DNA of 64,000 bases, taken from NCBI RefSeq assembly GCF_023639785.1, contig NZ_CP098325.1:248001-312000 (forward strand), given 5' to 3'. Origin of the DNA: Leclercia adecarboxylata (GTDB taxonomy: Bacteria > Pseudomonadota > Gammaproteobacteria > Enterobacterales > Enterobacteriaceae). Shown one piece after another: positions 1-64,000 of this stretch (positions within the stretch are counted from its first letter, which is position 1; the number at the start of each line of letters is the position of its first letter). The notes under the pieces were generated by a model. The model had not been told where the DNA came from. It made no database searches and was given only the letters and a program-made list of their open reading frames with translations. Made by a program: the position numbers and the translations under genes.

Positions 1-786
1 GACAACTTTGTTGAGCTGCTCTCCGGCGCGCATGCGATGGATAAGCACTTCTCCACCACTGCCCCCGAGAAAAACCTGCCGGTGCTGCTGGCGCTGATCG
101 GCATCTGGTACAACAACTTCTTTGGTGCAGAAACCGAAGCGATCCTGCCGTACGACCAGTACATGCACCGTTTCGCCGCCTACTTCCAGCAGGGCAACAT
201 GGAATCCAACGGTAAATACGTTGACCGTAACGGCAACGCCGTGGATTACCAGACTGGCCCAATCATCTGGGGTGAGCCAGGCACCAACGGCCAGCATGCG
301 TTCTACCAGCTGATTCACCAGGGCACCAAAATGGTTCCGTGTGACTTCATCGCCCCGGCCATCACTCATAACGCGCTGTCCGATCACCATCCGAAGCTGC
401 TGTCGAACTTCTTCGCGCAAACTGAAGCGCTGGCGTTCGGTAAAGCGCGTGATGTGGTTGAGCAGGAGTATCGCGATCAGGGTAAAGATCCGGCCACCCT
501 GGACCACGTGGTGCCGTTCAAAGTGTTTGAGGGCAACCGTCCGACCAACTCCATCCTGCTGCGTGAGATCACCCCGTTCAGCCTGGGCGCGCTGATTGCC
601 CTGTATGAGCACAAAATCTTCACCCAGGGCGCAATCCTGAACATCTTCACCTTCGATCAGTGGGGCGTAGAGCTTGGTAAACAGCTCGCTAACCGTATCC
701 TGCCTGAGCTGGGTGATAACCAGGAGATCAACAGCCACGATAGCTCCACTAACGGCCTGATTAACCGTTATAAAGCCTGGCGTTAA
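1..786 (+). CDS. pgi: Glucose-6-phosphate isomerase, C-terminal part
   Basis: Interconverts glucose 6-phosphate and fructose 6-phosphate in the cytoplasm. The reading frame is open from base 1, so the gene begins outside the window. The 261 visible residues correspond to the C-terminal half of the enterobacterial enzyme (about 549 residues in all). The conserved run [11 protein letters not shown] and the C-terminal segment ending NRYKAWR match E. coli Pgi almost residue for residue. It stops with TAA at 784-786. The next gene is psiE, whereas E. coli K-12 has yjbEFGH and xylE in this interval or on the other side of psiE. The identification is secure; only the start is missing. Confidence 0.97.
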
Positions 787-797
787 GGTCTCTGTGT

Positions 798-869
798 GCC
801 CGGTAGCGCTGTGCTTACCGGGCCTACAGAACCGGTTTTGTAGGCCGGGCAAACGCAGTGCCGCCCGGC
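798..869. repeat. REP pair (BIME-like) after pgi
   Basis: Two inverted REP-type units lie head to head at 798-827 and 840-869. Each carries the GCCCGG/CCGGGC palindrome and a GCCTAC (or GTAGGC) tail. This is the standard enterobacterial extragenic palindrome arrangement and can act as transcript stabiliser or terminator for pgi. Similar single units occur at 42301-42328 and 44886-44913. Confidence 0.8.
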
Positions 870-958
870 AAACCTGCACAAAACATAAACAAAAAATATA
901 GATCCCCGTCACATTTTTGCGTTATACAGGAACCTCGCCCCGGAGAATGAGGTGCTGT

Positions 959-1369
959 ATGACATCCCTGACTCGCCCACGCGTTGAGTTCATCTCAACC
1001 ATTCTGCAGACCGTGCTGAACCTGGGTCTGCTGAGCCTTGGCCTGATCCTGGTCGTCTTCCTCGGTAAAGAGACGGTACATCTGGCTGATGTGCTTTTTG
1101 CCCCTGAGCAAACCAGCAAATATGAGCTGGTTGAAGGGCTGGTGGTTTACTTCCTCTACTTTGAATTTATCGCCCTGATCGTGAAGTACTTTCAGTCTGG
1201 CTTTCACTTCCCGCTGCGTTACTTTGTCTACATTGGTATCACCGCGATTGTGCGACTGATTATCGTCGATCATAAATCGCCCCTCGACGTGTTGCTCTAC
1301 TCGGCGGCGATCCTGCTGCTGGTGATGACACTCTGGTTGTGCAACTCGAAGCGACTGAAACGGGAATAA
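959..1369 (+). CDS. psiE: Phosphate-starvation-inducible membrane protein PsiE
   Basis: A small inner-membrane protein of unknown molecular function, induced by phosphate starvation in E. coli. The frame could begin at 917, but the start is placed at 959 because [11 protein letters not shown] matches the E. coli N-terminus and gives the family length of 136 residues. A GAGGTG sequence precedes the start. Four hydrophobic segments are visible (about residues 15-37, 55-77, 83-102 and 107-127), with the basic end NSKRLKRE. In K-12 xylE lies between psiE and malG; here psiE is directly convergent with malG. Confidence 0.93.
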
Positions 1370-1392
1370 AAAAGGGCGGCCCGAGGGCCGCC
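1368..1392 (-). terminator. Terminator at the end of the malEFG operon
   Basis: Read on the minus strand, a GGCGGCC/GGCCGCC hairpin is followed by a run of T (the A run at 1368-1373). It lies past malG and overlaps the tail of psiE, so it probably ends the mal operon transcript. Confidence 0.7.
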
Positions 1393-1462
1393 GAAAACAG
1401 TCACAAGTCTGGATTAATACAGCAAGGCAAAGTTGAGGGTTGCAGTGGAATAACAATGAAAC

Positions 1463-2353
1463 TTAACCTTTCACGCCCCCCGCGGTCAGGCCGTTCACCA
1501 GCCAGCGCTGGGCCAGCAGGAACACGACGGTGATCGGGATAGCAGAGAGCACGGCGGCTGCGGCAAAGTCGCCCCACAGGTAGTTTTGCGGGTTGAGGTA
1601 TTGCTGCATTCCGACCGCCAGCGTGTAGCTGTTCACATCACGCAGCAGCAGTGAGGCCACCGGTACTTCGGTGATGGCGGCGATAAACGACAGAATAAAC
1701 ACCACCGCCAGAATAGGTACCGAGAGCGGCAGCAGCACCAGACGGAACGCCTGCCACGGCGTCGCGCCATCCAGCGACGCCGCTTCTTCCAGCGAGTTGT
1801 CGATGGTTTCGAAATAGCCTTTGATGGTCCAGACGTGCAGCGCAATCCCGCCGAGGTAGGCGAAGATCACCCCGCCGTGGGTGTTCAGACCGATAAACGG
1901 CACGTACTGGCCGAGGCGGTCAAACAACGCATACAGGGCCACCAGCGACAGCACCGCCGGGAACATCTGGAAAATCAGCATCCCTTTCAGCAGCGTCGCT
2001 TTACCCGGGAAGCGCATACGGGCAAAGGCGTAGGCGCAGGTGGTTGAGAGCGTCACGATGCCGATCGCGGTGATGGTGGCGACTTTCACCGAGTTCCACA
2101 GCCACAGCAGCACCGGGAACGGTGGCGGGGTGACGCGGCCGTCGGCGTGCTCAACGCTGAAGCCCAGCGCCAGTTTCCAGTGCTCCCAGGAAATTTCGTC
2201 CGGGATCAGGCTGCCGGTGGCGAAGTTCCCCGAACGCAGGGAGATGGCGATAACCATCAGCAGCGGGAACATGATTGCCGCGATAAAAATCAGCAGACCC
2301 AGGTGGGTGATCAGTAAACGTAATTTCTGTGATTTGGGTTGGACCATAGCCAT
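1463..2353 (-). CDS. malG: Maltose/maltodextrin ABC transporter permease MalG
   Basis: Inner-membrane permease that pairs with MalF and two MalK subunits to import maltose and maltodextrins. It has 296 residues, the family length. Six hydrophobic helices are visible, with the EAA loop ([15 protein letters not shown], about residues 190-204) that docks on MalK, and the conserved C-terminus LTAGGVKG. The start [10 protein letters not shown] matches E. coli. It lies 14 bases downstream of malF as the last gene of malEFG. The upstream control region at 5226-5594 predicts MalT and CRP dependence. Confidence 0.97.
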
Positions 2354-2367
2354 TTTCAGTACCCTCC

Positions 2368-3912
2368 TTAGTCAAACTTCATGCGGGTTGCTTTCAGGTT
2401 CACGATAGCCAGCGCGCCTACCAGCAGGAAGATCAGGGTGGCGATGGCCGCCGCCAGACCGAAGTCCTGACCCCCGCCGCCTTCGAAAGCGATACGGTAG
2501 GTGTAGCTGACGAGCAGGTCGGTGTAGCCTGCTGGCGTGGTGGTGCCGAGACGGTCCGGGCCACCGTTGGTCAACAGCTGAATCAGCACGAAGTTGTTAA
2601 AGTTAAAGGCGAAGCTGGCAATCATCAGCGGCGTCAGCGGCTTGATCAGCAGCGGGAGCGTAATCTTAAAGAAGTTCTGGAACGGGGTGGCTCCGTCCAT
2701 GGCCGAGGCTTCGTACAGATCGTCCGGGATAGCCTTCAGCAGCCCCATGCACAGGATCATCATGTACGGATAGCCGAGCCAGGTGTTGACGATGACGATC
2801 ATGCTGCGGGCGGTGGTCGGGTCGCTGAACCACGCCGGTTTGATACCAAACAGGCTGCTCAGCATCATGTTGATTTCACCAAAGCTCTGGTTGAACAGCC
2901 CTTTGAAAATCAGAATCGAGATGAACGACGGCACAGCGTACGGCAGGATCAGCAGGACGCGGTAGATCGCTTTCCCTTTCAGGGCTTCCCACTGTACCAG
3001 GCAGGCCAGCACCATGCCCACCGCCACGGTCAGCAGCACGGTTAATACTGAGAAGACTACGGTCCAGACAAAGATGGCGAAGAACGGTTTCTGAATGCCT
3101 TCGTCGGTAAAGACGCGGGTAAAGTTGTCCCAGCCGATGGTCACGGTATAGCCCGGGCTGAGCTTATCGTCACCCCAGGTGCCGTCGGCATTCACGGACT
3201 GATAGAAGCCAATATCGTTATTCGGGCGATACTTCACGCCGGTCTGGTTGTTGGTGAGCGTGCTGTCCTCGCCCAGCGTGTACAGCGGGCGAGTGCCGGA
3301 GAACTGGCGCAGCGAGCTCATGATGACTTTGCTGGCGTCCGGCAGCTCAGCGGTCAGCTGGGTCAGCGCCTGGCGATTCTGGGTGATGATGCGCAGGTTG
3401 GCGCGTTCGCCTTCCGGCAGCGCGTCGGCTTCTTTCAGCGCCAGCTTCTGCTCGCCGCCAAATTTAAAGGCGTCGGAGACGTAGTATTTGCCCGCGGCAT
3501 CGTCGGTCAGCGCCAGCTTCCACTCGTCGCCGGCAGGGTAGAGACCAAAGTTAAAGGTCTTACCGGCCTGATAAGAACGATCCATCAGCACCTGCTGAGC
3601 GCGCTCCTGGGCGAGCTGGTTGGTGCTGCTGTAGTTGGTGAAGGCGATGGCGATGGTGCAAATGAGAGGGAACAGGACAAACAGCCCCATCCCGGCAACG
3701 CCCGGATAGACATAGCGCCAGGCGTAGGCTTTGCGGTTAGCAAAAATATAGAGGCCGATTGAGCTTAAAATCAGCGTCATAGCGGCAAACAGGTACTCCC
3801 CCTGGGCGTACATTAAAACAACAAGGTAACCCACCAGCAAACCCAGCAGACCAATCACTGACCATTTCAGCGCGTCGCTTTGCCACCAGTGTTTCTTTTT
3901 AACGACATCCAT
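2368..3912 (-). CDS. malF: Maltose/maltodextrin ABC transporter permease MalF
   Basis: The larger permease subunit of the maltose importer. It has 514 residues, as in E. coli. Three N-terminal helices are followed by the long periplasmic P2 loop (about residues 90-275), which contacts MalE, and then five more helices. The EAA motif ([15 protein letters not shown]) lies near residue 401. A tandem repeat pair separates it from malE (3944-4025), in the place where E. coli carries REP sequences that help keep malE message more abundant than malF. Confidence 0.97.
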
Positions 3913-3943
3913 GGGGTTCTTCCTCTACAACAAATTCTGTTCT

Positions 3944-4025
3944 CCCTCTCCCCTCAGGGGAGAGGGCCGGGGTGAGGGGGTTCATGCGACCCTCACCCTA
4001 ACCCTCTCCCTAAAAGGGAGAGGGG
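3944..4025. repeat. Head-to-head pair of short palindrome-plus-tail repeats between malE and malF
   Basis: Unit one (3944-3978) is CCCTCTCCC plus its inverse and then a GGGGTGAGGG tail. Unit two (3990-4025) is the same unit inverted. The pair forms a strong stem immediately 3' of malE. The same family recurs at 10788, 24221, 42394, 42776, 47006, 50762, 57794/57840 and 61505/61551. By position it probably protects the malE transcript from 3' decay, as REP does in E. coli (inference). Confidence 0.85.
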
Positions 4026-4034
4026 ATAACGGCA

Positions 4035-5261
<1,227 letters not shown>

Positions 5262-5344
5262 TTAAGGTGGTTCAACGTCGCTCAGTCTCCTTATTTGACA
5301 TCCTCTTTCCATCCTCCTGTCCCCTACGCCCCACCCCCTCTTTA

Positions 5345-5360
5345 TGTGATCTGCGTTACA
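5345..5360. promoter_or_regulatory. CRP site in the malE/malK region
   Basis: TGTGA-6-TTACA, one mismatch from the CRP consensus TGTGA-6-TCACA, in the centre of the divergent mal region. Confidence 0.7.
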
Positions 5361-5373
5361 TAAATTTCAGTTA

Positions 5374-5389
5374 TGTGCCCTGGCGCACA
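5374..5389. promoter_or_regulatory. Second CRP-like site in the malE/malK region
   Basis: TGTGC-6-GCACA, a perfect palindrome with one change per half from the CRP consensus, 29 bases from the first site. Confidence 0.6.
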
Positions 5390-5594
5390 TAAAACTACGG
5401 TCAATTTTGCCAGTGACATCACGAATTTAGCCTCAGCCCTCCGGACGTGCTGGCTGAGCCCACTCTCTCATCCTCCCGCCTCCTCCCCCATAAAAAAGGC
5501 TGGGGGTGGAGGATTCGCGGGGCGGCCCGATACCGCATAGTCAGCCCATATTGAATGTTTCTGTTGATGACAGGCTGTAACAAGGGAGTAGGGC

Positions 5595-6704
<1,110 letters not shown>

Positions 6705-6739
6705 GCAATCCCAATAATAAGCACGAAACCATCAGGTGA

Positions 6740-8083
<1,344 letters not shown>

Positions 8084-8111
8084 TTCGTAACACCTGATGT
8101 ATTGACCTGAA

Positions 8112-8131
8112 AGAGGGGCGCAAGCCCCTCT
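8112..8131 (+). terminator. Hairpin between lamB and malM
   Basis: AGAGGGGC/GCCCCTCT stem with loop GCAA and no T run. It may attenuate transcription or protect the 3' end of lamB message, so malM would be expressed less than lamB. Confidence 0.5.
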
Positions 8132-8196
8132 CGTCGTAGAGTGCTGCGCGCTATTGCCTGGCCACCGCAGTGCTAACGCAATCTGAGGTAAAAACA

Positions 8197-9159
8197 ATGA
8201 AAATGAAAAAAAGTCTCGTCGCGCTGTGCCTCTCTGCAGGGCTGCTGGCAAGCGTTCCAGCCATCACTCTGGCAGACGTTAATTTTGTTCCGCAAAACAC
8301 CAGCGCCGCGCCTGCTATTCCGGGTGCCGCGCTCCAGCAGCTGGTCTGGACGCCTGTCGATCAGTCCAAAACCCAGACAACCCAACTCTCTACCGGTGGC
8401 CAGACCTTAAACGTGGCGGGGATCGCCGGTCCGGTGGCGGCCTATAGCGTGCCGGCCAATATCGGTGAAATCACCCTGACGCTGACCAGTATTGTGAACA
8501 AACAAACCAGCGTATTCGCCCCGAACGTGCTGATTCTGGACCAGAACCTGACGCCATCGGCCTATTTCTCCAGCGAGTACTTCACCTACCAGGAACCGGG
8601 CGTGATGAGCGCTGACCGTCTGGAAGGCGTGATGCGTCTGACGCCTGCGCTGGGCCAGCAAAAAATTTATGTGCTGGTATTTACCACTGACAACGATCTG
8701 CAAAAATCCACCAAACTGATTAACCCGGCCAAAGCCTATGCCAAAGGCACCGGCAACGCCGTACCGGATATCCCGGATCCGCTTGCCCGCCACGTCACAG
8801 ACGGCGAGCTGAAGCTCAAAGTCTCGACTAACAATGCCTCCAGCGTGCTGGTCGGCCCACTGTTTGGCTCCTCCGGCCCGGGTCCGGTCACGGTAGGTAA
8901 CACCGCCGCGCCTGCGCCTGTGTATGCCGCACCGGCCCCAGCCGCCGCACCTGTCGCTGCGCCAGCCGTTGCCCCGGCCCCGGCGAAGAAGAGCGAGCCG
9001 GTGCTTAACGATACCGAAACGTATTTCAATCAGGCCATTAAACAGGCAGTGGCAAAAGGTGACGTCGATAAAGCGCTGAAATTGCTGGATGAAGCAGAGC
9101 GTTTAGGCTCGACCACTGCCCGTTCCACCTTTATCAGCAGTGTAAAAGGCAAGGGGTAA
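8197..9159 (+). CDS. malM: Maltose operon periplasmic protein MalM
   Basis: Periplasmic protein of the maltose regulon; its molecular role is not settled. The start at 8197 (MKMKKSLVAL) is chosen because TGAGGT lies eight bases upstream and the 26-residue signal peptide ending TLA matches E. coli. The 320 residues exceed the E. coli length (306). The extra length is an Ala/Pro-rich linker around 240-275 with repeated APAPAAAPVA-like units, before a C-terminal helical segment ending ISSVKGKG. Last gene of malK-lamB-malM, followed by a strong terminator. Confidence 0.95.
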   Translation: MKMKKSLVALCLSAGLLASVPAITLADVNFVPQNTSAAPAIPGAALQQLVWTPVDQSKTQTTQLSTGGQTLNVAGIAGPVAAYSVPANIGEITLTLTSIVNKQTSVFAPNVLILDQNLTPSAYFSSEYFTYQEPGVMSADRLEGVMRLTPALGQQKIYVLVFTTDNDLQKSTKLINPAKAYAKGTGNAVPDIPDPLARHVTDGELKLKVSTNNASSVLVGPLFGSSGPGPVTVGNTAAPAPVYAAPAPAAAPVAAPAVAPAPAKKSEPVLNDTETYFNQAIKQAVAKGDVDKALKLLDEAERLGSTTARSTFISSVKGKG

Positions 9160-9195
9160 CCGTCTCCCCACAGTGCTGATTTTGTCAGTAGTTTG

Positions 9196-9222
9196 GTGCG
9201 CCCTTCCGGGCGCACTTTTTTT
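9196..9222 (+). terminator. Rho-independent terminator after malM
   Basis: GTGCGCCC/GGGCGCAC stem, loop TTCC, followed by seven T. Confidence 0.92.
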
Positions 9223-9340
9223 GTGTAGGATGCAGCTGTTACATCTCTGTTGCGATAATGATCGCTAACTTACGTTTGCCCGCCCCCATTGCCCGTTTCT
9301 GCGATACAATAGCTTTACGTTATGTATCGGAGAGTCTGGC

Positions 9341-9838
9341 ATGTCACACCCCGCGCTAACGCAACTGCGTGCGCTGCGCTATTACGACGAAATCCCCGCG
9401 CTGGAACCGGAGCAGCTCGACTGGCTGCTGCTGGAAGATTCCATGACCAAACGTTTTGAGCTGCAGGGCAAAAAGGTTACCGTCACCCTCATTCAGGAGG
9501 GGTTTGTCACGCCTGACGCGGTTGCGGATGAGCTGCCGTTACTGCCAAAAGAGGCGCGCTACTGGCTGCGGGAGATCCTGCTCTGTGCCGACGGCGAGCC
9601 GTGGCTGGCCGGGCGCACCGTGGTGCCAGAGTCCACCCTCACCGGGCCAGAGATGGCGCTGCAGCAGATGGGCAAAACCCCGCTGGGGCGTTATCTGTTT
9701 ACCTCCTCCGAGCTGACCCGTGATTTTATTGAAATTGGGCGCGACGCCGGGCTGTGGGGACGCCGTTCCCGCCTGCGCTTAAGCGGTAAACCCTTGATGC
9801 TGACCGAGCTTTTTTTACCGGCGTCACCGCTGTACTAA
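9341..9838 (+). CDS. ubiC: Chorismate pyruvate-lyase UbiC
   Basis: Converts chorismate to 4-hydroxybenzoate and pyruvate, the first committed step of ubiquinone synthesis. It has 165 residues, the E. coli length. The conserved segments [31 protein letters not shown] and [14 protein letters not shown] are all present. They include the active-site Arg and the late Glu in the LLTELFLP-type end. Twelve bases separate it from ubiA, which uses the product, so the two form an operon. A run of A/T-rich promoter-like sequence lies at about 9290-9330. Confidence 0.97.
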
Positions 9839-9850
9839 GAGGAAGAAAAA

Positions 9851-10720
9851 ATGGAGTGGAGTCTGACGCAGAACAAGCTGCTGGCGTACCACCGTCTGAT
9901 GCGAACGGATAAGCCGATCGGCGCCTTATTGCTGCTGTGGCCGACCCTGTGGGCGCTGTGGGTGGCGACCCCCGGACTGCCGCCGCTGTGGATCCTGGCG
10001 GTATTCGTGGCCGGTGTCTGGCTGATGCGTGCCGCAGGTTGTGTGGTTAACGACTATGCCGATCGCAAATTTGACGGCCACGTGAAACGTACGGCCAACC
10101 GCCCGCTGCCGAGCGGCGATGTTACCGAGAAAGAGGCGCGCACGCTGTTTGTGGTGCTGGTCCTGCTCTCGTTCCTGCTGGTGTTAACCCTGAACACCAT
10201 GACCATTCTGCTCTCCGTGGCAGCGCTGGCTCTTGCCTGGGTCTATCCGTTTATGAAGCGCTACACCCACCTGCCGCAGGTGGTACTGGGCGCCGCCTTT
10301 GGCTGGTCTATTCCGATGGCGTTTGCCGCTGTCAGTGAAAGCGTGCCGCTGAGCTGCTGGCTGATGTTCCTGGCCAATATCCTCTGGGCGGTGGCCTACG
10401 ATACGCAATACGCGATGGTGGACCGCGACGACGATCTCAAGATTGGTATCAAATCGACCGCCATTCTCTTTGGTCGTCAGGACAAACTGATCATCGGGAT
10501 TTTGCAGGTTGCTGTGCTGGCGCTGATGGTGGCAATTGGTTACCTGAACCAGCTCAGCGGGGCGTTTTACGCGGCGGTTGCGGCGGCGGGCGTGCTGTTT
10601 ATCTACCAGCAGAAGCTCATTGCCAACCGTGAGCGCGAAGCCTGCTTTAAGGCGTTTTTGAATAACAACTATGTGGGGCTGGTGTTGTTTGTCGGGTTAG
10701 CGATTAGCTACTGGGCATAA
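9851..10720 (+). CDS. ubiA: 4-hydroxybenzoate octaprenyltransferase UbiA
   Basis: Inner-membrane prenyltransferase that attaches the octaprenyl tail to 4-hydroxybenzoate. It has 289 residues with about nine hydrophobic helices. Both Asp-rich prenyl diphosphate/Mg motifs are visible: [15 protein letters not shown] near 68-82 and [17 protein letters not shown] near 184-200. AAGAGGAAG lies just upstream of the ATG. It is translated from the ubiCA transcript and followed by a bidirectional terminator shared with plsB. Confidence 0.97.
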
Positions 10721-10746
10721 AAAAATGCCCGGTGGCGAGGTAAAAG

Positions 10747-10777
10747 TAAAATGGCAGCCTTTCGGCTGCCATTTTTT
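10747..10777 (+). terminator. Terminator after ubiA
   Basis: TGGCAGCC/GGCTGCCA stem with loop TTTC, A run on the left and six T on the right, so it could work in both directions. Confidence 0.9.
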
Positions 10778-10787
10778 ATGTTTGCTT

Positions 10788-10819
10788 CCTCTCCCTGTGG
10801 GAGAGGGTCGGGGTGAGGG
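10788..10819. repeat. Short palindrome-plus-tail repeat between ubiA and plsB
   Basis: CCTCTCCC and its inverse GGGAGAGG, followed by the GGGGTGAGGG tail. It belongs to the dispersed family described at 3944 and lies at the convergent 3' ends of ubiA and plsB. Confidence 0.8.
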
Positions 10820-10837
10820 CAACAGGCCGCTCAGACA

Positions 10838-13258
10838 CTATTCGCCCTGCGTCGCGCTCTCAATCGTTAAGCGCACGTCAGAGGTAATCAGGTCTGCCAG
10901 CATCTGGTAAACCTTCATCGTCTCTTCCGGCTCGGCATCGCCGCTGTCACTGATATAACCCTCGTCCCGCAGCGTCAACACCAGCGAACTGAAGACCGCT
11001 TTGTCGAAGAACTCCGGCGCGTTAATGCCGTGCAGCATCGACAGGCGCTGTGCCAGCGTGCGGCTCTCTTTCTCCAGCGTACCGCGGTTGATCGACGGGT
11101 TGGCACTCAGCAGCCAGAAGGTAATGGCGTAGCGCTGCACGGTTTCGCGTGCACCCGCCGCCAGCAGCTGCAGCGTGCGTGAACGGGACGGATTGATCAC
11201 CAGAACGTCATCTTTCTGGGTCATCAGCCCCTGGCGAACCAGCTCTTCAACATGCTTATCCAGCACCTCTGCCAGCTCGTCGCTGTTCCAGCGCAGGAAG
11301 AGTTCGGCTTTCAGCATCGGGTAGATCGTCGTGACATTATCCAGCAGGGCCTGACGGGTGATCTGGCGATGCTGGGTCACGATGGCCGCCATCAGCGATG
11401 GCAGCATCAGCATATGGGCGATGTTGTTACGGTAGTAGGTCATCAGGACCGCCTGCTCGCGCGGCAGAATGATGATATCCCCGATGGTGTCTTTTTCGAC
11501 CTCAAACTTGTTCATCTGCAGGGCGTGATCGATGAGCTCGCTGGCGCTGGCGGTCGGCACCGTGGCATCGGCGGCGTACGGCACGTTGCGCATCAGGTTC
11601 AGGTAGCAGTCGATCTGCTCGGTCAGCTGCTCACGGGTGAGCGAACGCTGGCGCGAGGCAAGCAGGGCGGTGCAGCACAGGTTCATGGCGTTGGCCGCCC
11701 CGGCGTTGTTAATACGCACCATCAGATCGGCAGCAATGGCGTTAACCGTCGGCGTCAGCCAGGCCGGACGCACCGCTTCGATGGGATCGATAGACTCGCG
11801 CCACTCCGGTACCCGGTTGTTCAGGTAGGTCATCAGCGGCATTGGTTCGCCGAAGTTAACATACCCCTGGCCCAGGTTACGCAGCTTGCTTAAGCCACGC
11901 AGCATCTGCAGCAGGCTCTCTTTCTCTTTGGTGGCACCGCGTAGTTCTTTAGCGTAAGTGCCCACTTCCATCACATGCTCGTAACCGATGTAAATCGGCA
12001 CCAGGGTGATTGGACGTGTGCCGCCGCGCAGCATTGCCTGAATGGTCATCGACAGGGTGCCGGTCTTCGGATCGAGCAGACGCCCGGTACGGGAACGGCC
12101 GCCCTCTACAAAGTATTCGACGGAATAGCCGCGGCTGAACAGCTCCCCAAGGTATTCACGGAATACGGTGGAGTAGAGCTTGTTACCTTTGAAGGTACGG
12201 CGAATAAAGAACGCCCCCAGACGGCGGAAGATCGGCCCTGCCGGCCAGAAGTTGAGGTTAATGCCCGCCGCGATGTGCGGTGGCACCAGCCCCTGGTGAT
12301 AGAGCACATACGAGAGCAGCAGGTAGTCCATGTGGCTGCGATGGCAGGGCACATAGACGATCTCATGGCCGTCGTGAGCCAGCTGGCGCACACGCTCGGC
12401 GTTATGCACGTTGATCCCCTGATAGAGACGGTTCCAGGTGAAGCTCAGGATACGGTCGCTCAGGCGAATCATCTCGTAGGAGAAGTTGGCGGCAATCTCT
12501 TCCATCAGGGCGATGGCGTTTTGCTGTGCCTTCTCATGGGAGATCTTTTTGCTGCGCGCTTCGTCTTCGACGGCACGGGCGATGGCTTTTGATGCCAGCA
12601 GCTTGTTAAACAGATCCTGGCGAGCAGGCAGGCGCGGGCCTACCGCGGCAAGACGCTGGCGGGCAAAGTGCATACGCGCCACGCGGGCCAGCTTCTGGGC
12701 GATGGTTTTATCCGTACCGTGCTCATCGGCCATGCGGCGCAGTGAAACGGACGGTGAAAAACGGACAAAGCTGTCGCGGCCCAGCCAGTTGACGGCGAAA
12801 AACTTCTGTAACCCGTTGAGCATGCGCAACGGCGGATTCTCTTCGCCTTTATCGCGCCCCGGACGGCGGCCAAACATCACCGATACCGGCACCATCTGCA
12901 CATCCAGCAGCGGATTGCTGCGGTGCAGATCGAGGTAGTCATGGAACAGCTTGATCGACTCTTCTTTCGGCGTGTACCAGGTGAAAACGCGTGGACCACC
13001 GTGGATAAAGATGTAGCGTGGCAGCAGGGTGCCGTCGATCTCAAGCGGCTCCAGCGGATCCGGGAGATCGTGCGCCAGACATTGGGCGCGCAGCGTCAGC
13101 AAGTCGGCCTTAGAGTTATAAGGCAAAACGTACATAATAGGACGCGAGGTATCGAGTCCCAATTCCAGGGTTGGAACCGCTGGAATAGACTTGCTTTTTA
13201 CCAGGACGCTTAATGGTAAATTAAGTAATTTGTAGTAAATTCGTGGCCAGCCAGACAT
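10838..13258 (-). CDS. plsB: Glycerol-3-phosphate acyltransferase PlsB
   Basis: Inner-membrane enzyme that acylates the sn-1 position of glycerol 3-phosphate, the first step of phospholipid synthesis. The start at 13258 ([10 protein letters not shown]) matches E. coli; the frame is open 21 codons further up, but those residues are not part of the family. It has 806 residues. The catalytic HX4D block HRSHMD lies near 306-311, with the downstream blocks [16 protein letters not shown] and VPIYIGYE, all present. Divergent from dgkA, whose product recycles diacylglycerol into the same pathway. Confidence 0.97.
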
Positions 13259-13413
13259 AAACGATGTAAAGCCTCTGGTTAAAAATGCAATTGCGGCGCA
13301 AGGATAACAGAAAGCGCGCAAAATTTCTGTTGTTACCCGTCATACTTCCGGCGGCAGCGCGGCGCGCTTAAGCCACCGTTTATGACGCTATTTTCGAAGA
13401 AAGGTTTCTTTTA

Positions 13414-13782
13414 ATGGCCAACAATACCACTGGGTTAACCCGAATTATTAAAGCTGCCGGTTATTCATGGAAAGGCATACGTGCTGCCTGGATCAATGAA
13501 GCCGCTTTTCGCCAGGAGGGGGTTGCTGTCATCGCGGCGATTATTATTGCCTGCTGGCTGGACGTTGATCCCATCACCCGCGTATTGCTGATTGGCTCGG
13601 TGATGTTGGTGATGATAGTCGAAATTCTGAACAGTGCGATCGAGGCGGTTGTCGACCGTATTGGCAGCGATTACCACGAGCTTTCAGGGCGGGCGAAGGA
13701 CATGGGCTCTGCCGCTGTGCTGATGGCGATTATCGTTGCCCTGTTTACCTGGGTCACGCTGCTTTGGGGACATTTGCGATAA
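13414..13782 (+). CDS. dgkA: Diacylglycerol kinase DgkA
   Basis: Small trimeric inner-membrane kinase that phosphorylates diacylglycerol, recycling the by-product of membrane-derived oligosaccharide and lipid A modification. It has 122 residues and three transmembrane helices. The conserved catalytic run EILNSAIEAVVDRIG lies near 69-83 and NEAAFRQE near 27-34. It is divergent from plsB with a 155-base gap. The lexA gene follows after 109 bases and carries its own SOS promoter. Confidence 0.97.
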   Translation: MANNTTGLTRIIKAAGYSWKGIRAAWINEAAFRQEGVAVIAAIIIACWLDVDPITRVLLIGSVMLVMIVEILNSAIEAVVDRIGSDYHELSGRAKDMGSAAVLMAIIVALFTWVTLLWGHLR

Positions 13783-13846
13783 GCCTTCAGAAACCGAACA
13801 AGTCTCTGGTTTTTTATGCCGTTTGTGGTTCCAAAATCACCTTTAG

Positions 13847-13883
13847 CTGTATATACTCACAGCATAACTGTATATACACCCAG
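13847..13883 (+). promoter_or_regulatory. Two LexA operators upstream of lexA
   Basis: Tandem SOS boxes: 13847-13862 is a perfect CTGT-8-ACAG with centre ATATACTC, and 13868-13883 is CTGT-8-CCAG. Their spacing of 21 bases, start to start, is the same arrangement as the autoregulated E. coli lexA promoter. Confidence 0.93.
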
Positions 13884-13891
13884 GGGGCGGA

Positions 13892-14500
13892 ATGAAAGCG
13901 TTAACGACCAGGCAGCAAGAGGTGTTTGATCTCATTCGGGATCATATCGGCCAGACGGGAATGCCGCCGACGCGTGCAGAAATTGCGCAGCGTCTGGGCT
14001 TCCGTTCTCCAAACGCCGCTGAAGAGCACCTTAAAGCCCTGGCACGTAAGGGTGTGCTTGAGATTGTGTCCGGCGCTTCGCGTGGTATCCGTCTGCTGGT
14101 TGAAGCAGAAGAGGGCCTTCCGCTCGTCGGCCGCGTCGCTGCCGGGGAACCGCTGCTGGCGCAACAGCACATTGAAGGCCACTATCAGGTCGATCCCGGC
14201 ATGTTCAAACCGAGCGCGGACTTCTTGCTGCGCGTAAGCGGGATGTCCATGAAAGACATCGGTATTCTGGACGGCGATCTGCTGGCAGTGCATAAAACGC
14301 AGGACGTGCGCAACGGCCAGGTCGTTGTGGCGCGCATCGATGACGAAGTGACCGTTAAGCGCCTGAAGAAACAGGGCAACACGGTGCAACTCCTGCCGGA
14401 AAACAACGAGTTTTCCCCCATTGTTGTCGATCTGCGTGAACATAACTTCTCCATCGAAGGGCTGGCGGTTGGCGTCATCCGCAACGGTGAATGGTTATAA
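13892..14500 (+). CDS. lexA: SOS repressor LexA
   Basis: Dimeric repressor of the SOS regulon; RecA filaments trigger its self-cleavage. It has 202 residues. The winged-helix DNA-binding domain spans 1-70, the cleavage pair Ala84-Gly85 lies in RVAAGEPL, and the Ser119/Lys156 catalytic dyad is present (GMSM and DEVTVKRL). The GGGGGCGG just before the ATG includes the ribosome site. Autoregulated by the two operators immediately upstream and probably cotranscribed with dinF. Confidence 0.98.
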
Positions 14501-14511
14501 TGTCTTCCTGA

Positions 14512-14541
14512 CAGGCTGCGGCAACGCCGTAGCCTGCTTTT
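14512..14541 (+). terminator. Hairpin between lexA and dinF
   Basis: CAGGCT/AGCCTG extended inward by CGGC/GCCG, followed by CTTTT. A weak terminator that would let part of the lexA transcript continue into dinF. Confidence 0.6.
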
Positions 14542-14563
14542 CCCGTCTCTCCCGGTCATACAC

Positions 14564-15883
14564 ATGTCTCTGCTGACTGCTTCAGACAAGGCGTTATGGC
14601 GTCTTGCTCTCCCGATGATTGTCTCCAATATCAGCGTCCCTCTGCTGGGTCTGGTGGATACCGCTGTCATCGGCCATCTGGATTCCCCCGTCTATCTGGG
14701 CGGTGTCGCCATTGGCGCGACGGCAACCAGCTTCCTGTTTATGCTGCTGCTCTTTTTGCGCATGAGCACCACTGGCCTTACTGCTCAGGCGTATGGCGCG
14801 AAAGACCCGCTGCGTCTGGCCCGTGCGCTGGTGCAGCCGCTGATCCTGGCTTTAGGGGCCGGGCTGTTGATTGTGCTGTTGCGCACGCCGCTTATCGACC
14901 TGGCGCTGCATATCGTGGGTGGCAGCGAAGATGTACTGCATCAGGCGCGGCGCTTCCTCGAGATCCGCTGGCTCAGCGCCCCGGCATCGCTGGCTAATCT
15001 GGTGCTGCTCGGCTGGCTGCTGGGTGTGCAGTATGCCCGCGCACCGGTGATCCTGCTGGTGGCAGGCAACCTGCTCAATATCGCGCTCGATCTGTGGCTG
15101 GTGATAGGGCTGAAGATGAACGTTCAGGGGGCAGCCCTGGCGACCGCCATCGCCGAATACGCCACGTTGCTTATTGGCCTGTGGATGGTCTGGCGGGTAC
15201 TGGCCCTGCGCGGTATTTCGCTGGCGCTGCTGAAAGCAAGCTGGCGCGGCAATATGCGCAAGCTGCTGGCCCTCAATCGCGACATTATGCTGCGCTCGCT
15301 GCTGCTGCAACTCTGCTTCGGGGCGCTGACGGTGCTGGGTGCGCGGCTGGGCCCGGAGATTATCGCCGTTAACGCCGTTCTGATGACGCTGCTGACCTTT
15401 ACCGCCTACGCCCTGGATGGCTTTGCCTATGCGGTTGAGGCGCACTCGGGGCAGGCCTATGGAGCCCGGGAAAGCGGTCAGCTGCGCGAGGTGTGGCGGG
15501 CAGCCTGCCGTCAGTCTGGCATGGTGGCGCTGGCCTTTGCGCTTGTCTATGCTCTGGTGGGCAACCAAATCGTCGCGTTGCTGACCTCTTTGCCCGAGCT
15601 GCGGGCGCTGGCGAGCCATTACCTTATCTGGCAGGTGATTTTGCCGGTGGTGGGCGTCTGGTGCTATCTGCTGGATGGCATGTTTATCGGCGCAACCCGT
15701 GGCGCAGAGATGCGCAACAGCATGGCCGTCGCGGCCGCCGGGTTTGGTCTTACGCTATTTACCCTGCCGTGGCTCGGCAATCACGGCCTGTGGCTGGCGC
15801 TAAGCGTCTTTCTGGCCCTGCGGGGCCTGTCTCTGGCATGGATCTGGCGGCGTCACTGGCGCAACGGCACCTGGTTTCAATAG
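14564..15883 (+). CDS. dinF: MATE-family efflux protein DinF
   Basis: Twelve-helix multidrug and toxic-compound extrusion transporter of the DinF branch, in the inner membrane. In E. coli it is SOS-induced as part of lexA-dinF. It has 439 residues, slightly shorter than K-12. The N-terminal half carries PMIVSNISVPLLGLVDTAVIGHL and the internal repeat begins near 240 with LNRDIMLRSLLLQLCFG. The start MSLLTASDKALW matches the family. Expression should follow the SOS boxes at 13847-13883. Confidence 0.95.
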   Translation: MSLLTASDKALWRLALPMIVSNISVPLLGLVDTAVIGHLDSPVYLGGVAIGATATSFLFMLLLFLRMSTTGLTAQAYGAKDPLRLARALVQPLILALGAGLLIVLLRTPLIDLALHIVGGSEDVLHQARRFLEIRWLSAPASLANLVLLGWLLGVQYARAPVILLVAGNLLNIALDLWLVIGLKMNVQGAALATAIAEYATLLIGLWMVWRVLALRGISLALLKASWRGNMRKLLALNRDIMLRSLLLQLCFGALTVLGARLGPEIIAVNAVLMTLLTFTAYALDGFAYAVEAHSGQAYGARESGQLREVWRAACRQSGMVALAFALVYALVGNQIVALLTSLPELRALASHYLIWQVILPVVGVWCYLLDGMFIGATRGAEMRNSMAVAAAGFGLTLFTLPWLGNHGLWLALSVFLALRGLSLAWIWRRHWRNGTWFQ

Positions 15884-16024
15884 CGGCTTCGTCTGGCGAA
15901 ATGGTAAAAGATTCCGAATAACAAACCCAACGCCGCAGGCTTATCTATAATTATTATCACGTCCAGCACGAAATGAACTTCAGGACGAACTTACCCTTAA
16001 CGACCGAGCGAAGAGGAATCGATG

Positions 16025-16234
16025 ATGAATAAAGACCAAGTCGGCGGTAACTGGAAGCAGATCAAAGGTAAAGTAAAAGAACAGTGGGGTGACCTGACTG
16101 ACGATGATATGACCGTCATCGAAGGTAAACGTGACCAGCTGGTGGGTAAAATTCAGGAACGTTATGGTTATGAGAAAGACCAGGCGGAGAAAGAAGTTGG
16201 TGACTGGGAAACCCGTAACAACTATCGCTGGTAA
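16025..16234 (+). CDS. yjbJ: CsbD-family stress protein YjbJ
   Basis: Small, abundant, highly charged cytoplasmic protein of the CsbD family, a general stress protein of unknown function. The start could be 16022 or 16025. The second ATG gives 69 residues as in E. coli and better spacing from AGAGGA. The family core GGNWKQIKGKVKEQWG, TDDDMTVIEGKRDQLVGKIQERYGY and the C-terminal NNYRW are visible. It is a single-gene unit with its own promoter region (15884-16021) and terminator. Confidence 0.94.
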   Translation: MNKDQVGGNWKQIKGKVKEQWGDLTDDDMTVIEGKRDQLVGKIQERYGYEKDQAEKEVGDWETRNNYRW

Positions 16235-16270
16235 TTAACCTGTACCCGCAGGTACATGGATGTGCGCCCA

Positions 16271-16298
16271 GGGCGACCTTAAGGTCGCCCATTTTTTT
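16271..16298 (+). terminator. Terminator after yjbJ
   Basis: GGGCGACC/GGTCGCCC stem, loop TTAA, then A and seven T. It lies at the convergent end with zur. Confidence 0.93.
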
Positions 16299-16302
16299 GT
16301 GC

Positions 16303-16818
16303 TCAGCGCGGCTTCTTTTTTAACTGGATAGAGTGGTCGTGCTGGCAATTTTCCTGATGGCGGCAGGCCTCAACTTCAACGCAGTTACGGCACAGGCCGT
16401 GCGCTTCAATGACGTTATGGCGTAGGGCAAAGCCCATTTTCGCCGCCAGGGTATGCATAATATCTTCCATCCCCTCAGCGCCTTCTTCCTTCACGCTGCC
16501 GCAGCGATCGCAGATAAACATCGCTGAGGTGTGGGTCGGCTGATCGAACAGGTGGCACAGCACATAGCTGTTGGTCGACTCCACCTTATGCACAAAGCCC
16601 TGCTCAAGTAAAAAATCGAGCGCCCGGTAAACGGTAGGGGGCTTCGCCTGCGGCTCGCTTTCGCGCAGCAGGTCAAGCAGATCGTAGGCGCTGATAGCCC
16701 CTTTTTGCAGGCTTAACAGACGCAAAACTTCAAGGCGCTGCGGAGTCAGGCGCACATTGCGTTGTGCGCAGAGCTTTTCGGCTTGCGCTAACAGTGCCTG
16801 CATTGTGGTCGTTTCCAT
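16303..16818 (-). CDS. zur: Zinc uptake regulator Zur
   Basis: Fur-family repressor that senses Zn(II) and shuts off high-affinity zinc uptake. It has 171 residues, the E. coli length. The winged helix spans about 15-75 (RNVRLTPQRLEVLRLL). The structural zinc cysteines Cys103, Cys106, Cys143 and Cys146 are present, with Cys152, Cys158 and a His-rich end. E. coli Cys113 is Gly here, which fits that residue not being a zinc ligand. Divergent from the cupin gene. Confidence 0.95.
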   Translation of the reverse strand: METTTMQALLAQAEKLCAQRNVRLTPQRLEVLRLLSLQKGAISAYDLLDLLRESEPQAKPPTVYRALDFLLEQGFVHKVESTNSYVLCHLFDQPTHTSAMFICDRCGSVKEEGAEGMEDIMHTLAAKMGFALRHNVIEAHGLCRNCVEVEACRHQENCQHDHSIQLKKKPR

Positions 16819-16931
16819 TTTGCACCTCGAATAAGGGGGAATAATAAACCCTCACTTTACCATGTTCTGGTCCAAACGCCGAGATCCAGCGGGTATGCTA
16901 TACCTGACCAAAACCCCAGGAGAGTAACACC

Positions 16932-17420
16932 ATGAAAAGACCGGACTGCATTCGACACTGGCGCGACGTAGAAGGCCCAGACAACTCCACCTATCCCGAC
17001 AGTACGGAGCGTTTTTCCATTGGCGCGCCGCTGGCCCGGGCGCTGGGGCTGGGCCGCCTCGGTATTCACCATGAACGCCTGCCGCCAGGACGCCGCACCT
17101 CATATCCGCATGCCGAAAGCGATGAAGAGGAGTTTATCTTTGTGCTGGAGGGGTATCCCGAAGCCTGGATCAACGGTTATTTATGGAAACTTGAACCGGG
17201 AGACAGCGTGGGATTTCCTGCCGGGACGGGGGTCTGTCACACCTTTATTAATAACACCACTGAAGAAGTGCGGTTATTAGTGGTTGGCGAAGCAAATAAA
17301 AAATATAACCGAATTTATTATCCGCTAAATGCTGTATATGCCGCTACCCGAGAAGATCGCTGGATCGATCACCCGCCACAATTTTTTGGTCCTCATGATG
17401 GAAAACCAGGGCGAAATTAA
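16932..17420 (+). CDS. Cupin-domain protein of unknown function
   Basis: 162 residues with one cupin_2 barrel. Motif 1 resembles G-x5-PHAESDEEEF with a following VLEGYPEAWING (about 56-80), and motif 2 is PGDSVGFPAGTGVCHTFIN (about 91-109). The candidate metal ligands His58, Glu62/Glu65 and His106 are present. AGGAGA lies eight bases before the ATG. It occupies the place where K-12 has yjbLM. No substrate can be assigned. A sugar or amino-acid-derivative binding role is typical of the fold, but that is only family knowledge. Confidence 0.8.
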   Translation: MKRPDCIRHWRDVEGPDNSTYPDSTERFSIGAPLARALGLGRLGIHHERLPPGRRTSYPHAESDEEEFIFVLEGYPEAWINGYLWKLEPGDSVGFPAGTGVCHTFINNTTEEVRLLVVGEANKKYNRIYYPLNAVYAATREDRWIDHPPQFFGPHDGKPGRN

Positions 17421-17585
17421 TTTCTTGTTCTATACCTACTTAAAGCCATAAGGAAATCAACAGCTTAATCTAATACGAAAGTTTAATATATATTCGGCTC
17501 CTAATACTTTTTTCACAGAGGACGTATTCCCCTGCGCGGTATAAAGCCGCCGGGGTTAATTCACCCAAAATAAGTCAGGTGTCCT

Positions 17586-18896
17586 GTGAAAATAAAACTC
17601 AAACTTTCTGTGGCTGGAATTGCCACCACCTTTCTATTGGCTAATCAGGCTGGAGCAGCCAATACCTGGACGGAAGCACGTGGTGATGCAATGGGAGGGA
17701 CAGGCGTTGCGTCGGCGCATTACAGCAGTGGGGTATTAATTAATCCGGCCCTGCTGGCAAAATCGCACGATGAGGATGACATTGCGGTTATTTTCCCGTC
17801 GGTTGGGGCGCAGATAAGCGATAAAGATAATTTGCAGGATAAGATCGATGAAATCAGCGATGAGATCAGCGAGGATCGGCAGATGATCGACGATCTCACC
17901 GTGGCAGGGATCCTGGCCGATCCTCAGGGCACGCTCAGGGAGTTACAGGGGGCCGCAGGCAACCTGGCCGATCAGCTGGCGTTTCTCGAAGGTAAAACCG
18001 CGCACGCCAACGCCGGAGGCGGGATAGCCGTCAGTATACCGGGCTCAGGGCTGTCGATGGCGTTTGTCGCCAAAGCTAATGCCCATGGGCGTGTCAGCTC
18101 GGAGATTGATCAGCAGGATATCGATTTTCTGCGCCGGTTGCAGGGCAGCCCGGTGATGACTAACCAGATGGCGCTGGGGGCGGCGCGAAACGGCAGTGAC
18201 GTGATTACCCGCAATCTTAACTCTGTCGCCATGGGCCGGGGGGCTATCGTCTCCGACTACGGTGTGGCAATCGCCCGCCAGTTTACGCTCAACGACCTGC
18301 CTGTTTCGGTGGGCGTCACGCCAAAGCTGCAGCAAACCTGGCTCTGGAACTACACCACCTCCATTTACACCTACGACAGCAGCGACTTTAGCAGCAGCCG
18401 CTACCGTAATGACGATACCAGCTTTAACGTCGATGTCGGCGTCGCGGTGGACTTCGGAGAGAACTGGACGGTGGGCCTGAGCGGGCAAAACCTCTTTTCG
18501 CGTGATATCGATACCAAAGACATCCGCATTCTCAACGGGCGTACCGGGCAGGAGGTGAGCTATCAGGACACATACCAGATCCGCCCTCTGGTTACGGCCG
18601 GCGTGGCCTGGCACACCGGGCTGCTCACCCTCAGCGCCGATGGCGATCTGACCGAAACCAAAGGCTTCAAAAGTGAAGATAATGCCCAGTATGTCGGCGT
18701 GGGGGCGGAAATCACCCCGCTGGCCTGGCTGGCGGTGCGCGGGGGCTTTCGCGCTGACGTGCGGGGCAACGACAGTAACGTCTTTACCGGCGGCTTAGGC
18801 TTTGCGCCCTTTAATACGGTTCATATCGATCTGACCGGCATTTACGGGGAAGACGAAACCTGGGGCGCCGGAGCGCAGTTCAGCGTGACCTTCTGA
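17586..18896 (+). CDS. TraF_2-type putative outer-membrane protein
   Basis: 436 residues with a signal peptide of about 24 residues ending QAGA. The N-terminus of the mature protein (ARGDAMGGTGVASA, INPALL) is the hallmark of FadL-like and TraF_2 barrel proteins. A coiled-coil insert of about 45 residues (DKDNLQDKIDEISDEISEDRQ) follows. The rest alternates like beta strands and ends in aromatic VTF, as outer-membrane barrels do. Databases often call this family conjugal transfer protein TraF, but no other transfer gene is near. Probably a chromosomal outer-membrane protein of unknown cargo. Confidence 0.75.
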   Translation: MKIKLKLSVAGIATTFLLANQAGAANTWTEARGDAMGGTGVASAHYSSGVLINPALLAKSHDEDDIAVIFPSVGAQISDKDNLQDKIDEISDEISEDRQMIDDLTVAGILADPQGTLRELQGAAGNLADQLAFLEGKTAHANAGGGIAVSIPGSGLSMAFVAKANAHGRVSSEIDQQDIDFLRRLQGSPVMTNQMALGAARNGSDVITRNLNSVAMGRGAIVSDYGVAIARQFTLNDLPVSVGVTPKLQQTWLWNYTTSIYTYDSSDFSSSRYRNDDTSFNVDVGVAVDFGENWTVGLSGQNLFSRDIDTKDIRILNGRTGQEVSYQDTYQIRPLVTAGVAWHTGLLTLSADGDLTETKGFKSEDNAQYVGVGAEITPLAWLAVRGGFRADVRGNDSNVFTGGLGFAPFNTVHIDLTGIYGEDETWGAGAQFSVTF

Positions 18897-18976
18897 CGGG
18901 ATCCGGAGGCGCTCTGCCTCCGGCGAATATGTGCTATAGTAGCGCCCCATTTTCACCAGATGCTTAAAACTTCGCC

Positions 18977-19972
18977 ATGTCGTCAGAAAACTTGTCCATC
19001 TATCCAGCCCACCGTTTTTCCATCGCGCCGATGCTCGACTGGACAGACAGACACTGCCGCTACTTCCTGCGTCTGCTGTCGCGCCACACCCTGCTCTATA
19101 CCGAGATGGTGACCACCGGGGCGATTATTCATGGCAAGGGCGACTATCTTGCCTACAGCGAAGAGGAGCATCCGGTGGCGTTGCAGCTTGGCGGCAGCGA
19201 TCCGGCCGCGCTGGCGCACTGCGCGAAACTGGCAGAGGAGCGCGGTTACGACGAGATTAACCTCAACGTCGGCTGTCCTTCCGACCGCGTGCAGAACGGC
19301 ATGTTTGGCGCCTGCCTGATGGGCAATGCGCAGCTGGTGGCCGACTGTGTGAAAGCGATGCGCGATGTGGTCTCCATTCCGGTGACCGTCAAAACCCGTA
19401 TCGGCATCGACGACCAGGACAGCTACGAATTTCTCTGCGATTTTATCGGTACGGTAGCCGGGAAGGGCGAGTGCGGGATGTTTATCATCCATGCCCGTAA
19501 AGCCTGGCTCTCTGGCCTGAGCCCGAAAGAGAACCGTGAGATCCCACCTCTGGACTACCCGCGCGTCTACCAGCTGAAGCGCGATTTCCCACAGCTGACG
19601 ATGTCCATCAACGGCGGCATCAAGTCACTGGAAGAGGCAAAAGCGCACCTGCAGCATATGGATGGCGTGATGGTGGGCCGTGAGGCGTACCAGAACCCGG
19701 GCGTGCTGGCGGCGGTGGACCGTGAAATCTTTGGCGTGGATGTCGCCGATCGCGATCCGGTGGCAGTGGTACGGGCGATGTACCCATACATTGAGCGCGA
19801 GCTGAGCAACGGAACGTATCTGGGCCATATCACCCGCCACATGCTGGGGCTGTTCCAGGGGATTCCGGGCGCGCGTCAGTGGCGACGCTACCTGAGTGAA
19901 AACGCCCATAAAGCGGGTGCCGATATCGAGGTGCTGGAGCAGGCGCTGCGCCTGGTCGCAGACAAGCGATAA
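18977..19972 (+). CDS. dusA: tRNA-dihydrouridine(20/20a) synthase DusA
   Basis: FMN-dependent enzyme that reduces U20 and U20a in the tRNA D-loop. It has 331 residues. The TIM-barrel core shows [12 protein letters not shown] at the start, the catalytic-Cys loop [19 protein letters not shown] (Cys near 98-109), [19 protein letters not shown] and NGGIKS. The start at 18977 is used because no closer ATG fits. An extended -10-like TGTGCTATAGT lies 40 bases upstream, and a CCGGAGGC/GCCTCCGG hairpin (18903-18923) ends the preceding gene. Confidence 0.96.
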
Positions 19973-20001
19973 TTTTCGCCAAAACTTCGTCAAATTCACC
20001 A

Positions 20002-20029
20002 CGCCCGGCAGCGCATTGCCGGGCGTTTT
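20002..20029 (+). terminator. Terminator after dusA
   Basis: CGCCCGGCA/TGCCGGGCG stem followed by TTTT. Confidence 0.85.
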
Positions 20030-20053
20030 ACTTTCATATCAACAGGTTATTTT

Positions 20054-20069
20054 TGGCATGGATCTTGTA
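20054..20069 (+). promoter_or_regulatory. Sigma-54 promoter of pspG
   Basis: TGGCATG-4-TTGTA, with the -24 GG exact and -12 GT in place of GC. It lies 45 bases before pspG. E. coli pspG is a sigma-54/PspF target, so this is the expected control element. Confidence 0.75.
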
Positions 20070-20114
20070 ATGGTCATAGCAGCGTATCGTTGTAATGCAT
20101 TTGGGGAGAGAGCC

Positions 20115-20357
20115 ATGCTGGAACTACTTTTTGTGATTGGATTTTTTGTCATGCTGTTGGCAACCGGCGTCTCGCTGCTGGGGATCATTGCCGCACTGGT
20201 GGTCGCCACCGTGGTGATGTTTATCGGGGGACTGTTTGCCCTGATGTTGAAGCTGTTGCCGTGGCTGCTGCTGGCCGTGGCGGTGGTATGGGCGATACGG
20301 GCGATTAAATCGCCAAAACTTCCACGCTATCAGCGTAATAACCGTTTTCGTTACTAA
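20115..20357 (+). CDS. pspG: Phage shock protein G
   Basis: Small inner-membrane protein of the phage shock response, which supports membrane energy homeostasis. The start at 20115 (MLELLFVIGFF) is chosen over the long upstream extension because it gives 80 residues as in E. coli and has GGGGAGAG upstream. Two to three hydrophobic helices are visible (about 3-25, 27-45 and 48-63), with a basic tail KSPKLPRYQRNNRFRY. It has its own sigma-54 promoter, as in E. coli. Confidence 0.94.
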   Translation: MLELLFVIGFFVMLLATGVSLLGIIAALVVATVVMFIGGLFALMLKLLPWLLLAVAVVWAIRAIKSPKLPRYQRNNRFRY

Positions 20358-20517
20358 GGTATTGAGCGGTTCGTCACATCCTTGCAACTTTTACGGCGGC
20401 ATTCCTTAGAACAGAATAGGATTTAGTTATCGAATCTGTCACTATGACCGCCGTTACAGAATTCATCGCGCTGTACCCTACATACAGCCGAACTAAAAAA
20501 GAAAAGAAGAAAGAAAA

Positions 20518-20537
20518 GGGCTTCCCACGGGAAGCCC
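20518..20537 (-). terminator. Terminator of qor
   Basis: GGGCTTCCC/GGGAAGCCC stem. Read on the minus strand it is followed by a pyrimidine-rich tract (CCCTTTTCTTTC), at the 3' end of qor. Confidence 0.8.
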
Positions 20538-20546
20538 AATTTCTTA

Positions 20547-21530
20547 TTAGGGGATCAATAAACTCGACCCCTGCGTCGCCCGGCTCTCCAGCGCTTCATG
20601 CGCGCGTTGCGCATCACGTAGCGGATACTTCTGCGCCTCTGCCACATCCACCTTAATCACTCCGCTGGCAATCAATGAGAACAGCTCGTTGCTGGCCTCA
20701 ACCAGTTCGTCGTGGTTAGTGATGTAGCCCTGCAGCGAAGGGCGGGTGGCGAACAGTGACCCCTTCTGGTTCAGAATACCGAGATTGACGCCAGTCACCG
20801 GGCCGGAGGCGTTGCCAAAGCTGACCATCAGGCCGCGGCGTTGCAGACAGTCCAGCGAGGCTTCCCAGGTATCTTTCCCCACCGAGTCATACACCACGCG
20901 CACCTTCTTGCCGCCGGTGATCTCTTTCACGCGCTCGACAATGCTCTCTTCCCGGTAGTTAATCACCTGCCAGGCACCCGCCTGCAGCGCGCGCTGCGCC
21001 TTTTGCGCATTACCCACCGTACCGATCAGTTTTGCTCCCAGCGCTTTAGCCCACTGGCAGGCGATCAGCCCCACACCACCGGCGGCAGCGTGAAACAGAA
21101 ACTGTTCGTCAGGTTTGATCTCGTAGGTTTTGCGCAGCAGGTAGAAGACCGTCAGTCCCTTCAGGAAGGAGGCGGCAGCCTGCTCATACGAGATGGCGCC
21201 GGGCAGGATCGCGGCTTTGTCTGCCGGAACGTTATGGACGGAGCTGTAGGCCCCGAGAGCAGATTGCGCATACACCACGCGATCGCCCTCTTTAATATGT
21301 TTTACCGCGCTGCCCACTTTGACCACCACGCCCGCCGCCTCGGTGCCCAGACCGCTTGGCAGAGCAGGGGGCGGATAGAGCCCGCTGCGGATATAGGTGT
21401 CGATATAGTTAATGCCAATGGCTTTGTTTTCGACCTGGATTTCGTTATCACCAGGTGCGGCAGGAGTAAACTCTACTGCCCTGAGAACGTCCGGGCCGCC
21501 GTGCTTATGAAATTCAATACGCGTTGCCAT
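20547..21530 (-). CDS. qor: NADPH:quinone oxidoreductase Qor
   Basis: Zinc-free member of the medium-chain dehydrogenase family (zeta-crystallin-like) that reduces quinones with NADPH. The start at 21530 (MATRIEFHKHGG) has GGAGG seven bases upstream and gives 327 residues as in E. coli. The catalytic-domain start, the Rossmann motif AAAGGVGLIACQWAK near 150 and the conserved GINYIDTYIRSGLYP are visible. It is divergent from dnaB with only 71 bases between starts. Confidence 0.95.
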   Translation of the reverse strand: MATRIEFHKHGGPDVLRAVEFTPAAPGDNEIQVENKAIGINYIDTYIRSGLYPPPALPSGLGTEAAGVVVKVGSAVKHIKEGDRVVYAQSALGAYSSVHNVPADKAAILPGAISYEQAAASFLKGLTVFYLLRKTYEIKPDEQFLFHAAAGGVGLIACQWAKALGAKLIGTVGNAQKAQRALQAGAWQVINYREESIVERVKEITGGKKVRVVYDSVGKDTWEASLDCLQRRGLMVSFGNASGPVTGVNLGILNQKGSLFATRPSLQGYITNHDELVEASNELFSLIASGVIKVDVAEAQKYPLRDAQRAHEALESRATQGSSLLIP

Positions 21531-21601
21531 GCTCCCTCCATTAGAATTAGAAAATATGGTAATCTTTCGACCCACTCTCTATCTCGGTAACTCCATTCAC
21601 T

Positions 21602-23014
21602 ATGGCAGGAAACAAACCCTTCAACAAACAGACTGAACCCCGTGAACGCGATCCGCAGTTAGCCGGGTTAAAAGTCCCGCCGCACTCGATTGAAGCGGAA
21701 CAGTCGGTGTTGGGCGGTTTAATGCTGGATAACGAGCGCTGGGACGACGTCGCCGAGCGCGTGGTCACCGACGATTTCTATACCCGTCCACACCGCCACA
21801 TCTTTACCGAAATGGCGCGGCTGCAGGAATCCGGCAGCCCCATCGACCTGATCACGCTCGCGGAATCGCTGGAGCGACAGGGGCAGCTGGAATCCGTTGG
21901 CGGTTTTGCGTATCTGGCTGAACTGTCGAAAAACACGCCAAGTGCGGCGAACATCAGTGCATACGCTGATATCGTGCGCGAACGTGCCGTTGTGCGTGAC
22001 ATGATTTCCGTCGCCAACGAAATCGCCGAAGCCGGTTTCGATCCTCAGGGCAGAAACAGCGACGAACTGCTCGACCTGGCCGAATCCCGGGTGTTTAAAA
22101 TCGCCGAAAGTCGCGCCAATAAGGACGAAGGGCCGAAGAACATCGCCGACGTCCTGGATGCCACCGTCTCGCGTATCGAGCAGCTGTTCCAGCAACCTCA
22201 CGACGGCGTGACCGGGGTTAACACCGGCTATGACGATCTGAATAAAAAGACCGCTGGCTTGCAGCCGTCGGATCTGATTATCGTCGCCGCGCGTCCGTCG
22301 ATGGGTAAAACGACATTTGCGATGAACCTCGTCGAAAACGCAGCGATGTTACAGGATAAACCGGTACTTATCTTCAGTCTGGAGATGCCCTCCGAGCAGA
22401 TTATGATGCGTTCTCTGGCTTCGCTGTCGCGTGTGGACCAGACCCGGATTCGTACCGGCCAGCTGGACGATGAGGACTGGGCGCGGATCTCAGGCACCAT
22501 GGGCATCCTGCTGGAAAAACGGAACATCTATATCGATGACTCCTCCGGCCTGACGCCAACGGAAGTGCGCTCCCGCGCGCGCCGTATTGCCCGTGAACAT
22601 GGCGGCATTGGCCTGATCATGATCGACTACCTCCAGCTGATGCGCGTCCCGTCTCTCTCCGACAACCGTACGCTGGAAATCGCCGAAATCTCCCGCTCGC
22701 TGAAAGCGCTGGCGAAAGAGCTGCAGGTGCCGGTCGTGGCGCTGTCGCAGCTTAACCGCTCCCTGGAACAGCGTGCGGACAAGCGTCCGGTCAACTCCGA
22801 CCTGCGTGAATCCGGCTCCATCGAGCAAGATGCCGACTTAATCATGTTCATCTACCGTGACGAGGTTTATCACGAGAACAGCGACCTGAAAGGCATCGCG
22901 GAAATTATTATTGGTAAGCAGCGTAACGGCCCAATCGGTACGGTGCGTCTGACCTTTAACGGCCAGTGGTCGCGTTTCGACAACTATGCCGGTCCTCAAT
23001 ACGATGATGAGTAA
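21602..23014 (+). CDS. dnaB: Replicative DNA helicase DnaB
   Basis: Hexameric 5'-3' helicase of the replication fork. It has 470 residues (E. coli 471). The N-terminal DnaG-interaction domain (PPHSIEAEQSVLGGLMLD) is followed by a linker and the RecA-like domain with Walker A ARPSMGKTT near 229-237, Walker B IGLIMIDYLQLM, and the arginine-finger end KQRNGPIGTVRLTF. No intein or insertion interrupts the gene. A long inverted repeat with a T run separates it from alr. Confidence 0.98.
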   Translation: MAGNKPFNKQTEPRERDPQLAGLKVPPHSIEAEQSVLGGLMLDNERWDDVAERVVTDDFYTRPHRHIFTEMARLQESGSPIDLITLAESLERQGQLESVGGFAYLAELSKNTPSAANISAYADIVRERAVVRDMISVANEIAEAGFDPQGRNSDELLDLAESRVFKIAESRANKDEGPKNIADVLDATVSRIEQLFQQPHDGVTGVNTGYDDLNKKTAGLQPSDLIIVAARPSMGKTTFAMNLVENAAMLQDKPVLIFSLEMPSEQIMMRSLASLSRVDQTRIRTGQLDDEDWARISGTMGILLEKRNIYIDDSSGLTPTEVRSRARRIAREHGGIGLIMIDYLQLMRVPSLSDNRTLEIAEISRSLKALAKELQVPVVALSQLNRSLEQRADKRPVNSDLRESGSIEQDADLIMFIYRDEVYHENSDLKGIAEIIIGKQRNGPIGTVRLTFNGQWSRFDNYAGPQYDDE

Positions 23015-23086
23015 CTCTCCATCATCCTTCACGCCGCACGGGCTTGTCGCCTTCCTGCAACGCGAAGGATTTGGAGAGTCTTTTTA
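23015..23086 (+). terminator. Long inverted repeat between dnaB and alr
   Basis: CTCTCC plus CATCCTTC at 23015-23030 pair with GAAGGAT plus GGAGAG at 23064-23078, followed by TCTTTTTATT. It looks like a terminator for dnaB just before the alr ribosome site. Confidence 0.65.
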
Positions 23087-23099
23087 TTAAGGAATTCAA

Positions 23100-24179
23100 A
23101 TGCAAGCGGCAACTGTAGTCATTAACCGCCGCGCTCTGCGACACAACCTGCAACGCCTGCGTGAACTGGCGCCCGCCAGCAAACTGGTTGCAGTCGTGAA
23201 AGCGAACGCTTACGGACACGGTCTCCTCGAGACCGCGCGAACGCTCCCCGATGCCGACGCCTTTGGCGTCGCCCGTCTCGAAGAAGCCCTGCGCCTGCGC
23301 GAAGGGGGCATTACCCAGCCAATCCTGCTGCTTGAAGGCTTCTTTAATGCCGCCGATCTGCCGACCATTGCAGCGCAACAGCTGCATACCGCCGTGCACA
23401 ATATGGAGCAGCTTGAGGCGCTGGAAAACGCGGTGCTCAGCGAGCCCGTTACCGTGTGGATGAAGCTCGACACCGGCATGCACCGCCTGGGCGTCCGCCC
23501 GGAGCAGGCCGGGGCCTTTTATCAGCGCTTATGCCAGTGCAAGAACATTCGCCAGCCGGTCAATATCGTCAGCCATTTTGCCCGCGCCGACGAGCCCGAG
23601 TGCGGCGCCACCGAGCAGCAGCTCGATATCTTCAACACCTTCTGCGAAGGCAAGCCGGGGATGCGCTCTATCGCGGCATCCGGCGGCATTTTGCTCTGGC
23701 CGCAGTCCCATTTCGACTGGGCACGTCCGGGTATTATTCTTTACGGCGTCTCGCCGCTGGAGGGTAAACCCTGGGGGCCTGATTTCGGTTTTCAGCCGGT
23801 CATGTCGCTTACCTCCAGCCTGATAGCGGTGCGCGAGCACAAAGCCGGGGAACCGGTCGGCTACGGCGGCACCTGGATCAGCGAGCGCGACACCCGTTTA
23901 GGCGTGGTGGCGATGGGCTACGGCGACGGCTATCCGCGCGCGGCGCCCTCCGGGACGCCAGTGCTGGTGAATGGCCGGGAAGTGACTATCGTCGGACGCG
24001 TGGCGATGGACATGATCTGTGTCGACCTTGGGCCAGAGGCGCAGGAGAAAGCGGGGGATCCGGTGACCCTGTGGGGCGAGGGTTTACCCGTGGAGCGAAT
24101 TGCTGAGATTACAAATGTGAGTGCTTACGAACTTATCACGCGGCTGACGTCGCGGGTGGCGATGCACTATCAGGACTGA
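23100..24179 (+). CDS. alr: Biosynthetic alanine racemase Alr
   Basis: PLP enzyme making D-alanine for peptidoglycan. It has 359 residues as in E. coli. The PLP-binding Lys34 lies in [10 protein letters not shown], the second catalytic base Tyr in [11 protein letters not shown] near 254-264, and the barrel ends with [23 protein letters not shown] precedes the ATG. In E. coli tyrB follows within a few hundred bases; here about 2 kb of repeat plus IS separates the two genes. Confidence 0.97.
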
Positions 24180-24377
24180 TGTTGATTTCCCTCTCAGGGA
24201 TGGAAATCTGCACGGTCGGCCCCCTCTCCCTTGAGGGAGAGGGTTGGGGTGAGGGGGAACATGCGATTGTAGTGGTGGTTCCGTTCACCTTACGTTCTGC
24301 ACTTCTCTGTCAGGCGCATCACCCGTGAACGTGTGAAGGGGGCTCGTCCTGCACTGAACCCCGTTTCCTGGACACCT

Positions 24378-25223
24378 CTATTCTTTTGTTTTTTCTGCCT
24401 GAGTCCGGTACGTCACCGGGCTCAGGCCGCCAGTTTTCAGGCTAATTCGTTCGGTGTTGAAGTAACGAATATAAGCCCTGATATCCCGCTCCAGCTCCTT
24501 CACGGAACCATACTTCTTGCGGTAGTACATCTCCACTTTCAGATGACTGAAGAAGTTTTCCATTACTGCATTATCCAGGCAGTTTCCCTTTCGCGACATA
24601 CTCTGGACTATCCCGGCTTTTTCCAGCATTAACCGCCATGCCGGCGTCCTGTAAGCCCAGCCCTGATCGCTGTGTAAGACCAGGCCTTCACTATGTCTTT
24701 TTGCTTTCAGGGCCTTATGTAGCATCCTGCAGACCAGAGGCTGTGACGGGCTGGTCGACATATTCCAGGCCACGATTTCGTTGTTGAACAGATCCTGCAG
24801 GGCTGACAGGTACAGTTTCTGTCCCCCGGCCCGGAACTCCGTCACATCCGTACACCACTTGATCCCGCTTCGTTCAGCGCTGAAGTCGCGGGCCAGCAGA
24901 TTGGCGGATGCCAGCCCTGCATCCGGCATATACGAGCGGTATCTTTTCCGCCGCAGCTGACAGGTGAGGCCATGCTCTTTCATCAGCCTGCGCACTGTCT
25001 TGTGATTGAGCGTGAAGCCCTCATCCCGCAGTGCTCTCGTCATTCTCCGGTAGCCATAACGCTGCGCATGCCGCTGGCTGATGGCCTTCATTGCACTGAC
25101 CGCATCCGCATAACGCTCAGTCCCGTGCTCAGGGTGCGAGACATGATAATAATATGTGCTGCGTGACAACCGCGCGGCATACAGCAGGCAGGGCAGCCTG
25201 TGTGCCGTCAGCAACGACTGCAC
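24378..25223 (-). CDS. IS150-group transposase OrfB (catalytic part)
   Basis: 281 residues of an rve integrase-core transposase. The DDE triad is visible: Asp in KWCTDVTEF, Asp in LHSDQGWAYR and Glu in NAVMENFFSHLK. An N-terminal HTH_21-like segment (HAQRYGYRRMTRAL) precedes it. It can start at a GTG at 25223, but the active transposase of this family is normally the OrfAB fusion made by -1 frameshifting on the A6 run at 25232-25237. No stop or frameshift breaks the frame, so the IS may be active. Confidence 0.92.
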   Translation of the reverse strand: MQSLLTAHRLPCLLYAARLSRSTYYYHVSHPEHGTERYADAVSAMKAISQRHAQRYGYRRMTRALRDEGFTLNHKTVRRLMKEHGLTCQLRRKRYRSYMPDAGLASANLLARDFSAERSGIKWCTDVTEFRAGGQKLYLSALQDLFNNEIVAWNMSTSPSQPLVCRMLHKALKAKRHSEGLVLHSDQGWAYRTPAWRLMLEKAGIVQSMSRKGNCLDNAVMENFFSHLKVEMYYRKKYGSVKELERDIRAYIRYFNTERISLKTGGLSPVTYRTQAEKTKE

Positions 25224-25738
25224 TATTCTGGTTTTTTCTCCTGCTCCCTGAGCGCGTTTTCTTCTCTCAGGGCTTTCAGCTTTTTTAAGTAAGCATTTTC
25301 CGCACGCAGATATTCCAGCTCCCTCTGCAGTTCTTTGGGCGTCATTTCACTGAAGGGCTTAGCACCGGGGACATATTTTTTCTGTGACATAGCGGGTCCG
25401 GGTCTGGCAGTGTGAAGCGCCTTTGCCCCTCCCCTCCGGTAGCGCCTCATCCAGTTGAGAATAAGGGATTCATTGGGGATGGCGAAGCGCGATGAAGCCT
25501 CCGCATAGCTGCACCTGTTTTTTGCGACGTAACGGACAACGCGGAGCCTGAATTCTGCAGTATAGGTCCGCGCAGGACGGTCCTCCAGCCCGGCTTTACC
25601 CTGACGACGGTAAGCCCGTAGCCAGCGGGTCAGGGGTGATTTGCCGACACTGAACAGGCGGGCTGTTTCTTTAATGCCCGACTTTCCGGCCATGTAATGC
25701 TCTACAGCCGCAAGTCTGATATGGAAAGGATGTTTCAT
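25223..25738 (-). CDS. IS150-group OrfA (DNA-binding part)
   Basis: 171 residues with two helix-turn-helix segments, about 8-50 (GIKETARLFSVGKSPLTRWL) and 62-105 (SYAEASSRFAIPNESLILNW), then a C-terminal coiled coil (ELQRELEYLRAENAYLKKLK) typical of IS3-family OrfA. Its TAG stop at 25223-25225 follows the A6 slippery run GAGAAAAAACC, and orfB is in the -1 frame. That is the expected layout for programmed frameshifting. Confidence 0.92.
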   Translation of the reverse strand: MKHPFHIRLAAVEHYMAGKSGIKETARLFSVGKSPLTRWLRAYRRQGKAGLEDRPARTYTAEFRLRVVRYVAKNRCSYAEASSRFAIPNESLILNWMRRYRRGGAKALHTARPGPAMSQKKYVPGAKPFSEMTPKELQRELEYLRAENAYLKKLKALREENALREQEKKPE

Positions 25739-26187
25739 CGTTCTGAACCTCCAGATTTGGAATCTGGTGTCCAGGATCCGGGGTTCAGTGCACCGCCACC
25801 CCCTTCACAATCCCGGCTCCCGGCAAAGAAAATCGCCGCTTCGCGGTACCCTCAGCTTATTCCCTCCGGCTATCGGGTCGGGCGTGATCCTACATCCATG
25901 TAGGTCACGCCCTCTCGGCGCATCCATGCGCCTCGCCCCGGCCTGCGGTAAACGCTTCGGCGCTTTTCAGCCGGACCAGGGAGCCGCTGTAAGCCTTTTA
26001 TTCTCCTGTAATCACTTTATTGCATTAAGAACAAGAAAATTAACGGAGATCCCTCAGTCCTGATGAGAGAAGGAGTAAAACAGGTTCTGCCGCCCACACC
26101 CCATCTTCCTTAACATCCTCTCGATCTTCTGCCGCTTCCGGTTTATTGTTGAATTCCCCGCCTCATTATTATCCGGAGAACCATCGC

Positions 26188-27381
26188 GTGTTCCAGAAAG
26201 TCGACGCCTATGCTGGCGACCCTATCCTCTCCTTAATGGAGCGTTTCAAAGAAGATCCGCGCAGCGATAAAGTTAACCTCAGCATCGGTCTTTACTACAA
26301 CGAAGCGGGCATTATTCCGCAGCTGCAGGCGGTGGCCAAAGCCGAAGCGCGTCTCAACGCCACGCCACACGGTGCGTCGCTCTATCTGCCGATGGAAGGG
26401 CTTAACAGCTACCGTCACACCATTGCCCCGCTGCTGTTTGGCGCAGACCATCCTGTGCTGACACAGAAGCGTGTCGCTACCATCCAGACTCTGGGCGGCT
26501 CCGGCGCGCTGAAGGTCGGGGCCGACTTCCTGCACAAGTATTTTCCGGAATCAGGCGTCTGGGTGAGCGATCCGACATGGGAAAACCATGTCGCCATTTT
26601 TGAAGGCGCAGGTTTCACGGTAAACACCTACCCATGGTTTGACGACCAGACCAACGGCGTGCGCGTTGCTGCGCTGCTGGAAAAACTGAACACCCTGCCG
26701 GAGCGCAGCATTGTCTTGCTGCACCCGTGCTGCCATAACCCAACCGGGGCCGATCTGACCAACGATCAGTGGGATGCGGTTATTGAGGTGCTGAAAGCCC
26801 GCAACCTGATCCCGTTCCTCGACATTGCCTATCAGGGCTTTGGCGCCGGAATGGAAGAGGACGCTTACGCCATTCGCGCCATCGCCAGCGCGGGTCTGCC
26901 GGCGCTGGTCAGCAACTCCTTCTCGAAAATCTTCTCCCTGTACGGCGAACGTGTCGGTGGCCTGTCCGTGGTCTGTGAAGACCAGGAAGCCGCAGGGCGC
27001 GTGCTTGGCCAGCTGAAGGCCACCGTGCGCCGCATTTACTCCAGCCCGCCGAACTTTGGTGCGCAGGTGGTGGCGACCGTGCTGGGCGATGACGAACTCA
27101 AAGCCGAGTGGCTGGCAGAGGTAGAAGCGATGCGTACCCGCATTCTGGCCATGCGTCAGACGCTGGTGGATGTGCTGAAAGACGCCGTGCCGGGGCACAA
27201 CTTTGACTACCTGCTGCAGCAGCGCGGGATGTTCAGCTATACCGGCTTCAGCGCGCAGCAGGTGGATCGCCTGCGCGAGGAGTTTGGCGTCTATCTGATT
27301 GCCAGCGGGCGTATGTGCGTTGCCGGCCTGAACAGCAGCAACGTTCAGCGCGTGGCGAAAGCCTTTGCTGCTGTAATGTAA
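26188..27381 (+). CDS. tyrB: Aromatic amino acid aminotransferase TyrB
   Basis: PLP-dependent transaminase for the last step of Tyr, Phe and Leu synthesis. The start is a GTG at 26188 ([11 protein letters not shown]), with GGAGA ten bases before it; this gives 397 residues as in E. coli. An ATG frame at 26146 would add 14 residues not in the family. The PLP Lys lies in [14 protein letters not shown] near 247, and the PLP-phosphate Arg in the same run. The promoter must lie in or just after the structured repeat. I could not find a convincing TyrR box. Confidence 0.96.
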
Positions 27382-27389
27382 GTACTTAC

Positions 27390-27423
27390 TTCCAACCTCC
27401 TTCCCCGGTGAAGGAGGTTGGAA
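27390..27423. terminator. Perfect 14-bp hairpin after tyrB
   Basis: Arms 27390-27403 and 27410-27423 are exact inverses with loop CCCGGT. No T run follows on the plus strand, so it may be a processing or stabilising hairpin rather than a simple terminator. Confidence 0.65.
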
Positions 27424-27572
27424 TGCGTAAAACCGCGCTTTGTGATGCCCCTCTTTTTATTGCGGCTGATGTAAAAATTCTCCTTTCTTTCCCCACCCTC
27501 AGCGGGTATTTTCGATGGAGTTTTGACCATTCGCTCAAAATAAAATAACGGTTTGAATATTCAGGGGAAAAT

Positions 27573-28286
27573 ATGCGCAAGATCACACTGGCGCTCAGCG
27601 CTGCCTGCTTATTGCTCTCGCTCAGTAATCCGGTTGCGGCGCGTCCCTCTTCACCTCCACCGTTATATCCCGGCACGACCGTTGCCCGGCTGGCTGAGCA
27701 GGCCCCCATCCACTGGGTTTCCGTGGCGCAAATTGAGAACAGCCTGACGGGCCGCCCGCCCATGTCGGTGGGATTTGATATTGATGACACCGTGTTGTTC
27801 TCCAGCCCCGGGTTCTGGCGGGGTAAAAAAACCTGGTCCCCGGACAGCGAGGATTACCTGAAAAACCCGGCCTTCTGGCAGGAGATGAACAACGGCTGGG
27901 ATGAGTTCAGCATTCCCAAAGAGGTCGCCCGGGCGCTGATTGCCCTTCATCTGAAGCGCGGCGACAACATCTGGTTCATTACCGGACGCCATCCCACTCA
28001 AACCGAAACCCTCACCCGCACGCTGCAACAGGCTTTTCTGATCCCTGCGGCGCACATGAACCCGGTGATTTTTGCCGGGGAGAAGTCCGGCAGGAACGAC
28101 AAAACCCAGTGGCTCGAACAGAAACAGATCAAGATTTACTACGGGGACGCGGATAGCGACATCGCTGCGGCACGTGAAGCGGGGGCCAGAGGCATTCGGG
28201 TTCTGCGCGCCGCTAACTCAACGTATAAACCGCTGCCGCAGGCGGGGTCCTTTGGGGAAGAGGTTATCGTCAATTCAGAATACTGA
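27573..28286 (+). CDS. aphA: Class B acid phosphatase AphA
   Basis: Periplasmic non-specific phosphatase and phosphotransferase of the DDDD/HAD superfamily, Mg-dependent. It has 237 residues with a signal peptide of about 23-25 residues ([11 protein letters not shown]). The nucleophile motif [11 protein letters not shown] lies near 69-79, [11 protein letters not shown] near 135-145 and the acidic GDADSDI near 191-197. AGGGGAAAAT precedes the ATG. It is a single gene between tyrB and yjbQ; K-12 has yjbS nearby, which I do not see here. Confidence 0.96.
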
Positions 28287-28401
28287 GTGTCTCTTTAATG
28301 CAGAGGAGAACGCTTTTTAAACAGATTTACCCGCCACGGGTTTTACCTTTCGTCGTATTGCTGCACACTTAGAAGGATTATCCTGCAAAACGGAGCAGCA
28401 C

Positions 28402-28818
28402 ATGTGGTATCAGCAAACCCTGACCCTGCGCGCCAGGTCTCGCGGTTTTCATCTGGTGACGGACGAGGTCATTGGACAGATCCGCGATCTTCCCCGCATC
28501 AACATCGGTTTACTGCATCTGTTGCTGCAACACACGTCAGCCTCTCTCACGCTTAACGAAAATTGCGATCCCACCGTCCGTTCCGATATGGAACAGCATT
28601 TTCTCAAATCCATTCCCGACGGTGCCCGCTGGGAACATGATGACGAGGGGCCTGACGACATGCCTTCCCACATTAAATCCTCCATGCTGGGCGTCTCTTT
28701 GCTGCTGCCGGTAAATCACGGGCGCGTGCAGCTGGGCACCTGGCAGGGGATCTGGCTGGGAGAACATCGTATCCACGGCGGTTCGCGCAAAATCATCGCC
28801 ACGCTACAAGGGGAGTAA
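28402..28818 (+). CDS. yjbQ: YjbQ/UPF0047 family protein
   Basis: 138-residue UPF0047 protein; E. coli YjbQ shows weak thiamine-phosphate-synthase-like activity in complementation tests. The family motif [22 protein letters not shown] is at about 47-68, with [20 protein letters not shown] and the C-terminal [20 protein letters not shown], carrying the conserved His and Glu metal-site residues. Its TAA overlaps the first possible ATG of yjbR, so the two genes are translationally coupled. Confidence 0.94.
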
Positions 28819-28820
28819 TG

Positions 28821-29174
28821 ATGACAATTTCGGAGATCCTTCAGTACTGCATGAACAAGCCGGGGGCGGAGCAAAGCGTACACAGCGACTGGAAGGCCAC
28901 CCAGATTAAGGTCGCGGACGTGCTGTTTGCGATGGTAAAAGATGTGGAGGGGCGACCGGCGGCCTCGCTGAAAACCAGCCCTGAGCTGGCCGATCTGCTG
29001 CGCCAGCAGCACAACGATGTGCGTCCCAGCAAGCACCTGAATAAAGCGCACTGGAGCACGGTCTATCTGGACGGGTCGATTCCGGATTCGCAGATTTACT
29101 ATCTGGTGGATGCCTCTTACAAGCAGGCGGTAGAGCTGCTGCCGGAGATGACCCGGCAGCAGCTGTCAGTGTAA
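28821..29174 (+). CDS. yjbR: MmcQ/YjbR family DNA-binding protein
   Basis: 117 residues of the MmcQ/YjbR fold (double-wing type), proposed to bind DNA but without a proven role. The start may be 28818 or 28821. The second ATG is better placed after GGGGAG and matches the E. coli N-terminus MTISEILQYCM. The conserved motif SKHLNKAHWSTVYLDG is intact near 83-98. The stop codon abuts the uvrA stop with no gap. Confidence 0.93.
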   Translation: MTISEILQYCMNKPGAEQSVHSDWKATQIKVADVLFAMVKDVEGRPAASLKTSPELADLLRQQHNDVRPSKHLNKAHWSTVYLDGSIPDSQIYYLVDASYKQAVELLPEMTRQQLSV

Positions 29175-32000
29175 CTACTTCAGCAGAGGTTTAAGGAAGC
29201 GGGCGGTGTGCGAGGCTTCGCACTCCGCGACGGTTTCCGGGGTGCCGGAGACCAGGATTTCGCCGCCACCGCTGCCGCCTTCCGGGCCGAGATCGACAAT
29301 CCAGTCCGCGGTTTTAATCACGTCCAGGTTATGCTCAATCACCACGATGGTGTTGCCCTGATCGCGCAGCTGGTGCAGCACGTCGAGTAACTGCTGGATA
29401 TCGGCGAAGTGCAGACCGGTGGTCGGCTCATCCAGAATGTACAGCGTCTGACCGGTGCCGCGTTTGGAGAGCTCACGCGCCAGCTTCACGCGCTGCGCCT
29501 CACCGCCCGACAGCGTGGTCGCCGACTGGCCCAGACGAATGTAGGTCAGACCGACATCCATCAGGGTCTGGAGCTTACGCGCCAGCGCCGGAACGGCATC
29601 AAAGAACTCACGCGCCTCTTCGATGGTCATATCCAGCACTTCGTGGATGGTCTTGCCTTTGTACTTAATCTCCAGCGTTTCGCGGTTATAGCGCTTGCCT
29701 TTGCACTGGTCGCACGGCACGTAGATATCCGGCAGGAAGTGCATCTCAACCTTGATCACGCCATCGCCCTGGCACGCTTCACAGCGCCCGCCGCGGACGT
29801 TAAAGCTGAAGCGGCCCGGCGTATAGCCGCGCGAACGCGATTCCGGCACGCCGGCAAAGAGTTCACGTACGGGCGTAAACACGCCGGTATAGGTGGCCGG
29901 GTTGGAGCGCGGGGTGCGGCCAATCGGGCTCTGATCGATATCGATCACCTTGTCGAAGTGCTCAAGCCCGGAAACGTCGCGGTACGGCGCGGGTTCGGCC
30001 AGCGTTGCGCCGTTAAGCTGAGTCTGCGCAATCGGGAACAGGGTGTCGTTAATCAGCGTCGATTTACCAGAACCCGACACCCCGGTAATGCAGGTAAACA
30101 GGCCGACCGGCAGGCTGAGCGTCACGTCTTTCAGGTTGTTGCCGCGCGCGCCGGTCAATTTCAGCACTTTTTCCGGGTCGGCAGGCACGCGCTGTTTCGG
30201 CACTTCAATCTTGCGCTTGCCGCTCATGTACTGGCCGGTCAGTGATTCCGGTACCGCCATAATGGCGTCCAGAGGCCCTTCCGCTACGACCTGACCGCCG
30301 TGGACGCCCGCGCCCGGACCGATGTCGATGACATGGTCTGCCGCGCGGATGGCGTCTTCATCGTGCTCAACCACAATCACCGTGTTGCCGAGGTTACGCA
30401 GGTGGATCAGCGTCCCGAGCAGGCGTTCGTTGTCGCGCTGGTGCAGACCGATAGAGGGTTCATCCAGCACGTACATGACGCCCACCAGACCCGCACCAAT
30501 CTGGCTCGCCAGACGGATACGCTGCGCCTCGCCGCCGGAGAGCGTCTCTGCGGAGCGGGAAAGCGTCAGATAGTTCAGGCCCACGTTGACCAGGAACTTC
30601 AGGCGATCGCCGATCTCTTTCAGCACTTTTTCGGCGATTTTCGCCCGCTGGCCAGAGAGCTTCAGGTTATTGAAGAAGTCCATCGCATGGCCGATGCTCA
30701 TGTCTGAGATGGTCGGCAGCGGCGTGTTTTCAACATACACGTGACGCGCTTCGCGGCGCAGACGGGTACCGTCACAGGTGGCGCAGGAGCGGTTGCTGAT
30801 GAACTTCGCCAGCTCTTCACGCACCGCGCTGGATTCCGTCTCTTTATAGCGGCGCTCCATGTTGTGCAGCACGCCTTCAAACGGATGACGACGCACGGAG
30901 GTATCGCCGCGATCGTTCATGTATTTGAACTCGATGTTCTCTTTGCCGGAACCGGACAGGATCACTTTGTGCACGGTTGGGCTCAGGCTGCCCCACGGCG
31001 CTTCGACGTCGAACTTATAGTGTTCAGCCAGCGACTTCAGCATCTGGAAATAGTAGAAGTTACGCTTATCCCAGCCGCGGATGGCGCCGCCAGCCAGCGA
31101 CAGTTCCGGGTTCTGGATCACCCGGTCAGGATCGAAGTACTGCTGTACGCCCAGGCCATCACAGGTCGGGCAGGCGCCCGCCGGGTTGTTGAACGAGAAC
31201 AGACGCGGTTCCAGCTCGCGCATGCTGTAGCCACAAATCGGGCAGGCGAAGTTGGCGGAGAAGAGTAGCTCGTCCGCTTTCGGGTCGTCCATATCGGCGA
31301 CCACCGCCGTACCGCCGGAGAGATCCAGCGCGGTTTCAAACGACTCCGCCAGGCGCTGGGTCATGTCATCACGCACCTTAAAGCGGTCAATCACCACCTC
31401 GATGGTGTGTTTCTTTTGCAGCTCCAGCTTCGGCGGATCGGAGAGATCGCACACTTCACCGTCGATACGGGCGCGGATATAGCCCTGGCTTGCCAGGTTC
31501 TCCAGCGTCTTAGTGTGCTCGCCCTTGCGCTCTTTGATGATCGGCGCAAGGAGCATCAGGCGTCGGCCTTCCGGCTGTGCCAGCACGTTATCCACCATCT
31601 GGCTGACGGTCTGCGCCGCCAGGGGGACGTCGTGGTCCGGGCAGCGCGGCTCGCCTACGCGGGCGTAGAGCAGACGCAGGTAGTCGTGGATCTCGGTGAT
31701 GGTGCCGACGGTAGAGCGCGGGTTATGGGAGGTCGACTTTTGCTCGATGGAGATAGCCGGCGACAACCCTTCGATATGGTCGACGTCCGGTTTTTCCATC
31801 AGCGACAGGAACTGGCGCGCATAAGCAGAGAGCGATTCAACGTAACGACGCTGTCCTTCGGCATACAGCGTGTCGAAAGCCAGAGAGGATTTGCCTGAGC
31901 CTGACAGCCCGGTCACGACGATCAGTTTGTCGCGAGGGATGACGAGGTTGATATTCTTGAGATTGTGGGTGCGGGCGCCCCGAACTTCGATCTTATCCAT
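29175..32000 (-). CDS. uvrA: UvrABC system damage-recognition ATPase UvrA
   Basis: Dimeric ABC-type ATPase that finds bulky DNA lesions and loads UvrB. It has 941 residues. Walker A motifs GLSGSGKSS (about 31-39) and GVSGSGKST (about 640-648), two LSGGEAQR signatures, and zinc-finger cysteines in [14 protein letters not shown]...CPTC and [14 protein letters not shown]...CDQCKG are all present. Divergent from ssb, with an SOS box at 32088-32103 between them. Confidence 0.98.
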
Positions 32001-32087
32001 TCACCTTTCCCGGTAGGTAGATACACGGAATGCCTGGTTTGTTTGAAGGACAACCGGCAGAAACGGCTAATTATGACACAAATTGAA

Positions 32088-32103
32088 CTGGCTGGATATA
32101 CAG
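32088..32103. promoter_or_regulatory. LexA operator between uvrA and ssb
   Basis: On the minus strand CTGTATATCCAGCCAG (consensus CTGT-8-ACAG, one mismatch). It sits 88 bases from uvrA and 147 from ssb, in the same place as the E. coli uvrA/ssb SOS box. Confidence 0.87.
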
Positions 32104-32249
32104 TATTGGAATGCAAATTCTGATTAAGTGTGCAACAATGTACAGTTCGTGAGAACTCTGGAAGATGCTCCGCAACTATCGGAAGACCACGTGGAAATGG
32201 TACACTCGCGCGTTTACACTATTCAGAAATGTTTTCAGGAGACACGATC

Positions 32250-32777
32250 ATGGCCAGCAGAGGCGTAAACAAGGTGATTCTCGTCGGTAATCTGGGCCAG
32301 GACCCGGAAGTACGCTATATGCCGAGTGGTGGTGCAGTGGCCAACATTACGCTGGCTACTTCCGAATCCTGGCGTGATAAAGCGACCGGTGAGATGAAAG
32401 AGCAGACCGAATGGCACCGCGTTGTGCTGTTTGGCAAACTGGCCGAGGTGGCCGGTGAGTATCTGCGTAAAGGTTCTCAGGTCTATATCGAAGGCCAGCT
32501 GCGTACCCGTAAATGGACCGATCAGTCCGGCGCAGAAAAATACACCACCGAAGTGGTGGTTAACGTCGGCGGCACCATGCAGATGCTGGGTGGCCGTCAG
32601 GGCGGCGGCGCACCGGCAGGTGGCGGCCAGCAGCAGGGCGGTTGGGGTCAGCCTCAGCAGCCGCAGGGCGGCAACCAGTTCAGCGGCGGCGCGCAGTCCC
32701 GTCCGCAGCAGCAGCCGTCTGCACCTGCACAGTCTAACGAACCGCCAATGGATTTCGACGACGATATCCCGTTCTGA
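32250..32777 (+). CDS. ssb: Single-stranded DNA-binding protein SSB
   Basis: Tetrameric ssDNA-binding protein of replication and repair. The start at 32250 ([11 protein letters not shown]) has CAGGAGA upstream; the open frame before it is not part of the protein. It has 175 residues (E. coli 178). The OB fold spans 1-112, then a Gly/Gln/Pro-rich linker, and the C-terminal partner-binding tip MDFDDDIPF is intact. A strong terminator follows. Confidence 0.98.
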
Positions 32778-32802
32778 TAGCCAGAACCTGCGATTCGCAA
32801 AA

Positions 32803-32835
32803 ACAAAAAACCCAGACAGTCGTCTGGGTTTTTTT
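32803..32835 (+). terminator. Bidirectional terminator after ssb
   Basis: AACCCAGAC/GTCTGGGTT stem with A run on the left and seven T on the right, between the convergent ends of ssb and yjcB. Confidence 0.93.
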
Positions 32836-32861
32836 GTCTTCGGCATACTTGCCCGCAGGGA

Positions 32862-33143
32862 TCAGGTGTACATCATTGGCCAGTCCGGCGGGGTGTGGCT
32901 CATCGCCTCCACCATGATCGTTTTGACGTTATTCCAGACCGCAGCCATATCCAGCAGGGTGATGCCCAACAAGCCGGTGGCAAACCAGCATGCCGCCGCC
33001 AGCCCCAGACAGGTGCTGATCACCGCCAGAGCCGCGTAATCCGATTTCTTGAACTGAATGTTCAGCGTGCTGGCCAGAAACATCAGCACAGCGCTCAACA
33101 ACTCCCAGCGTGCCAGGACAACACCGGTGGTAATAGCTGCCAT
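32862..33143 (-). CDS. yjcB: Small inner-membrane protein YjcB
   Basis: 93 residues, E. coli YjcB-like, unknown function. The start at 33143 (MAAITTGVVLARW) has GAGG eight bases upstream and matches the family length; the frame is open 29 codons further up without a ribosome site. Three hydrophobic helices are visible (about 5-25, 38-58 and 60-75), then a polar C-terminus SHTPPDWPMMYT. A perfect CRP consensus site lies 121 bases upstream. Confidence 0.88.
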   Translation of the reverse strand: MAAITTGVVLARWELLSAVLMFLASTLNIQFKKSDYAALAVISTCLGLAAACWFATGLLGITLLDMAAVWNNVKTIMVEAMSHTPPDWPMMYT

Positions 33144-33688
33144 AAAACGATCCTCAAAGATAACCGCCGCCGGGTATAGCGCGACGTTGCCCGGAGATGG
33201 CAAACTGGCTATCGGCAAGCTCAGACTCACAAAATGAAACGATGTTTTGCGTTACATCAGATGTGTGAACTATATCACACTTGTTCTTTTATTCGCCAGT
33301 GGGCAAACGCACGAAAACGGCGTTTTTTAACCACTCAATAATTGTGGATATATCGTCAGAAAATATATCTTTATTCTGCTAAGTGCCGCCGTCGCGACAA
33401 CTTTATTGATAATTCATTGAGATAAGAAAACATGTACAGGTAAGGTGGCGATGTACAATATTTACAGCCTCAGGGCTATGGATTATGCTTCATCCGGTTA
33501 CTTAATATGCCCGTAATAAATAAATCAGGTTTTAACTGGTTATTATTTTTCTGTACTTTTAATTTTACACACGCGCCCTTATTCGACAGGCTGACAGCCG
33601 CATTAATTGATGCCGACTGAATTACTCTGCACCCCTGATTTATTCGTTGCGACATTTTTTATCTCGTTAACGAGCTACGAATAAAACG
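33144..33688. other. AT-rich intergenic region between yjcB and the cyclase gene
   Basis: 545 bases with a lower GC content than the neighbours and no convincing gene. It contains the CRP site at 33264-33279 and presumably the promoters of both divergent genes. A 22-codon frame at 33451-33519 has a possible AGGTGG before it but no recognisable product. Confidence 0.6.
33264..33279. promoter_or_regulatory. Perfect CRP site upstream of yjcB
   Basis: TGTGA-6-TCACA with the exact consensus halves (centre ACTATA), flanked by GATG and CTTG. Position fits cAMP-CRP control of yjcB and possibly of the cyclase gene 410 bases away on the other side. Confidence 0.78.
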
Positions 33689-35092
33689 ATGAAGCCAGCA
33701 AATCGCGAGAATATAAATGACAGTGCACGGGCCCTGCACGCATTAGCTAAATTAATGCCAAAACTATCGTCGCAGCGTACCTTAACGGAACTTCTGCAGA
33801 CGATTAATCATACCTTTGGTGCCCAGCTTAGTTGGGTGATGATGGAGGATGATTCCGGCCAGCAGCAGTTTGTCAGTGTCGGTGAATTAACGTGTTATCC
33901 GTCGGAAATTAAAGCCTTTCTCACCAGCACGTTATTGCAGCGTTACCATCGGGCATGGCGGGTAATCTGCTGGAAAGAAAATACGGGCACGCTTATATTT
34001 CCCTCTTCGCAATCGGGATATTCACAATTACAGTGCGGCGTGCTGTATAAATTATCCCCGCAACACGACCCCTGCAACGGCTACTTTTTCCTCGGTTTTA
34101 CGCAACCGCAAGACAGCATCACCGTGCTGAAAGAGGTGGTGGTGATTCTGGTCGAAAAACTGAAGGACTATTTGACCGGGCTTGTTGCCCGCGAACGCAC
34201 GGCAAAAGAGATGCAGCGGGTGATCACCCAGTATAAAACGCTGTTTGAGCGGGCACCGGTACTGATGAACTCGTTCGATAAGCACAGCCGCTGCGTATTA
34301 TGGAATGCCGAGTGTGAAAAGGTATTCGGCTGGACGATGGCGGAGATCAATGCCCATACCGATCCGCTGGCGCTCTTTTATCCTGACCCGGAGGTGCGCC
34401 GACGGGTGCGCGAGTCGGTCAATACCACTCCCCTGAACGACATGTACGAATGGCACCCGGTGCGGCGGGACGGCGCGCAGCTGACGATCCTGTGGTCAAA
34501 TATCTCTCTGCCGGACGGCTCTATCCTTAATATCGGGCTCGATATCACCGCGCGTAAAAAAGCGGAGCAGCAGTTAGAAATGAAAGCCACCACCGACGAT
34601 CTGACGCGCTGCCTGAACCGATTTGCCATTCTGCAGCAGATTGGCGCGGCACTGGAGGCCAGCCGTGGCGATGAAACAGAAAGCCACTTCTCCGTCATGA
34701 TGCTCGACCTGGATTTCTTTAAGCAGATAAACGATAAGTGGGGCCATCTGGTGGGCGATGCCGCGCTGGTCCATTTTTGCGACTGCCTGCGAGCGCTGCT
34801 TCCTGCGGGCGCGGCGCTGGGGCGGGTCGGCGGCGAGGAGTTTTTACTCCTGCTGCCCAACACCCGAAGCGATGCGGCGGTGCAGATCTCAATGGCGCTC
34901 CGCCAGTCGCTCTCGCTCACGCCGCTTAAGGTCGGTAGCCGCTCACTAACCCTCTCCTTCAGCGCCGGCGTGGTGGAGGTGAGTGGAAAACCGCGCGATA
35001 CTTCATCGCTACTCATTAGCGCAGATAGGGCACTCTACGATGCCAAGCGCGGCGGAAGAGGAAAGACAATCGTTGCGGTTGATTATTTATAA
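33689..35092 (+). CDS. PAS-GGDEF diguanylate cyclase
   Basis: 467 residues, predicted to make cyclic di-GMP. The N-terminal 1-165 resembles a degenerate GAF-like sensor, a PAS domain spans about 185-300 (LWNAECEKVFGWTMAEINAHTDP), and a GGDEF domain about 305-467 with the active motif GGEEF at 381-385 and DLDFFKQINDKWGHLVGDAAL. The autoinhibitory RxxD I-site is absent five residues before the motif (PAGA is found there). No membrane segment is seen, so it is probably cytosolic. K-12 has no such gene here. It lies upstream of the phosphodiesterase pdeC, forming a synthesis/hydrolysis pair. The ribosome site is weak. Confidence 0.88.
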   Translation: MKPANRENINDSARALHALAKLMPKLSSQRTLTELLQTINHTFGAQLSWVMMEDDSGQQQFVSVGELTCYPSEIKAFLTSTLLQRYHRAWRVICWKENTGTLIFPSSQSGYSQLQCGVLYKLSPQHDPCNGYFFLGFTQPQDSITVLKEVVVILVEKLKDYLTGLVARERTAKEMQRVITQYKTLFERAPVLMNSFDKHSRCVLWNAECEKVFGWTMAEINAHTDPLALFYPDPEVRRRVRESVNTTPLNDMYEWHPVRRDGAQLTILWSNISLPDGSILNIGLDITARKKAEQQLEMKATTDDLTRCLNRFAILQQIGAALEASRGDETESHFSVMMLDLDFFKQINDKWGHLVGDAALVHFCDCLRALLPAGAALGRVGGEEFLLLLPNTRSDAAVQISMALRQSLSLTPLKVGSRSLTLSFSAGVVEVSGKPRDTSSLLISADRALYDAKRGGRGKTIVAVDYL

Positions 35093-35106
35093 ATCACTTT
35101 AATGAT

Positions 35107-35221
35107 GCTCCCGGGATAAATAGCACAAAATTTCATGATGAAGTTGCGCTTCTTTCACTCTCCCGGTAGTTTGCCTTAATCAACAATGTTCTGTTGAGTT
35201 ATCCGGGAGCCTGGCTTCATC
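35107..35221 (+). other. Crossed inverted repeats between the cyclase and pdeC
   Basis: GCTCCCGGGAT (35107-35117) pairs with ATCCGGGAGC (35201-35210), and GATGAAG (35137-35143) with CTTCATC (35215-35221), so the two stems cross as in a pseudoknot. A small CAACA/TGTTG hairpin lies at 35181-35196. It could be a terminator or a folded leader. The rest of the 339-base gap shows nothing else. Confidence 0.4.
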
Positions 35222-35431
35222 GTCCGCTAATTATTTTCCTGAATAAACACGAAACGAATACTTTCAGTTTGGCTTACGGACAAATATTATCGGCATAACT
35301 AAATATTAGGTTATTGGCGTTAAAAGTCAGTTGCTAACTTCGCATGATTCATGCAACGTAATCACCTGTTTAGCAAAGCATCCGGCCTTCATGACTACAG
35401 GCACATAAAAAGCAGGGATAATAGGGCGGAA

Positions 35432-37018
35432 ATGAATCGTAACGCACGGGACAAGGTGCTGAGGATAGTCGGGGTTATCATGGTAGTTTTGCTGCCTGTG
35501 ATGCTTGCGCTATGGTTTGCTCAGCAACGCGCGGTCAACGAAACAAGCAGTCAACTTCGCTCATTTGCTGAACTCGCGTTAGACAAAACTGAACTGGTTA
35601 TTCAGCAGGTTGAGCTGGCACGTCATGCGGCGGAAAATTATTCGGGCGATATTTGCACACCGGAACACCGGCAATATATGTTAAATATTGTTCGTGGCCG
35701 ACTCTACATTGCCGACCTCCTGTACGCCGAAGGTAAAGCCTTTCTCTGTTCAACGACCAGCACCCCTGAAAACCCCTATATAATTTCTGCTGCCAATTAC
35801 CAACGCGCACCTGACGTCTCTATCTATTATTACCGGGACACGCCGTTTTACGCCGGATATAAAATGACCTATATGCAGGTCGGTAATTATGTGGTGGTGG
35901 TGAATCCCCTGACCTATAGCGAAGTCATGTCATCCGACCGCTCCCTCGCATGGGGCGTATTTGACACGGTAAATAACGACTTCTTCTCTATCAGCGAACA
36001 GGCAAATGAAAATGAATTAAAAAAGCTGACGGGTGATAATGAAGCTATTTTCCAGAATGAAGGCCGCTTTTACACCGTCGTTCGCTCGGATAAACGCCCG
36101 ATTGCCGCTATTGTTTCCACCACGAATCAACGTTTTTATGAAGTACTTTATCATCAGGCAACGTTAACCCTGCCGCTGGGGATGATCAGCAGCATTATTA
36201 TTCTACTGATGTGGTCGCGAACGCAGCGCGAATTTAATTCGCCGGGGCGCTTATTGCACCGGGCATTAAATAAGAGACAACTTTGTCTGCATTACCAGCC
36301 GATTATCGACATCAAAACGAATGAGTGTGTAGGAGCAGAAGCGCTGCTGCGCTGGCCGGGCTTTAATGGCCCGGTCATGAGTCCGGTTGAGTTTATTCCG
36401 CTGGCAGAAAAAGAGGGGATGAGCGAACGCATCACTGACTACGTCGTCGAAGAGGTCTTCAGCGATCTGGGCCATTTCCTGGCCTGTAACCCGCATCTTT
36501 ATATCTCCATTAACCTGTCGGCCACGGATTTCCACTCTTCACGCCTGATTGCGATGATCACCGATAAAGCCCGGCACTACAACGTGCGGGCGCAGCAGAT
36601 AAAGATTGAAGTCACGGAGCGCGGCTTCATCGACGTACCCAAAACCACGCCGGTGATTCAGGCCTTCCGCCAGGCGGGATATGAAGTGGCAATTGACGAT
36701 TTTGGTACCGGCTATTCTAACCTGCACAACCTCTACTCCCTGAACGTGGACATCCTGAAGATCGATAAAACCTTTATCGATACGCTGACCACCAACAGCA
36801 CCAGCCATCTCATCGTCGAGCACATTATCGAAATGGCCCAGAGCCTGCGCCTGAAAACCATCGCCGAAGGGGTCGAAACCGTTGAGCAGGTGATGTGGTT
36901 GAACAAGCGCGGCGTGCAGTATTGTCAGGGCTGGCACTTTGCCAGGGCGATGTCACCGCAGGATTTCATGACCTGGCAACATCAGCCCGTCGCGGCAGCC
37001 CTTGCGCATAGCCACTAA
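35432..37018 (+). CDS. pdeC: CSS-domain cyclic di-GMP phosphodiesterase PdeC
   Basis: Membrane-bound c-di-GMP phosphodiesterase (formerly yjcC). The start at 35432 gives 528 residues, the E. coli length; an upstream ATG at 35351 lacks a ribosome site. TM1 spans about 7-28, a periplasmic CSS domain about 29-250 and TM2 about 252-270, then an EAL domain from about 280. Catalytic motifs are intact: EALLRW (303-308), NLSATDFH, DDFGTGYSNL, KIDKTFI and EGVET. The name-giving CSS motif reads CST here; both redox cysteines are kept. It ends inside the convergent soxS gene (4-base overlap). Confidence 0.94.
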   Translation: MNRNARDKVLRIVGVIMVVLLPVMLALWFAQQRAVNETSSQLRSFAELALDKTELVIQQVELARHAAENYSGDICTPEHRQYMLNIVRGRLYIADLLYAEGKAFLCSTTSTPENPYIISAANYQRAPDVSIYYYRDTPFYAGYKMTYMQVGNYVVVVNPLTYSEVMSSDRSLAWGVFDTVNNDFFSISEQANENELKKLTGDNEAIFQNEGRFYTVVRSDKRPIAAIVSTTNQRFYEVLYHQATLTLPLGMISSIIILLMWSRTQREFNSPGRLLHRALNKRQLCLHYQPIIDIKTNECVGAEALLRWPGFNGPVMSPVEFIPLAEKEGMSERITDYVVEEVFSDLGHFLACNPHLYISINLSATDFHSSRLIAMITDKARHYNVRAQQIKIEVTERGFIDVPKTTPVIQAFRQAGYEVAIDDFGTGYSNLHNLYSLNVDILKIDKTFIDTLTTNSTSHLIVEHIIEMAQSLRLKTIAEGVETVEQVMWLNKRGVQYCQGWHFARAMSPQDFMTWQHQPVAAALAHSH

Positions 37019-37341
37019 TTGAGCTGATGGCGATAGTCGCTGGGAGTGCGATCAAACTCGCGGCGGAATACGCGGGAAAACGTCTGCTGGGAGACATACC
37101 CCAGATCCATCGCAATATCAAAAATGGGCCGCTGGGTGGTGCGTAGCGCCTGGGCAGCCAGCAGTAATCTGCGTTGACGAATGTACTCGCCCAGGGTCTG
37201 GTGCGTGACGGCGCGGAACATTCTCTGTAAATACCACTTCGAGTAACCCGACTTTTTAGCCACCACATCGATACTCAAAGGTTGATCGATATGGTCATCC
37301 ATCCATTCAATAAGTGTCTGAATAATTTGTTGATGCGACAT
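37015..37341 (-). CDS. soxS: Superoxide response activator SoxS
   Basis: AraC-family monomeric activator of the superoxide and redox-drug regulon. The start at 37341 (MSHQQIIQTLIEW) matches E. coli; the open frame upstream adds eight residues not in the family. It has 108 residues with two helix-turn-helix motifs (IDVVAKKSGYSKWYLQRMF and IFDIAMDLGYVSQQTFSRVFRR). Divergent from soxR, with the SoxR operator between. The 3' end overlaps pdeC by four bases. Confidence 0.97.
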   Translation of the reverse strand: MSHQQIIQTLIEWMDDHIDQPLSIDVVAKKSGYSKWYLQRMFRAVTHQTLGEYIRQRRLLLAAQALRTTQRPIFDIAMDLGYVSQQTFSRVFRREFDRTPSDYRHQLN

Positions 37342-37409
37342 AGAGTAGCCTCTCTCTGGATACACCTGTATCGGTTGATTCGTCGTTTTGTCTGCGGGCG
37401 AGTATAATT

Positions 37410-37427
37410 CCTCAAGTTAACTTGAGG
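37410..37427. promoter_or_regulatory. SoxR operator in the soxS promoter
   Basis: Perfect 18-bp palindrome CCTCAAGTTAACTTGAGG, the classic SoxR site. It lies in the 98-base soxR/soxS gap, so oxidised SoxR can activate soxS. Confidence 0.95.
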
Positions 37428-37439
37428 TAAAGAGGTTTT

Positions 37440-37898
37440 ATGGAAAAGAAATTACCGCGAATTAAACCGCTGCTCTCCCCGGGCGAGGTGGCCAGGCGTA
37501 GCGGCGTGGCGGTCTCCGCACTGCATTTCTATGAAAGCAAAGGGTTAATCAAGAGCATCCGCAATACCGGAAACCAGCGCCGCTATACCCGTGACGTGCT
37601 GCGCTACGTGGCGATCATTAAGATTGCCCAGCGTATTGGTATTCCGCTGGCGACCATTGGCGAGGCGTTCGGCATTTTGCCGGAAGGGCATACCCTGAGC
37701 GCGAAAGAGTGGAAAGCCTTGTCCTCCCAGTGGCGCGATGAGCTGGATCGGCGCATTCATACCCTGGTGGCGCTGCGGGATGAACTTGACGGCTGCATTG
37801 GCTGCGGATGCCTGTCGCGCAGCGACTGCCCGCTGCGAAACCCGGGGGATAAGCTGGGCGAACAGGGAACCGGCGCACGACTGCTGGAAGAGGATTAG
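37440..37898 (+). CDS. soxR: Redox-sensing activator SoxR
   Basis: MerR-family dimer with a [2Fe-2S] cluster that activates soxS when oxidised by redox-cycling compounds. It has 152 residues (E. coli 154). HTH residues 13-35 read [21 protein letters not shown], the dimer helix follows, and the cluster cysteines are Cys119, Cys122, Cys124 and Cys130 ([12 protein letters not shown]). The C-terminus is two residues shorter, without effect on the cluster. Confidence 0.97.
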
Positions 37899-37914
37899 CC
37901 CGACGCATAAAAAA

Positions 37915-37944
37915 CTAAAGCGCCACAACAGGGCGCTTTAGTTT
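37915..37944 (+). terminator. Terminator after soxR
   Basis: CTAAAGCGCC/GGCGCTTTAG stem preceded by A run and followed by TTT. Confidence 0.8.
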
Positions 37945-38173
37945 ATTCCCGGTCTTTGTCTTTCTCTCTATCCCGCTGGTTCACAGGAGGGTTTCCCCCG
38001 ACATCAACACCCCTCAGTCGAGCATCTGGTGGAGGTTCCGGTTTGTGCTGACAATTTAAGTCTAGGCCGCCGCCTCAGGTTTGCCAGCCTCAGCGCGCAA
38101 AAACTCGGCAAAATTTTTTCGCCAGGTTGTGCAATTTTCTATAGTTAGAGGGTTCGTTTAACTGGAGATGTCC

Positions 38174-38839
38174 ATGATTACGGTCCACCACCTCAATCAG
38201 TCCCGATCGCAACGCGTGCTCTGGGCGCTGGAAGAGCTCTCTCTGCCTTACCAGATTGTCCGTTATCAACGGGATAAGAGCATGATGGCCCCCGCCACGC
38301 TGCGCAAAGTCCATCCGCTGGGGAAATCTCCGGTGCTGGAAGACAACGGCCTGATCCTGGCGGAATCGGGCGCTATCCTCGAGTATTTGCAGGAGACTTA
38401 CGATCACGGCGCGCAGTTCAAGCCTCAGGATCGCGAGCTGAAGCTGCACTATCGTTTCTGGCTCCACTACGCGGAAGGCTCGTTGATGCCGCTGCTGCTG
38501 ATGAAGCTGGTCTTTTCCAGTCTCGGAAAACCGCCCGTCCCGTTTGGCCTGCGAACGGTTGGCAAGGCGCTGGGGCAGGGGGTGCAGAAGGCGTATCTCA
38601 ACCGCCAGCTGGAAACCCATGCCCGTTTTCTGGAGTCATGGCTTAAGGATCATCGCTGGTTTGCCGGGGATCATCTCAGCATGGCGGACATGCAGATGAG
38701 CTTTCCGGTTTTCGCCCTGCTGGAGCGCGGCGGTATAGACGATCTTCCTCATCTGCAAAACTGGAAGAAAAACGTCGAAATGCGTCCTGCCTGGCAGCGG
38801 GCAATCCAGCAGGGAGGTCCGTTCGAGATCCCGGGTTAG
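38174..38839 (+). CDS. Glutathione S-transferase family protein
   Basis: 221 residues of the GST fold. An N-terminal thioredoxin-like domain (1-80) carries the substrate/GSH signature LGKSPVLEDNGLILAESGAILEYL; the helical C-terminal domain follows (about 88-215, including LSMADMQMSFPVFALL). The start at 38174 (MITVHHLNQSRSQR) is chosen over 38168 because GGAG lies six bases before it. The N-terminal Ser/Arg region NQSRSQR is where the catalytic residue normally sits. It is next to soxRS, and a redox-defence role is plausible but unproven. K-12 lacks it at this place. Confidence 0.87.
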   Translation: MITVHHLNQSRSQRVLWALEELSLPYQIVRYQRDKSMMAPATLRKVHPLGKSPVLEDNGLILAESGAILEYLQETYDHGAQFKPQDRELKLHYRFWLHYAEGSLMPLLLMKLVFSSLGKPPVPFGLRTVGKALGQGVQKAYLNRQLETHARFLESWLKDHRWFAGDHLSMADMQMSFPVFALLERGGIDDLPHLQNWKKNVEMRPAWQRAIQQGGPFEIPG

Positions 38840-38868
38840 CGCTGAAAATGTTATCAAATTGCGCATTC

Positions 38869-38884
38869 ACGATAACGTTTGCGC
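38869..38884. promoter_or_regulatory. PurR-like operator upstream of ghxP
   Basis: ACGATAACGTTTGCGC against the PurR consensus ACGCAAACGTTTGCGT, 13 of 16 matches with an intact centre. It lies 260 bases before the purine permease gene. Confidence 0.55.
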
Positions 38885-39012
38885 ATACTCTGTTTACTTC
38901 TTCACCGCCTCGCACTAAATTTGGCGAAAAACCGCAAAGTTAAGTTGAAAAGGCCCGCGTTTAGGCTGGATAATCGTTTGCCTTCATTTCGACACCCGTT
39001 TTGTCAGCGCAA

Positions 39013-39028
39013 AGCTAAACGTTTGCTT
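39013..39028. promoter_or_regulatory. Second PurR-like operator upstream of ghxP
   Basis: AGCTAAACGTTTGCTT, 12 of 16 matches to the PurR consensus with the core AAACGTTTGC, 116 bases before ghxP. Confidence 0.5.
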
Positions 39029-39143
39029 TTTTTATGACGCCCCTATTTGTCATAAACGCAGCACATGGATATGACGTTTTGCTGGTCGTGGAGTGTCCGT
39101 CACGCTGACAGACGACAATTATAATTTTCAGGGGATGTTTTCT

Positions 39144-40493
39144 ATGTCTACGCCATCTGCGCGTACCGGCGGTTCACTCGACGCCTTCTTTAAAATTTCT
39201 GCCCGCGGCAGCACCCCGCGTCAGGAAATCGTTGCCGGTCTGACGACCTTCCTGGCCATGGTCTACTCGGTGATCGTCGTACCGGGCATGCTGGGCAAAG
39301 CCGGTTTCCCACCGGCGGCAGTCTTTGTCGCTACCTGTCTCGTTGCCGGCGTCGGCTCCATCGTGATGGGTCTGTGGGCTAACCTGCCGCTGGCGATCGG
39401 TTGCGCCATCTCGCTCACCGCCTTTACCGCCTTCAGCCTGGTGCTGGGCCAGCAGATCAGCGTTCCGGTTGCACTGGGCGCCGTGTTCCTGATGGGTGTG
39501 CTGTTTACCATCATCTCTGCCACAGGTATCCGCAGCTGGATCCTGCGCAATCTGCCGCAGGGCATTGCGCACGGGACGGGGATCGGTATCGGCCTGTTCC
39601 TGCTGCTGATTGCCGCCAACGGCGTGGGCCTGGTGATCAAGAACCCGCTGGACGGTCTGCCGGTTGCGCTGGGTCATTTCGCCAGCTTCCCGGTGATCAT
39701 GTCGCTGATTGGCCTTGCGGTCATCATCGGTCTGGAAAAACTGAAAGTGCCGGGCGGCATCCTGCTGACCATCATCGGCATCTCTGTTGTCGGCCTGATT
39801 TTCGATCCTGCCGTGCACTTCTCCGGCGTGTTCGCGATGCCTTCCCTGAGTGACGAAAACGGCAAATCGCTGATCGGCAGCCTGGACATCATGGGCGCGC
39901 TCAACCCGGTCGTGCTGCCAAGCGTGCTGGCGCTGGTGATGACGGCGGTCTTCGATGCCACCGGCACCATCCGTGCGGTTGCCGGTCAGGCTAACCTGCT
40001 GGATAAAGACGGCCAGATTATCGATGGCGGCAAAGCGCTGACCACCGACTCCCTGAGCAGCGTCTTCTCGGGTCTGGTGGGTGCAGCGCCGGCCGCCGTA
40101 TATATCGAATCGGCGGCGGGTACTGCGGCAGGCGGTAAAACCGGTTTGACCGCGATCACCATTGGCGTGCTGTTCCTGCTGATCCTGTTCCTTGCCCCAC
40201 TGTCGTATCTGGTTCCGGCCTACGCCACCGCCCCTGCGCTGATGTACGTTGGCCTGCTGATGCTGAGCAACGTGGCGAAGATTGATTTTGCCGATTTCGT
40301 TGATGCGATGTCTGGCCTGATCACGGCGGTATTTATCGTGCTGACCTGTAACATCGTTACCGGCATCATGATCGGCTTCGCCTCTCTGGTGATTGGTCGT
40401 CTCGTCTCCGGTGAATGGCGCAAGCTGAACATCGGTACGGTGGTGATTGCCGTCGCACTGGTCGCGTTCTACGCGGGCGGCTGGGCGATCTAA
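39144..40493 (+). CDS. ghxP: Guanine/hypoxanthine permease GhxP
   Basis: Proton-coupled purine transporter of the NCS2/AzgA branch (formerly yjcD) in the inner membrane. The start at 39144 ([10 protein letters not shown]) has AGGGGA upstream and gives 449 residues as in E. coli; the open frame from 39093 is not part of the protein. About 14 hydrophobic helices are visible, with the AzgA-type motifs [13 protein letters not shown] and [26 protein letters not shown]. Two PurR-like boxes upstream suggest purine repression. A terminator follows. Confidence 0.96.
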
Positions 40494-40513
40494 GCGGTCA
40501 ACGGCGTGAAAAG

Positions 40514-40539
40514 ACGGGTGGCTCAGGCCGCCCGTTTTT
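40514..40539 (+). terminator. Terminator after ghxP
   Basis: ACGGGTGGC/GCCGCCCGT stem (one G-T pair), loop TCAG, then TTTTT. Confidence 0.9.
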
Positions 40540-40644
40540 ATTTTCAGAACACATCTCGTTGTCTTATGCGTTACTCTGGGAAAGGTACATTAAGGCACGA
40601 TGCCAATGGCCCAAACGAACTAAATCATCGCAAACAGGGATCGC

Positions 40645-42291
40645 ATGGAAATTTTCTTCACAATACTCATCATGACCCTTGTGGTCTCACTTTCCGGGGT
40701 AGTTACCCGCGTACTGCCCTTTCAGCTACCGCTGCCGCTTATGCAGATTGCCATCGGTGCTCTGCTGGCATGGCCGACGTTCGGATTGCATGTCGAGTTT
40801 GATCCTGAACTGTTTCTGGTGCTGTTTATTCCTCCTTTGCTGTTTGCCGACGGCTGGAAAACGCCCACGCGCGAGTTTCTTGAGCACGGGCGCGAGATCT
40901 TAGGCCTGGCGCTGGCGCTGGTGGTTGTCACCGTGGTGGGGATCGGTTTTCTCATCTACTGGGTGGTGCCGGGCATCCCGCTGATACCGGCCTTCGCGCT
41001 GGCGGCGGTACTGTCGCCAACGGATGCCGTGGCGCTGTCCGGCATCGTCGGTGAAGGGCGCATGCCGAAAAAAATCATGGGGATTTTGCAGGGCGAGGCG
41101 CTGATGAACGACGCCTCCGGTCTGGTGGCCCTGAAGTTTGCCGTCGCCGTGGCGATGGGCACGATGATCTTCACCGTCGGCGGCGCTACCGTAGAGTTCT
41201 TCAAAGTCGCCATCGGCGGCATTCTCGCCGGTTTTGTGGTCAGCTGGCTGTATGGCCGCTCGCTGCGCTTCCTCAGCCGCTGGGGCGGCGATGAACCCGC
41301 CACGCAGATCGTGCTGCTGTTCCTGCTGCCGTTCGCCTCTTATCTGATTGCGGAACATATTGGCGTATCGGGCATTCTGGCCGCGGTGGCGGCGGGGATG
41401 ACCATCACCCGTTCCGGCGTGATGCGTACCGCGCCGCTGGCGATGCGCCTGCGCGCCAACAGCACCTGGGCGATGCTGGAGTTTGTCTTCAACGGCATGG
41501 TCTTCCTGCTGTTGGGCCTGCAATTACCGGGCATCCTCGAATCCTCGCTGGTGGCGGCAGAGGCCGATCCCAACGTCGAAACCTGGATGCTGTTTACCGA
41601 CATCGTGCTGATTTACGCCGCGCTGATGCTGGTGCGCTTCGGCTGGCTGTGGACGATGAAAAAATTCAGCGTGCGTTTCCTGAAAAAGAAACCGATGGAG
41701 TTTGGCTCCTGGACCACGCGTGAGCTGCTGATTTCAACCTTTGCAGGTGTGCGCGGGGCGATCACCCTGGCCGGTGTGCTCTCCATTCCGTTGCTGCTGC
41801 CGACCGGCGACGTCTTCCCGGCGCGCTACGAGCTGGTGTTCCTGGCGGCGGGAGTGATCCTGTTTTCGCTGTTTGTCGGCGTCGTCATGCTGCCCATTCT
41901 GCTCCAGCACATGGAGGTGGGCGATCACGTCCAGCAGCATAAAGAGGCGCGTATTGCCCGGGCGGCGACCGCCGAGGTGGCCATTGTCACCATTCAGAAG
42001 ATGGAGGAGCGTCTGGCGGCCGATACCGAAGAGAACATCGATACCCAGCTGCTGAAAGAGGTGAGTTCGCGGGTGATCGGTAACCTGCGTCGCCGTGCGG
42101 ATGGCCGCAATGACGTCGAGAGCACGTTGCAGGAAGAGAACCTCGAACGCCGCTTCCGCCTGGCCGCGCTGCGCTCGGAACGCGCGGAGCTGTACCACCT
42201 GCGCGCTACCCGGGAGATCAGCAACGAGACGCTGCAAAAACTGCTGCACGATCTCGATTTGATGGAAGCCTTATTGATAGAAAAGCAGTAG
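40645..42291 (+). CDS. yjcE: CPA1-family Na+/H+ antiporter YjcE
   Basis: Predicted monovalent cation/proton antiporter in the inner membrane. It has 548 residues (E. coli 549). About 12 helices are visible in residues 1-410, with the CPA1 motifs LSPTDAVALSGIV near 129-141 and LMNDASGLVALKFAVAV near 153-169 holding the ion-binding Asp residues. The C-terminal cytosolic region (about 425-548) is rich in charged helices (RRRADGRNDVESTLQEENLERR). K-12 has yjcF between it and actP; here the LysR-cid genes fill that place. Confidence 0.94.
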   Translation: MEIFFTILIMTLVVSLSGVVTRVLPFQLPLPLMQIAIGALLAWPTFGLHVEFDPELFLVLFIPPLLFADGWKTPTREFLEHGREILGLALALVVVTVVGIGFLIYWVVPGIPLIPAFALAAVLSPTDAVALSGIVGEGRMPKKIMGILQGEALMNDASGLVALKFAVAVAMGTMIFTVGGATVEFFKVAIGGILAGFVVSWLYGRSLRFLSRWGGDEPATQIVLLFLLPFASYLIAEHIGVSGILAAVAAGMTITRSGVMRTAPLAMRLRANSTWAMLEFVFNGMVFLLLGLQLPGILESSLVAAEADPNVETWMLFTDIVLIYAALMLVRFGWLWTMKKFSVRFLKKKPMEFGSWTTRELLISTFAGVRGAITLAGVLSIPLLLPTGDVFPARYELVFLAAGVILFSLFVGVVMLPILLQHMEVGDHVQQHKEARIARAATAEVAIVTIQKMEERLAADTEENIDTQLLKEVSSRVIGNLRRRADGRNDVESTLQEENLERRFRLAALRSERAELYHLRATREISNETLQKLLHDLDLMEALLIEKQ

Positions 42292-42300
42292 CTGCTGATT

Positions 42301-42328
42301 GCCCGGTGGCGCTGCGCTTACCGGGCCT
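42301..42328. repeat. REP unit after yjcE
   Basis: GCCCGGTGGCGCTGCGCTTACCGGGC-type unit with a GCCTG tail, directly 3' of yjcE. Confidence 0.75.
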
Positions 42329-42393
42329 GTGCATCACTCTCCCTCTCCCTTCGGGCTGAGGGATCCCTACAAAAAATAGTGGCACAGTCGGCT

Positions 42394-42811
42394 CCCTCTC
42401 CCTTGAGGGAGAGGGCTGGGGTGAGGGGGAACATGCGACAGAGGTGGTGGTTCCGTTCACCTTACGTTCTTTGCCTCTCTGTCACACCTGAACCGGTGAA
42501 CGTGCCAGGGGGGCTCGCCGCCTCCCCCCTGGCTACCCCGGCTCCCGGCAAAGAAAATCGTCGCTTCGCGATGCCTTCAGCTTATTCCCTACGGCTATCG
42601 GGTCGGGCGTGATCCTGGATCCATGTAGGTCACGCCCTCTCGGCGCATCCATGCGCCTCGCCCCGGTCTGCGGTCAACGCCTCAGCGATTTTCAGCCGGA
42701 CCAGGGAGCCGCGGTAAGTCACTTATTATTCTGTAATTATTTCGTTGCATCAGGCGTAAGAAAATGACTGGGGAACCCTCAGCCCTTCGGGAGAGGGTTG
42801 GGGTGAGGGGG
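42394..42811 (+). repeat. Structured composite repeat, copy 2 (intact)
   Basis: A 418-base element bounded by short repeat units (42394-42429 and 42776-42811). In order: CGTTCACC/GGTGAACG (42454-42461 and 42495-42502); a hairpin with 10-bp arms (42504-42513 and 42524-42533) and loop CTCGCCGCCT; an outer stem CGGCTCCC/GGGAGCCG (42539-42546 and 42704-42711). Inside the outer stem are a TCGC/GCGA hairpin (42561-42571), GGGCGTGA...TCACGCCC (42605-42637), GGCGCAT/ATGCGCC (42642-42657) and a small CGC/GCG hairpin. No gene except the end of the LysR frame. Copy 1 shows compensating changes. I do not recognise the family; a structured RNA or a mobile palindromic element are both possible. Confidence 0.78.
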
Positions 42812-43687
42812 AACCCAAAACCCCTCACAGCATTTCAGCCACGCCTGGGCGCTGTGCGACAGGTACACCCCCTCCCGCCAGATCATCCCCAGCTGCCAGT
42901 GCAGATCGCTCTGCAGCGGGATCCAGCGCAGGGTGTTTTTATCCAGCCGCTCACAGATGGGCTGCGGTAATATCGCGATCCCGACTCCCGCCTGTACCAT
43001 CGCCGCCAGAAAATCCCACTGTCCGCTGCGCACCGCGATGCGTGGCTTCACGCCATGCTGGTTGAACAGCTGCATCAGCTGGCGGCTGAGGGCAAAATCT
43101 TCGTTGTAGATAAGCAATGGATGCTCGGCCAGAAGTTCAGGGTTGATGGCATCGAGCTTCAGCCAGCTGCCGGAGCGCGGCACCAGCACGCAGAGCGGAT
43201 GGCTGAACAGCGGCAGAGCGGTCAGACCGCTGTCCTCCTCCACCGGCAGGGCGGTCATCGCCAGATCCAGCTCGCCGTTAATGACCGCCTGCTGGACGGT
43301 TAATCCGCCAAATTCAGAAATTTTCAGCTCAACGCCGGGATAGTGCTGGCGAAACAGCCCGATGGGCCCGGCCATCATCATGCCCACCATCGGGGGTATG
43401 CCAAGGCGCAGTATGCCTTTATTCAGGTGGTTGATATCACCAAGCTCCGCCTCCAGCTGGCGAAACTCGGCCAGGATGGCCAGCCCGCGCTCAAACACCA
43501 CGCGACCGGTGTCGGTTAAGAGCAGCTTGCGGCCATCGCGGATCAGCAGGGTACAGTTCAGTTCATCTTCGAGGTTTTTCAGCATTTTGCTGATGGTGGG
43601 CTGGGTGACAAAGAGCTTTTCCGCGGCGCGGGTAAAACTCTGCTGGCGGACCACTTCGACAAAGTAACGCAGCGTGCGTATGTCCAT
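42779..43687 (-). CDS. LysR-family regulator next to cidAB
   Basis: 302 residues. The N-terminal winged HTH spans 1-60 (DIRTLRYFVEVVRQQSFTRAAEKLFVTQPTISKMLKNLEDEL), followed by an effector-binding domain of type 2 periplasmic-binding fold. It is divergent from cidA, so it most likely controls cidAB in the manner of CidR in other bacteria (inference). The last residues VPPHPNPLPKG and the stop are read from a short repeat unit (42776-42811), so the original C-terminus was probably altered by that repeat. Confidence 0.88.
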   Translation of the reverse strand: MDIRTLRYFVEVVRQQSFTRAAEKLFVTQPTISKMLKNLEDELNCTLLIRDGRKLLLTDTGRVVFERGLAILAEFRQLEAELGDINHLNKGILRLGIPPMVGMMMAGPIGLFRQHYPGVELKISEFGGLTVQQAVINGELDLAMTALPVEEDSGLTALPLFSHPLCVLVPRSGSWLKLDAINPELLAEHPLLIYNEDFALSRQLMQLFNQHGVKPRIAVRSGQWDFLAAMVQAGVGIAILPQPICERLDKNTLRWIPLQSDLHWQLGMIWREGVYLSHSAQAWLKCCEGFWVPPHPNPLPKG

Positions 43688-43720
43688 GACTATTCCTCGA
43701 AACTATACCTTTGATGATTT

Positions 43721-43740
43721 TAATTCATTTCAGTGAATTA
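43721..43740. promoter_or_regulatory. Palindrome between the LysR gene and cidA
   Basis: TAATTCA-6-TGAATTA, a perfect 7-bp-arm palindrome containing a T-11-A LysR-type core. It lies 34 bases from the LysR start and 48 from cidA. A likely operator of this LysR protein. Confidence 0.6.
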
Positions 43741-43787
43741 CGGGCGCTGACTATACTGGCGCTCCGTCTCATTTTCAGGAAATCCCC

Positions 43788-44198
43788 ATGGCCGTGGCGT
43801 TAAGTCGCGTTACGCCTGCCGTCGTGCAACGACTCCAGGTCCCGGTTCAGGTACTGCTCTATGCGGGTCTGTTTGTCTTCGCTGAATACCTTGTGAACTG
43901 GCTGCATCTGCCGCTGCCCGCCAACCTGGTCGGGATGCTGCTGCTGTTCAGCCTGATCCTCTGTCGCGTTATCCCCCTCAACTGGGTGCGGGCGGGCTCG
44001 CGCTGGTTGCTGGCCGAGATGCTGCTGTTTTTCGTGCCGGCGGTGGTGGCGGTGGTCAATTACGTCCAGCTGCTGGTGGTGGATGGCTGGCGCATCTTTG
44101 CGGTGATCGCCCTCAGCACCCTGATGGTGCTGGGGGCTACCGCGTGGGTGGTGGATAAAGTGTACCGCTATGAAATCAGCAGGCAGAAACATGACTAA
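43788..44198 (+). CDS. cidA: CidA/LrgA family holin-like protein
   Basis: 136 residues with four hydrophobic helices (about 20-38, 43-60, 73-93 and 98-120) and the family pattern LPLPANLVGMLLLFSLILCRVIPLNWV. In Staphylococcus the Cid/Lrg proteins affect murein hydrolase activity and pyruvate or by-product transport; the E. coli relative is YohJ. AGGAAA lies eight bases upstream of the ATG. Its stop overlaps the cidB start by eight bases, so the two are translationally coupled. The cid symbol is by family, not proven function. Confidence 0.85.
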   Translation: MAVALSRVTPAVVQRLQVPVQVLLYAGLFVFAEYLVNWLHLPLPANLVGMLLLFSLILCRVIPLNWVRAGSRWLLAEMLLFFVPAVVAVVNYVQLLVVDGWRIFAVIALSTLMVLGATAWVVDKVYRYEISRQKHD

Positions 44199-44880
44199 CT
44201 TTCAGGTCAGCATGCTCTGTCTGGCGGTGACGCTGGTGATCTACTTCGCCAACAAACGCCTCTATCGCCGCTTTCGCAAACTGCCCCTCATGCCGCTGGT
44301 CTTCACCCCGATTTTGCTGGTGATGATGCTGGTGTGGGGCCATATCTCCTGGCAGAACTATATCGGCGAAGCGCACTGGCTGCTGTGGCTGCTGGGCCCG
44401 GCGACCATCGCCTTTGCGGTGCCGGTGTACGACAATCTCGCGGTGATTAAACGCCACTGGATGTCGCTCTCCGCCGGGGTGATCACCGCCACGGTGGTGG
44501 CCGTCACCAGCTCGGTCTGGCTGGCGCGCTTATTTACCCTGTCGGATGAGATCCAGCGCAGCCTGGCGGTGCGCTCCGTCACCACGCCCTTTGCCCTGGC
44601 GGCGGCAAAACCGCTGGGCGGACAGCCGGATCTGGTGGCGCTGTTCGTGGTGGTCACCGGGGTGTTTGGGATGGCGGTAGGGGACATGCTTTTTCTGCGC
44701 CTCTCGATCCGCGAAGGGATGGCGAAAGGCGCCGGATTTGGCGCAGCGTCCCATGGCGCTGGCACCGCGCGATCCTATGAGCTGGGCCAGCAGGAGGGGG
44801 TTGTTGCCAGTCTGGTCATGATGCTCTCCGGCGTGGTGATGGTGCTGGTGGCCCCGCTGGTGGGCTGGCTGATGTTCTGA
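44191..44880 (+). CDS. cidB: CidB/LrgB family membrane protein
   Basis: 229 residues with about six to seven hydrophobic helices. Family motifs are visible: LLGPATIAFAVPVYDNL near 66-82, RSVTTPFALAAAKPLGGQPDL near 129-149, and GAASHGAGTARSYELGQQEG near 183-202. The start at 44191 (MTNFQVSMLCL) lies inside the end of cidA. With cidA it forms a two-component holin/antiholin-like or small-molecule transport unit, under the divergent LysR regulator. Confidence 0.86.
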   Translation: MTNFQVSMLCLAVTLVIYFANKRLYRRFRKLPLMPLVFTPILLVMMLVWGHISWQNYIGEAHWLLWLLGPATIAFAVPVYDNLAVIKRHWMSLSAGVITATVVAVTSSVWLARLFTLSDEIQRSLAVRSVTTPFALAAAKPLGGQPDLVALFVVVTGVFGMAVGDMLFLRLSIREGMAKGAGFGAASHGAGTARSYELGQQEGVVASLVMMLSGVVMVLVAPLVGWLMF

Positions 44881-44885
44881 TAAAT

Positions 44886-44913
44886 GCCGGGTGGCGCTGC
44901 GCTTACCCGGCCT
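44886..44913. repeat. REP unit after cidB
   Basis: GCCGGGTGGCGCTGCG/CTTACCCGGC-type unit with a CCTG tail at the convergent cidB/actP junction. A GGTGACGT/ACGTCACC inverted repeat follows at 44941-44961. Confidence 0.75.
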
Positions 44914-44970
44914 GTGACGGGCGTCGGCTTTTTCTGTTTTGGTGACGTGATTAACGTCACCTGAAGGGGA

Positions 44971-45001
44971 AAAAAGTGTGATCCCCGGCCAGCGGCCGGG
45001 G
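44971..45001 (-). terminator. Terminator of the acs-yjcH-actP operon
   Basis: On the minus strand a CCCCGGCC/GGCCGGGG stem (44983-45001), followed after a few bases by TTTTTT (the A run 44970-44975). Confidence 0.78.
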
Positions 45002-45008
45002 AGGGGAT

Positions 45009-46972
<1,964 letters not shown>

Positions 46973-47005
46973 AGAATCTCCAAAGGTAAGGTTGGTTTTT
47001 TTAGT

Positions 47006-47042
47006 CCCCTCTCCCCTTTGGGGAGAGGGTTAGGGTGAGGGG
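47006..47042. repeat. Short palindrome-plus-tail repeat between acs and yjcH
   Basis: CCCTCTCCCC and inverse, then TTAGGGTGAGGGG, of the dispersed family at 3944. It lies inside the operon, 3' of acs. Confidence 0.82.
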
Positions 47043-47058
47043 AGAGGGAGAAAACAAA

Positions 47059-49017
47059 TTACGATGGCATTGCGATGGCCTGCTTCTCTTCGAGCAGTTT
47101 GTCCACCACGCCAGGATCGGCGAGCGTTGAGGTGTCGCCTAAGTTACTGGTATCGCCCGCCGCAATCTTGCGCAGGATACGGCGCATGATCTTGCCGGAG
47201 CGGGTTTTCGGCAGCGAGTCCGTCCAGTGCAGCACATCCGGGGTGGCAAGCGGGCCAATCTCTTTACGTACCCAGTTACGCACTTCGGTGTACAGCTCCG
47301 GCGACGGCTCTTCGCCGTGGTTCAGCGTGACGTAGGCGTAGATCGCCTGGCCTTTGATGTTGTGCGGAATACCCACCACCGCCGCTTCGGCAATCTTCGG
47401 ATGCGACACCAGCGCCGATTCAATCTCAGCGGTACCCAGACGGTGGCCGGAGACGTTCAGCACGTCGTCCACGCGACCGGTGATCCAGTAGTAGCCATCT
47501 TCATCACGACGGGCGCCGTCGCCGCTGAAGTACATGTTTTTGAAGGTGGAGAAGTAGGTCTGCTCGAAGCGATCGTGATCGCCAAACAGGGTGCGCGCCT
47601 GGCCAGGCCAGGAGTCGACAATCACCAGGTTGCCCTCGGTGGCCCCTTCCAGCGGTGTACCTTCGTTATCCACCAGCGCAGGCTGAACGCCAAAGAACGG
47701 ACGGGTCGCGGAACCGGCTTTCAGCTGGGTAGCGCCTGGCAGCGGGGTGATCATGAACCCGCCGGTTTCGGTCTGCCACCAGGTGTCGACCACCGGGCAC
47801 TTCTCGTTGCCAATTTTCTTCCAGTACCACTCCCAGGCTTCCGGGTTAATCGGCTCGCCTACGGAACCGAGGATGCGCAGGGAGGAGCGGTCGGTGCCTT
47901 CGATAGCCTTGTCGCCTTCCGCCATCAGGGCGCGGATGGCGGTCGGGGCGGTATAGAGAATATTCACCTGATGTTTGTCCACCACCTGGCTCATACGCGC
48001 CGGGGTCGGCCAGTTTGGAACGCCTTCGAACATCAGGGTGGTGGCGCCACAGGCCAGCGGGCCGTACAGCAGGTAGCTGTGACCGGTGACCCAGCCCACG
48101 TCGGCGGTGCACCAGTAGATATCGCCCTGATGATAATCAAAGACATACTTAAAGGTGGTGGCCGCATAGACCAGATAGCCGCCGGTGGTGTGCAGCACGC
48201 CCTTTGGCTTGCCGGTAGAGCCGGAGGTATAAAGGATAAACAGCGGATCTTCGGCGTTCATCGCTTCCGGCTGGTGCTGGTCGCTGGCCTGCTCAATCAG
48301 GTCGCTCCACCACAGGTCGCGGCCTTCATGCCATTCAATGGCGTTGCCGGTGCGCTTCAGCACAATGACGCTGTTAACGCTGTTCACATTTGGGTTTTTC
48401 AGCGCGTCATCGACGTTCTTTTTCAGCGGAACGGCGCGGCCTGCACGCACGCCTTCATCGGCGGTGATCACCAGCTTTGAACTGGAGTCGATAATGCGTC
48501 CGGCCACCGCTTCCGGCGAGAAGCCGCCAAAGATGACGGAGTGCACCGCACCGATGCGGGCGCAGGCCAGCATCGCCACGGCCGCTTCCGGCACCATCGG
48601 CATATAAATCGCAACCACGTCGCCTTTTTTGATGCCCTGAGCCAGCAGGACGTTGGCAAAGCGGCAGACGTCGCGGTGCAGCTCGCGGTAGGTGATATTT
48701 TTGCTCTGGGTGGCGTCGTCGCCTTCCCAGATGATCGCCGTCTGGTCGCCGCGCCCGGCGAGGTGGCGATCCAGGCAGTTAGCGGCCAGGTTCAGCGTGC
48801 CGTCTTCATACCATTTAATCGAGACGTTACCGGGAGCAAAAGAGGTGTTCTTAACCGTCTGATACGGGGTGATCCAGTCAAGGATTTTGCCCTGCTCGCC
48901 CCAGAAGGCGTCAGGGTCAGTGATGGAGTGCTGATACTTCTCCTGGTACTGCTCCGGGTTAATCAGGCAGCGGTCCGCAATATTTGCGGGAATCTCGTGT
49001 TTATGGACTTGGCTCAT
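47059..49017 (-). CDS. acs: Acetyl-CoA synthetase Acs
   Basis: AMP-forming enzyme that activates acetate to acetyl-CoA at low acetate levels. It has 652 residues, the E. coli length. The AMP-binding signature [19 protein letters not shown] lies near 263-281, WWQTETGG near 413-420, the hinge and the C-terminal acetylation site [11 protein letters not shown] near residue 609. AAGGAG lies upstream of the ATG. In K-12 the nrf operon follows on the other side; here gltP is directly divergent. Confidence 0.98.
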
Positions 49018-49437
49018 GGCTTTTATTCTCCTTGTAGGATGTTAATAATATGTCGCAAAAACGTTAATTGTAGGGGCTTTGCCAGCTTTGTTTACTATTT
49101 GGGCGACAGATCACGCAAATGTTAAAGAGTACGAAAAACGAGCAAATGACACTTTGAAGAAAAATAATTGCTCTGGAGGATTATTTGCTTTTATGGATAA
49201 AAAAGCGTTTTTATAACAAAAGGTTATTACGGGTTATCAATACAAATTAGCGTCATAACCTCTTTTGTCAGTCAAATGCCTTGTTCTTAAAGGCTTGCGC
49301 AGCATGCCGTGCAAGTGGTACTGATACCGCGCGTTAAAAAACCCCATAAATGAACGCAACACAATTCATACCCTTTCAGTATGTGTCGTTCCCTTCGTTT
49401 TACGAGTACGAACACTTCATTGAGGAAGTTTCTTGTC
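49018..49437. promoter_or_regulatory. Divergent acs/gltP control region
   Basis: 420 bases, AT-rich. A CRP-like half site (minus strand GCGTGATCTGTCGC, 49104-49117) lies about 90 bases before acs and resembles the activating site of E. coli acs. No reading frame is convincing. The nrfABCDEFG operon that lies between acs and gltP in K-12 is absent. Confidence 0.5.
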
Positions 49438-50751
49438 ATGAAAAATTTGAAAGTCAGCCTGGCCTGGCAAATTTTGCTGGCCCTTGTGCTGGGTATCTTG
49501 CTGGGTAGTTATCTGCATTATCACAGTGACAGCCGTGAATGGCTGATTGCCAATCTCCTGTCGCCTGCCGGTGATATCTTTATTCATCTGATCAAGATGA
49601 TTGTGGTGCCGATTGTCATCTCGACGCTGGTGGTGGGGATTGCCGGGGTGGGTGACGCGAAGCAGCTGGGCCGTATCGGCGCGAAAACCATCCTTTATTT
49701 CGAAGTGATCACTACGGTGGCCATCATTCTTGGTATCACGCTGGCGAATGTGTTTCAGCCCGGTGCGGGTATTGATATGTCCCAGCTGGCGACGGTGGAT
49801 ATTTCGAAATACCAGAGCACAACAGCCGATGTGCAAAGCCACTCTCATGGCCTGATGGGTACCATCCTGTCGCTGGTGCCGACCAATATCGTGGCCTCGA
49901 TGGCGAAGGGCGAAATGCTGCCGATCATCTTCTTCTCGGTGCTGTTCGGTCTGGGGCTGGCGTCGCTGCCGTCCACCCACCGCGAGCCGCTGGTGACCGT
50001 GTTCCGCTCCATCTCTGAAACCATGTTCAAAGTGACCCACATGGTGATGCGCTATGCCCCGGTCGGGGTCTTTGCGCTGATCTCGGTGACGGTGGCGAAC
50101 TTCGGTTTTGCCTCCCTGTGGCCGCTGGCGAAGCTGGTGATCCTGGTTCACTTCGCGATTATCTTCTTCGCGCTGGTGGTGCTGGGGCTGGTGGCGCGCA
50201 TGTGCGGGCTGAGCATCTGGATCCTGATCCGCATCCTGAAAGACGAGCTGATTCTGGCGTACTCCACCGCCAGCTCTGAAAGCGTGCTGCCGCGTATTAT
50301 CGAGAAGATGGAAGCCTACGGGGCGCCGGCGTCGATCACCAGCTTTGTGGTGCCGACCGGATACTCCTTTAACCTCGACGGCTCGACGCTGTACCAGAGT
50401 ATCGCCGCCATCTTTATTGCCCAGCTGTACGGTATCGATCTCTCCCTGTGGCAGGAGATCGTACTGGTGCTGACGCTGATGGTGACCTCAAAAGGGATTG
50501 CCGGCGTGCCGGGCGTGTCGTTTGTGGTACTGCTGGCGACCCTGGGGAGCGTGGGTATTCCGCTGGAAGGTCTGGCGTTTATTGCCGGTGTTGACCGAAT
50601 CCTCGATATGGCGCGAACCGCGCTGAACGTGGTGGGCAATGCTCTGGCGGTGCTGGTGATTGCCAAGTGGGAACACAAATTCGACCGTAAGAAAGCCCTG
50701 GCGTACGAGCGCGAAGTGCTGGGTCGTTTTGATAAGACGGCTGACCAGTAA
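49438..50751 (+). CDS. gltP: Glutamate/aspartate:proton symporter GltP
   Basis: DAACS-family transporter for glutamate and aspartate. The start at 49438 (MKNLKVSLAWQIL) has GAGGAAG upstream and gives 437 residues as in E. coli; the frame is open 19 codons earlier. About eight helices plus two re-entrant loops are visible, with the substrate motif YSTASSESVLPRII near 277-290 and the GVPGVSFVVLLATLG and VDRILDMARTALNVVGN motifs. Confidence 0.97.
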   Translation: MKNLKVSLAWQILLALVLGILLGSYLHYHSDSREWLIANLLSPAGDIFIHLIKMIVVPIVISTLVVGIAGVGDAKQLGRIGAKTILYFEVITTVAIILGITLANVFQPGAGIDMSQLATVDISKYQSTTADVQSHSHGLMGTILSLVPTNIVASMAKGEMLPIIFFSVLFGLGLASLPSTHREPLVTVFRSISETMFKVTHMVMRYAPVGVFALISVTVANFGFASLWPLAKLVILVHFAIIFFALVVLGLVARMCGLSIWILIRILKDELILAYSTASSESVLPRIIEKMEAYGAPASITSFVVPTGYSFNLDGSTLYQSIAAIFIAQLYGIDLSLWQEIVLVLTLMVTSKGIAGVPGVSFVVLLATLGSVGIPLEGLAFIAGVDRILDMARTALNVVGNALAVLVIAKWEHKFDRKKALAYEREVLGRFDKTADQ

Positions 50752-50761
50752 ATAAGAGATG

Positions 50762-50783
50762 CCCTCTCCCCTGTGGGAGAGGG
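50762..50783. repeat. Short palindromic repeat after gltP
   Basis: CCCTCTCCC/GGGAGAGGG stem without the usual tail, followed by TAAAAATATT. It could act as a terminator between the convergent gltP and yjcO. Confidence 0.75.
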
Positions 50784-50791
50784 TAAAAATA

Positions 50792-51466
50792 TTACTCACC
50801 GCTTAACGCATCAAACTCCTCGCATCCGGTATCAAACCCTTCGCTACAGCTCAGATTTAACCAGTACAGCGCCTTCTGTTTGTTCGGGGTGATAAACCCG
50901 GCCTCGCCCTGCTGAAATACCTTGCCCGCCCAGTATTCGGCATAGCCCGTGCGCGAGAGGGTGGAGCTCTGCTTAAACCACTGCGCGGCCTGCACGTCAT
51001 CCTGCGCCACCTCCACGCCGTTGGCGTAGATCAGCCCCAGCAGCAGCTGGGCATCGACGGCGGCGTCATCTTCGGTATTCTTTGCGACGTTGTTCAGCAA
51101 GCTCAGCGCCCGGGGATAGTCGGTTTTCCCGGCCCGGGTATTCACCAGCAGCCGCGCCAGCATTACCGCCCCCGGCGAACTGTCCGCCACGGTGGCCTGC
51201 TGCGCCAGGCCTTTGGCTTCCACCAGATCGCCATGCTTAAACTTAATCTGTGAAAGCAGCGCCATGGCATCCACGTCGCCGCCTTTGGCCGCTTTCTCGG
51301 CCCACATCTCGGCCTGCTTATCATCACCCGAGCTGTAATACGTTTCGGCAAGATAATACTGGGCGCGGCTGTCGCCCGCCTCGGCCTGCTTCAAATACTG
51401 ACCGCCAATCTCCTCGGCACCTGCAAGCGAAGTAAAAAGTATCAACAACAGATAAAGGTGTTTCAT
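50792..51466 (-). CDS. yjcO: Sel1-repeat secreted protein YjcO
   Basis: 224 residues with a signal peptide of about 17 residues (LYLLLILFTSLAGA) and five or so Sel1/TPR-like helical repeats (AQYYLAETYYSSGD, AMALLSQIKFKHGD, AQLLLGLIYANGVEVAQD, AEYWAGKVFQQGE, ALYWLNLSCSEGF). It is the likely orthologue of E. coli YjcO, which sits at the same place between gltP and fdhF. Periplasmic; function unknown. Two Cys near the end (SCSEGFDTGCEE) may form a disulfide. Confidence 0.9.
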   Translation of the reverse strand: MKHLYLLLILFTSLAGAEEIGGQYLKQAEAGDSRAQYYLAETYYSSGDDKQAEMWAEKAAKGGDVDAMALLSQIKFKHGDLVEAKGLAQQATVADSSPGAVMLARLLVNTRAGKTDYPRALSLLNNVAKNTEDDAAVDAQLLLGLIYANGVEVAQDDVQAAQWFKQSSTLSRTGYAEYWAGKVFQQGEAGFITPNKQKALYWLNLSCSEGFDTGCEEFDALSGE

Positions 51467-51583
51467 GCGTTATTTTCGTAGGGGTACATAGCGGGCAGTA
51501 TAAGCGCGCGATGGGAAGAAAAAAATGGGTGCATTAAGACCTCAACCTCCCGCAAGCCGGGCGGGTTTCCCCGCCCGCTGACG

Positions 51584-51736
51584 TTAACCTGCTGCGCAGG
51601 CTAATTTCGTCGCCACCACATATTTTTCACTCTTTATTGTGAGCTCGCATAACTTACCGCGATTAATAAAGGCGAATATTATTATGGTCAGGCAAATAAT
51701 AATAATTATGCCTAACACAGTTTTTAATGGCGTCAT
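51584..51736 (-). CDS. Hok/Gef-family type I toxin
   Basis: 50 residues beginning MTPLKTVLGII. One hydrophobic helix spans about 6-24 (IIIIICLTIIIFAFI), then the family hallmark RGKLCELTIKSEKYVVATKL, closely resembling the Hok/Gef motif with LCEL and a periplasmic tail with a second Cys. AAGGAG lies eight bases before the ATG. Membrane depolarisation is the known role of the family. It is not in K-12 at this place. The upstream region shows the hok-type mRNA hairpins and a leader ORF. Could also be called hok; no symbol is assigned because several chromosomal variants exist. Confidence 0.85.
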   Translation of the reverse strand: MTPLKTVLGIIIIICLTIIIFAFINRGKLCELTIKSEKYVVATKLACAAG

Positions 51737-51741
51737 GCCCT

Positions 51742-51822
51742 TTACTCCTTGCTAAGAAAAGAATAAGGGGCTATCCTCAACTTGTCGGTTGTTGAGGGAT
51801 AGCCCCCGGTTAATGGAAACAT
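51742..51822 (-). CDS. Mok-like leader peptide of the hok-type locus
   Basis: 26-codon frame (MFPLTGGYPST...) ending GAG TAA just five bases before the toxin ATG, overlapping its ribosome site. In hok/sok systems translation of mok is needed for toxin synthesis and is blocked by Sok RNA. Here the same geometry suggests coupling. The peptide itself has no recognisable domain. Confidence 0.5.
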   Translation of the reverse strand: MFPLTGGYPSTTDKLRIAPYSFLSKE

Positions 51823-51835
51823 TACCGGGGTTTTT
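51755..51835 (+). ncRNA. Candidate Sok-type antisense RNA
   Basis: On the plus strand, opposite the leader, lie a GGGGCTATCCTCAAC stem with its inverse GTTGAGGGATAGCCCC, then CCCCGGTTAATG/CATTACCGGGG followed by TTTTT (51804-51835), a fine intrinsic terminator. The minus-strand region further up shows the GCTTAAGAC/GTCTTAAGC hairpin (51868-51890) and GACAGAAAG seen in hok messages. The 5' end is a guess. Confidence 0.55.
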
Positions 51836-51836
51836 C

Positions 51837-52056
51837 ACTTTCTGTCCCTCAATACGGCTTAAGACAGAAAGTCTTAAGCACCCGCTGCTAATCTTATCCT
51901 CATGAAGTAAAAAGAAAAGATGTAATCCATTTTGTGCGAAATTACATTTCTCTGGAATGGTTCTCGCAAAATAATATTTATTTTTTAAATTTGAAAGTTA
52001 CAAATAAAAAAGGAGTGAATATTTCACCCCTTTTATTCGTGGTTCCGTTAATTAAA
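51837..52056. other. AT-rich leader/promoter region between the hok-type locus and fdhF
   Basis: 220 bases, AT-rich, holding the presumed promoter and 5' leader of the toxin mRNA on the minus strand. Near 52010-52036 a GAGTGAATATTTCAC inverted repeat precedes TTTTATT and may end a transcript. No gene. Confidence 0.45.
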
Positions 52057-54204
52057 TTACCCTGATGCGACTTCCCGTAATTGATTTTTCAGCGCATTAT
52101 ATTCATCGATAACATACTGCTCGGCGGCGGCCTGATCCGCTATCGGCTCCACGCGTACGGCGCAATATTTATATTCCGGCGTTTTGGTTATTGGGCTCAG
52201 GTTTTCCGTTACCAGCTCATTGCAGGCACCAATCCACCACTGGTAGGTCATGTATACCGCGCCGGGGTTGGGGCGATCGCTCACCTGCGCCCGGGTGATC
52301 ACCCGGCCCTTGCGGGAGTTGACCCACACCAGCATCTCATCCTCAATGCCCAGCCGGTCGGCATCTTCAGTGTTGATTTGCACATAGCCGGGCTCATCGG
52401 CCAGCGCCGAAAGTGCCGCACAGTTGCCGGTCATGGAGCGGCAGGAGTAGTGTCCCACTTCGCGCACGGTAGAGAGCACCAGCGGATATTCCGGCGAGAG
52501 CTTGTCCATCGGCGCCATCCAGTCGCAGGTGAAGAACTGCGCCAGGCCGTTCGGGGTATCGAATTTCTCTTCAAACAGGAACGAGGTACCTTGATCTTCC
52601 GGCGACTCGTCCCGGCACGGCCACTGAATGTAGCCCAGCTCGCCCATCTTCTCGTAGGTCGCCCCCTTGAAGCCCGGACAGAGCTGGCGCAGCTCGTCCC
52701 AGATTTGTTGGGTGTTATCGTAGTGCATCGGATAGCCCATGCGGGTGGCGATCTCGCTGATAATCTGCCAGTCGGTTTTCAGATCCCACTTCGGCTCCAC
52801 GGCTTTGAAGAAGCGCTGGAAGCCGCGATCGGCTGCGGTGTAGACCCCTTCATGCTCGCCCCAGGAGGTGGCGGGCAGGATCACGTCCGCTGCCGCCGCG
52901 GTTTTGGTCATAAAGATATCCTGGACAATCACCAGCTCCAGATCGTCAAAGGCTTTACGCACCGCCGAAAGTTCGGCATCCGTCTGGAGCGGATCTTCCC
53001 CCATGATGTATGCCGCCCGCACTTCGCCGTGGGCCGCGCGGTGCGGCAGTTCGCTGATCCGGTAGCCGGTGTGCGCAGGCAGGCTCTCCACGCCCCAGGC
53101 TTTGGCAAATTTCTCGCGGTTTTCCGGAAACTTAACGTACTGGTAGCCCGGATAGGTATCCGGCAGCGCCCCCATGTCGCAGGCCCCCTGGACGTTATTC
53201 TGCCCGCGCACCGGGTTGACCCCGACATGGGCTTTCCCGAGATTGCCGGTCAGCATGGCGAGGCTGGTGAGCGCGCGCACCGTTTCCACCCCCTGCCAGA
53301 ACTGGGTGACGCCCATTCCCCACAGCAGGGTAGCCGTTTCTGCTCCGGCGTACAGGCGCGCGGCCTGACGGATCTCCCGCGCGCTTACGCCGGTGATGGC
53401 CTCCACCGACTCCGGCGTATAGCGTTCAACAATTTTACGATAGGTATCAAAGCCTTCCGTGCGGGTGGCAACAAAGGCCCGATCGTAGAGATCCTCCGCA
53501 ATAATCACCTGCCCGATAGCATTGAGCAGGGCGATATTCGAGCCGTTTCGCAACGCGATATGCATATCTGCAATGCGCGCGGTTTCAATCCGCCGGGGAT
53601 CGCAGACGATAATTTTTGCCCCGTTCTCTTTAGCGCGCAGGATATGGTTGGCGACGATCGGGTGCGAGTCCGCCGGGTTATAGCCGAAAATAAACACTAA
53701 CGCAGTGTTATCGATCTCGTTGATAGCGTTGCTCATGGCGCCATTACCGACCGACTGGTGCAGACCTGCAACCGAGGGGCCGTGTCAGACGCGCGCGCAG
53801 CAGTCGACGTTGTTGGTGCCGATAACGGCGCGGGCAAACTTCTGCATCAGGTAGTTGGTTTCATTCCCGGTCCCGCGTGAGGAGCCGGTGGTCTGGATGG
53901 CGTCCGGGCCATATTTTTCCTTGATGGCGCTGAGGCGGCTGGCGACATAGTCCAGCGCTTCCTCCCAGGAGACGGGCTCCAGCTTGCCGCCGCGCGCGCT
54001 GCGGATCATCGGGGATTTCAGACGCGGGGTGAGGATTTGGGTGTCGTTGATAAAATCCCAGCCAAAGTAGCCCTTCAGGCACAGCTTACCCTGATTGGTT
54101 CTGCCGTTGGCGGCCTCCGCCCGGACGATATTGCCGTTATCGACCACCAGGTTAATCTTGCAACCGGATGCGCAATAGGGGCAAACCGTGACGACGTTTT
54201 TCAT
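52057..54204 (-). CDS. fdhF: Formate dehydrogenase H, selenocysteine-containing
   Basis: Mo-bis-MGD selenoenzyme that oxidises formate in the formate hydrogenlyase complex. It appears as two frames because an in-frame TGA at 53785-53787 encodes selenocysteine 140 (CCARV-Sec-HGPSVAG). Read through, it gives 715 residues, exactly the E. coli length. [4Fe-4S] cysteines lie in CPYCASGC (8, 11, 15) and LCLKG (42). The SECIS hairpin follows the TGA. This is not a pseudogene. The hyc genes lie elsewhere. A sigma-54 promoter precedes it. Confidence 0.97.
53748..53787 (-). promoter_or_regulatory. SECIS element of fdhF
   Basis: Immediately 3' of the UGA. The upper hairpin (53757-53773) reads GGTTGCAGGTCTGCACC with the AGGTCT apical loop recognised by SelB in E. 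coli fdhF. Confidence 0.93.
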
Positions 54205-54248
54205 CGGTCTCGCTCCATGTCAAATGATGCTGATATGTCGGTTTAGTA

Positions 54249-54264
54249 TGCAGCCGCTATGCCA
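54249..54264 (-). promoter_or_regulatory. Sigma-54 promoter of fdhF
   Basis: TGGCATA-4-CTGCA on the minus strand, with -24 GG and -12 GC exact, 45 bases before the ATG. It fits FhlA/sigma-54 control of fdhF. I did not find a clear FhlA site upstream. Confidence 0.75.
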
Positions 54265-54468
54265 CATTCTCGTTGTGGTTTTTCCCAGACTTTACGGGCG
54301 AATCCTGGTCAAAACCCTGACAAAAAGCAGGCAAACAGCAAAAATTGCCGCAGCGGAAGTGACGGGGATGTGACGGCGGTTGAAGATCCGTGACGGAAAA
54401 GGCGTTTGGGCTGGAGCCTTGCACAGAATGGGCCAGACTGATCTTTATCTTCTCAATGGGGTCCCGTG

Positions 54469-55200
54469 ATGAAACCAGCAATTCTGGTGGTCGATGACGA
54501 CACCGCGGTCTGCGAACTGTTGCAGGACGTACTCAACGAGCACGTCTTTACCGTCCACGTGTGCCACACCGGTCAGGATGCCCTGCATCTCGCCCGGCAG
54601 CCGGATATTGCGCTGGTGCTGCTGGACATGATGCTGCCGGATATCAACGGCCTGCAGGTGTTGCAGCAGCTGCAAAAGCAGCGTCCCGAGCTGCCGGTGA
54701 TCATGCTCACGGGGCTTGGCAGCGAGTCGGATGTGGTAGTGGGCCTCGAAATGGGGGCCGACGATTATATCGGTAAACCCTTCAACCCACGGGTAGTGGT
54801 GGCCCGCGTCAAGGCCGTGCTGCGCCGCACCGGCGCACTGGCGGCAGAGCCTGCGGCCGTTGCCCGTGCGGGCGGGATCAGCTTCAACGGCTGGACGCTG
54901 GATACCGCCCGGTGTGAGTTGATTGACGCCGCGCGCAGCGTGGTCTCCCTGACCCAGGGGGAATACGGTTTGTTGCTGGCGCTGACGCAAAACGCCCGTC
55001 GGGTGCTGAGCCGGGAACAGCTCCTGGAGCTGACCCACAGCGAAAGCGCGGAGGTATTTGACCGCACCATAGATGTGTTGATCATGCGCCTGCGGCGCAA
55101 AATCGAAATCAACCCCCATCAGCCGCTGCTGATTAAAACCATCCGCGGGCTGGGCTATGTCTTTGCCGCCGACGTCCAGCATGGCGACAGGGCGGCTTAG
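54469..55200 (+). CDS. OmpR/PhoB-family response regulator
   Basis: 243 residues. The receiver domain spans 1-120 with the acidic pair DDD near 9-11, phospho-Asp53 (LVLLDMMLPDING) and Lys in GKPFNP. The winged-helix output domain spans about 140-235 (SREQLLELTHSESAEVFDRTIDVLIMRLRRKIE). The start is ATG 54469; a GTG just before is less well spaced. It is convergent with the sugar kinase gene (4-base overlap) and is probably the partner of the hybrid kinase at 61614, which flanks the other end of the sugar island. Confidence 0.9.
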   Translation: MKPAILVVDDDTAVCELLQDVLNEHVFTVHVCHTGQDALHLARQPDIALVLLDMMLPDINGLQVLQQLQKQRPELPVIMLTGLGSESDVVVGLEMGADDYIGKPFNPRVVVARVKAVLRRTGALAAEPAAVARAGGISFNGWTLDTARCELIDAARSVVSLTQGEYGLLLALTQNARRVLSREQLLELTHSESAEVFDRTIDVLIMRLRRKIEINPHQPLLIKTIRGLGYVFAADVQHGDRAA

Positions 55201-56207
55201 CCCGGGCGGTTTTCCGCGATAAACAGCTGCAATTCCTGCAAGGTTTTCGCCCCGTCGATGGCGTTGGCCGCCAGCAGGCTGGCCCGCGCACAGGCGTGCG
55301 CCATCTGAATGCTCTCCGTCAGCGACAGCGATTCGTGGCAGCCAAATAAAAAACCGGCGCAGAAGGCATCCCCCGCCCCAACGCTGCCAACAATCTCCGC
55401 CTGGGTGAGCCGCCAGGAAGGGATCCAGCGTCCCTCCTGGCCCGGCTCCTGACCCCATGCCCCTTCCGGACAGTGGATCACCACCCTGGCATTAACGCCC
55501 GCCTGCAGTAACTGCTCTGCGGCGCTGGCGATGTGGGCGATGGCCGGGGCATCGTTATCGTCGCGCATCGGCAGGCCGCTGAATTCGCCCGCCTCCAGCT
55601 CGTTGATCACCAGATAGTCGAGATGGCGCAGGGCAGGGAGCACCAGCGGCTGATAGCGCGGATCGCCCTTGCGCGACACCAGGTCGAGGGAGGTCTTAAA
55701 CCCCAGCTCGCGCATCTGGGCCAGCAGCCGCGCGCTGCGGGTGCCGAACTCTTCGTCCGGCATATCCAGGCTGTCGAGCAGCAGCAGATAGCCCAGATGG
55801 AAGATCTTCATGCTGAGATCGAGCCGGTCGAAGGCGGGCAGATCCAGCAGGCGGTTGGCCCCCGGCGAGTGGAAAAAGGTGCGCTGGCCGCTGGGGTCGG
55901 TCATCACCTGCGACATGGAGGTCGGGGCGAAGGTGGTGCGCTGCACCCGCTGGCGGTTGACGTGATACTGGTCGAGCATGGCGAGAATGTAATCCCCGTC
56001 GTGATCGTCCCCCACCAGCCCGACCGCCTGCAGCGGCATCCCGGTATGCATTTTCGCTAAGGTTAACAGCACGTTGAGCGGTGCGCCGCCGGTAGCGCGC
56101 TCGCTGTGGGTGATCTCCGCCAGCCAGCCGCGCTCCGGCCACTGCACAATCTGGTGGACGTGGTCCACCAGCATATTACCCGCCGCGATAATCCCCCGGC
56201 GTGCCAT
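55197..56207 (-). CDS. PfkB-family carbohydrate kinase
   Basis: 336 residues of the ribokinase/PfkB fold. The N-terminal GNMLVDHV and the GGAPLNVLLTLAKM substrate loop near 40-53 are visible, with the C-terminal signature GSVGAGDAFCAGFLFGC near 270-286 holding the catalytic Asp and anion hole. Its ATG overlaps the aldolase stop (TAATG). Last gene of the sugar operon. Its substrate is not certain: with the D-lyxose isomerase upstream, D-xylulose (or a related ketose) is the best guess, giving a phosphate ester for the aldolase. Confidence 0.87.
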   Translation of the reverse strand: MARRGIIAAGNMLVDHVHQIVQWPERGWLAEITHSERATGGAPLNVLLTLAKMHTGMPLQAVGLVGDDHDGDYILAMLDQYHVNRQRVQRTTFAPTSMSQVMTDPSGQRTFFHSPGANRLLDLPAFDRLDLSMKIFHLGYLLLLDSLDMPDEEFGTRSARLLAQMRELGFKTSLDLVSRKGDPRYQPLVLPALRHLDYLVINELEAGEFSGLPMRDDNDAPAIAHIASAAEQLLQAGVNARVVIHCPEGAWGQEPGQEGRWIPSWRLTQAEIVGSVGAGDAFCAGFLFGCHESLSLTESIQMAHACARASLLAANAIDGAKTLQELQLFIAENRPG

Positions 56208-57067
56208 TACGCAAACCCCGCGCTGCCGAAGGTGCGCATCTGCGCGGCAACGGTGTCGGTAATGGCCTCTTCGATGCCCAGCAGCAGCTCGGCAAACTCA
56301 TCGTACAGCGGCTGTCGGTTGGCCATGCGCTGCTCCACCGCCGCCAGCGCCGCCTGGGACATGCCGGTGTAGAAGTTGATTTTGTGGATCCCAAGCTCGA
56401 TAGCCCGGCGGAAATCGGCGTCGCTTATTCCGGAGCCGCCGTGCAGCACCAGCGGCAGGCCGGTCTGCTGGCGGATGGCGTCAAGACGCGCAAAATCGAG
56501 CTTTGGTTCGCCTTTGTACTTGCCGTGGGCATTGCCAATTGCCACGGCCAGGGCGTCAATGCCGGTCTGGTCGACAAACTCACGCGCCAGCGCAGGGTCG
56601 GTAAAAAAGGCTTCGTCGGCGTGACCGTACAGGGCACCGCCCTCATCGCCGCCCACCGCGCCCAGCTCCGCCTCCACCGACACGCCGACCGCGTGGCACA
56701 TTTTCACCACCTCCCGCGTCTGGCGAATGTTTTCATCGTAGCTGAGCGTTGAGCCATCGAACATCACCGAGCTGAACCCTAAGCGCAGCGCCCGCACCAC
56801 CGCCTCGAAATGCAGGCCGTGATCGAGATTCAGCACCACCGGGATGTCATGTCGGGCGGCTTCGAACGTCACCGCCTCTACCAGGGAGTCGAGAGACACA
56901 TACTTAAAATGCACTTCGGCAATGTTGATGATAAAAGGCGAATTCTCCTGGCGGGCCGCGGCGAACAGCGCACGCAGGAAGTGGGAGTCGAGGACGTTAA
57001 AGGCCCCCAGCGCGTAACGGTGTTCCCGGGCGTGCGCCAGCCCTTCAGCGAGAGAGATAAGCGGCAT
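56207..57067 (-). CDS. Class II fructose-bisphosphate aldolase family protein
   Basis: 286 residues of the zinc class II aldolase family (FbaA/GatY/KbaY type). The start at 57067 (MPLISLAEGL) has AAGGAG six bases upstream. Asp82-His83 (NLDHGLHF), EAELGAVGG near 133, zinc ligand His181 (NAHGKYKG), His209 (LHGGSG) and the phosphate loop KINFYTG are all visible. It lies between the isomerase and the kinase, so it probably splits the phosphorylated ketose into DHAP and an aldehyde. The exact substrate is unknown. Confidence 0.9.
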   Translation of the reverse strand: MPLISLAEGLAHAREHRYALGAFNVLDSHFLRALFAAARQENSPFIINIAEVHFKYVSLDSLVEAVTFEAARHDIPVVLNLDHGLHFEAVVRALRLGFSSVMFDGSTLSYDENIRQTREVVKMCHAVGVSVEAELGAVGGDEGGALYGHADEAFFTDPALAREFVDQTGIDALAVAIGNAHGKYKGEPKLDFARLDAIRQQTGLPLVLHGGSGISDADFRRAIELGIHKINFYTGMSQAALAAVEQRMANRQPLYDEFAELLLGIEEAITDTVAAQMRTFGSAGFA

Positions 57068-57077
57068 CAGTGACTCC

Positions 57078-57764
57078 TTACGGGCGAAACAGGCTGTACT
57101 CGTTACACAACACCAGTACGGCCGGTTCGTCTTCATCAATGTTGTTATAGCGGGCGGTGGGTTGCAGGAAGTGGTTGTCGGTGTCGTCGTCATTCACGGA
57201 AGAGACCTCCCCGACCAGCACATCACCAAAGCCCGCCTCACCCCAGAAGCTGTGGTACAAACCGGGCGGCAGGCAGATGCTCTCTCCCGGCGTGAGGCGG
57301 ATATGGCTGCCCGCGACGTGGGTTTGCCGGCATCCGTCGATGGAGACGGTGATATCGCCATCCTCTTTCTGCTCATTCTCATCGGCGTTCCACAGCTCCA
57401 GAATCAGATTGCCGCCGCCGCGGTTGATGATGTCCTCGCGCTTGCGCCAGTGGAAGTGCATGGGCGTTACCTGTCCGTCGCGCACGTGCATGATCTTTTC
57501 CGCATAGCATTTGGCCCACGGCTTGCCGCCGGGAGAGCCGTTACGCAGGGTAAACAGGGTCAGCCCCTGTGCCGCAAAGTTATCTCCGCCGAACGCGGTC
57601 ACGTCCCAGCCGAGACGCAGCTCAAACACTTCACGCCAGGCGTCGGCTTCAAGCTGCTGCCAGCGGGCAGGGGGAAAGCTGGCAAAAGGGGGGAGATGCA
57701 CATCGTGCATCGAGAAAAACTGCCGCGTGTGGCCGAGGATTTCGTTGATTTCGGAGCGTTTCAT
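57078..57764 (-). CDS. D-lyxose isomerase
   Basis: 228 residues, very close to the D-lyxose/D-mannose isomerase z5688 (EcSI) known from E. coli O157:H7 and absent from K-12. Cupin barrel with metal ligands His103, His105, Glu110 (MHFHWRKRED) and His171 (GLYHSFW). The start at 57764 (MKRSEINEIL) has AAGGAG five bases upstream. It converts D-lyxose to D-xylulose and, less well, D-mannose to D-fructose. Ten bases upstream of the aldolase gene, so one operon. Confidence 0.93.
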   Translation of the reverse strand: MKRSEINEILGHTRQFFSMHDVHLPPFASFPPARWQQLEADAWREVFELRLGWDVTAFGGDNFAAQGLTLFTLRNGSPGGKPWAKCYAEKIMHVRDGQVTPMHFHWRKREDIINRGGGNLILELWNADENEQKEDGDITVSIDGCRQTHVAGSHIRLTPGESICLPPGLYHSFWGEAGFGDVLVGEVSSVNDDDTDNHFLQPTARYNNIDEDEPAVLVLCNEYSLFRP

Positions 57765-57793
57765 GTGGACTCCTTGAGTGATGTGCAAATATA

Positions 57794-57875
57794 CCCCTCA
57801 CCCTAACCCTCTCCCCACAGGGGAGAGGGAACCTGAACACCCTCTCCCCTGTGGGGAGAGGGCCGGGGTGAGGGG
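57794..57875. repeat. Pair of short repeats 3' of the sugar-binding protein gene
   Basis: Inverted units at 57794-57829 (tail first) and 57840-57875 (palindrome first), the same family as 3944-4025, lying between the binding-protein gene and the isomerase gene. Confidence 0.85.
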
Positions 57876-57892
57876 AACAAGACGCACAATGC

Positions 57893-58834
57893 TTACTTAA
57901 CCGTCCAGCCCTTATAATTACCGACGTTGTTCTTATCGATCATCGTCACCGGGATCAGAACCGGCTCTTTCGGCGCAGGTTTGCCCTGCAGAATGTCATA
58001 GCCGATCTCTACCGCTTTCGCCGCCATCACCTGCGGATCCTGCGCCGGGGTGGCGATAAACAGGGAGTTTTCACGCTTCAGGGCCTCTTCGGCATCCGGT
58101 GAGCCATCCACGCCAACGATGAAGAACTCGTTACGTTGCGCCTGTTTGGCGGCCAGATCGGCACCGATCGCCGTGGGATCGTTGATCGCAAACACGCCGT
58201 CGATCTTCGGATTGGCCGCCAGCAGGGAGGTCATGACCTCCAGCCCGCCTTCACGGCTGCCTTTGGCGTTCTGGTTATCCGAGAGCACCTTGATATCCGG
58301 GTGTTTTTTAAATTCGGTCTGGCACCCTTCCACGCGGTTCTGTACCGCAGAGACCGGCGGTCCGTTGATGATCACCACGTTGCCTTTGCCTTTCAGGCGG
58401 TCGGTAATCAGCTTACAGGCCATTTCACCGGCCTGGGTGTTGTTGGAGGTGATGGTGGCATCGGCGCCTTCTGCCGCCACGTCAACCGCAACCACCACAA
58501 TCCCGGCGTCTTTCGCGCGCTTCACCGCCGGGCCGATCCCTTTCGAGTCGGCGGCGTTGAGAATGATCATATCGACTTTCGCCGCGATAAAATTATCAAT
58601 CTGGGAAACCTGCTGACCGAGATCGTAGCCGCTGGAAACCAGCGTCACTTTCACGTTATCCCCTGCCAGCTTGCGCGCTTCCATTTCCGCTCCTTTGGTG
58701 ATCTGCACAAAGAACGGGTTCGCCAGATCGCCCACCGTCACGCCGATGGATTTCAGCTCTTTGGCCTGGACAAACGGGCTTGCTGCAAGCAGCGCGCCAG
58801 CACAGAGCGCGGTAACTAAGGGCTTCAATTTCAT
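57893..58834 (-). CDS. Sugar ABC importer, periplasmic binding protein
   Basis: 313 residues, type 1 periplasmic-binding fold, ribose-binding-like (RbsB/peripla_BP_4). A 24-residue signal peptide ends VQA before KELKSIGVTVGDLANPFF. Ligand-side residues typical of pentose binders are visible (DLANPFF, VAVDVAAEGADATITSNN, GVFAINDPTAIGADLA, VGVDGSPDA). First structural partner after the ATPase and permease genes of the operon. The ligand is probably the aldose handled by the isomerase, best guess D-lyxose. Confidence 0.9.
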   Translation of the reverse strand: MKLKPLVTALCAGALLAASPFVQAKELKSIGVTVGDLANPFFVQITKGAEMEARKLAGDNVKVTLVSSGYDLGQQVSQIDNFIAAKVDMIILNAADSKGIGPAVKRAKDAGIVVVAVDVAAEGADATITSNNTQAGEMACKLITDRLKGKGNVVIINGPPVSAVQNRVEGCQTEFKKHPDIKVLSDNQNAKGSREGGLEVMTSLLAANPKIDGVFAINDPTAIGADLAAKQAQRNEFFIVGVDGSPDAEEALKRENSLFIATPAQDPQVMAAKAVEIGYDILQGKPAPKEPVLIPVTMIDKNNVGNYKGWTVK

Positions 58835-58863
58835 GCTCTATTCCTCGAAGTAAGATGTTGTTG

Positions 58864-59859
58864 TTATGCACTTTGATGGTGTCGGGTACGGTATTTGTCG
58901 ATCAGTACCGCAATGATGATCACCGCCCCTTTGATCACCAGTTGCCAGAAGTAGGAGACGCCCATCAGCGTCATGCCGTTGTTAAGGGTGGCGATGATCA
59001 GCGCCCCCACCAGGGTGCCGGTGATGGTGCCGATGCCGCCGACAAAGCTGGTGCCGCCGAGGATCACCGCCGCGATGGCGTCCAGCTCGTAGCCGGTGCC
59101 TAAATTGCCGTTGGCGCTGTAGAGACGCGAGGCGCTCATCACCCCGCCGAGGCCCGACAGCAGACCGCTCATGCCGTAGACAAACAGCAGCACCAGCCAG
59201 ACCTTAATGCCCGTTAATCGCGCCGCCTGCATGTTGCCGCCAACCGCGTAAATGTGAACCCCAAGGGTGGTGCGGCGCAGGATGAACCAGCAGATGGCAA
59301 TGACCGCCAGGGCAATCACTACCAGCCAGGGGACCGGCCCGAGGTAGTTATTGCCGATCCACTCAAAGCTGATGCTGGAGTTGATCACCGTCGTGCCGTC
59401 GGCCAGCAGGTAGGCCGCCCCGCGCAGCGCCGTGTAGGTGCCGAGCGTGACGATAAAGGGCGGTAGCCCGGCAAAGGCCACCAGCGCGCCGTTGAACAGC
59501 CCCAGCACCATGCCGAGCATCAGCGCCGCCGGGACCGAGAGCATGGACAGCTCCGGCATCAGCGACACCACCATCGCCGCCACCGCCGTAGTGCCCAGAA
59601 TCGACCCCACCGACAGGTCGATGCCGCCGGTCAGAATGATGAAGGTCATCCCCGCCGCCAGCACGATGTTGATCGACGCCTGACGGGTGATATTCAGCAG
59701 ATTGCTTTCGGTAAAGAAGTTGGGCGCGATAAAGCCAAATACCGCGACAATCAGGATCAATATCGGCAGGATGCCGATGGTTTGCATCAGATCCCCCATC
59801 AGCATTTTTTTAGCGGAGGCCGCTTTGGCCACCTGTTGCGGAGTGTTTTGTTGAGTCAT
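58864..59859 (-). CDS. Sugar ABC importer, permease (RbsC-like)
   Basis: 331 residues with about ten hydrophobic helices. The BPD_transp_2 motifs [18 protein letters not shown] near 75-92 and [20 protein letters not shown] near 265-284 are visible. It belongs to the ribose/xylose/AI-2 importer class. Its start overlaps the ATPase stop by four bases, so translation is coupled. Confidence 0.92.
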
Positions 59860-61376
59860 GATTTTACCGCCTGGTGATGAGAGTCGTTCACGCCGGTTGC
59901 CAGCGTCATTATGTTTTCCTGAGAGATATCGCTTCGGTGCAGCTCCCCGGCAATGCTCCCTTCGCGCATTACATATACGCGATCGCTCATGCCGACCACT
60001 TCCGGCAGTTCGCTGGAGATCATCAGGATCGCCACCCCTTTGCGCGCCATCTGGTTCATGATCCGGTAGATCTCGCTTTTGGCGCCGACGTCCACGCCGC
60101 GGGTCGGTTCATCGAGGATCAGAATACGTGGGCCAATCGCCACCCAGCGGGAGATGAGCAGCTTTTGTTGATTGCCGCCGGAAAGCCCGCCCGCCCGTAC
60201 CTGGGAGTGCGGCACGCGAATATTGAGCAGGGCGATGGCGTCATCAGAGATCGACTGCGCTTTTTTACGGTTAAGCCAGCCGAAGGTGGCGTCGCGCTCC
60301 AGCGTCGCCATGGTGATGTTCTCCTGCGCCGCCAGCTCGAGAAACAGCCCCTGTTCCTTGCGGTTCTCGGTTAAAAAGCCGATGCCGTGCTCGATGGCGG
60401 CGCGCGGGGAGTGGATCACCACCGGTTCGCCATCCACCTCAATCATGCCGCCGGTGGCCTTGCGTACGCCGAAAATCAGCTGGGCCAGCTCCGAACGCCC
60501 GGCACCCACCAGCCCGGCGAGGCCGACGATTTCGCCGGAGCGCACCAGCAGGCTACAGGGCTGCACTTTGCCGCCGTCGGTGAGGTGGTGGACGTTAAGA
60601 CGCGGGCTGCCGAGAGGGATATCCCGCTCTTTATTGAACAGATCGCTTAAGGGCCGCCCGACCATCATCCTCACCAGCTCAGAGGCGTTGAGCTTGTCCC
60701 GGGTCAGGCTGCCGACGTACTGGCCGTCACGCAGCACGCTGACGCGATCCGACAGTTCGTACACCTCCGCCATGCGGTGACTGATGTAGATAATCGCCAT
60801 CCCCTCATCGCGCAGGCGCAAAATCAGCTCAAACAGACGGTGGGTTTCCCGGGAGGAGAGGGCGGCAGTAGGTTCATCCATCACCAGAATACGGCTGTTG
60901 CGGTGCAGCGCCCGGGCAATTTCCACCTGCTGCTGCTCGGCAATGGTCAGCTTCATCACCAGGTCCGTGGCCTTAAAATTGGCACCGAGGCGATCGATCA
61001 CCGCCTGAGCCTGGGCCGCCATCTCTTTGCGCTGCACCAGCCCGCCGCGCGACAGCTCGCTGCCGAGGAAGATGTTTTCGGCCACGGTGAGGTTTGGCGC
61101 CAGCTGCATCTCCTGATAAATCAGGGTGATGCCCGCCGCCAGAGCGTCTTTCGGGCCTTTGATGTGAAACGGCTTGCCGTCGATCAGGATCTCGCCGCTG
61201 GTGGCGATGTAAGCCCCGGCGAGAATTTTCATCAGCGTACTTTTTCCGGCACCGTTTTCGCCCATTAAGGCGTGGATCTCACCGGGAAAGACCGTGAGAT
61301 CCACACCCTTCAGCGCGTGGAAGCTGCCAAAGGTTTTGGCAATGTTGCGCATCTCTAAAACCGGGGTCCTGCTCAT
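59856..61376 (-). CDS. Sugar ABC importer, double ATPase (RbsA-like)
   Basis: 506 residues with two nucleotide-binding domains. Walker [10 protein letters not shown] (39-47), signature [15 protein letters not shown], Walker [11 protein letters not shown]; the second half has the degenerate Walker [10 protein letters not shown], signature LSGGNQQK and [11 protein letters not shown]. First gene of the operon (ATPase-permease-binding protein-isomerase-aldolase-kinase). A GGAG-type ribosome site precedes the ATG. The promoter lies in the 237-base gap shared with the hybrid kinase. Confidence 0.94.
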
Positions 61377-61504
61377 GGCGGATCTCCTGTAACGTTCGAT
61401 ATCCGCACTTCATCACAGCCCGGTAAATGCAAAATGTCAGAAGTCGTTCATATTTGTCATAGTTATGAATAGTTAATGTGGATCACAGTTAACGATAGTT
61501 ATTA

Positions 61505-61586
61505 CCCCTCACCCCGGCCCTCTCCCCAAAGGGGAGAGGGTGTAATTGTTCCCTCTCCCCTTTGGGGAGAGGGTTAGGGTGAGGGG
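61505..61586. repeat. Pair of short repeats between the sugar operon and the sensor kinase
   Basis: Inverted units at 61505-61540 and 61551-61586 with CCCTCTCCCC/GGGGAGAGGG palindromes and GGTGAGGGG tails. Here they lie in a divergent promoter gap rather than 3' of a gene, so a purely message-stabilising role is unlikely for this copy. Confidence 0.85.
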
Positions 61587-61613
61587 ATACACACAGCACC
61601 GGAGCCAACATAA

Positions 61614-63896
61614 ATGCCCTCACGCCGTCCCCCTTTCTTCGCCAGCGCCCGTGGCCGCCTGCTGATCTTTAATCTGCTGGTGGTGGCGGTGACGTTAATG
61701 GTCAGCGGCGTGGCGGTGCTGGGCTTTCGCCACGCCAGCCATATTCAGGAGGAGGTGCAGCGCCAGACGCTGGACGACATGACCGGCAGCATGAACCTGG
61801 CGCGGGAAACCGCCAACGTGGCGACGGCGGCCGTCCGGCTGTCACAGGTGGTGGGGGCGCTGGAATATAAAGACGAAGCCAACCGGCTTAAGCAGACCCA
61901 GACCGCGCTGGGCCATTCCCTGGAGCAGCTTGCCTGGGCGCCACTGGCGCAGCAGGAGCCGGCGCTGGTGGCGCGGATCATCCGGCGCAGCAACGAGCTA
62001 CAGCGCAGCGTGACCGGAATGCTGGAGCGCGGGCAGCGACGCCATCTGGAGCGTAATGCCCTGCTGAGCGCGCTCTACCAGAGCCAGAGCTATCTTCGTC
62101 ATCTGCAGGACATCAACCGCCGCTTCGCCAGCAACGTCCCCGACGCCCGTTTGCTCAGCGAGATGGACCGCCTCATCGTCGCCGCCATCGAAACGCCCTC
62201 GCCGCGGGCGACCCTTCAACAGCTGGAGACGGTGACGGCGATGTTGCCCTCCCGCGCCACGCAGCCGGTGGTGAACCTTGTGCTGCCCGATTTTAACGCC
62301 GAACTGAACAAACTCGGCCCGCTCTCCGGGCAGCTGGAGGAGAGCGATCTCTCCATCAGCTGGTATATGTTCCACATCAAAGCGCTGGTGGCGATCCTCA
62401 ACAGCGATATCAATCAGTATGTGGAGCAGGTGGCCCAGGCCTCGCAGTTGCGCACCGCCGAGAGCCATCAGGAGCTGCGCTCCATCAGCGTCTTTATCAC
62501 GCTTTTTGCCATACTGGCGCTGATCATTACCGCCTTTGCCTGCTGGTATATCTACCGTAACCTGGGCACCAACCTGACCGCTATCTCCCGGGCGATGTCA
62601 CGGCTGGCCCACGGCGAGCAGGATGTCTCGGTGCCTGCGCTGCAGCGCCGGGATGAGCTGGGCGAGCTGGCGCGGGCGTTCAACGTCTTTGCCCGCAACA
62701 CCGCATCGCTGGAGCACACCACCCGGCTGTTAAAAGAGAAAACCTCGCAGATGGAGGTGGATCGCATTGAGCGTCAGGGGCTGGAAGAGGCGCTGCTGCA
62801 CAGCCAGAAGATGAAGGCGGTCGGCCAGCTGACAGGCGGGCTGGCGCATGATTTCAACAACCTGCTGGCGGTGATCATCGGCAGCCTGGAGCTGGCCGAT
62901 CCCCATTCACCGGATGCGCCGCGCATCAGCCGTGCGCTGAAGGCGGCCGAGCGCGGGGCGCTGTTAACCCAGCGCCTGCTGGCCTTCTCCCGCAAACAGT
63001 CCCTGAACCCGCACGCGGTGGAGATGAAGCCCCTGCTGGAAAACCTGGCCGAGCTGATGCGCCACTCTCTGCCCGCCACTATCGCCCTGGAGATCGAAGC
63101 GCAAACCCCGGCCTGGCCGGCATGGATTGACGTCAGCCAGCTGGAGAACGCCATCATCAACCTGGTGATGAACGCCCGGGATGCGATGGAAGGGCACGCA
63201 GGCGCCATCAAGATTCGCACCTGGAACCAGCGCGTCACCCGCAGCGACGGACGGAGACAGGATATGGTGGCGCTGGAGGTGATTGACCACGGCAGCGGCA
63301 TGTCCCAGGCGATTAAATCCCGGGTCTTTGAGCCTTTTTTCACCACCAAGCAGACCGGGAGCGGCAGCGGGCTGGGGCTGTCGATGGTGTATGGCTTTGT
63401 GCGCCAGTCCGGCGGGCGGGTTGAGATTGAAAGTGCCCCCGGGCAGGGCACCACCGTGCGGCTGCATCTGCCGCGCGCCACGCAGCAGGCGCTTCCCCTG
63501 CCGGAGACGCCGGTGGCCGCCGCCGCAGCACAAAGCGACCGGCTGGTGCTGGTGCTGGACGATCAAAGCGATGTCCGCCAGACCCTGTGCGAGCAGCTGC
63601 ACCAGCTGGGTTATCTGACGCTGGAAGCCGAAACCGGCGAGCAGGCATTACAGATGCTCGGCGCCTCGGCGGATATCGAGATCTTTATCAGCGACTTAAT
63701 GCTTCCCGGCACCCTGAGCGGCGCGGAGGTGATCCAGCAGGTTCGCCAGCAGTTCCCGCATCTGCCCGTGCTGTTGATGAGCGGCCAGGACCTGCGTCCG
63801 GCCCACAACCCGCAGCTGCCGGACGTGGAGCTGCTGCGCAAGCCCTTTACCCGGGCGCAGCTGGCGCAGGCGGTACAGAAAGCGATGAGAATTTGA
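61614..63896 (+). CDS. Hybrid sensor histidine kinase
   Basis: 760 residues. TM1 spans about 16-37, a large periplasmic sensor 38-290, TM2 about 296-318, HAMP about 319-370, and a short coiled coil. The HisKA domain has His412 (GLAHDFNNLL); HATPase_c carries the N box (NLVMNARDAM), DHGSGM and GSGLGLSMV motifs. A C-terminal receiver domain (about 640-760) has Asp694 (FISDLMLPG) and Lys in RKPFTR. No HPt domain follows. It is divergent from the sugar operon and likely senses the operon's sugar with the response regulator at 54469. Confidence 0.9.
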   Translation: MPSRRPPFFASARGRLLIFNLLVVAVTLMVSGVAVLGFRHASHIQEEVQRQTLDDMTGSMNLARETANVATAAVRLSQVVGALEYKDEANRLKQTQTALGHSLEQLAWAPLAQQEPALVARIIRRSNELQRSVTGMLERGQRRHLERNALLSALYQSQSYLRHLQDINRRFASNVPDARLLSEMDRLIVAAIETPSPRATLQQLETVTAMLPSRATQPVVNLVLPDFNAELNKLGPLSGQLEESDLSISWYMFHIKALVAILNSDINQYVEQVAQASQLRTAESHQELRSISVFITLFAILALIITAFACWYIYRNLGTNLTAISRAMSRLAHGEQDVSVPALQRRDELGELARAFNVFARNTASLEHTTRLLKEKTSQMEVDRIERQGLEEALLHSQKMKAVGQLTGGLAHDFNNLLAVIIGSLELADPHSPDAPRISRALKAAERGALLTQRLLAFSRKQSLNPHAVEMKPLLENLAELMRHSLPATIALEIEAQTPAWPAWIDVSQLENAIINLVMNARDAMEGHAGAIKIRTWNQRVTRSDGRRQDMVALEVIDHGSGMSQAIKSRVFEPFFTTKQTGSGSGLGLSMVYGFVRQSGGRVEIESAPGQGTTVRLHLPRATQQALPLPETPVAAAAAQSDRLVLVLDDQSDVRQTLCEQLHQLGYLTLEAETGEQALQMLGASADIEIFISDLMLPGTLSGAEVIQQVRQQFPHLPVLLMSGQDLRPAHNPQLPDVELLRKPFTRAQLAQAVQKAMRI

Positions 63897-63965
63897 GATT
63901 CCTCCGCTACTCGCCCTGCCCGCCGTTTATTACCGTAAAGCCAGCCCACATGCGAGACTGGCTTT

Positions 63966-64000
63966 ATGAAACGTTACTCTACCGCTCTGTTATTTGGTCT
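63966..64000 (+). CDS. Start of a further gene, cut by the window end
   Basis: ATG followed by MKRYSTALLFG, the look of a signal peptide start. The gap before it (63897-63965) has an AAAGCCAG/CTGGCTTT hairpin. The ribosome site is poor, so the start is tentative. Confidence 0.35.
   Translation, partial: MKRYSTALLFG

What the first reader, a model, noticed from the sequence alone, without database searches (positions are those of the whole stretch)
42394..42811. Intact structured composite repeat with nested hairpins, unknown family
A 418-base element in the yjcE/LysR gap has an outer stem CGGCTCCC/GGGAGCCG enclosing at least three internal hairpins. Two more stems lie to its left, and a short repeat unit caps each end. 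A homologue lies at 24221-26070. Arms that differ between copies keep pairing: the hairpin at 42504-42533 uses CCAG/CTGG where copy 1 has TGAAG/CTTCA, and the small TCGC/GCGA stem is CCGC/GCGG in copy 1. Compensating changes imply that a folded RNA or DNA is selected. One inner stem (CCTGGAT/ATGTAGG here) is only partly compensated. I know of no named enterobacterial repeat of this form (it is not ERIC, REP or boxC as I remember them).
Basis: partly seen in the sequence, partly recalled or inferred. Interest (0 to 1): 0.85.

Follow-up and report, generated by a model that had tools for sequence, protein, structure and literature searches.

The report
Mini-transposon carrying a folded TRIP1-like repeat
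The structured repeat is a 427-base mini-transposon with the ends of a known kind of bacterial jumping gene; it carries a folded DNA repeat related to one already known in E. coli and has jumped into the tip of another hairpin repeat, which explains why the two kinds of repeat are found glued together.

Summary
The unit is window 42356-42782 (427 bp), not 42394-42811. It has inverted ends CTGAGGGATCCC.../...GGGGAACCCTCAG and sits in the loop of a BoxC (TMECO) hairpin, flanked by an exact 9-bp duplication CCCTTCGGG. Of 29 orthologous yjcE-lysR gaps read, 27 have no core match. In a congener, seven 1279-1280-bp copies of an IS4-family IS have the same ends and also lie in BoxC; five keep exact 9-bp duplications. 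So I read the unit as a MITE of that kind of IS.

Inside lie a BoxC motif and a ~283-bp multi-hairpin core homologous to E. coli TRIP1 (72% over 178 bp), a repeat already in print. The core also occurs without IS ends or BoxC (64 of 151 copies).

Covariation is genuine: 13 of 27 variable pairs tested beat every tree-based null. But paired changes are mostly Watson-Crick to Watson-Crick (142 events, against 25 to G.U and 39 to A.C). That points to DNA palindromes more than to a selected RNA, without proving it. The core's function remains inferred.

The parts
42356..42782 (+). Whole mobile unit (427 bp), an IS4-family-type MITE carrying BoxC plus a TRIP1-like core
   Evidence: Inverted ends and exact 9-bp duplication; 34 copies in the loci read have both ends (this one included), 33 of them 424-429 bp long; orthologous sites without it
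42347..42355 (.). Left target-site duplication CCCTTCGGG (loop of the target BoxC)
42783..42791 (.). Right target-site duplication CCCTTCGGG
   Evidence: across units 13 of 16 match, shuffled mean 2.6
42356..42374 (+). Left terminal inverted repeat (CTGAGGGATCCCTACAAAA); matches the CACAAA-type end of IS4-family relatives
42764..42782 (-). Right terminal inverted repeat (reverse complement CTGAGGGTTCCCCAGTCAT); the consensus of 11 such ends is identical over 19 bases to the GTAAT end of the 1279-bp IS
42394..42427 (+). Internal BoxC/TMECO intrastrand-triplex motif
   Evidence: Exact match to the published pattern; 9 in the window, 0 in 100 shuffles
42429..42711 (+). TRIP1-like core (283-position profile)
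   Evidence: Profile match in L227; homologous to K-12 TRIP1a and TRIP1c
42454..42502 (+). Hairpin H1, CGTTCAC (42454-42460) / GTGAACG (42496-42502)
   Evidence: 706 of 707 cells Watson-Crick but only 2 double changes: conserved, little covariation
42504..42533 (+). Hairpin H2 (central); insertion site of an IS3-family element in four other copies of this genome
   Evidence: 1001 of 1009 cells Watson-Crick, 57 double switches; four pairs beat all nulls
42545..42560 (+). 5' arms of closing stems P0 (CCGGC) and P1 (AAAATCG)
   Evidence: consensus; positions; no P0 or P1 pair beats all nulls
42686..42699 (+). 3' arms of closing stems P1 (CGATTTT) and P0 (GCCGG)
   Evidence: consensus; positions
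42561..42571 (+). Hairpin H3 (TCGC/GCGA here, CCGC/GCGG in most copies)
   Evidence: two pairs beat all nulls
42605..42637 (+). Hairpin H4 (tip decayed in this copy)
   Evidence: two pairs beat all nulls
42642..42657 (+). Hairpin H5 (GGCGCATCCATGCGCC)
   Evidence: one pair beats all nulls
42301..42327 (.). REP-like palindrome left of the insertion (name recalled), present with variations in several unoccupied orthologous gaps
24182..26060 (+). Second copy in the window, split by an IS3-family element; left IS4-type end decayed, right end recognisable (limits approximate, read by eye)
24350..25792 (-). IS3-family element in the loop of hairpin H2; ORFs 25223-25738 and 24378-25223; all four full copies found in this genome sit in this hairpin

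Best explanation
The feature is a non-autonomous mini-transposon (MITE). Its two ends are those of an IS4-family insertion sequence of the type found as a 1279-1280-bp element in a congener and on an Enterobacter cloacae plasmid. Such a transposase, acting in trans, recognises the ends (CTGAGGGWTCCCCA...), cuts the unit out and inserts it into a G+C-rich hairpin, here the BoxC loop CCC-NNN-GGG, copying 9 bp. The internal sequence is a captured pair of older repeats: a BoxC triplex motif and a TRIP1-like core that folds into several hairpins and also exists on its own. Shown by sequence: ends, target duplication, unoccupied orthologous sites, shared ends and shared target with the IS, homology to TRIP1, covariation. 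Inferred: mobilisation in trans; capture of the core by the IS (rather than the reverse); that the hairpins act as DNA. I think the core is mainly a passenger whose hairpins are kept as near-perfect DNA palindromes by concerted arm change, and which in turn serves as a landing site for other IS elements.
For: Exact 9-bp duplication and inverted ends. 13 of 16 units with recognisable CCCNNNGGG on both sides share NNN; shuffled mean 2.6, largest 10 in 20,000. Orthologous gaps: 27 of 29 read have no core match, some with an uninterrupted BoxC next to the same REP. The IS in G018: seven copies, IS4-family transposase (NF033591, 304.5 bits, cut-off 152), ends and BoxC target as in the MITE, 5 of 7 with exact 9-bp duplication; plus a plasmid copy with duplication. 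The MITE right-end consensus equals the G018 IS end over 19 bases (shuffle p 0.0015 beyond base 14); the left-end consensus equals the second end of relatives L309 and L315 over 20 bases and of L308 over 19 (no shuffle test run for these). IS4-type elements in all (G018 and plasmid copies, and relatives at about 35-52% protein identity): 31 distinct with both ends, 22 with a duplication of 9-12 bp; the rebuilt sites have mean stem 8.6 against 4.1 for random sites. Independent core: 64 of 151 copies have neither a recognised IS end nor a BoxC, even a degenerate one; chance of finding an IS4-type end is about 0.006 per end. Homology to TRIP1: profile 148.1 and 144.0 bits; host core 72.5% over 178 bases, E 1e-23 in a four-locus comparison.
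Against: The host genome has no such transposase at E<=1e-40, and only 2 of 36 congeneric genomes have one, so present mobility there is doubtful. With ends located by a fixed pattern, only 7 of 34 two-ended units show an exact 9-bp match (6 more 8 of 9; expected 3.7% exact by mispairing); the 13 of 16 figure covers only units still set in clear BoxC halves. Three of these 16 (L117, L130, L158) have unequal loops, and 2 of 7 G018 IS copies lack a matching duplication; recombination between BoxC copies is my explanation and was not tested. Left-end similarity to the G018 IS beyond the first 14 bases is not significant (p about 0.10). Ends vary between CTGAGGG and BoxC-like AGAGGG, so some ends may be BoxC rather than IS. 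9 of 31 IS4-type elements gave no duplication, one for lack of flank. No transposition was observed.
Confidence: 0.85

Rival explanations
1. A selected structured RNA: the core is transcribed (for example from the upstream gene's 3' end) and folds into a functional or transcript-stabilising RNA; mobility is secondary.
For: Multi-helix covariation including long-range pairs. Convergent gaps are the commonest setting: 58 of 114 classed copies, 18 more dropped for short ORFs, no genomic background computed. Stems P1, P3 and P4 do hold G.U (17 of 700, 17 of 300, 15 of 393 cells), and P3 and P4 lean to G.U over A.C (12 events against 3). Li et al. predict a double-Y RNA fold for TRIP1 (PMC10888264, passage read).
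Against: Over the 55 pairs tested: 142 double Watson-Crick switches, 25 to G.U, 39 to A.C; no excess of G.U on the + strand. H1 and H2 hold 1 G.U in 1716 cells, whereas 8 tRNAs found here give 7 G.U in 173 and no A.C (small control). No Rfam family. No transcript data.
Confidence: 0.2
2. The composite arose without transposition: homologous recombination between scattered BoxC motifs moved TRIP1-like segments between BoxC sites.
For: BoxC is abundant (9 in the window, two of them inside copies of this repeat) and has been linked to rearrangement (PMC4666352, abstract and passages); unequal flanking loops in 3 of 16 units; ends that alternate with BoxC sequence.
Against: Length is near-constant (33 of 34 two-ended units are 424-429 bp), loops match in 13 of 16 units, and the same ends bound an IS4-family IS.
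Confidence: 0.1
3. The bare TRIP1-like core is itself an independent mobile element with its own mechanism, and the IS4-type shell is a later addition in one lineage.
For: 64 of 151 copies have no recognised shell or BoxC and sharply unconserved flanks; no BoxC-like match (2 substitutions allowed) in the three K-12 stretches of about 2.1-2.3 kb around TRIP1; core found in 28 of 154 genera of the family, a lower bound.
Against: No mobilising enzyme identified; no PF01797 (RAYT-type) transposase in this genome. Target duplication was not tested for bare copies. Bare copies could be old ones whose shell has decayed: 8 of the 72 first classed as bare keep a degenerate BoxC.
Confidence: 0.4

Closest known systems
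TRIP1 repeats of Escherichia coli (Rudd 1999, not read, cited in PMC10888264; Li et al. 2024, PMC10888264, abstract, parts 1-2 of 5, part of the reference list and passages read)
   Same: Homologous core (profile 148.1 and 144.0 bits; 72.5% over 178 bases), similar size (264-273 bp for four types, 146 bp for TRIP1b), intergenic, 3' of genes, multi-hairpin fold, partial copies with internal deletions
   Different: Here set in IS4-type ends with a BoxC motif; stem GTTCAC/GTGAAC replaces GCGCTCC/GGAGCGC; 18 long matches in this genome against zero to five copies per E. coli genome in Li et al.; the words BoxC, Enterobacter and Klebsiella do not occur in the main text of Li et al.
BoxC / PIT / TMECO intrastrand-triplex motif (Holder et al. 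2015, PMC4666352, abstract and passages)
   Same: The internal motif matches the published pattern exactly; the target is of the same kind
   Different: Only one part of this unit and its target; in the passages seen there is no report of insertion into it by an IS4-type element
IS4 family ('IS4 family goes genomic', 2008, PMC2266710, passages); one Photorhabdus relative is labelled ISSfl3 by a source
   Same: IS4-family transposase, single ORF, target duplication of about 10 bp
   Different: This unit has no transposase; target is BoxC; subgroup not determined
IS elements that target REP palindromes (IS1397, ISKpn1, IS621, ISRm22; PMC1525189, passages)
   Same: Insertion into hairpin repeats; the IS3-family element here sits in hairpin H2 in all four copies found
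   Different: Target here is a TRIP1-like core or BoxC, not REP
ERIC and Correia-type MITEs (PMC10969869, passages)
   Same: Short non-coding unit with inverted ends, intergenic, many copies
   Different: IS4-type ends, 9-bp rather than TA-type target (the TA target is recalled), captured composite cargo; sequences not compared

Membership tests
MITE (non-autonomous DNA transposon) | Terminal inverted repeats | tested here: met
   CTGAGGGATCCC / CTGAGGGTTCCC; 34 of 196 near-complete cores show both ends with up to 2 mismatches, 19 left only, 20 right only, 123 neither
MITE (non-autonomous DNA transposon) | Target-site duplication | tested here: met
   Exact 9 bp here; 13 of 16 units in clear BoxC halves; 7 of 34 exact with ends located by fixed pattern, against 3.7% expected
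MITE (non-autonomous DNA transposon) | Unoccupied orthologous sites | tested here: met
   27 of 29 gaps read without a core match; 3 more genomes with a matching flank were not fetched and 3 had no matching flank
MITE (non-autonomous DNA transposon) | Ends shared with an element that encodes a transposase | tested here: met
   1279-1280-bp IS4-family IS in G018
MITE (non-autonomous DNA transposon) | Moved in trans by that transposase | not testable with these tools
   Needs an assay
TRIP1 repeat | Sequence homology to K-12 TRIP1 | tested here: met
   Profile: TRIP1c 148.1 bits, TRIP1a 144.0 bits, internally deleted TRIP1b 19.4 bits; host core by BLAST 72.5% over 178 bases of TRIP1a and TRIP1c
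TRIP1 repeat | At least 80% length coverage by BLAST with K-12 TRIP1 (the criterion of Li et al.) | tested here: not met
   The host core aligns over 178 bases, about two thirds of TRIP1a or TRIP1c (their BLAST settings were not copied exactly). So 'TRIP1-like', not TRIP1 in their sense
BoxC / TMECO | CCCTCNCCCN3-6GGGNGAGGGN3GGGNGAGGG | tested here: met
   42394-42427 exact
Rfam RNA family | Match at the gathering score | tested here: not met
   None over 42280-42850
REP/RAYT system | PF01797 transposase in the genome | tested here: not met
   0 matches at E<=0.001 in G000; 5 of 14 control genomes rang, E. coli among them
ERIC | ERIC consensus | not tested
   Not compared

The most novel reading that the evidence does not exclude
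A nested economy of hairpin-seeking transposons. An IS4-family lineage uses hairpins (BoxC, terminator-like stems) as integration sites, has captured the TRIP1-like fold and carries it as cargo. The TRIP1-like core is a DNA-structural parasite whose arms are kept as perfect palindromes by concerted, strand-symmetric correction rather than by RNA function, and its hairpins are themselves docking sites for further IS families (IS3 in H2, IS110 and IS3 in H4, IS481 in the internal BoxC).
Probability: 0.35. Interest if true: 0.75.

Novelty: new variant of a known kind. Interest (0 to 1): 0.6.

Why it matters
BoxC and TRIP1 have been known since the 1990s (from the papers seen) as enterobacterial repeats, and I found no stated mode of spread for them in the passages read. 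Linking both to one IS4-type transposase with a defined target makes their spread directly testable, explains why they occur as one composite, and offers a clean case (142 paired Watson-Crick switches with few intermediates) for asking how palindromes stay perfect. It also warns that compensating changes in repeats need not mean a functional RNA.

Tried and rejected
Rfam, gathering and permissive: nothing above chance. Phage records: no match. Viral contigs: 4 stretches with the stem pattern; they entered the pool of copies (one, L221, is among the 34 two-ended units) but their context was not studied. RAYT transposase: none in this genome. RSA as the known name: considered from memory, then replaced by TRIP1; RSA itself was not compared. 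RNA versus DNA by G.U/A.C strand asymmetry: no clear strand preference (25 against 39). The all-pairs covariation test was conservative: of 9 pairs at E<0.05, 4 are H2 consensus pairs, 4 link H2 arms to columns 108 and 111 (I read these as haplotype or gene-conversion effects) and 186-200 is one column off register. The pair-wise test treats the chosen structure as given. The IS3-family element of the window: no near match in plasmids or E. coli genomes. Papers: searches; in their listings I saw no report of this composite as an IS4-type MITE, but most subscription journals are not held, only a few of the listed papers were opened (passages), and Rudd 1999 was not read.

Dropped before counts: 18 of the 73 consensus pairs, left out by eye as loop-near or poorly paired; redundant copies at 93% identity or more before covariation (166 to 101); copies without 150-bp flanks; 18 copies with short flanking ORFs; seven IS loci without both ends found. 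Several genome searches scored only part of their candidates (40 of 99; 12 per genome; 2; 4), so their counts are lower bounds.

Full report
What is there. The sequence at 42000-43200 was read directly, as was the second copy at 24000-26300. A BLAST search of the host genome with 42380-42830 gives 58 matches (40 of 99 candidates scored), many of them BoxC arms alone; 18 places match over at least 188 bases, four of these being right halves of copies split by an inserted IS. 33 of 36 genomes of the genus (host included) and none of 24 genomes of other families of the order have the core at E<=1e-5. In the family, 54 of 295 genomes and 28 of 154 genera match, a lower bound because only two candidates per genome were scored. 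In E. coli, 5376 of 5426 complete genomes match a query that also held the REP-like palindrome and BoxC, so that count is not of the core alone; listed rows do include core matches of 254 and 456 bases. The host's own genus was not named by any tool; Enterobacter is my inference.

True limits. The orthologous yjcE-lysR gap was read in 29 congeneric genomes. 27 have no core match at E<=1e-5; one (L249) has a bare partial core; one (L251) has the left part of the same unit cut by another IS. Three further genomes with a matching flank (G007, G015, G035) were not fetched, and three had no matching flank. Several unoccupied gaps show a REP-like palindrome followed by one uninterrupted BoxC, for example L247 and L256. 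In the host the BoxC is split...CCCTCTCCCTTCGGG | CTGAGGGATCCC...GGGGAACCCTCAG | CCCTTCGGGAGAGGG.... The inserted unit is 42356-42782 (427 bp) and the duplicated bases are 42347-42355 and 42783-42791.

Same anatomy elsewhere. Among 295 distinct matches, 196 near-complete cores were examined within 160 bases for ends with up to two mismatches: 34 have both ends, 19 the left only, 20 the right only, 123 neither; 33 of the 34 are 424-429 bp long. With ends placed by that fixed pattern, 7 of 34 show an exact 9-bp match and 6 more 8 of 9, against 3.7% and 9.2% by mispairing. In units with a recognisable CCCNNNGGG on both sides, the three loop bases agree in 13 of 16 (shuffled mean 2.6, largest 10 in 20,000; one search had counted both strands). 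Disagreeing units are L117, L130 and L158. One agreeing unit, L295, is an internally deleted 317-bp form.

The partner IS. The end pattern CTGAGGGWTCCCCA was searched in 36 genomes of the genus: 26 have it, and the reversed control pattern is found in none. In G018 seven pairs of ends lie 1279-1280 bp apart. The copy read in full (L287) encloses a 391-aa protein that passes the NCBIfam cut-off for IS4-family transposase (304.5 bits, cut-off 152; DDE_Tnp_1 in Pfam); all seven copies match it at 98-100%. All seven lie in BoxC; five have exact 9-bp duplications. A 99.4% identical copy lies on an Enterobacter cloacae plasmid, also in BoxC with its duplication. The right-end consensus of the mini-element (11 ends) agrees with one IS end over 19 bases (shuffle p 0.0015 for the part beyond the first 14). 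The left-end consensus (17 ends) agrees with the other G018 IS end less well (p about 0.10), but equals the second end of relatives L309 and L315 over 20 bases and of L308 over 19. Relatives in other genera (21 of 392 family genomes at E<=1e-60, at most 4 candidates scored each) tend to insert into hairpins, many followed by T-runs as in terminators. Over all IS4-type elements read, 31 have both ends and 22 of these have duplications of 9-12 bp; mean stem 8.6 pairs against 4.1 at random sites. The most distant ones with a duplication (L325, L327, L333; about 35% identity) have stems of only 4-5 pairs, like random sites. The host genome has no such transposase at E<=1e-40.

The cargo. The internal BoxC fits the published TMECO pattern exactly. 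The remaining core is homologous to TRIP1 of E. coli K-12, at the coordinates given by Li et al. (PMC10888264): profile 148.1 bits for TRIP1c and 144.0 for TRIP1a; a partial copy lies between yegH and asmA. By plain BLAST the host core is 72.5% identical to TRIP1a and TRIP1c over 178 bases, which is below the 80% length criterion of Li et al., so I call it TRIP1-like. Of 151 near-complete copies with 150-bp flanks, 57 have at least one IS4-type end, 22 have an exact BoxC only, and 72 have neither; 8 of those 72 still show a degenerate BoxC (0.2 expected by chance), leaving 64 bare. Flanks of the bare class show almost no conservation outside the core. So the core exists independently and seems to have been captured, or to have lost its shell often; the direction is inferred.

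Structure. A consensus fold on 101 non-redundant copies (73 pairs) shows hairpins H1-H5 closed by CCGGC/GCCGG and AAAATCG/CGATTTT. 55 pairs, chosen by eye, went into the tests. Against substitutions re-dealt on the tree over all column pairs, 9 pairs pass E<0.05; 4 are H2 consensus pairs, the rest are discussed under Tried and rejected. Against per-column tree nulls, 13 of 27 variable pairs exceed all 200 nulls: H2 four, H3 two, long-range P2 four, H4 two, H5 one. P1, P3 and P4 have none, no P0 pair varied enough, and H1 hardly varies. Parsimony events: 142 double Watson-Crick switches, 25 to G.U, 39 to A.C, 57 to other mismatches. H1 and H2 hold 1 G.U and 4 A.C in 1716 cells; P1, P3 and P4 hold 17 of 700, 17 of 300 and 15 of 393 G.U. 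tRNAs found in the same loci hold 7 G.U and no A.C in 173 (8 tRNAs only). I read this as palindromes maintained at DNA level, perhaps by template-switch correction; gene conversion between copies would inflate event counts, so this remains an inference.

Setting and use by others. Of 114 copies with long ORFs on both sides, 58 lie between convergent genes, 25 and 17 between tandem genes, 14 between divergent genes; 18 were dropped and no genomic background was computed. All four full copies of an IS3-family element found in the host sit in the H2 loop of this core, and none of 59 other genomes searched has that IS at E<=1e-100. In other genomes an IS110-family element (L297) and an IS3-family element (L296) lie in H4, and an IS481-family element in the internal BoxC (L294, junctions read; the same left junction at L251).

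Known and new. TRIP1, BoxC, IS4 elements and hairpin-targeting IS are all known. What I did not find in the searches made is the link between them: a 427-bp IS4-type MITE that carries a TRIP1-like core and targets BoxC. The closest frame is MITE; the functional role of the core is open.

Noticed in passing
window 24350-25792 and G000:C1 1185310, 1520112, 3741796: An IS3-family element, 4 of 4 full copies found in the host genome inserted in the same hairpin loop of the TRIP1-like core; absent at E<=1e-100 from 59 other genomes searched. A candidate site-specific IS comparable to IS1397/ISKpn1.
   Followed up: partly
window 3944-4024, 57795-57874, 61506-61585: BoxC/TMECO motifs come as pairs in opposite orientation 10-11 bases apart.
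   Followed up: no
L308, L309, L313, L330, L331, L335: IS4-family relatives sit in terminator-like hairpins (G+C stem followed by T-run) with 10-bp duplications, so the insertion restores a hairpin on each side.
   Followed up: partly
L192, L197, L208 (also beside L013, L014, L124, L187): In L192, L197 and L208 the 3' half of the core is replaced by another block that ends in CCGGTTCGCCGATTTCAGCGGGGAC (with variants); the same block lies in the opposite orientation next to the cores of L013, L014, L124 and L187. Possibly a separate repeat family.
   Followed up: no
L109, L182, L202, L025: Some copies carry an extra multi-hairpin insert at hairpin H3 (TTCGCCCCATCCCTGGGGCTCACCCC and variants); modular growth of the fold.
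   Followed up: no
G226, G309, G120, G193, G082, G338: Pairs of cores in opposite orientation, matched parts 83-91 bases apart, BIME-like.
   Followed up: no
window 37911-38052, 51734-51883, 53738-53792: SraL, a sok antitoxin RNA and a SECIS_2 element by Rfam.
   Followed up: no
E. coli mmuM-tauA gap, L032: A full-length unit with IS4-type ends and an 8 of 9 duplication; 17 of the 20 listed E. coli records show a match of the same length, but only this one's context was read. Possibly a polymorphic insertion suited to study in E. coli.
   Followed up: partly
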